Shown here piece by piece: positions 1 to 32,411 of a stretch of DNA of 32,411 nt. The notes below the pieces were generated by a model. That model was not told where the DNA came from. It searched no databases and saw nothing but the letters and a program-made list of their open reading frames with translations. Source of the DNA: a virus; IMG/VR virus record IMGVR_UViG_3300005264_000032, positions 1-32,411 of that record; one strand, 5' to 3'. The translations under genes were made by a program, and so were the position numbers. Every line of letters starts with the position of its first letter. The first letter of the stretch is position 1.

Positions 1-38
1 GCTATAAACTATCCTTCTTTTATATCTTGCCAATAACT

Positions 39-323
39 ATGGGAAAACAAACATCAGACGAAATGCTTACAGAGTTTAAAGAAGAGATGCTCGAGAGAAG
101 TCGTAAAGCGTGAGAATGATTAAAGCGTAGAGACCAACTAAATATGATATGAGAGTTGCTAAATCAACAGTATGCAATCAATAAAAGAAATTTAGAGTAT
201 TGGCATAGTGTCGATGAAAGTGAAATGTGAGCTTTTGAAGAACAAATGATGCAACATTACAATACATCTACAATGATATATAGATCATTGTTAGAAACTT
301 TTAATCATATAACACACGAGTAA
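39..323 (+). CDS. Hypothetical protein, charged helical, 94 aa
   Basis: Reads as 94 residues with UGA as glycine and a TAA stop. The start is the ATG at 39, but the frame stays open to the left edge of the window, so the true start could lie outside. In another frame bases 1-36 form an open tail ending in TAA at 34-36, which may be the end of the previous gene and would support the ATG at 39. The product is rich in Glu, Lys, Arg, Met and Gln and looks mostly alpha-helical (MLTEFKEEMLERSRK near the N-terminus). I do not recognise a family. Its TAA overlaps the ATG of the next gene (TAATG), which implies translational coupling. Confidence 0.7.
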
Positions 324-685
324 TGGACAAATGTTCCGACTGAAAAGAACATAAATTCTCTAATAATCAATGTATGTTTTGTCATAAGAGATATGATAAT
401 AATGAGTATAAAAAAAACAGTGGTTGGGAAAAGATAATGTTATATGTTTTTTTGCTACTTTGATTATTTGTATTATGATATGTTTGTAGTGTATATGATG
501 GTAGTATGTTTTATAGAATTGTATTTATGGTGTGTGTATATGTAGAGTTGGTTATTGTCTTTCATATATTGGTAATAGATAAAATGATACAAGGGAGCGA
601 TGCTGCAACTTATCTTATCATTATGTGATTATTGTTTTGATGAAGTATTATTTTAAAACTTATATTTAATTTATTATGAATATAG
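323..685 (+). CDS. Small membrane protein with N-terminal cysteines
   Basis: A 120-residue protein. The N-terminal 20 residues carry C4, H10 and a C17-x2-C20 pair, which resembles a small zinc-binding knuckle. Three hydrophobic stretches follow at about residues 39-57, 62-82 and 92-112, so it is likely an integral membrane protein with a short metal-binding head. Several membrane glycines are UGA codons, so a standard-code caller would cut the gene into pieces. It starts inside the previous stop (TAATG) and its end overlaps the next gene by 10 bases. A holin-like or superinfection-exclusion role is possible in a phage, but nothing in the sequence proves it. Confidence 0.7.
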
Positions 686-897
686 AAAACGAAGAGTTCA
701 ATAAATATCTAGATATTGAGATAAAAAAAACAAAGAAAAATATAATCTTTTATAAACATGAATTACTAGAAAGAACGAATAAAGAGTCACGAATGCGAAA
801 ACAAGATAATCAATTATTACATATGGAGAAATGAAAGCTTAATGCTTTTGAAGATAGTAAAAGATATTTTAATAATTATTGTATAAAAAAATGATAA
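676..897 (+). CDS. Hypothetical protein, Lys/Glu/Asn-rich, 73 aa
   Basis: A 73-residue, lysine- and glutamate-rich, probably helical protein (MNIENEEFNKYLDIEIKKTK at the start) ending Lys-Lys-Gly with UGA as the last sense codon before TAA. It overlaps the previous gene by 10 bases and its TAA overlaps the next ATG (TAATG). No family recognised. Its place in a run of overlapping small genes suggests one transcript. Confidence 0.65.
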
Positions 898-1112
898 TGG
901 ATGTGGAAATACAAATGCTAGTAAACCATAAAAAAGAAATACTTAATACAATTAGTAATATTGATTGGAGATTTTTATGACAAGATTTAGAAGAAAAGTC
1001 ATACATATCAGGTAGGTCAAAGACACTTTATGATTGTATTGAAGATATCGATAACAGATTAGACTACCTTTATTCTATAAAAACACAATGCTTAAAAAAG
1101 AGTACCCAATAA
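897..1112 (+). CDS. Hypothetical protein, 71 aa
   Basis: A 71-residue, probably helical protein with one UGA glycine (FLGQDLEEKS). It begins within the previous TAA and overlaps the next gene by 25 bases. The C-terminal half (LYDCIEDIDNRLDYLYSIK) looks like an amphipathic helix or short coiled coil. No family recognised. Confidence 0.65.
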
Positions 1113-1279
1113 CACAAATGAGTGAATCAGTATATAACCAGATGATAAACGAGATCTATAGCAAATGATGTTATGCAACAGATATGGAATATGATTGAAT
1201 TGATTTGATAAGAATAGAAGAACACCTTGAACCGATATTAAAGAAGTATTTACTTAATAAAGATATAGAAGATGAATAA
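1088..1279 (+). CDS. Hypothetical protein, 63 aa
   Basis: A 63-residue acidic protein with two UGA glycines, ending KDIEDE before TAA. The start ATG at 1088 lies inside the previous gene in another frame; an in-frame ATG at 1118 would give a 53-residue form that only just clears the upstream stop. It overlaps the next gene by 8 bases. No family recognised. Confidence 0.6.
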
Positions 1280-1637
1280 GCTAGAAGAATTACTAAACAA
1301 ACTTATAGAAATGTGATGGAAACCTCGATGACAAAATGTTAAATCAATAGATGTCTATAATGACAGTATAACAATATATATTACAAATATTATACATTCA
1401 ATATATTCAATTAACGATTTGGTCTCTATAGGGTCTTGATTATGGCAGTTTATTGTAGAGCAGTGATTATGTAAAGATGTTGAAAATCATTATATAGAGG
1501 TGTGAATAAGACACGAAGATGACACAATAAATAATATTGCTGACGATAAATACCGACTAATGATGAGTAGTATAGCAGAAGACAAAGTACAATTTATTTT
1601 AGATAATATAAAAGAAATTGTTTTAGATACTGAGTAG
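1272..1637 (+). CDS. Conserved-looking phage hypothetical protein, 121 aa
   Basis: A 121-residue protein. The pattern LLNKLIEMGWKP at the start, a central SIGSGLWQFIVEQGL and a terminal FILDNI resembles small phage proteins of unknown function that I have seen in other genomes; this is recognition by eye only. Several glycines in the recognisable segments (MGWKP, GSGLWQF) are UGA, so the family resemblance depends on reading UGA as Gly. The last codons encode IVLDTE from the 15-base string ATTGTTTTAGATACT at 1617-1631, which recurs exactly at the ends of the next gene (1783) and of the vestigial ORF at 2413-2451. That suggests recombination at gene boundaries here. Confidence 0.7.
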
Positions 1638-1641
1638 TAAA

Positions 1642-1803
1642 ATGGATTTAACTGAATACACAATAGAGGAAATGTTATATGATCTTAAAAGCACAGCTAT
1701 GTGATTCCAGGCATACGTTCTATCTGAAAAAGAGTTAAAGGATAAATTCAATTCTGTACTTAAAGAGATTGAATCAAGGGTAATTGTTTTAGATACTAAA
1801 TAA
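1642..1803 (+). CDS. Hypothetical protein, 53 aa
   Basis: A 53-residue acidic helical protein (MDLTEYTIEEMLYDLKSTAM at the start) with one UGA glycine. It ends IVLDTK, encoded by the same 15-base string that ends its upstream neighbour. Two stops in tandem (TAATAG) follow, then the ATG of the Gly-X repeat gene at 1808. The last 21 bases belong to a 67-base segment repeated exactly at 2431-2497. No family recognised. Confidence 0.65.
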
Positions 1804-1849
1804 TAGGATGGAAGAACTAGAGGACTTTAAAGAAGCGTCTTGATACTGA
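1783..1849 (+). repeat. 67-bp direct repeat, left copy (right copy 2431-2497)
   Basis: Bases 1783-1849 are identical to 2431-2497. The repeat covers the IVLDTK end of one gene, the tandem stops and the whole head of the Gly-X gene. A second matched pair lies beyond the arrays: 1995-2033 and 2775-2813 match over 39 bases with one difference. Together they delimit a duplicated gene-plus-flanks segment whose two hexamer arrays now differ in length. Confidence 0.9.
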
Positions 1850-2008
1850 TACTGAAACTGAAACTGATACTGAGACTGATACTGATTCTGAAACTGAAAC
1901 TGATTCTGACACTGATACTGATACTGAGCCTGAAGCTGAGAATGAAGCTGAGACTGATACTGAGACTGATTCTGATACTGATACTGAGACTGAGTTAAAA
2001 TTTTATAA
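1808..2008 (+). CDS. Gly-X dipeptide repeat protein, copy 1 (UGA-encoded)
   Basis: The product has 66 residues: an 11-residue head MEELEDFKEAS, then 26 Gly-X dipeptides, then KIL and TAA. X is Tyr, Asp, Asn or Phe with single or few His, Ala, Ser, Glu and Val. All 26 repeat glycines are UGA; no GGN codon is used in the array. The underlying DNA is a TGA-N-A/T-C hexamer series, so under the standard code it is a wall of stop codons. The ATG lies just after the previous gene's tandem stops, and no TAA or TAG interrupts this frame. Such a sequence would be disordered, flexible and aromatic-rich, like Gly-Tyr low-complexity segments. The same DNA is also open in another frame as alternating Thr/Ser and Asp/Glu, but that frame has no start codon. 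Function unknown. Confidence 0.65.
1841..1993 (+). repeat. Hexanucleotide array TGA-NWC, copy 1
   Basis: A degenerate hexamer array inside the Gly-X gene. TGA is invariant at each unit; the second half is mostly TAC, AAC, GAC or TTC, with a more diverged patch near 1927-1956 (GCC, AGC, GAA, AGC). Unit length is a multiple of three, so gain or loss of units keeps the frame. Confidence 0.9.
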
Positions 2009-2023
2009 TTTATATTTATTGAA

Positions 2024-2413
2024 ATGAATGAAAAAATTATCGAAAAACTTTTAGAAAAATACTTGTTGTCAGATACAGCTGAGCCAACAAGCAAAAACAC
2101 AAAGAACATTTTTGAATGAAAGTATGTTATAGTAAGATGATACGATGCTTGAATACGATGTGGAAAACTAATAGACTGAACACCTTGAAACATCATATTA
2201 GAAGACGCAAGGAACTTACGCAGACGACGATGTAAGAAATGAATAGGTCTATCCTGACTAGCTTCTTATTGACTAGCTGACAGGGACGAGGTAAAGGTAT
2301 TAGAGACACAAAAGAGAGTGGTGATAACAGACCCTAGAGTCTCTACTTTTTTTGAAGTTAATAGTGATATAGAGAAACAGCTTAGAGAGTGGAAGACCGC
2401 TGAACAAGAATAA
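2024..2413 (+). CDS. DUF6948-like phage protein
   Basis: A 129-residue protein. The core YVIVRGYDAGIRCG, then LEDARNLRRRR, then GLASYGL followed by a short strand and VVITDPRVSTFFE, resembles the DUF6948 proteins of tailed phages as I know them (pattern VIVRtysAGvh.G.l... aRrlwrW). Several of the conserved glycines are UGA. The function of that family is not established. It lies 15 bases after the Gly-X gene, and a clipped copy of its start region (MNE plus a few residues) is found downstream at 2804 as part of the local duplication. Its TAA overlaps the ATG of the 12-residue vestigial ORF that follows. Confidence 0.7.
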
Positions 2414-2451
2414 TGTTTATTGATTGAAAGATTGTTTTAGATACTAAATAA
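2413..2451 (+). pseudogene. 12-residue vestigial ORF (duplicated gene end)
   Basis: ATG at 2413 reads MFIDGKIVLDTK and stops at TAA. The last six residues and the DNA from 2431 on are the duplicated end of the 53-residue gene at 1642-1803, so this is most simply the left remnant of the duplicated segment. Because it starts inside the stop of the DUF6948-like gene and ends just before the ATG at 2456, it could still serve as a coupling minigene for the second Gly-X gene. Confidence 0.5.
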
Positions 2452-2455
2452 TAGG

Positions 2456-2788
2456 ATGGAAGAACTAGAGGACTTTAAAGAAGCGTCTTGATACTGAGAC
2501 TGAAACTGAGACTGAAACTGAGACTGAGACTGATTCTGATACTGATACTGATACTGAGACTGAGACTGAGACTGAGACTGAGACTGATTCTGATACTGAT
2601 ACTGAAACTGAAACTGAAACTGATACTGAGACTGATACTGATACTGAAATTGAAACTGATACTGAGACTGAAACTGAAACTGATACTGAGACTGATACTG
2701 ATACTGAAATTGAAACTGATTCTGAGACTGAAACTGAGACTGATACTGAAACTGAAACTGAAACTGAGATTCAATTAAAATTTTATAA
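2456..2788 (+). CDS. Gly-X dipeptide repeat protein, copy 2 (UGA-encoded)
   Basis: The product has 110 residues: the same head MEELEDFKEAS as copy 1, 47 Gly-X dipeptides, then SIKIL and TAA. X is only Tyr, Asp, Asn or Phe. All 47 glycines are UGA, so 47 of 110 codons are UGA. Two X codons are AAT instead of AAC, a silent change in this frame, and all Phe codons are TTC, one step from TAC (Tyr). Both fit the Gly-X frame. A partial higher-order repeat of ten dipeptides (60 bases) is visible around units 21-41. The array is longer and more homogeneous than copy 1, which suggests more recent expansion. A flexible, aromatic and acidic fibre-like or condensate-forming protein is one idea; no function can be assigned. 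Confidence 0.65.
2489..2770 (+). repeat. Hexanucleotide array TGA-NWC, copy 2
   Basis: Forty-seven hexamer units, TGA invariant, second half TAC, GAC, AAC, TTC, rarely AAT. There is no unique spacer sequence, so it is not CRISPR. All three forward frames are open here because TGA is sense, and the minus strand also looks open under the standard code. Confidence 0.9.
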
Positions 2789-2803
2789 TTTATACTTATT
2801 GAA

Positions 2804-2836
2804 ATGAATGAAAGAGAGATACTTAAACAAAAATAA
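2804..2836 (+). pseudogene. 10-residue remnant of the DUF6948-like gene start
   Basis: ATG at 2804 reads MNEREILKQK and then TAA. Its upstream region and first codons match the start region of the gene at 2024 (39 bases with one mismatch), after which similarity ends. It marks the right border of the duplicated segment. Confidence 0.5.
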
Positions 2837-2842
2837 AAAGTT

Positions 2843-3052
2843 ATGTATGTATATTATGAAAACAGTCTATGGTCTTTGCTAACCCCGATACGAGGCAGTT
2901 TATTTCAAGACTTAAAAGAGAGTAATCCAGAGCATCCTTGTGAAATAAGGGAGACTGGGGGAGGTTCGTATCTGAAAACGAAAGTTGTAGAAATCAGCGA
3001 ACTTGAGGATCACTCTGTGGTTCGTAATATGTTCGCACTAAACAGAATGTAG
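2843..3052 (+). CDS. Hypothetical protein, 69 aa
   Basis: A 69-residue protein with no UGA codon, so it is intact under either code. It is mixed in composition (start MYVYYENSLWSLLTPIRG, a central ETGGGSYL) and may be alpha/beta. It follows the duplicated segment directly and its TAG is two bases from the next ATG. No family recognised. Confidence 0.65.
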   Translation: MYVYYENSLWSLLTPIRGSLFQDLKESNPEHPCEIRETGGGSYLKTKVVEISELEDHSVVRNMFALNRM

Positions 3053-3053
3053 T

Positions 3054-3230
3054 ATGAAAAATTACGATGAAAAACTATTAGAGATGTCCGAAGATGAACT
3101 TGATGTTTTTGCAAAAAAACAAGCAGCAATAGTCGAGTATAACCCAAGGGGTAAAAAAAGATGTCGTTGTTGTGGGTCTATTATCCACGTTTTTGCTACA
3201 ATATGCACAGTGTGTAATTGTACGCAGTAA
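3054..3230 (+). CDS. Small zinc-ribbon protein, 58 aa
   Basis: A 58-residue protein: an acidic helical N-terminal half (about residues 1-30) and a compact C-terminal half with C38, C40, C41, then C51, C54 and C56. The spacing RCRCCGS ... ICTVCNCTQ looks like a treble-cleft or zinc-ribbon knuckle. It may bind nucleic acid or act as an adaptor. No UGA codon is present. It is the last gene before a hairpin and the tRNA. Confidence 0.65.
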   Translation: MKNYDEKLLEMSEDELDVFAKKQAAIVEYNPRGKKRCRCCGSIIHVFATICTVCNCTQ

Positions 3231-3237
3231 CTAACCA

Positions 3238-3259
3238 GAGGGGCAGTATTCTGTCCCTC
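3238..3259 (+). terminator. Hairpin between zinc-ribbon gene and tRNA
   Basis: GAGGGGCAG pairs with CTGTCCCTC over nine base pairs (one G-T) across a TATT loop. No T-run follows, so it may be a weak terminator or an RNA processing or stability element next to the tRNA. Confidence 0.55.
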
Positions 3260-3266
3260 ATAACAT

Positions 3267-3337
3267 AGGTAAGTAGTTCAATGGTAGAACAGTCAGCTCC
3301 AACCTGGCATATATGGGTTCGATTCCTATTTTATCTG
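3267..3337 (+). tRNA. tRNA-Trp (anticodon CCA)
   Basis: The whole cloverleaf can be drawn. Acceptor AGGTAAG pairs with TTTATCT (two G-T pairs); then TA; D stem GTTC/GAAC with loop AATGGTA; anticodon stem GTCAG/CTGGC with loop CTCCAAC, giving anticodon CCA; a 4-base variable region; T stem ATGGG/CCTAT with loop TTCGATT. The discriminator base is G, as usual in bacterial tRNA-Trp. No 3' CCA is encoded. CCA reads UGG only, not UGA, which fits UGA being glycine rather than tryptophan in this genome. Confidence 0.9.
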
Positions 3338-3347
3338 ATTTTAATAA

Positions 3348-3375
3348 TTGAAAAAAAAACATAAATACTTATAAT
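3348..3375 (+). promoter_or_regulatory. Promoter TTGAAA-16-TATAAT
   Basis: TTGAAA at 3348, a 16-base spacer beginning with an A-tract, and a perfect TATAAT at 3370. It lies 26 bases upstream of the ATG at 3402 and shares spacer length with the other promoters in the window. Confidence 0.75.
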
Positions 3376-3401
3376 TATGCTTTATACCATATTATTATAC
3401 T

Positions 3402-3656
3402 ATGAAAAAAGTAATGTTATTTAAGAAATTAGACGACCACAAGAGGACAAGTAATATCCTCAATGATTTAGAAGTAAGAGTAGCTAAATTTTCCTTAGAG
3501 AAGCCAAACCTAACAGCTTTGAAGAGACAAAAATTACAATCTATTGTTACTAAGATTACCGACATTAAGGCTGTTCTTCGTGAAATAGCACTAGATGAAC
3601 TTGTTGATGAAGATTGAGATGAAGATAAACAAAAAGAGATTCAGAAACTGTATTAG
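3402..3656 (+). CDS. Hypothetical protein, 84 aa, acidic C-terminus
   Basis: An 84-residue helical protein. The first 70 residues are Lys/Leu-rich (DHKRTSNILNDLEVRVAKF), the tail is acidic (ELVDEDGDEDKQKEIQKLY) with one UGA glycine. The stop is TAG at 3654-3656. It has its own promoter and is transcribed toward a minus-strand gene whose stop overlaps this one by four bases. No family recognised; its position alone in a promoter-rich region hints at a regulatory role, which is inference. Confidence 0.7.
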
Positions 3657-3922
3657 TCTTCATCTTTTTGAAGAGTTGTAAGCCAGCACCAGAACTCATG
3701 TAATGTAACTTTTTTCGTAGAAATACTATCGGTTACTTGTCATGGATTTAGCGATCACATATAGTCCATCATTAAATGTTGGGCTATTTTTGATTTATAT
3801 CAAATAGTCCTTCATTCCGGGGATATTTTGTTTCTCCTCTTGTGCATTTGTAATCTTTTTATTTTGAAATCCATTTTTTCAATCATTTTAACACATCAAT
3901 CGTAACTAGCTGGTATTTTCAT
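3653..3922 (-). CDS. Minus-strand small basic protein, 89 aa
   Basis: The only supported minus-strand gene. From ATG at 3922 it reads 89 residues with five UGA glycines and stops at TAA overlapping the end of the convergent gene. It is basic in the first half (KMDFKIKRLQMHKRRNK) and has an aromatic patch near the end (LHEFWCWL). Support beyond the open frame: a promoter of the window's own type (TTGAAT, 16-base spacer, TATATT) sits upstream on the minus strand, and the region has no plus-strand gene. A DNA- or RNA-binding regulator would fit the basic charge and location, but no domain is recognised. A stem GGGCTATTT/AAATAGTCC at 3781-3810 lies inside it. Confidence 0.6.
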
Positions 3923-3932
3923 ATATTTTCTA

Positions 3933-3960
3933 TTGAAATAAAGATTTATTTGAATATATA
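3933..3960 (+). promoter_or_regulatory. Plus-strand promoter of packaging genes, TTGAAA-16-TATATA
   Basis: TTGAAA at 3933, a 16-base spacer and TATATA at 3955, 47 bases upstream of the ATG at 4008. Its -10 overlaps the -10 of the opposing minus-strand promoter. Confidence 0.65.
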
Positions 3961-3980
3961 CTTAAATATACAAAATTCAA
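3953..3980 (-). promoter_or_regulatory. Minus-strand promoter TTGAAT-16-TATATT
   Basis: Read on the minus strand: TTGAAT (plus 3975-3980), a 16-base spacer, TATATT (plus 3953-3958). A start site near 3946 would give a leader of about 24 bases before the ATG at 3922. The two divergent promoters share bases 3955-3958, so polymerase could occupy only one at a time. Confidence 0.6.
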
Positions 3981-4007
3981 TACGTTTTTATTATTTATGA
4001 TTATACC

Positions 4008-4511
4008 ATGGCTAAGAAAGAAAGAAAATTTGTTCTAAAAGAACCTGGAGTGTTCGACTTGATCGAGACAGCTGAAAGAACAGATACTGTAGATGTAGGT
4101 AATGCACTAGAGTTTCTTTATAAGATGAGGGCAGAACTAGCTGGGTATAAGAAACAGCGTATACAACTTATTGATAGTATGAACAATACTATTGAGACAT
4201 ACAATAAAATGGTATCTGAACTAGAAAGTCTTGAAATAGAGGAAATAGACGTTGCGGAGTTTCATTCTGGGAAAGTGGACTATCAGGATACTCTAACAAA
4301 AATAATTTGAGTTAAAATAAACCTACTTGGTTTGAAAAATAACTTTGAAGCACTTGCAAAAAGAATAGAGGATGGGGTTAATGGTTACAATCATAGTATA
4401 GACCTTATGAACGAAGCTAATAACAAACTAGAGATGGGTGTTGAGTGAATCCCAGAAAAATTTGACGAAGCAGATCTACTAGATATGACTAAAGAAGATG
4501 ACAAAAAGTAA
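4008..4511 (+). CDS. Coiled-coil protein upstream of terminase (possible small terminase)
   Basis: A 167-residue protein, largely helical. The central part has long coiled-coil character (MRAELAGYKKQRIQLIDSM followed by IETYNKMVSELESLEIEE), and the second half repeats a similar pattern (LKNNFEALAKRIEDGVNGY). The tail is acidic. UGA occurs at residue 101 and again later, so a standard-code call would end at 4310. It is the first gene after the divergent promoter and lies two genes before the large terminase, the usual place for a small terminase subunit, which often has a helical oligomerisation core. I see no clear helix-turn-helix, so that name is only a guess from position. It overlaps the next gene by 14 bases. 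Confidence 0.75.
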
Positions 4512-4776
4512 TCTAAAAATATTCCCCAAGACAGCATGATTTTTTAGGGTTTTCCAATGAGGCAAAAAGTTAGCTATTGTTGTTGAAAAACACACAGATT
4601 GATATGGCGTAAAAATCATATGAAGATGGGATAGTTCTACATATATGACAAAGATAAATAGTATAGAATGAGAGGTGCATTTGTCTTATGTGTCATGAAG
4701 ATGTGGTGGCAGGAAAACATTTAATTGAATTTTAGTGAATAACTTCGTGCATGAGAAAATTTGAACCATCGGTTAA
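4498..4776 (+). CDS. Hypothetical small beta-rich protein, 92 aa
   Basis: A 92-residue protein starting at the ATG at 4498 within the previous gene and ending at TAA 26 bases inside the terminase gene. It is Gly- and Val-rich and looks beta-stranded (KLAIVVEKHTDGYGVKIIGR), followed by SYVSGRCGGRKTFNGILV. Seven of its glycines are UGA. GRCGGRKT loosely recalls a P-loop but lacks the lysine in the Walker place, so I do not call it an ATPase. The overlap with the terminase start implies coupled translation and a role in packaging, perhaps a small terminase or packaging accessory. Confidence 0.65.
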
Positions 4777-6439
4777 ACAGTATCAAGCTTTAATGTATCT
4801 GGGTATTATCCCAGTTAGTGATGTTATTGATTGAAAGCGGGTGGCTAGAATAGATAAGCAGTGACAACCAGTATTTGATGACACAACTGTTACTCTTTGA
4901 TATTGAGGAGCGGCTTGATGATGAAAGTCATATATTGGTTGTAAATGGCTTAGTATGGTTGCCAAAAGATATCCAGGGACTAGACGGTTTATAGCCAGAG
5001 AAGAGTTGAAAAGGTTGAAGTGATCGACCCTTTTAACTCTTTTTGAAATATTTGAATCAGAATGAATGGTGCGTGATGTTGATTATTCATATAATAACAT
5101 AGCTGGAGAAGTAAAGGTTTTCAATTGAGACAGTCCAACAACAGTTATAATGCTATTATGATTAGAGGAATTACCATCAGATCCATTATATTCTAGGTTT
5201 TGATCAATGGAGTTTACTTGATGATTTATTGATGAAGCAAATGAAGTAGCTGAAAACTGATTCAACATTTTGGGTACTCGTATAAGGTTTAAGTTAGAAA
5301 AGTTCTGTCCGCATTGTGCATGAAGTATATCTAGTGACAACTTTGTGCGTGTTGATAGCATAGATAATCCAGACCAGACAGACGTTGATGACAAATACAT
5401 AGAAAAGAACTTATATAAGTGTCCTACATGCAATAACAGTACATATGGTCTATGTCCAAAGGTATTATGTACATTTAATCCAGACAAATGACGAGTTTAC
5501 CATAAATACTATAAACCATGGAGGCAGTCAAAATTACCAACACATACGAAGTTTATACCAGCATTAGCTACTGACAATCCACATCTACCAAGGGTGTATA
5601 TACAGAGCCTAAAATCCCTGAAAGATAAAGTGATGAAACAGAGGCTTCTGTATGGTAATTTTGATTATGACGATTCACCTGGTAGGTTGTACGAATACGA
5701 TGAATTGCTAGCTATGTTTTCCAGAGAAACAAATACTTCATTGCTTAGTAAAAAATTAGAAGAGGATACAATGTTCAAAAAAGCAGTTAGTATCCATTGA
5801 AAAAGAGAAATAACAGGCTATAATTATAGGATAGTGTGTGATCCAGCCAGACACTGACGTGACCGAGCTGTGATTACATTATGGAATGGTCTTTCGGTAG
5901 AAAAAATAATAATATATCTAAAATCAGATATCACAGAACTAGAGGACGAGATAAGAAAATTATGGGACAGATACTGAATATGATCCAGGCAAACAATTGT
6001 CGATGATGATTGAGTTTGATGATGACTAAAAGATAGTCTTAAATGTGTTTGATTCGTAAATAATGCACAAGCCATCCAACCAAAAAAAATGAAAAAAAAC
6101 AAAATGGAAAAATTAAACTATCAAAACCTAAAGACTCAGTGCTATTTTGAAATAGCAAATCACTTGGAAAATATGGCAATAAGTGTTGATGATATAACAA
6201 TAAAGTGATGAACACACGAGGAGATGGCTGCACTCACACAAGACATAATAAAAGAAAGGTTACTAGAAGAACTTGATGCAATGGTAGAAGTTGATATTGA
6301 TAAAGATTGACCAAAAAAAATAATACCAAAAAAAGATTTAAAGAAAAAATTATGAAGATCCCCAGATATGTGAGATTGTATAATGATGAGGATGTTTTGG
6401 GAAATAAAGGCAAGTTCACGTGCTTTCGTATATTGATAA
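4751..6439 (+). CDS. terL: Terminase large subunit (TerL)
   Basis: The DNA-packaging motor ATPase and nuclease, 562 residues. The ATPase half has Walker A GGAAGGGKS at 52-60, an arginine-bearing segment RRFIAREELKRLKGS, Walker B with catalytic glutamate GGFIDEANE at 157-165 and coupling motif TFNP at 241-244. The pattern ATDNPHLPRVYIQSL (272-286) and KQRLLYGNF (296-304) is typical of TerL. The nuclease half has VCDPARHGRDRAV with Asp364 and Asp371 and VDDDGVGGG near 417-425. Between Walker B and motif III there is an insertion with CPHC (186-189) and CPTC (224-227), which looks like a zinc ribbon. Most motif glycines are UGA, including three in a row in Walker A. The ATG at 4751 overlaps the previous gene by 26 bases. 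TAA ends it just before a promoter and terminator. Confidence 0.95.
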
Positions 6440-6450
6440 CTCTTCAATAT

Positions 6451-6478
6451 TTGCAAAAAAAAAGTTTATGATTATAAA
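6451..6478 (+). promoter_or_regulatory. Promoter TTGCAA-16-TATAAA for portal gene
   Basis: TTGCAA at 6451 followed by an A-tract, a 16-base spacer and TATAAA at 6473. Transcription would begin inside the terminator hairpin that follows, so upstream transcripts stop where new ones start. The portal ATG is 31 bases downstream. Confidence 0.7.
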
Positions 6479-6503
6479 AGGGGCAGTTTAGCTCCTTTTT
6501 TTT
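6476..6503 (+). terminator. Intrinsic terminator after terminase gene
   Basis: AAAAGGGGC pairs with GCTCCTTTT across an AGTTTA loop, followed by a run of eight or more T. The 5' arm shares bases with the -10 box of the promoter at 6451. Confidence 0.85.
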
Positions 6504-6509
6504 CTTGAT

Positions 6510-7832
6510 ATGAGCAAAAAAAAACCTATCACACAAAAGACCGCAGTATGATTGGCTAAAGACGCTATAGTTTCACAGGTAGTATGAAGATGATATTCAT
6601 ACATGTGAGACAGGCTTTCAGATTGCTGAAAATTAAACATCTCACTAGAAACAATGTATAAGTTACAGCGTTTGAATACTGAGGCACAATCTGCCAAGGA
6701 TTTAATAGTTAAGATGGTAGGTAAAATCGGTTTAAGGTTCACCAAATGAGACAAGGTGGTAGACAACAAGGCTTGGGCAAAAAGGATAAAGGAGTTGTTT
6801 ACAGACCCACAAACAAATTCATATAAAACATTTAGAGACAAATATTACACAAATAGTTTTTGTAGTGGTAGTGTTTCTTGTTTTATAGCGACAATGGGGG
6901 ATGGTTCTAAAAGAGTACAAATATTAGATAGTAGAGGTGTATCAAAAGATGCAGACGGTTTCTGAAACATGAAAAGATTTTACTACAACCAAAAAGAATA
7001 CCCATTAAGTAAAATACATTCACAGATAACTAAATATGATCCAGATGACGCTAATTTCTGAATGTCCATATACGAGACAGTTGTGTATGTAGCATTTTCT
7101 GATTTCGAGGCAAGTAAGAGAAATTACTACTTCTTCAAAAATAATGCTATGCCTAATGTTATTTTAACCATGGAGGATTGAATTGAGAATCCAGAGGAGG
7201 TTAATGCAGCTATAAAGAGATTCGAGGATAGATATAAGTGAAGTGAGAATGCACATGGCGTAATGGCTACTGGTGGGATAAAAGAGGTAAAGACAATAGA
7301 TTTTACCAATAGAGACCTAGAGCTACTTGAATTAAATAAATTTAGTATTAAGAAAATGGGTATCGTTTTTTGATTTGACCCTAGATTTTTGTCATACAAA
7401 GATGATAAGAATGGGTCTCATGCTGAATACGAAAAGATGGCTAACCAAAGCGATAAATCAATGGTTGACTATGCAGATGTTTTGGAGGAGTTCATGTACC
7501 AAGTAACTAAAAAGATATATCCAGAATTTCCATTCGATTCGATACAGCTTATAAACGACCAGTTCCTAGATCCTACAGTTAAGCAAGATCTAATTTTGAA
7601 GAAATTAGAAAAATGAGCTATAACTTTTATGCAGGCTATAGAGGAACTATGATATCCTACTGATGGGCTGCCTGAATATTTAGATACTCATTTCATAAAT
7701 ATTCAAAATGATTCAATAGAGAATATCTTAAACAAAAGTACTGAGAGTATAAAACAAATAAAGGTAGCAACAAAGAAGATGTGAGAAGAGGAAAAGGTAG
7801 TCGAGAAGCCAGATAACTCTGATAAAGAATAA
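6510..7832 (+). CDS. Portal protein
   Basis: The dodecameric vertex protein through which DNA enters and leaves the capsid; 440 residues. The family is visible in SIYETVVYVAFSDFEASKRN (about 190-210), FFKNNAMPNVIL, the stretch FEDRYKGSENAHGVMATGG near 238-255, then LELLELNKFSIKKMGIVFG and a C-terminal part with FMQAIEELGYPTDGLPE, matching HK97/SPP1-type portals in order and length. UGA glycines are frequent and fall at expected places, for example FGFDPRFL. The start is the ATG at 6510, seven bases after the terminator T-run. It lies between the terminase and the prohead protease, the usual gene order. The last 20 residues are charged and probably disordered. Confidence 0.9.
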
Positions 7833-7839
7833 TACACAT

Positions 7840-7867
7840 TTGCAAAAAAAATAAAAGTAATTATATT
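7840..7867 (+). promoter_or_regulatory. Promoter TTGCAA-16-TATATT for protease/capsid genes
   Basis: TTGCAA at 7840 with an A-tract, a 16-base spacer and TATATT at 7862, eight bases after the portal stop. It would drive the protease-scaffold gene and, by readthrough, the major capsid gene. Confidence 0.75.
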
Positions 7868-7877
7868 ATAGTAAATT

Positions 7878-7935
7878 CCTAGGCTTAGTTTAAGTATTGT
7901 ACTGTGCAGGTAGTTCGCCTAGGTCTGCTTGCACA
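7878..7935 (+). ncRNA. Structured 5' leader, possible pseudoknot
   Basis: The leader of the protease-scaffold transcript. CCTAGGC (7878-7884) is complementary to GCCTAGG (7917-7923), and TGTGCA (7903-7908), inside that loop, is complementary to TGCACA (7930-7935) outside it. The crossed pairing would form a pseudoknot. An alternative nested pairing TATTGT/ACAATA (7895-7900 with 7933-7938) also exists, so two exclusive folds are possible. The ATG follows about 30 bases later. No known riboswitch family is recognised. Confidence 0.45.
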
Positions 7936-7967
7936 ATAGAATATTTAGATTATAAGGTATTCTCCTA

Positions 7968-9296
7968 ATGGAAGTTAAAGACATGTCTAAGAAACAGTTT
8001 AAAAAGTATATAAATGAAAACGGGTTTTTTGTTAATTTTAATGTTAATAAAATTGATAGAGACGATATAGATTCAGTATTAGAAAATTGAATAAAAATTG
8101 ATAGGGAAATTCCTGTTGGAAAAAATATTATAATTTTCAAAGGGATTGCATCTCAAAATTATGGTTTAGGGGAAAAATCAAGGAATTGATATAAAATAGA
8201 TCAAAAAGGGTGGATGTTTGAGAATTACTTAAAAAATCCGATTGTGTTATTGCAGCACAATCATGACTACGGTGGTATTGGACACGCATCAAAACTATGG
8301 TTAGACAAAAAAGAATGAAATTTGAATATATTGTTATTCGTAGATACGAACACATTAGACGATAAAACAAAATACCAAATAGAAAATGGATATATAACAG
8401 CAGTTAGTACGTCACACTATACACATGAAGACAAGATAGAAGACAATAAAACTGGGAAAAGAATGACACGAGAAGAGGCAGCAGAAAAGCTAGACCGAGA
8501 AGAGTTGCGAAATGTAATGATTGGGAATAGTGACAAATATACATTAGTTGTTACAAAGGCTGAAATGATAGAGAATAGTATGGTAACTATTGGTAGTAAT
8601 GAGGGAGCATTAGTATCTCATAATAGTGTAGGTAATTATTTTACAAATAAGTATTCTGAAACATTGTTTTCGGGAATTTTATCAAATAAATTTACAGGTA
8701 TGAACCCAGAAGAAATTAAGGCATTACTAGATAACGCTGGTCTAAGTAAAGATCAAAGAAACAAGGTTATGGCTAAACTTAATGAACTTAAAGATGAAGA
8801 AAAGACTGATGAAAAAGTTGATGAAGTGGTAAGTGAAGTTGCAAAAGAAGATGAAAATAAAGAAGAAAAAACTGATGAAAAAACTGATGAAAACAAAGAA
8901 GAGAAAAAAGAAGAAGCTGGTGAAGACGAGGCTAAGAGTGGCGAAAAGCCATCTACATCTGAAAATGATGAAGCTAAGGAAGATGGAGAAAATCCAGAAA
9001 AAAATAACATCAGAACAAATAACAATTCTACTTTCATTAGTAAAATTGAATTTAATAAGTTTAAGGAAGCTTCTGACAATGCGTATGCAGACTTGAAAAA
9101 AGAGCTAAACGCACAAGCAAAAGAATCTGAAAATCTTATTGATTGATTGGTTACTATTGTAAAGGCTGTTAATACAATGCAAGACAACCTACGTGCTATA
9201 GTTACTGATGGAGTATCTAATTTTGCTAAAGTGAAAGAAGATACAGCAGATAAGAAAACTCAGCTAACAACTCTATTAGAGAACATAGCTGGATAA
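7968..9296 (+). CDS. Prohead protease fused to scaffold domain
   Basis: A 442-residue protein. Residues 50-220 match the HK97-type prohead serine protease (U35 type): IIIFKGIASQ, GWMFENYLKNPIVLLQHNHD with the probable catalytic His97, GIGHASKLWLD, GYITAVSTSH with the probable nucleophile Ser147, and EMIENSMVTIGSNEGAL. Residues 250-442 form an acidic, Lys/Glu-rich, helical extension with LSKDQRNKVMAKLNEL, a Glu-Lys-Asp tract and a terminal coiled coil, as expected for a scaffold. The protease-scaffold fusion fits a gene directly before the major capsid gene with no separate scaffold gene. Four of 27 glycines are UGA (residues 41, 74, 117 and 393); a standard-code call would start at 8322 and lose the protease His. 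Transcribed from the promoter at 7840. Confidence 0.9.
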
Positions 9297-9324
9297 TTTA
9301 TTTTAATATTTAATACATTTTAAC

Positions 9325-10470
9325 ATGAAGACAGAAGCGTTGATCAACTTAATTGGAGATCTAAAAGAAAAATCTGGAGTAAATGCAGATGCAATTGCTA
9401 AAGAAATTGAAAATGCTAAGGCTAAATATTCACAGAATGCTAATGAAGTTGAACATACTGGTAATGTTGGTTTCGGTAAAGAACTTGTACCAACTGATGT
9501 ATTGTCTGGTCAAATCATTAGAATGATCCCTATGACATCTACATTCCTTACAGACCTACCAGGTTTCCAAGGTACAGACATGGGTATTTCAGAACAAAGA
9601 GCTATAGTTGGAGAAATCGGTTTCGCTAGAGGAAATCAAGAATGGACAACAGGAGCTGGACTCATATCTCAAGGTAATAGAAAAGTGCCTACTGATAGAA
9701 TTACTATCAACCAAGCACCAATGATTGCTTCTGTAGATATTTCTAAAAGATTGAAAAACTATTCTATTATGGACATGGAAAAGTTTGTTAAAGAACAAGC
9801 TGCAGCTGTATTCTCAAGAACAATAGAATCTCAAATCTTGAACTGTGATTCAAGCGATGCAGTAACTGGTAATGTAAATCTTGACGATGCACAACCATCT
9901 GCTACATTTGCTGATGGGTCTGATGACCACAGATTGCTATTAGACAATGGTCTAAGAAAAGTATTTTTGAGTGGTGCAGCTGGTACTGACTACTTAGATG
10001 TTGGTGTTCTTTCTTGGAATGACTTTATCGAAGTTAGAGCTTTGATGGGAGAATATTCTTACAATTTGAGAGAAATGTTGCTTATCATGAATGGAGCTAC
10101 ATACAACAAAGCGTTGGTTCTTGATGAATTTAAGAAAGCAAACGAAAATGGAGTAAAATCTACAATCTATACTGGAGCTATTTCAAATATTGCTGGAGTT
10201 GATTTGTTTATTGCTAGAGATTACCCAAAAACAGCGGCTGATGGAAAAGTATCAGTCACACCTGCAAACAACACTAAGGGAGGGTTCTTGTACTTGAAAA
10301 GATCTGCTATTCAGTATGGATTCGGTCAAGCTATCGAACTTGATACTGTTAAAATCCCAGGAAAAGGATATTCAGTTATTGTTACAATGGAATTTGGTTT
10401 CGCAATTGTAAACAAGAAAGCTGGAGCTACTGACCCTTGGGTAGTAGGAGGAATTAACGTAACATTATAG
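9325..10470 (+). CDS. Major capsid protein (HK97 fold)
   Basis: The shell subunit, 381 residues. The N-terminal 50 residues are helical and charged and may be the delta segment removed by the protease. Then come VPTDVLSGQIIRMIPMTS, LPGFQGTDMG, the domain with VKEQAAAVFSRTIESQILN, and a C-terminal part with FLYLKRSAIQYGFGQAIEL and YSVIVTMEFGFAIVNK, which matches HK97-fold capsid proteins by eye. Position directly after a protease-scaffold gene agrees. All 37 glycines use GGN and none UGA, in strong contrast to neighbours, so this gene is intact under either code. The start is the ATG at 9325, 29 bases after the previous stop, with an AT-rich leader and no Shine-Dalgarno. A GC-rich terminator follows. 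Confidence 0.9.
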   Translation: MKTEALINLIGDLKEKSGVNADAIAKEIENAKAKYSQNANEVEHTGNVGFGKELVPTDVLSGQIIRMIPMTSTFLTDLPGFQGTDMGISEQRAIVGEIGFARGNQEWTTGAGLISQGNRKVPTDRITINQAPMIASVDISKRLKNYSIMDMEKFVKEQAAAVFSRTIESQILNCDSSDAVTGNVNLDDAQPSATFADGSDDHRLLLDNGLRKVFLSGAAGTDYLDVGVLSWNDFIEVRALMGEYSYNLREMLLIMNGATYNKALVLDEFKKANENGVKSTIYTGAISNIAGVDLFIARDYPKTAADGKVSVTPANNTKGGFLYLKRSAIQYGFGQAIELDTVKIPGKGYSVIVTMEFGFAIVNKKAGATDPWVVGGINVTL

Positions 10471-10478
10471 TATAAACG

Positions 10479-10507
10479 TCTGCCGTCTAACGGCGGCAGA
10501 TTCTTTT
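10479..10507 (+). terminator. Terminator after major capsid gene
   Basis: TCTGCCG pairs with CGGCAGA across a TCTAACGG loop, then TTCTTTT. Unusually GC-rich for this genome. It probably stops most capsid transcripts, with limited readthrough into the head-completion genes. Confidence 0.85.
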
Positions 10508-10526
10508 AAAATATTAACTAAAACCT

Positions 10527-11030
10527 ATGGCTTATTATAAGTATGTTGGTACTGAAAGTACTAGAGTACAAAAAGTTAAATGAGGAGAAAAAGTAAGATT
10601 AGAAAATGGAGATGTTGTTGATACATATTTAGATCATCAATATTTGCTTTCTTGTAAGTTTGTAGCTTGCGACAAAGATGGTAATTTAGACTGAGAGATC
10701 AGAGATGGATCTAAAGAGGCAGCTGAGAAAAAAACAGCTCCTGTAAACCAGGAATGATTGGATAAAATTGATGAATCAGAGTTAAAAGAAATGACTATTG
10801 ATGAATCAGAGTTAAAGGAAATGACTATTGATGAATCAGAGTTAAAAGAAACGACTATTGATGAATCAGAGTTAAAGGAAATGACTATTGATGAATCAGA
10901 GTTAAAGGAAATGACTATTGATGAAGCTAAAAAATATTTAGATGACAATGGTGTTAAATACCACCCAGCTACTGGTATAAAAAAACTTCTAATCGCTATC
11001 GAAAAACACAAAGAAGAAAGTAAAGCTTAA
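10527..11030 (+). CDS. HeH/LEM-like protein with 10-residue tandem repeats
   Basis: A 167-residue protein. The N-terminal 60 residues form a small beta domain (YKYVGTESTRVQKVKGGEKV) that resembles head-decoration or connector-associated phage proteins. Residues 82-131 are five tandem copies of DESELKEMTI (one copy has T for M). The end, DEAKKYLDDNGVKYHPATGI followed by KKLLIAIEKH, resembles the HeH/LEM helix-extended-helix fold found in phage capsid-associated proteins. The repeat unit itself looks like a duplicated piece of the first HeH helix (ELKEMTIDE). Three UGA glycines are present, all in the N-terminal part. It lies between the major capsid and connector genes, where such proteins are common. 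Function is likely structural or DNA-binding; not proved. Confidence 0.75.
10770..10919 (+). repeat. Five tandem 30-bp repeats
   Basis: Units start at 10770, 10800, 10830, 10860 and 10890, each 30 bases and starting GATGAATCAGAGTTAAA. Differences are single bases (A/G at one place; ACG for ATG in unit 3). Near-identity points to recent slippage or recombination; the length keeps the reading frame. Confidence 0.95.
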
Positions 11031-11051
11031 TTTATTTATAATATATGCAGG

Positions 11052-11624
11052 ATGTATGCAACTGTAGAGGATGTTCAAGCTAAATTAGGTATAACAACAT
11101 TGTCTGATACTAAAAGGTCTCAGATAGAAAAATTCCTAGAATGGACAGCCCCAGAAATTACTGCTATAATATGAAATGTTATGTTGGGGGAGAAAACAGA
11201 AAAAATAAATATTTGTGATGTTTGTGACTCCATCCCAGTTGAAATATACTTGAAAAATATAGAGGTTAAGAGTATCAAAAAAATAAATGATAAGGACTAT
11301 GCTTGAGTCATATGAACTGACTATTTAATAGCACAGCCACAGAACAGAAAAGTTGTTATCAAGGATTTGTTTGACTATCTTGATTGAAATGAATTAGAAT
11401 ATTTCACAATAACATACATATCTTGATTTGATAAAATACCATGAGATATAGTATTCGCACAGGTGTTGTTAGTTGAGGAAGAGATGAATAAATCTTGATG
11501 ACAAACAATATCTCAATACAAGATGTGACCTAGAACAATCAAATATGCTTGACCTTGAGAAAACAATTCTAGCAAAAACTGATTCGAGTCTTACTTGAAC
11601 AAATATAAGATTTTATATATTTAG
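11052..11624 (+). CDS. Probable head-tail connector (adaptor) protein
   Basis: A 190-residue protein. It starts MYATVEDVQAKLGITTLSDT and continues with a helix FLEWTAPEITAIIG, then a beta-rich middle with VEIYLKNIEVKSI and a YISGFDKIPGDIVFAQVLLV segment. That order (short helical start with a hydrophobic helix, beta insertion, then a proline-containing helix P-x-D-[IL]) resembles the gp6/gp15-type connector proteins of HK97- and SPP1-like phages. Many glycines in the second half are UGA. The ATG at 11052 was chosen because the ATG at 11045 runs into TAA after 12 codons. It is followed by a head-closure-like gene. Confidence 0.7.
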
Positions 11625-11632
11625 TCTCTGTC

Positions 11633-12004
11633 ATGCAGATGTTCTATGATAAACAATGCACGATAAAGAGATTCGTTGTTATAGACAAAGACTGAACAGA
11701 TATACAATCTGAAACACTGTTGTATAAAAACTTACCATGTGATTATTACTTAGCTCCCAGGGGTAACGTAGTAAATCGGTTGGAGAGTGAACAAACAAGG
11801 GAACAAGACAAAGACAGATTAGACTGTGTAATTCCTTGAACGGAGTTTGATGAAGCTAGGAAAATAATTCAGTGAGATTTGGTTGAGCTTACTTGACCAG
11901 ATGTGTCTGAGTTATGACAATATATGGTAGATCAAGTTGATTATTATTATATGCCAAGTTGAGCGTTGGAGAATGTTTATTTGCGTCTTAACCAAATAGT
12001 TTAA
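11633..12004 (+). CDS. Probable head closure (stopper) protein
   Basis: A 123-residue protein, beta-rich: FYDKQCTIKRFVVIDKDG at the start, LPCDYYLAPRG, a middle DRLDCVIPGTEF and IIQGDLVELTG, then MVDQVDYYYMPSGALENVYL. Phage head-closure proteins have this general layout (a small barrel with V-x-G-D-x-V and Y-x-V-x-x-V strands), and the gene order connector, stopper, gp10-like, tail completion agrees. There is an alternative ATG two codons in. The TAA overlaps the ATG of the next gene. Confidence 0.6.
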
Positions 12005-12363
12005 TGAAATTCACGTATAATGTCCCAAAACTAATACATGGTTATAAAAACCAGATAGCAGAAGACTTAGATGCTTGAATGATAGCTGTAAAGGAGATGG
12101 TAGATTTACTTACACCAGAGGACACTTGAGTGCTAATAGCAAACAACAAAAGAGATGCAATAAAAATTAGTTGAGATCTCATAGTATGAAGAGTTCATAA
12201 CGATACGAGTTATGCAATAGATGTGGAAGAGTGAATGTGAAGAACATTCTCCTACCAAAAACCTAAAGGCAATAAGTGACGATATGTCTGAGAGTGAGTA
12301 CATACTTACGAAAGGGCATTGGCTGCGACTGAGCCTATAATACTTCAATTCTTAAAGAGATAA
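12004..12363 (+). CDS. HK97 gp10-like tail component
   Basis: A 119-residue protein matching the HK97-gp10-like pattern: a helix of alternating hydrophobic and charged residues, LLTPEDTGVLIANNK (the TP-x-x-TG motif), IVGRVHNDTSYAIDVEEG (the Y-A-x-x-V-E-x-G motif), a basic glycine loop KPKGNKGRYVGEG, and TYERALAATEPIIL. These proteins sit at the head-tail joint or tail-completion step. The motif glycines in TG, EEG and GEG are UGA. It starts inside the previous stop codon. Confidence 0.8.
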
Positions 12364-12364
12364 T

Positions 12365-12808
12365 ATGTACGCCATTTTAAGTTGAACGAATGTAGTAAAA
12401 GCACTCAGATGAATACCAACATTGATGGATATGTTACCATGAAATATCAAAAATGAAAAGAGACTTAGGAATGATAAGGAAATTGATAGTGGCGATAGAA
12501 ATCCATATATGTTTATAAGTAAAGTAGATATGCCATCTTACTTTTGATCTAGGTTTAGTAAACAGGCTTTGGTAACAATGACTATCTGCTGAACTAGACA
12601 AAATATAGAATCGGATTTTACACTAATATTCGAGGAGCTAGAGAACTCAATGATGTGAGACATAGAATGATGTTTGCCGATACAATCACGAGATGGTGTT
12701 GAGGTGTCATGAATAGAACGCTGATATTGAGGTAAACCAACTAGAGATGAGAAATGAAATCTTGTGTTGGCTAGAGATTATGTTTTTACCTATATAATTC
12801 ATAGATAA
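12365..12808 (+). CDS. Probable tail terminator / tail completion protein
   Basis: A 147-residue protein: MYAILSGTNVVKALRGIPTL at the start, YMFISKVDMPSYFGSRFSKQ, VTMTICCGTRQN, a helix FTLIFEELENSMMGDI and the end DEKGNLVLARDYVFTYIIHR. The strand-helix-strand layout with a final R-D-Y-x-F beta strand is like the phage tail terminator group, and the place before the major tail gene fits. Sequence similarity alone would not secure it. The TAA overlaps the ATG of the next gene by one base. Confidence 0.6.
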
Positions 12809-13044
12809 TGGCTAAGAAATTAAATGCTAGTATGAAGAATTACAACAAGAAAGAGGCTACAATGAAGACGTCACTTACAAGAGAAGCGACATACTCAAAT
12901 AAAAACAAAAAGACATCAAAGTGGCTTACACTTATCCCAATGGTTCTACCATCTGGTAGTGTCGAAGCTGGTGTGGAGATAGAGTTGCCAAAAGGCACTA
13001 CTCTACCAAAAAACTGGGCAAAACTTTTAAATTCTAAGAAATAG
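12808..13044 (+). CDS. Small basic protein before major tail gene, 78 aa
   Basis: A 78-residue, lysine-rich protein (MAKKLNASMKNYNKKEATMK). The C-terminal half is SKWLTLIPMVLPSGSVEAG, then VEIELPKGTTLPKNWAKLL. None of its three glycines is UGA, as in the major tail gene three bases downstream. A minor structural protein of the tail tube or tail completion is plausible from position and codon use. No family recognised. Confidence 0.7.
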   Translation: MAKKLNASMKNYNKKEATMKTSLTREATYSNKNKKTSKWLTLIPMVLPSGSVEAGVEIELPKGTTLPKNWAKLLNSKK

Positions 13045-13047
13045 TAA

Positions 13048-13944
13048 ATGCTTTTTACAAAAAACAACGTATCTTACAAAGCTGTAAAGGTTAGAGTTGC
13101 TCCATATGATCCAGAAGATTCTGTAGCACAAAATATGCCAGCTAGAACCATTACAAACGAGAATGATAACGTAAACAATGTTATTGGATATATTCAGTCA
13201 AACTATACATTTGAGAGAATGGCTGGATTCAAAAATGCTAAGCTCTCAGAAGCTTTTGAAAATGAAGTTATTGATGAAGTAGACGATTGTGATATTCAGG
13301 AATGGAAAAAGACTGCAGACATGATCCCATCTTTTGAGGGAGATTGGTTGACAACTCTTGATCTAAGGGCTTTGAAAATTTTGCTAGGTACTGATTTCGC
13401 ATCTGTTCCTGGTGTAAATGTTCCGGATCATAATCAAGTTCGACAAAGTGGAGCTATTACTGACTATAACAAAAATTATAGATTAGATATGCAACACCAC
13501 GATGCTAGTGGAAACATCATTGCTCCTGTTACAGCTACAACAGCTGGAAACATCACACTGGTTGGTTCTACAGATGGAGTATTGACAGTAGATACTGATT
13601 GGAGAATTGAAGATAATGGGTTTGGAGAATTTGGACTTGTTGTATACAGTGGAGGAGCTATTACTACTCTTGCACAAACATTCACATTGGTATATGATTA
13701 TTTGCCAATTACAGCTGAATATACAGGGTATGATATTGGTTCAACTGTACAGCCTTACTTTATCGTAGAAATTGAAACTTGTCCAGATGAAAATGGAAAG
13801 GTTGATAAATTCTATATTGTAAAGGCTAACATGTCTGGAGCTTTGGACACAAGTTTCATCGCTTCTGGAGAAGTTCCTTTGTCAAGTATCTCATTGAAAG
13901 GATCTAAAGGAGGAATCTTATTGAAAGAAAGAACAAGAATATAA
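13048..13944 (+). CDS. Major tail (tube) protein
   Basis: A 298-residue, beta-rich protein. Features: VKVRVAPYDPED near the start, an acidic middle, a TADMIPSFEGDW segment, an immunoglobulin-like or beta-sandwich insertion around residues 150-230 rich in Thr and Val (TATTAGNITLVGSTDGVLTV), and a C-terminal YFIVEIETCPDENG then VPLSSISLKGSKGG. Length, composition and place (after the tail terminator, before the chaperone and tape measure) fit the tail tube subunit. All 23 glycines are GGN, none UGA, which matches the major capsid and suggests very high expression. A strong terminator follows. Confidence 0.8.
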   Translation: MLFTKNNVSYKAVKVRVAPYDPEDSVAQNMPARTITNENDNVNNVIGYIQSNYTFERMAGFKNAKLSEAFENEVIDEVDDCDIQEWKKTADMIPSFEGDWLTTLDLRALKILLGTDFASVPGVNVPDHNQVRQSGAITDYNKNYRLDMQHHDASGNIIAPVTATTAGNITLVGSTDGVLTVDTDWRIEDNGFGEFGLVVYSGGAITTLAQTFTLVYDYLPITAEYTGYDIGSTVQPYFIVEIETCPDENGKVDKFYIVKANMSGALDTSFIASGEVPLSSISLKGSKGGILLKERTRI

Positions 13945-13963
13945 TATAGGTTTACCTTTTATT

Positions 13964-13998
13964 AAGGGGGTTGGGACACTGATCCCAGTCCCCTTTTT
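13964..13998 (+). terminator. Terminator after major tail gene
   Basis: AAGGGGG ... GGGA pairs with TCCC ... CCCCTTTTT around a CACTGA loop with a small internal loop, ending in five T. It separates the high-level major tail gene from the tape-measure group. Confidence 0.9.
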
Positions 13999-14015
13999 AA
14001 TTATACAAACTAGGC

Positions 14016-14585
14016 ATGGAAAAAAATTGGTATGATTACCCATTCGCTTGAGAGCGACATTTAAAATTACCTATAACTTTAAAACTAGACTGAGCTGAGT
14101 CTAAATTTAATGTTTCTGTAAAATATAAACAAGGGACGATAGAGGATACAATAAAATTTTTACAAAAGATCGAAGATAAGGATTTTGATAGGCTTTGATG
14201 GTTGTTCGATTTTTTGAAAGAATTTTGAGATATAGATAAAGAAAAATGGGAGATGTTGTGTTTTGATAAAGATGCAGTATACAAAATATTTGAAACAATA
14301 AAAGACACAAGATTTAAATGAGTTTTTAAAAATAGTGATTGAAAGCAGGACGATTGAGGTGGTAGGTCTACACTATACAGCACTATGCTTGTTAAGCTTG
14401 CCTGAGAGTTATCTATACACCCATCAGAACTACAAAAGACCTACACAATGGAACAATTTAGCCGATTTGTTGAATGAATAAACTACTGAACGAACGAAAT
14501 GTCAGAAGATTGAAGAAAGGAGAACGATAGAATAGCATTTAACAAAAGACACGATGATGCAGATTTGATATGAATGTTCAAATAA
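14016..14585 (+). CDS. Probable tail assembly chaperone
   Basis: A 189-residue, mainly helical protein. It starts MEKNWYDYPFAGERHLKLPI, has a helical middle (KFLQKIEDKDFDR, then LFDFLKEFGDIDKEKWEM) and a more charged tail ending ADLIGMFK. Genes at this place, between the major tail and tape-measure genes, usually encode the tape-measure chaperone, often with a frameshifted long form. I see no slippery heptamer. The tape-measure frame is the same as this one and is separated from it by one TAA at 14583, so a fusion would need stop readthrough rather than frameshift. Glycines are mostly UGA. The name rests on position and helical character. Confidence 0.6.
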
Positions 14586-14609
14586 TATTTAGCTTTTTTA
14601 TGTTTATGG

Positions 14610-17600
14610 ATGGAAAACACACTTGAAATTGAAGTAACAGCCGATTTGTCCAGATTGGAGAAAAAACTAAAATGAGCTAGTAATGAGATTACTCAATTTG
14701 CGAGAAAAGCAGAGAAAAATTTAACAATAGATCCAAAGTTCAACGAGGAAGCTATAAGGAAAGAATTGGAAGATGTAAAGATAATAGCTAGAGATACTGG
14801 GAAAGAATTAGACAAAGCTATGAAATCAAGATTTGTTGAACTTAGTGTAAAGGCTGATAGGTTCAAGAATGAAATAAAAAGACTTGAAGATTTGAAAAAG
14901 AGATTATCAACACCGGCTGAACTTAGAGTTGATGCTAAGATTTTGGCAGCAGAGAAAAAAATAAAAGACCTTGCAGATAAAAAGGAATCATTAAAGCAAT
15001 CTACAAAGATAGTTGTAACAGCGGAAACAGCAAGAGCTACAAAGGAAATAGAAGAGTTGGTTTTTGCAAAAAGAGATGCCTCTAAAGAAGAAAAAGCTAA
15101 AATAAACGTAGATATAAGTGAAGCAAGAGCAGAACTAAGTGCATTCAAGGCTGAAAAGACAAAAGACACATCAGATGAGGTCATAAAAATAGATATAGAA
15201 TCAAAAGCAGCTAGAAAAGAATTAAAGAGTTTGAAGAAAGAGAAAGATGGTGTGACAAAGCCGTCTACTGCTAAAATACAGCTAAAGGTAGATGATTTTA
15301 AAAGTAATTTAGTAGAGGTTAATAGATGATTGTTAAATCTCAGGAATACATGAGAAGATGTTACAAGTAGATTAAAAACAAAGTTTTGAAGTCTAAGTAA
15401 ATCGCTTAGGACAGGGCTTCTGTCTACTTTCTGAGCATTTAGTATAGCCGGTGGTATTGCTGCTGGGCTTAGATGAATAAGTAGATTTTTGGGAGATTCT
15501 GTGAAAGCAGCTATTGAGTTTGAAAGTGCATTTATATGAGTTAAAAAAACAGTAAACGCAACTGCTTTTGAACTTAATGTGTTTCAGAAAGAGCTAGAGG
15601 ATTTGTCAAAAACAATACCATTGACATTCGAGGAGCTATCAAAAATAGCTGAGCTTGGTGGTCAAATGGGTGTTGGTATTGATGACTTAAAGATATTCAC
15701 AGAAACTGTAGCACAGATCTGAGTTACTACGAACCTTACATCAGAAGAAGCCGCACTGGCATTTTCAAGAATATCTAATGTGCTTTGATTGCCATTAGAA
15801 AATGTAGATAAATTAGCAAGTTCAGTTGTTGCACTTGGTAATAATTTTGCTGCACAGGAGTCTGAGATAGTTAATTTCACACAAAGAATAGCTGGGGCTG
15901 GACACATTTCAAACCTTACTGTTTGAGACATCACTGGTATATCAACAGCATTTACATCTGTTGGAATACAGGCAGAAAAAGGAGGAAGTTCAGTTAATAA
16001 GGCATTACTAAAGATAAACGATGCTGTTATAAGAGGTTGAGACGATCTCGATAGATTCGCAAAAGTAGCTGGTCTTTCCGCAGATGAGTTTAAAAATAAA
16101 TGGAAAAAAGACGCAGGTTCTGCATTTACATTGTTCGTGGAGGGTCTATGAGAATCTGGAGATAGTGCAAATGCAATAATATCAGATTTGATATGAAATA
16201 CATCAAAGGTAAAAGAGGCGTTTCTGAATTTAGCTGGTGCTGGGGATTTACTTAGGAGATCAATGCTTCTTTGAAATTCAGCATATAATGAAAATAACGC
16301 ACTACAAAGGGAGGCAGCACTTAGATTTGGGTCTACGAAGAGCCAACTACAGTTGCTTACTAACGAAATGGAACTACAGAAAAAAGAGATATGAGAGTCG
16401 TTATTGCCTGCTGTTTTGAAACTTAAAAAATGACGATTAAATGTACAATCATGAGTAGCTTCTGCTGTGGAAGCTTTCGATAGGTTGAGTTCTTCTTGAA
16501 AAACTCTTATGAGTGTTCTTGGGGCTTGAGGACTTGTTTGAATCTTATCTTTGATAAGTTGACCATTAGCTATAATAGTTTGAGGAGTAGCTTTGTTTAC
16601 AACAATAGTAAGTAGGGCATCAAGTGCTATGTCTAAGCTATGAGACGAGTCAGCTACAGCTAAGGATAAAATGCTATGAATATCTGACCAAATGATTGAT
16701 ATAGAAGACCAACTAGATAAATTGACTAATGCTTATGTCAGTTGAAAAATATCAATGAAAGAATATGAGAAACAAACAGCTTGATTAAAAGACGAACAGG
16801 CTAAACTAGCTGATTCTTACGATAAAATATTGGACAGACAGCAACAAATAGCTAATGCTGACAAGAAAAAAGCAAAAGCAAATAATTCAATAAAAAAATC
16901 TATATCAGAGAGGCGTAAAGAAGAAGATAAACTAGCTGATGCAGAGGCACGTCAAATATTATTACAGACAGACCTACAAAGAAAGTTAGATGCTGGGGAA
17001 ATAACACAATCTGAATATAATAAATCAATAGCTACTGCAACCAAAATTTATGAAGATCAGAAAATAAAAACTAGTGATGCTATAGACTCATCAAAAAAAA
17101 TAGTTGAAGCAAAAGCAAATGAAATAGCATTATGGGATTTCTTAACAAATTCTGTTGAGTGAAGCACAGAGGCACAAGAGATATTTGATAGTATTACACT
17201 TGATTGAGATTGAGCATCTGCAGAGATACTAAAGGTGGCAAACGCTCATGGTATAAATGCTCAAAAAGCTATAGATGATGCAAAAGCTCAGATAAAAGCA
17301 CTACAAGCTATGCAAGCACTGATGTGAGCAAGCACTGAGTGAGGTAGTATGTTAGAAAAATTTATAGGGAAAGTGTGAAATATTTTGCCAACATCTTGAT
17401 TGATAAAGAGCAAAAAGGCAGTAGAAAATTTGGACAAAAAAATACTTGAGCTGGAAAATACTATAAGGGTTTGATCGTGATTGGCTGATGGTTCTTTTTG
17501 ATTAGAATGACTTAAAATAGTAAACGAGAGCGAAATAAAAGATTTTCTATCTGAGGTAAAATGATGAACAAGAAAGATTCTAAATGAAGAGTGAGCTTTG

Positions 17601-19406
17601 AGTAAAGAACTATGAGAAGTGAACGATAAGATTTCTATGTCTGTTGATTGATCACAGGAACAAGCAGATCTACTAGAGTACCAAAAAAAATTAGTAACGC
17701 AATTGAATGCGTTAGAAGATCCAGATGTTTGACCGTGAAATCCAAAAAGAACTAGTGCAATAGAAAAACAAACAGAGCTAATAAAGGCTATGGCGTACGC
17801 AGACATGATAGCTATCAAAAATTCAAAGGATGCTGAAATTGATAAGGCTAGGCAGATAGTGGCTATCAATGAGGATATGCAGAGGAAATTGAATGCTCTT
17901 AAATGAAATTCATCAAAAAATTTCTTGGAAGACGCTAATGAGATTATCAAAAAACGAAACGAGCAGAAAGAAACTTGAGTAAAAGCATATAACGATATAT
18001 GAAGTTCTATAGAAGACGTAGTGTCTTCACTAGCAGAATTAAAAGATGAAATATCTGATGTGAATGATAAGATATCTGATGTAAATGCAGATGCAGTAAA
18101 GGATATACAAGAGAGGTATGTTGAGATAGGGGATGATATAAGGGACAACGCTGATGAAATAATAGCACTTAATAGGGAAATAGAGGACACTGTATCTACT
18201 TCTTGATCATTAGAAGACCAACGGAAAGAGGTATCTTGACACATATCAGATTCAGAAAAGGCTATATGAGGGTATCAGAAATCCATAGAGTGAATAATTT
18301 GAAAAACTGAGGATTTGAATACAACTACTGAGGAGTGAATAGCAAAAAGATATGTAGAAATATGACATGAATTAGACACGGCTAATGGGAAACTTGATGT
18401 ACTAAATGCCAAAACTACACTTACAACAGAAGAGGCTCAGAAGAAAGCAGATTTAGAGGCTGAGATATTAAAGTTACAGCAAGAACAAGCATTGGCTTCA
18501 TGAAATATAACACAAGCTGATATAGATAAGGCTACAACAATAGATACAGAATCCCAGACAGAGAGACTACTAAGACAGAGAGATGAAAAGAAAGCTATAT
18601 ATGATCAAGAACTTGCAGATCTTGAAACCAAACTTGCTGAGGAAAACCAGAAAATTAGTTGATATTTAACAAAGGAGGCAAATCTTAGGAGTGTGTTAGA
18701 TCAAAGAGAAATAGATGACCAAAGGAAAAAGCTTGCAGTACTCCAGGAAGACCTTAGGATAGCATACGAGGAAAGAGCAGCTCTACAGAAAGAGCAAGCA
18801 CAGGCAGAGGCTAATCTCACTGATGCACAGAAACAAGAAGCTAGAGATAATCAGAAAAAAACTGAGATAGAAAATATCCTTGAAGACAGAGATATTAAAT
18901 TAAAAGCACTTAATGATGAATTAACCGATCTAAAGACACAGCAAGACGAGAAAATAGCTCTATTGAAAGACTATTATTACAATGCTATTGTTTTGAGGAA
19001 AGAGTATTTGGATAAGTTCTGAGAAAAGCTAAAATTTGAAGATATAGATTTGGAAAAATTCAAGAAAGATTTGGAGTCTGTAAACATATCTGACGTGCAG
19101 TTGCAATGATTCAAAAAAGACCAGGAAAAAGTATCTTGACAAGATGATGCAGTCAATAAGCTAGAGGAGGTTGCTAAATTGTTTGAAAAAGTTAATGTAG
19201 AAAGTAATGATAACATATGAGTATTAAAAAGAATATTATGACAAGTGATTGATTTAAAGGTTGCTGCTACACCGAAATTAGACGCACAAGGGCAGACAAA
19301 TAACGACTATACAAGGATTGTTAATATGAAAAACAATTATAATATAGATTGATTAGTAACTGCAGAAAGTGTAGCAAGGGCAATAACTAGAGCATTAAAA
19401 CTTTAA
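14610..19406 (+). CDS. Tail tape measure protein
   Basis: A 1598-residue protein, the longest in the window; its length sets tail length and it aids DNA injection. Residues 1-240 are charged coiled coil. A hydrophobic stretch at about 268-292 (LLSTFGAFSIAGGIAAGLRG) is followed by the family core at about 300-480: FESAFIGVKKTV, FEELSKIAELGGQMGV, LTSEEAALAFSRISNV and VVALGNNFAAQESEI, as in the tape-measure family. A second membrane-like region lies at about 636-668 (SLISGPLAIIVGGVALF). The rest is extended coiled coil to the end. Under the standard code the gene falls into pieces of fewer than 200 residues, because UGA is frequent after residue 240. The ATG at 14610 was chosen among three close ATGs as the one in frame. 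Confidence 0.93.
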
Positions 19407-19422
19407 CCATAAACAAATGTAA

Positions 19423-20262
19423 ATGATCTGAAAAAATTATGTATACAAAGGGCTAGATTTGTCTGTTTCTAACTTAAGAAACACAAACATAGTTTTGACA
19501 AACATAAACCCAAGCACGATACAGAGAAGTGAAATTACTGATAACGCCAATGACCATGGAAGCGTTGCCAGTAATACGCTTGAGTCTTGAAGATTATTTA
19601 CATTTGAGGGTTATTGTTTCTGAATGACAAAGGAAGCTAGGGGTATAGCTTGGGAGCTTCTTAATTCTTCAATAAACATTGAAGCTTTCGTTGATTCAGA
19701 CCCATTCTATGACCTTACATTTCAAACAGATAGATGAGAAAATCGTTATGTGAAAGCTAAGGTAGAAAAAAAACCTACACAGAAAAATTGACTATGTGAA
19801 CCTAGGATATATTTTGTATTTGAATTATATGCACAGACTAATGCAATACTTGACCCAGCAGAGCAGACATCAAGTGGTACAACATCTGTATTTTGATGAA
19901 CAAGTTTTGCTAATAAATTTTGAGACTGACGAAGAGGGCATTCTGGTGGTGTAACATGTGTTAATGCTTGAAACTATAAGGCTTGATGTGAAATAACAGT
20001 TACATGAACAATGGTAAACCCGCTTATCAAAAACCTTACAAATTGATTAGAATATAAAATAAATTGAACAACTACCAGTCTTGTCCTTGATAGCAGGGAC
20101 TGAGACTGGGCTGTAACCGATTGATGAGCAAACATAAAAAACAAAAGAGAATATTGAAAACCTATATTTTTATCTCCAGGCAGCAACGACATTATAGTTA
20201 TGTCAGATTCATGATCATGAACTGTAACTGTAAAGTGGAACTCTGCTCGAAACTCTTATTAA
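19423..20262 (+). CDS. Distal tail protein (Dit-like)
   Basis: A 279-residue protein. It starts MIGKNYVYKGLDLSVSNLRN, then has ITDNANDHGSVASNTLESGR and FEGYCFGMTKEARGIAWELL, followed by LTFQTDRGENRYVKAKVEKK and a beta-rich C-terminal domain (VTVKWNSARN at the end). The layout of an N-terminal belt domain and a C-terminal galectin-like domain, directly after the tape measure, is that of siphovirus distal tail proteins. Twenty of 29 glycines are UGA. The start is ATG at 19423; the ATG at 19416 is followed at once by TAA. Confidence 0.8.
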
Positions 20263-20263
20263 C

Positions 20264-21304
20264 ATGGAAATAGTAGCAAAAATATATGAACATTATCGGT
20301 CTTCTGTAATATTAGACCAAATACAGATAAAATCTAAGTTATCAATAGAGGATGAACTTGGGAATTTTTGAACAGCTGATTTTGATGCTACATCATTATC
20401 GCTTGTTGAATACAATAAGATAGAGCTGTACGAAGCCGGGAGTCCAGACACGTTGGTATTCAAGGGGTTGGTACATCAACCACTCAAAGAAATAACCGCT
20501 CTTAAAAATAAAACACAGATGGTGTGCAGGAGTGAAATGGCTATAATGTTGAGTAGAAAAGTATTAGCAGCTAGGACAAAAACAGATACGATAGAAAATA
20601 TTATAAATGAATTACTTGGTGATTATAATACGCTTTGAGAAAACTGGACAAGTCAGATAGATCTTACGAAAACTGTAACGATAGATTATAAGGTATGAGA
20701 TGTATATTTCTGAATATTTAACGAATTATCTTTACAGTGATGAGGTTATTGGACAATAGAAAATTCCAAAATAATTATGAAAGAACTATTGTGAACAGAT
20801 AGAACATATTGAAGTTGATTTACTGAGATTCTTTTTGATAAAACACACGATTCCAACGTGTCTAGCTTAAAAATAGTTGGATTGTCGACAAGAGCAAATA
20901 TAGTTGTAGGTGTAGATTATAGCAAGAATACAGTAACAAAGCAGGATATGTCTTGAGGCGTGATATACTGAGTACACGTAGAAACATTTAGAGATGGAGA
21001 CCTTGCTGACAAAACACAGCAATTATTAGATAGGATGAACATAAGACAAAGGGTGCTTAATTTAGATATAGATCCAAATAAAAACATATCTGCCAATATT
21101 GGAGACAAACTACATTTGAGAATAGAAAACGTAGATAATATGGAGGATATATCGTCTGACATACTTGTTGTTAAAAAAGAAATAGTTTATGACTTCTGAC
21201 AAAAGAAAGTACTACTTACCGTTTGAGAAAATTTAATACAAGAGGATAGTCTATGAAATATACTTGTTAATATTAAAAGGGATGTTGATAGGCAAAAAAT
21301 ATAA
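20264..21304 (+). CDS. Baseplate hub / tail-associated protein
   Basis: A 346-residue protein. It starts MEIVAKIYEHYRSSVILDQI, has a beta barrel-like first part (IELYEAGSPDTLVFKGLV), a helix TIENIINELLGDYNTL, GDVYFGIFNELSLQGGGYW and VSSLKIVGLSTRANIVVG, and a final beta part with ILVVKKEIVYDFGQKKVLL. The motif order is that of gp27-like hub or Gp37-like siphovirus tail proteins that sit below the distal tail ring. It lacks the long lytic or fibre extension of larger Tal proteins; later genes may supply those. It starts two bases after the Dit stop. Confidence 0.75.
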
Positions 21305-21312
21305 GTCAATAA

Positions 21313-21340
21313 TTGCAAAAAAAACAAAAATAAGTATATT
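21313..21340 (+). promoter_or_regulatory. Promoter TTGCAA-16-TATATT for adhesin genes
   Basis: TTGCAA at 21313, an A-rich 16-base spacer and TATATT at 21335, placed nine bases after the hub stop and 28 before the fibre start. It has the same hexamers and spacing as the promoter at 7840. Confidence 0.75.
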
Positions 21341-21367
21341 ATTTTTAATTACATAATAAGTAAGATT

Positions 21368-23668
21368 ATGGCACAAAAGACAGCTTTTCTTAATTCTGAT
21401 GCTCCTAGTTTCAACAAGGATTACCATCACACAATGATACTTGACTATTTGCTCAATAACGCTTGAGTAATGTTTTCTAATCTAGTGACAAAACCAGAAT
21501 TTACACTTTGAGACAACACAATATCAAGTGGTTCGGCCGTCGTTAAATGTACAAAAACCGCATGACCATACACAGGAGAGTCTACGCTTTCTTTGTTCCA
21601 GTCAACAACTGCAGAGCCAATAGATACAACAGGAAATAAAAAGATATTTATAGAAATACCAGATTGATTTGTTAATGATCCTACTACAATCACAGAGGCT
21701 GTTACTACTGGGTTAAACTTAAATATAGGTAGTATAAAAAGTGAGGCTACATACCCTACACATACAAACTATATCCCTCTATGGGAGGTTACTTGAGGGG
21801 ATTGGGCAAATGCTGTAGATGTAAGACCAACAATAAGAAAATTTGGTAGGAAAAATTCGTTAGTATATTTCGATGACAATTGAGTTGAATACAATATAGA
21901 CCTTACATCTGATAGTATAGGTAAATATCTTATGAGTAATTGACCAGGGAATGCACCAACATTAGAGAGTGCTAGTGCTTGACTAGAAGTTCCAACAATA
22001 AAAGAAAGAGTAATAGCATGAGAAGATTTGCTAGAAGCTGACGCACTGTATCATGAAAAAATGCCAAATCTATGAGACGCTAATTACGAGCTAGCATTGT
22101 GAGATAGTGGGTCTCATGTAAGCAGATCTTTCAAAATAATATGAAATGGAGGTACTTCTGCAGATATAACACTTGTACTTGCAAATTTCTGAGCTGCAGC
22201 TGATAATGTCACAGTAAGAATAGAATGAGACAATTTATGAAAACCAGATGGGGCACTTATTGATGTGGATGCTCATGGATCACTGTCATGATGATCTATA
22301 GGGTCTACACTTAGTGATAAAACAATATCATTTGCATCATCCATAACAATACCAGATTGACTTGTTTGTCATGTTGTTATAAGTAGGAGTTGATGAACAT
22401 CTGCTACAAATTATTATACAATAGGTGTAGCAGAAAGTAGAAAAACAAGATCATTTATACAAAATATATATAATTGATCAACATGGGCTACGAACGATTC
22501 ACATAGACCATATATAGAGTTAGATAGTATGCATATAAATATTAGATGTAAAGCATCTGCTGACTATTACTACCAATCTGATGTTACAGGATTCTGCCAA
22601 CAGAATACATCAATTTGACAAGAGTTCGTACAAGAATCAATGTGATTTTGTTCTTTGTTTACTGGTCTTAATTTAACGAACTGATTGTATTATTTATCCG
22701 ATGTACACTGAGCAATAACTCAAAATCCATCTGGAGCTGAGGTGTATGTTGTCGTTTGAACAGCTATATCTGACACGACTTTACGTATGTATGATCATGA
22801 ACAGTATAATCAATGAGCTGTTACAGTGTGATCACAATGACAATTCGACACAATAGATAATGCCATAAGGGCAGGAGCTAAATATATGTATGTGACATCA
22901 GATCAAGTTGTAAATCTTAGAGCTTATTGAGTAGAAATAAAGGCAGATGGTATAAGAATTACATTTAATGACAGATTGTCCTACTCAAAAATAAGTAATG
23001 CTAGGGTCTCTATAGACCTTACTAATGACGCCATGAGAACTGAGTTCTACAGATGTTCAGAGGTTCATAACATAGAGGCTACGCACACTGGGTTAGGTAA
23101 GGTATGAACATATTGTAGGTTTGTAGACTGTACTGACATAAGGCTACAAGCTACACAAACTGTAAATACCAACCAATCTAGTTTTATAAATTGTAGTGTA
23201 AATTTAACAAGTACATGAGCATACGACATAACAGTTTGACGGGCATCTGTAGATACTAACGGTTCAACCTTCACACTTAACACATCGACACAAGTTAAAT
23301 TATCGAATATTAATTGATGTGGTATTGGTATTAATACCGCAACAGTTGCTAATTTAAAAGATGTATCATTATCAACAATAACATTTAATGCTGGTCTAAA
23401 CTATGAATTAAATATATCATGAAATTCAGACAATATTATAACATGAAATACTTTCGGTGGTAATTGAACATATACATCACAAAATTGTGTTGTTAAATGA
23501 GATTGAAATAACGATAGAGTTATGTTTTGTAATAACATAATAAAGAGTAGGTTAAAATTTGAAGATATAAACAAAGGTATGCTATGTAATAATATGGCTG
23601 TAACATTGGTGGCTAGTACTTGATGTTCAGAGGTTACAGAGGTAAATAATTCAGACTATTACGCATAA
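21368..23668 (+). CDS. Tail fibre / receptor-binding protein with beta-helix
   Basis: A 766-residue protein. The N-terminal 200 residues look like a virion-anchoring domain: FNKDYHHTMILDYLLNNAGV, a region with IFIEIPDGFVNDP and YIPLWEVTGGDWANAVDVRP, then a linker. The middle is a Gly/Ser/Thr-rich beta region. From about residue 480 it reads like a right-handed beta-helix: repeated short strands with Asn, Ser, Cys and Val at regular spacing (YRCSEVHNIEATHTGLG, CRFVDCTDIRLQATQ, SSFINCSVNLTSTG, LSNINGCGIGINTATVANL). Such folds bind or cleave surface polysaccharide. I see no catalytic motif. UGA glycines are very frequent. Confidence 0.75.
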
Positions 23669-23693
23669 TATTTAATATATAATAATTATCAAA

Positions 23694-24032
23694 ATGGATG
23701 TAATAATTAGCAACTCATTGTCTGTACAAGACTCATGAGAAGTTCAAACTTCTTTAAAAAATTCAGAAACAATATCTGACTTTACAGAAATAGAGAGAAA
23801 TAAACAAGATCTACTTCCAGGAGCTGTTTGAGAGGTACTTGACTTTTGACACATAACAAGTCCAAAATACATAAAACTAACAGCTACAGAGTCTGTGAAT
23901 GTATCTTTTTGAGGTGGTTCTGTGATGAACAACGTGTCAATAATTGAAATAAAATGAGAAATAGGTACTATAACTGTAGACAATACAAGTACTACAGAGG
24001 TTTCTAAATTGGACTTCATAGTAATGGAGTAG
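23694..24032 (+). CDS. Hypothetical tail-tip protein, 112 aa
   Basis: A 112-residue acidic, beta-rich protein (MDVIISNSLSVQDSGEVQTS), with a middle LLPGAVGEVLDFGHI and FGGGSVMNNVSIIEIKGEIG. It may be a small assembly partner or accessory domain of the fibre upstream or the protein downstream. No family recognised. The leader before it is AT-rich with no ribosome binding site. Confidence 0.65.
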
Positions 24033-24057
24033 TAGTTTTACAATATAAAAAGCGGAT

Positions 24058-24714
24058 ATGTTTATTAGAAATAAATCGGCAGATACACAAACAGGAATAG
24101 ATACTGGTCTTATTGGATTCTCATCAATATCTGTAGTTCCATGATATGTCTTTCAATGTGATGACGATGTTTGAACATGTTTAGTACAGTGATATTCTGA
24201 TATATTTGAAATAGTATTAGCACTAACTGGGTTATGATGAGAGGCGAATACTGGATCTAATCTCTGATGATGAGAATGAGTATTTGAAAGTAAATCATGA
24301 GTTGTGCTACAATTCAAATCAATCACAGCTTGAGCCAATATATCGCTATCTTCAAGTTGAACGGAACTCGAAATATCATCTACAAATACCGCACCAGTTC
24401 AGCACCAGGTTGATTTTAACGACAACTCTACTGAGTATGTAGTATTAGGTGCTATAGCAACGTATAGATCGTTCATTATTGAATATACACTCGAATGAAA
24501 CGGTATGTATGAAGTTGGGTATATGTACATCATCCACGATTGAACAAATGTTGATATGGATCACGAATATGCTGGTAACCCAGATGTTGTAGATGATATG
24601 GCGTATTCAGTTGATATAAATAGCTGAAACGTGAGGTTGGTACTACAGTCAATAAATGTATGAGGTTCGTTAAAATTCAGATACACGGTTAAGTATATAG
24701 ATATAACTACTTAA
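24058..24714 (+). CDS. Tail structural protein with GGGEGVF motif
   Basis: A 218-residue protein. Residues 55-100 contain LGGEANTGSNLGGGEGVF, then KSGVVLQFKSI, AGANISLSSSGTELEIS, a widespread motif of phage tail and fibre proteins that I recognise by eye. The glycines of L-GG-E and NL-GGG-EG are UGA runs, which is strong independent support for UGA as Gly. The C-terminal half is beta-rich (YVVLGAIATYRSFIIEYTLE, VGYMYIIHDGTNVD), resembling a small fibre tip or trimerisation domain. It lies in the adhesin series. Confidence 0.75.
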
Positions 24715-24741
24715 TATTTTATATTATTCTTTATTAAGAAA

Positions 24742-25554
24742 ATGGAAGTTAAAAAGTATGGTCTCTCAGGAATTGGAGATAATGTTGAACTAAGTAAGGG
24801 TGGTTCAAGAATTAAAGAGAATGCAGGTGTTATTGAAGCTCGTAACGCTGCTGACGCAGATTACGTTATTGTTAGGGGAGCTGATCCTGTAAACGACAAT
24901 GATCTTGTTACTAAAAAGTATTTAGAAAACAGAGCAAGTATCTATGTTACAGCTCAAATTGATGGATCTATTCCTACTGCAGCTATGGCTGCTGGGACAT
25001 TTGCATTGGTTACTACAGCTGGAAACGGGTATTTATTGAAAGAAGTATATAGAAGTGATGGTTCTAACTGGGTTCTAGTTAATACACCAGAGGGTATCGT
25101 AATATCAGTTACAGACGATCTTATTGGTGGTACAGATACATATTTTGGAGACCACACATATATGCGAGATGCTGATGGTTCTACTTGGGTAGACCTTTGA
25201 CCAGCTCAAGCAATTACAAAGGTAATGAAATCTGAAAGAGCTTCATTAGTGTTCAATACTGCATCACCACTAAACATTGGTTCTCAATTGCCAAGTAACG
25301 CTATTGTTACTAAAATAATTGTAAATGTAACAACAACATTTGATGGTACTACAGAAAGTACAATTGAATTTGGAGATTCTGGTAATACAGCTAGATTAGG
25401 TGCTACATCTGATGTAAACCTAGCAGTAGCTGGTACTTATGAAATATCTTGCTATCATGAATATGTGGCTGCAACACAAGTTATTGGTACATACACACAA
25501 GATTCTGCAACTCAAGGAGCTGCTGAAATTATTATGGAGTATTCTATCCAATAA
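24742..25554 (+). CDS. Virion structural protein with almost no UGA, 270 aa
   Basis: A 270-residue protein. It starts MEVKKYGLSGIGDNVELSKG, has VIEARNAADADYVIVRGADP, then NDNDLVTKKYLENR, a pattern common in phage tail-tip proteins. A middle SDGSNWVLVNTPEGI and TYMRDADGSTWVDL are followed by a beta sandwich at 160-270. A single UGA at 25198 (residue 153) joins the halves; all other glycines are GGN. A standard-code call would split it into 152 and 109 residues. Low UGA use matches the major capsid and tail genes and suggests high expression. A long hairpin overlaps its stop. Confidence 0.8.
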
Positions 25555-25600
25555 TATTTTAGGTTGGGCAACTGGGCAGTCTAACCAATAAATATTATTG
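25549..25600 (+). terminator. Long hairpin terminator
   Basis: CAATAATATTT pairs with AAATATTATTG, enclosing a second stem GGTTGGGC/GTCTAACC (two G-T pairs) with an AACTGGGCA loop; TTTTATATTG follows. The outer stem includes the stop codon of the upstream gene. Confidence 0.85.
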
Positions 25601-25621
25601 TTTTATATTGTTTTTAATTAT

Positions 25622-26221
25622 ATGTGAATATTTAAGAACATATTATGAACTATGGCTACAAAGTTCGTTATATGAAAAGCGTACACAGCACCTACACTAG
25701 ATAACGAAGCAGCTCCGAAAAAATATATAGATGACACATTGTCGTCTGGTAATTTTGTAATTAATTGAGCTTGGATTAAACAATCTGAAAACACAGTTTG
25801 AGCTACTGAGATAGTTTTATCTGACACCCCTATGAGTTGAGAGGCAGGGCTAATGGTCTTCAAACAAGACTCAGGTATCCACCGAACAGAGCCAGACTAC
25901 ACATATGACGCAGTAAATAACAAGATAACATTCACAGCATTAGTTGCAGGGGAGTTTGTAGAGATTAGGTATATGAAAGTTAATTCTTGAACAGCTTGAA
26001 TCGTGCCATCTAAGGTAAATGATGAGTCATGGGCAGCTACTGGGGTAACACATACAGTTACAGATGCTGGCGTAACGACAGACACAGTAATATTGGGTCG
26101 AACAGTTACCGCAGGGACGCAAGTAGGTTTTTGGGAATTCACTATGGCGAATGGGTCATTTACTATAACAAGTTCAGCTAGTGAAGTAGCTGGTTTAACA
26201 TTTAATTATGTAATACTATAA
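25622..26221 (+). CDS. Tail-tip protein, 199 aa
   Basis: A 199-residue beta-rich protein. The first part, TKFVIGKAYTAPTLDNEAAP followed by KKYIDDTLSSGNFVI, resembles the virion-linking head of neighbouring adhesins (Y-I-x-x-T motif). Then come a beta domain and a Thr/Val-rich end (GVTHTVTDAGVTTDTVILG, FTITSSASEVAGLTFNYVIL). The ATG at 25622 is used here; an in-frame ATG at 25652 (MATKF) could equally be the start. The next ATG is five bases after its TAA. Confidence 0.7.
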
Positions 26222-26225
26222 AAAT

Positions 26226-26855
26226 ATGGCAAACAATAGTTGAAATCCTATAGACACAGACCTAGTTGCTGGGAATGTGAAGAATGGTGTAGATATATTC
26301 GGTGTGGTAGGGAGCTATAACTGAGATTCCATAGCAAACTGATGATCAATAATGATAGAAGATTCTCGGAAGTTTTTTGATTTTTGAGATAGCGCTACAG
26401 GGGCTACTGGTGTCTGAGTTGAGAGAACTTTTTTCTACGTAGTATGATGATATTCTTATGTGTTCTTGTTTGCAGACAAACGTAGAGGTGGGGGGACAAT
26501 GAGGATGTATTGAGGTATATTAAAAATAGACAATACAACTTGAGTTGTTGTAAGAGAAGGAAGTCTTGAGGCGAACAAAACGGTTTTATATAGACCAGAC
26601 TCTGTATATGTTGATTGAAACATACATACAATGTGCTATGATAGTGATTGAGAAAATGCCTATCAGTTTGATGATAGTTCTGATACATTGTCGTATGTAG
26701 CATCTTATACAAGAAGTGGGACAAAACAGACGACAGCAGTGACATGAACAATTATGTGACAAAATTATTGAACTAATAATTTAGCAATATGATACAGTGT
26801 ATGAGCAACTGTACATGATATCATAATTTCACAGCTTGGTATAAAACAAATTTAA
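26226..26855 (+). CDS. Tail fibre-like protein with anchoring motif, 209 aa
   Basis: A 209-residue protein. Near the N-terminus, DTDLVAGNVKNGVDIFGVVG matches the short motif L-x-x-x-N-[IV]-K-x-GV-x-IFGV-x-G widespread in phage tail-tip and fibre proteins. The remainder is a beta-rich domain (TFFYVVGGYSYVFLFADKRR, NTTGVVVREGSLEANKTV) rich in Tyr, Ser and Gly that could be a carbohydrate-binding sandwich; no known family identified. Many glycines are UGA, including GG pairs. Confidence 0.7.
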
Positions 26856-26871
26856 TTTCTAATAAACCCTA

Positions 26872-28509
26872 ATGACTAAAGTAAACAGCCGTGATATTAT
26901 AGACAAAGCGTTCACAACTACGTGAACAGCACCAGCCTATAACATCGACATCCCTAGATCTACACGAGCGGATCTTGAGGAAGCTACAATAAAGATAGAT
27001 ATCCACGCAGTTGCAGCAGGAGCTGTAACTCTTGATATTAACAGTTCGTGAAGCCCTAGACCAGTTATGAAACCAGATGGTACACAACTAGATTGAGGAG
27101 ATTTATCAGTTGATGATAATATTAGTTTGGTTGTAGATGGGACAGAATTCAAAATAACATCTAGCAGTAACTCTAATGTTATGTGAAATCCCACAGCTTC
27201 AAAATCAAAAGTACGACAGGCGACTAGAACCGATGCAGGAGACCACGATGTATATTCTATAACAGGGACAGGGATAACTTCATACTCAGAAGAAGATTTT
27301 TGGGTTATTACTATAGACGCTACAAATTCTAATTGAGTATCAATGTTAGATATAGATACAGTATGAGAAAAATATATCTATACACCTAAAGGAGATAATC
27401 TTAACGCAAGTGTTCTTGAAGCTAATAATACATATCTAATAAGGTATGAAAGTATTTTTGATGCCTTTACAATAATGCAGACTGGTGATGTGAATTTGGC
27501 AAACTCATTATGATCTAATTATTTGGATTTAGCGTGATACGACACAACAAAGAATAGTGGTAATATACTAAATTCGCATTTAACATCTGCGTATGTGGCA
27601 GGTAATAATAATAAATATTTATTTTGTGGTAATGCGTCTTCTTCGTATCTTGCTGTAACCGATACAGATTGTAAATTTATTAAAAATATAGTCTTACCTG
27701 GTGGAACGCAAGGGATTGTAGCATTATGAAATGTATTATATTGTAATGGTAACGATAGCCCCCATGAATTATATGAGATAGATACATCAGACATAAATAG
27801 CATAACTATCAACGCTTACAATATACCTAGTGAGAATCTTGATAGCATAACAGCTGATAACAGATATATATATATAACGGCAAACACTTCTAATGCTGGG
27901 CAAGATGACATATTCAAGTTTGATACAGTGTCGAAAGCTATAGTGGCAAGTGCAAACCGCCTTAGTCTGCCGTGCCGATGAATATCGGTTGATTCAAATT
28001 ATGTATATGCGTCAGACACACAGAATGATGCGGTACTAAAACTAGATATAAATACGTTAGCTGTTGTTAGTAGTTTGGCAGTTACAGCACCTCACTATAG
28101 CAATATAGATTGAACGGATTTATATGTATCTAGTACTTCTGGCACAGCTGTAAAAATAGATCTTAATACGTTTACGATAACATCATCTTTAACTTACCCT
28201 GGATGAACATGAGTAGCTATTGTAGGAGATAATGTCTTGTTATGAGCTGGTGCAAGTATCGTTAGAACAAACAAAAACATATTCTCATCGTATACTACTA
28301 CAACATTACCATACCAGACAAACTTTATATATAGTTATGCTAATAATGGGTGATTGTATTGAACATATGATCAGTGAATATATAAGTTAGATGATATTTA
28401 CATTACAAATCCAGATATTTGACATTTCCGTCTATATTTCAAAACAGATGGTAAGCTATACCGTATGGATGATACAGGATCAGAACAACTAATAGGGACA
28501 CAAACATAA
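26872..28509 (+). CDS. Adhesin with beta-propeller-like repeats, 545 aa
   Basis: A 545-residue protein. The first 200 residues form a beta domain (DIIDKAFTTTGTAPAYNIDI, VAAGAVTLDINSSG). From about residue 225 there are repeats with a propeller-blade pattern: ITADNRYIYITANTSNAG, DIFKFDTVSKAIVASAN, ISVDSNYVYASDTQNDAVLK, LDINTLAVVSSLAV, NIDGTDLYVSSTSGTAVK and IDLNTFTITSSLTY. The rhythm (small residues, then Y-V, then K-[LI]-D-x-x-T) is that of NHL/YVTN-type blades. It probably binds a host surface ligand. UGA glycines are frequent within blades. It stands between a short fibre-like gene and an 80-base gap with no clear signal. Confidence 0.7.
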
Positions 28510-28589
28510 TACATCTACAGAGTTCGTGGCAGATTGTCACGATCTCGGTTAGATTTATTGTTAAGCTTTTTATTTAAATAGCTAGCTAA

Positions 28590-29537
28590 ATGTTAGTACA
28601 AAACATATCAGCAGAAATACAAACAAACGTAGATACATGACTGTATCAACGATGAAACATAGATATAGCTCCATTAGAGGTTGTACAGGTAGCAGACTGA
28701 GTGTGAGAGCAACTCACAAAGTCAATGTCTGATGTTTTTCTAGCAGTTAAAAGTTTGGGTGCTTGATGAGGTGGGATATATATGTGAAAATCCCCAGCCA
28801 CAGAACATGTTGGTTGAATAGAGGTGTGATATCCATTGTTATGACAATCATTTCAACAAATATTTGAAGATATGCTAGTTCCTGACCACTGACCACAGGT
28901 TACACTTACACTTAATCCTGCTAGTTGATACAGGGAGCGTTGAAATGATATAGCAAGTGTAGATTTAACAGCACACGTTACAAAAAACACATACGATATT
29001 GCTAGTGTTGTCTTTAGGAGAGGATGAACAGCTATACATACAGTACCCTCTCCAAATCCGAATTGATGAAACGAAACATACACAGAACCAAATCTCGTTA
29101 ATACAAATGTTATGTTCTATGTAGATGTAACAGACACAAATTGATGAACAGCTACGGCTTGAGCTTGATATAACTTCATATTCCCGTTCTTTTATTGAAA
29201 AATTAGTTGAGGGTCTAAGCCAGTAGCTAATCAAGCATTATTGGATAGTTGATCTAAAGTGATATCTCCTAGTTCTGGAACTATATCTGTATCGTTTTCA
29301 TCTTCAAACACAGACTGGATTTGGTTTGCGATACCGAATTGAAGTACAAGTAAAACAAAACGATTTATAAATGAACTGAATAAGTGAAATATAGGGACAC
29401 CGTCTGATTTGTTTGGTGCTGAAGATATTGTATCTGTAGATAGTCCATCAGCGTTGTGGACAAACGAAAACTACAAATTCTACATATCAAATTACCAGTC
29501 AGAGGTTACTCTCCCAATGGATTTATTAAATAACTAA
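28590..29537 (+). CDS. Tail structural protein, 315 aa
   Basis: A 315-residue protein. Residues 1-60 are probably helical (FLAVKSLGAGGGGIYMG). A KSPATEHVGGIEVGYPLLGQ segment, then FQQIFEDMLVPDHGPQVTL and NPASGYRERGNDI, is like a family of tail-tip proteins I have seen in phages of Bacteroidota (VGG..x..G, LEDML-P, then a beta sandwich with E-x-G). A second beta domain follows (TISVSFSSSNTDWIWFAIPN). Functionally it is likely a structural or receptor-contact protein. The 80 bases upstream are AT-rich with a weak CGTG/CACG hairpin. The next ATG is six bases after TAA. Confidence 0.65.
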
Positions 29538-29542
29538 ACCAG

Positions 29543-30073
29543 ATGTCAATTGATATAAATGATAATATCAAAACAAAAGCACCGAAACCAGTGGAGTCGA
29601 GGTATCTTGACAATATGGCAGTTTGGGCAGATGAAGCAGCTGCAAAAGCAGGAATACCACTCACAGAAAGACACCCATGACTTACAGTTAATATTGCTAA
29701 TGAAGAATGGCGATGGAAAGACTGAGTCACTGACTGAGATTTGGTAATAAAAACAAGTTGAGGATCTGGTGCAGCTTCACTTATAAGAAAATATGAAGTA
29801 ACAGCCAACTTCGAGGCTTGAGAAATAATAACGGTTACTACTGGGGATGGAAGCGTATCTGGGGAATCAACACCGTCTGGCGATGTAGTAAACACCCTAG
29901 GGGTTAATGCAGCTGAATTTAATGATAACAACCAAAGGAACATTAGGGTTATATGACTATGAACCCTAACAAAATGAAAACAAGTTGTGTGGGATAGTAG
30001 TAATTCATTTCATTTCACTTTTGTATTATCTGTGTGAGATTGATTTGAAGTTATTGTGGAAGAGTGAAATTAG
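29543..30073 (+). CDS. Tail-tip protein, 176 aa
   Basis: A 176-residue protein. A conserved-looking start MSIDINDNIKTKAPKPVESR and DNMAVWADEAAAKAGIPLTE, then HPGLTVNIANEEWRWKDG, is followed by a beta-rich C-terminal domain (SLIRKYEVTANFEAGEIITV, VLSVGDGFEVIVEEGN). The first part resembles short anchoring segments in other adhesins here; the rest looks like a small fibre domain. No known family. UGA glycines occur throughout. Confidence 0.65.
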
Positions 30074-30095
30074 TTTTATTTCAAGAAAGTAACTT

Positions 30096-31421
30096 ATGAC
30101 TGTTGTAAACCAAAAACGAATAAAGAATTTCCAATTTGCTACTGTCGCCGAGGCAGAAGCGGCTGTAAATATAGATAACGCTAATCACTGTATGATTGGG
30201 GAGAAGCAAGCTATTTATATATATTTACTTTGAGATACACATATACCTGATTGAGATACTTATCTTAATGCCGATGGTGGACTGGGTAGACGGAGAAAAT
30301 TATCCCCTGCCTCAGCTACGGTGATAAAAAAGCCTTTTCTTGAAAAGAATGTAAAGGAAGTTGTTACACATTGACTAGGAACAGGTAGTTTGCACATATC
30401 AGCCTATCAGAATTGACACCCAGTAGAGGTAGGTATAAATGATGTAACTGAGCAGGATATAACAGTTACTTCTCAGACTTCTTGATTGTTCACGTTTGTT
30501 ATAACTAAGATGGCATTGTTACCTTGAAGTTTAGAGTATAAGAATTACGCTTGTATAGCAAATACTGGACTGGTTATCACAGAACTTGTAAACTTCACAA
30601 CTGAAAATACATATTTAGGTTGAGACGACGTAGCGGACATATTGCTACTGGATTGAAAATTATATGTGCTAACACATACACAACATATGCTACACGAATT
30701 AGACCCTATTACGTGATTAGACCTTAGAACACCAATTGATACAGGTAGCCAGGAGTGGACTATATCTACCGATGGTAGAAATTTATACATAGGTTGATAT
30801 AATTCATCTCTTCTGAAAGTTAATAGATCCTCTTGGAGCTTAACAGCTAGTATAGCTTTAAACCAGCCTATATGACATATACACGATGTAGAAAGAGAGG
30901 TGTTATACGTTATAGAAAGTGGTTGAGATTTAGTAGAGGTGGATGTAGCTTGAGGAGCTTTTGTAGAAACAAGGAGGGTTACACTTCCATTCAACGCCAG
31001 TTCACGAGGTAACTTTTGATGAATACAGCATAGACAAAATTTTATATACGTCAGTGAATATTACATAGGAGGTGGATGAGCTACAAATTGAGGTAGGTTA
31101 TTTAGAGTTAATAAAACAGATTTTACTCTGGACAACACATTAGTTACGGATGCTTGAGGAGGTGTTATGGTACTTGTTGGGGAAGAAGTGATATATCCAT
31201 TGTATAATGCTAATAAAGTTACTAGAATTGACACTAGAACAAATACGATAAATTCAGAATTTGCGAAAGCAGGTGTATGGGGAGTTAGTAATGTGAGAAA
31301 CAAACTTATAACTTCTTGACGGAATACAACTAACATAGAGGAGTACAATATGGATACAAACAGCTGGACTGGTAGACTAAATGATGTTGGTTGAAACCCA
31401 GAGTATAATAGAACATTTTAA
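30096..31421 (+). CDS. Adhesin with beta-propeller domain, 441 aa
   Basis: A 441-residue protein. Residues 12-70 form a module FATVAEAEAAVNIDNANHC followed by an IPDGDTYLNADGG that is also found in the gene at 31656. A linker follows, then from about residue 170 to the end propeller-like repeats: VADILLLDGKLYVLTHT, MLHELDPITGLDL, TISTDGRNLYIGGYNSSLLK, HDVEREVLYVIESGGDLVEV and ANKVTRIDTRTNTI. This looks like a seven- or fewer-bladed propeller used for ligand binding. It is distinct in sequence from the propeller gene at 26872. UGA glycines occur inside blades. Confidence 0.7.
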
Positions 31422-31437
31422 CCTCTTATTTTCATAA

Positions 31438-31638
31438 ATGATTAGATGTTACATAAAGAACTGAAAAATAATCAAGAAAGTGGCTCACGGATATTATACC
31501 AAAGAATGAATACCAGAACACGACACAGTTATTACAGCTGATTTTGCTATGACGGACAAAGTAAAATATAGTAATTGAGCGGTTGTGGGTGATATAACCT
31601 TAGATAGTATGAGGAGACCTACCCCTAAAGATATTTAG
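31438..31638 (+). CDS. Hypothetical small protein, 66 aa
   Basis: A 66-residue basic protein (MIRCYIKNGKIIKKVAHGYY) with a middle EGIPEHDTVITADFAMTDKV. It lies between two tail-tip genes that share a module, so it may be a separate assembly partner. No family recognised. Confidence 0.6.
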
Positions 31639-31655
31639 TAATTTAATAATAAGCA

Positions 31656-32084
31656 ATGGCTTGAAAAGAAGTACATAGCTCGTTTTCACCGAAAATGAAT
31701 GCTCCTCTTGATAATAGGCTGGTTAGAGCGAACATCGCAGAGAGGGACTGGATAGATGGTAAGTATTGGGGGATGCGAGTATACACAACATTAGAGAACG
31801 AGAACCGAGTGTTGGTAAAGAATTTTCCTACAAATATACACGACCCCCGTAATTGGGTTTCCTTGTCATCTTATCTCTGAGAGACGAATCAGGCTGATGT
31901 AAAATTTATGACATTTCTTACAATAGCACAAGCTGAGGCAGCTATGTGAGTTATTGATTCAGAATTCTGTTTCGTGTTTGAAACAAAGATGTTTTATCAT
32001 TGTGAAGTTTGAAGTACAGAGATACCAAATAATAACGATGTATTGGATTTGGATTGAGGTGCAGCCAGCGAAATGGATTCATAG
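31656..32084 (+). CDS. Tail-tip protein with AEAA module, 142 aa
   Basis: A 142-residue protein. Residues 1-80 form a domain MAGKEVHSSFSPKMNAPLDN with RANIAERDWIDGKYWGMRVY and a WVSLSSYL end. Residues 86-138 carry FLTIAQAEAAMGVIDSEFC followed by IPNNNDVLDLDGGA, which matches the N-terminal module of the 30096 protein. The stop overlaps the start of the next gene by 47 bases if its ATG at 32038 is used. Confidence 0.65.
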
Positions 32085-32411
32085 TTATGATGATGTTTGA
32101 CCGTTTGTAAAGAATGGTACACTTATAGAACCTAGAGTATCTAATGATGATTTAGATATGGGACAATGAAAAATAAGATGAAGTATATTAAAATTAAACA
32201 CCCAAGATAATACTTGATACATTCAGGCTTGTGAAGATTTATCAATATTCAAAAACCAAGTACCAGAAATGGTAGCTAATAATGCACCAAATGGGATAGC
32301 ATATTGCGACCAAAGTTCTGATGCTCGATATGGTTTTGATAGAAATATAGACACTCGTATTGGTATAAATTCAGCTACTGCTCCAGTAGAGCTTTCTTAT
32401 GAGTTTACAAC
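32038..32411 (+). CDS. Partial tail-tip / fibre protein (runs off the window)
   Basis: At least 124 residues, open to the right edge with UGA as Gly. ATG at 32038 is the first in-frame start and gives a start MYWIWIEVQPAKWIHSYDDV, then KNGTLIEPRVSNDDLDM. A later non-ATG start cannot be excluded, since 32038 lies 47 bases inside the previous gene. The segment resembles other adhesin starts in tail-tip clusters, with a YDDV-x-x-[YF]-V-K-NG motif. The rest is beta-rich (DARYGFDRNIDTRIGIN). It probably continues the adhesin series. Confidence 0.7.

Follow-up and report, generated by a model that had tools for sequence, protein, structure and literature searches.

An apparently inverted small gene in the packaging module of phages that read TGA as glycine

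Introduction

Divergent and antisense transcription within a single phage locus has precedents of several kinds. Bidirectional promoters carry a shared symmetrical -10 element, with divergent start sites ~10, 18 or 23 bp apart (Warman et al. 2021, as cited in PMC12825309), and in the five E. coli examples tested basal transcription was too low for polymerases to compete (PMC12825309). In the noncontiguous operons documented in S. aureus phages, for example ith-1/tha-1 of phage 80alpha, an antisense gene is nested in a co-directional operon, a layout that can yield opposed expression (PMC11087260). CI/Cro-type switches consist of two divergent genes, with promoters facing away from each other in a short spacer. 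Moron and defence genes, too, commonly stand alone and antisense within a late operon, whilst small genes, the small terminase subunit among them, are found beside the large terminase gene (TerL).

Here we describe a locus that recalls each of these systems in part. It lies in a virus record of 32,411 bases (the window, by which we mean the whole stretch of DNA analysed), whose recognised proteins are the large terminase, the portal, the major head protein, the head-tail connectors, the tape measure and the distal tail protein. A sequence-only reading had drawn attention to a lone minus-strand gene, here called fam, and proposed that it forms part of a switch. The features of the locus are as follows, with L numbers denoting the records compared with the window.

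3348..3375, plus strand: strong promoter of the phage's own class, upstream of 3402 (PWM 26.5 bits)
3402..3656, plus strand: convergent 84-aa gene with no assigned function; no counterpart found at that place in L008
3653..3656, strand not applicable: four-base tail-to-tail stop overlap, TTAG in the sequence, between fam and gene 3402-3656
3653..3922, minus strand: fam, 89 aa, predicted to be mostly helical, inverted with respect to homologues in related phages
3923..4007, strand not applicable: AT-rich divergent spacer of 85 nt, alignable with the L008 spacer (score reached by 0/500 base shuffles)
3933..3960, plus strand: candidate promoter upstream of 4008, TTGAAA (3933-3938), 16 nt, TATATA (3955-3960)
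3953..3980, minus strand: tentative candidate promoter upstream of fam, TTGAAT (3980-3975), 16 nt, TATATT (3958-3953), scoring 9/12
4008..4511, plus strand: 167-aa coiled-coil-like protein, first gene of the packaging operon and gene-order partner of fam, with homologues that adjoin fam in L008, L009 and L011
4751..6439, plus strand: large terminase subunit (phrog_2, E 1.6e-16)

As in bidirectional promoters, the -10 hexamers overlap on both strands; here, however, each direction has its own -35-like box, and the start sites are placed from sequence alone. As in the S. aureus noncontiguous operons, an antisense gene is nested in a co-directional operon, with fam between plus-strand genes 3402 and 4008. 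It differs from them in that fam is in line in relatives and appears to have become antisense by inversion, that no defence or toxin gene is involved, that its own promoter is tentative and that the overlap of transcripts is a prediction. The two divergent genes and their short spacer resemble a CI/Cro-type switch, but no repressor-like protein and no clear operator repeats were recognised. Lastly, fam is small, helical and beside TerL, as small terminase subunits are, but it has no terminase family match.

Results

A conserved minus-strand gene in a TGA-glycine genome

The minus-strand ORF at 3653-3922 is open under table 25 and encodes 89 aa, with five TGA codons and a net charge of +6. TGA stands for glycine in this genome: in the major head protein, its TGA codons stand opposite GGN codons in relatives, and within fam the alignment of the window with L008 pairs TGA with TGA twice and with GGG once, all glycine. 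This code is known from Absconditabacteria, Gracilibacteria and many phages assigned to Absconditabacteria (PMC10746230). A tRNA with anticodon UCA, for TGA as glycine, was not found in the window, the only tRNA found there being tRNA-Trp (anticodon CCA, 3266-3338). Elsewhere in the window, two similar small ORFs built on a six-base repeat (1808-2008 and 2456-2788) have TGA at about every second codon (26/66 and 47/110, respectively); an overlapping frame would encode an acidic (T-D/E)n repeat, which leaves it uncertain which frame is the true one.

All five glycines of the minus ORF are encoded by TGA, as compared to 52% of glycines across 34 genes, and no Shine-Dalgarno sequence was evident at its start, raising the suspicion of a spurious ORF. 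This was ruled out by L008, a virus whose major head protein is 75% identical to that of the window, and which carries a 91-aa ORF in the same place and on the same strand with 36% identity (tblastn, E 3e-18); conservation of the protein in this relative places the ORF far beyond chance. Its codon-usage score (0.05) falls within the ranges of both real genes (-0.19 to 0.42) and antisense ORFs (-0.99 to 0.22) and is alone too weak to settle the matter; most other long minus ORFs of the window score lower than real genes. A structured RNA in place of a gene was also rejected, with no Rfam match and unconvincing folding z-scores of -2.1 and -1.7. The contig L003/L004 is 99.9% identical to the window and was rejected as independent evidence, being the same virus.

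The minus ORF is therefore a true gene, encoding a member of a family of small, mostly helical proteins. The earlier description of a lone, basic, 89-residue minus-strand gene diverging from the packaging genes was accurate, and the check that it proposed, conservation under table 25 in related phages, is answered by the same-strand L008 homologue. No other credible minus-strand gene was seen in the window, where each of the remaining long minus ORFs lies opposite a real gene. The four-base overlap of its stop with that of convergent gene 3402, also described earlier, is present; L008 has a similar overlap (CTAA, 3338-3341), but with a different plus-strand gene.

Homologues of fam are in line with the packaging genes in other relatives

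Relatives were reached via a search with the major head protein. In L009 and L011 the fam homologue is on the plus strand (E 3e-6 and HMM E 9e-5, respectively) and is followed directly by the homologue of the coiled-coil gene at 4008 and then by TerL, all co-directional. At the profile level, six further records (L027, L030, L031, L033, L035 and L037) have a small gene of the fam family between TerL and portal, followed by the coiled-coil gene, and L138 has a plus-strand member upstream of TerL (E 4e-5), in a region where the local genes are open under the standard code. The homology of fam to the L030/L033 group and L138 is of profile level, with single-profile E-values of 3e-5 to 0.045. In hhalign comparisons with the L030/L033 group, fam scored 34.3, the best of 200 column shuffles reaching 19.5, and its coiled-coil partner scored 32.6, with no column shuffle above 18.1; the partner is also found in the L030/L033 groups by an A8 profile match (E 6e-7). 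Annotated phages gave no usable fam homologue. When genome contigs were scanned with the portal, a single Gracilibacteria contig (L066) came up, and fam was not found in it. Records L005, L006, L012 and L013 end before or at the fam position.

The terminase genes of some relatives contain long in-frame, intein-like insertions (L006 868-3663, L008 4466-7111, L009 1216-4956), apparently two of them in L009; the window terminase has none.

A portal tree groups the window with L008 (support 100/100). Every placed record that has fam on the plus strand lies outside this clade; the plus orientation is seen in L009 and L011 as well as in six records at a greater distance. Given this topology, a single in-place inversion of a packaging-module gene is the simplest history, and it probably took place in the common ancestor of the window phage and L008. 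It could be somewhat older than the split of these two from their sister clade, L005/L013, since the contigs of that pair stop before the fam position. An assembly error is unlikely, given that two divergent viruses, each from a different contig set, share the arrangement.

A shared promoter class and the divergent spacer

We found that this phage group has a promoter class of its own, TTGCAAAAA...TATAWT, in which an A-tract follows the -35 box and the spacer is 16 nt long. Four strong sites are present in the window, upstream of 3402, 6510 (portal), 7968 and 21368 (plus-strand positions 3348, 6451, 7840 and 21313), and the class recurs before the portal or the next gene in L005, L008, L009, L011, L012 and L013. 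Sites in these relatives are at L008 7121 and 8539, L009 5110 and 6546, L011 7044 and 14978, L012 2857, L005 1224 and L013 3552. Within a few bases of the window site at 6451, upstream of the portal, is a terminator-like hairpin (6476-6499), giving an attenuator-like layout. The convergent gene of L008 has no class promoter upstream.

A search for plus-strand terminators from the 3348 promoter to 4008 found none, and read-through antisense to fam is therefore expected. On the other strand, no terminator follows fam in the window, so that a minus transcript would run into 3402, in agreement with what had been predicted from the sequence alone. L008 does have an intrinsic minus-strand terminator, 75 nt past its fam homologue (9 pairs, eight T), the sole one of such quality in 18.9 kb (P 0.005), which suggests that the minus strand is transcribed in that virus. 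This terminator (3242-3264) lies within the coding region of the convergent plus-strand gene (3144-3341).

Two promoters of the same design, facing away from each other and with four -10 bases in common, had been proposed for the spacer. Both promoter-like sites are present, and when read with 16-nt spacers on each side their -10 boxes share positions 3955-3958. Measured against the phage's own promoter class, however, they are not of one design. Once the training sites are set aside, no site in the window matches the class PWM better than the plus site at 3933 (16.3 bits, reached by 0.1% of spacer base shuffles; an intragenic site at 5797 scores 14.4), whereas the minus site does not resemble the class (rank 703). 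An alternative plus reading, with an 18-nt spacer to TATACT at 3957-3962, scores 10/12. From the positions of the boxes, start sites are predicted at ~3946 (minus) and ~3967 (plus), ~21 bp apart.

Promoter-like 9/12 sites in general occur at chance level (73 found against 78 expected from shuffles in 16 kb). The overlapping pair, defined by two 16-nt spacers, two sites of at least 9/12 and -10 boxes sharing at least 2 bases, arose in 38/3000 dinucleotide shuffles of the 85-nt spacer (1.3%) and occurs at only two places in the whole window; a looser scan with spacers of 16-18 nt gave an overlapping pair in 4.9% of shuffles, and both sites anywhere in 19%. The L008 spacer keeps TTGAA of the minus -35 box, but a 9/12 minus site is missing from it, as is a plus-strand site of the class. 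A search of the spacer for operator repeats returned only short AT-rich inverted repeats, of which there are many per region. These results make a divergent promoter pair with overlapping -10 boxes plausible; the plus promoter at 3933 is probable from its likeness to the class, and a minus promoter may be present in the window phage.

Gene neighbourhood suggests a packaging accessory role for the fam product

AlphaFold predicts three helices for fam (pLDDT 76, pTM 0.42), and in a second model, that of the L030 member, two long helices occupy the positions of fam's last two. Structure searches with the fam model gave no significant fold match. In Pfam, PHROGs and NCBIfam, fam has no family match, whether DNA-binding, regulatory or otherwise; specifically, no HTH or repressor family was matched by fam or the 4008 product, and no TerS domain or family by fam. 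PADLOC gave no match for fam and one weak match for the L008 homologue (E 0.0024). Net charge across the family ranges from +6 to -7, and a basic charge is thus no family property. In the L030/L033 groups, the fam member follows TerL, and a separate protein of small-terminase size precedes TerL. We posit that the fam product is most likely a small head or packaging accessory protein that acts with the coiled-coil protein of 4008; it is gene neighbourhood that points to this role, because no library names the protein and no meaningful structural match was obtained.

Discussion

Taken together, this analysis favours, with somewhat better than even confidence, an inverted packaging-module gene that is driven from the divergent spacer, lies antisense in the late operon and still encodes a packaging accessory. 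The sequence-only reading had instead proposed a genetic switch, in which the two promoters are mutually exclusive and the 89-aa protein regulates the packaging operon. The overlapping -10 boxes with their matching spacers, rare in shuffled spacers, the +6 charge of the protein in the window phage and the conservation of the divergent spacer with L008 speak for it. Yet L008 keeps the gene and only part of the promoter elements, neither promoter being of the same standard there, fam matches no DNA-binding or regulator family, its charge is not shared across the family, and its relatives reside in the packaging module, co-directional with the packaging genes. Bidirectional promoters ordinarily have overlapping -10 boxes, and at the five tested in E. 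coli polymerases do not compete at basal levels (PMC12825309), so that such boxes alone make no switch. We therefore regard a switch with a regulator as improbable and as the least economical reading.

A noncontiguous operon that sets timing, in which head-on transcription is mutually repressive and production of fam is confined to times when the late promoter upstream is inactive, we consider rather unlikely, even though S. aureus phages provide documented examples of noncontiguous operons (PMC11087260), the strong class promoter at 3348 is followed by no plus-strand terminator before 4008, and the candidate minus promoter differs in type from the phage class. Against it, the convergent gene of L008 is not preceded by a class promoter, and the minus transcript of that virus seems to end early, leaving a smaller mutual overlap. 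A more specific version is doubtful: that the inversion created a noncontiguous operon in which output of the accessory protein and transcription of the packaging genes would exclude each other, serving as a packaging timing device in TGA-glycine phages. An origin of fam as an accessory gene, of moron or defence type, that was inserted antisense among the packaging genes is very improbable; its lone antisense position in the late operon is what such a gene would show, but fam itself has no PADLOC match, and homologues resident in the same module of divergent relatives argue against a recent insertion.

According to the inverted-gene explanation that we prefer, fam was formerly in line with the packaging module and would have been turned around in place in the ancestor of the window phage and L008. 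Its transcription would from then on have to come from the 85-nt spacer, probably from a bidirectional promoter in which one TATATA core is used for both strands. Lying antisense inside the late operon, as the lack of a plus-strand terminator between the 3348 promoter and the packaging genes implies, fam would be transcribed separately, in the manner of a noncontiguous operon. Its product would most likely still be a head or packaging accessory partnering the coiled-coil protein of 4008, with expression uncoupled from transcription of the late operon and possibly dampened by it, should the two interfere.

The rearrangement is real but modest, and it is not evidence of a regulatory switch. It provides a natural case of a phage gene switching strand yet keeping its place, and the two states, in line in L009 and L011 and inverted in the window phage and L008, permit a direct comparison of the effect of orientation on timing. 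A protein family absent from the libraries searched is added to the packaging modules of related phages, and the shared promoter class offers a starting point for studying how these uncultivated phages are transcribed.
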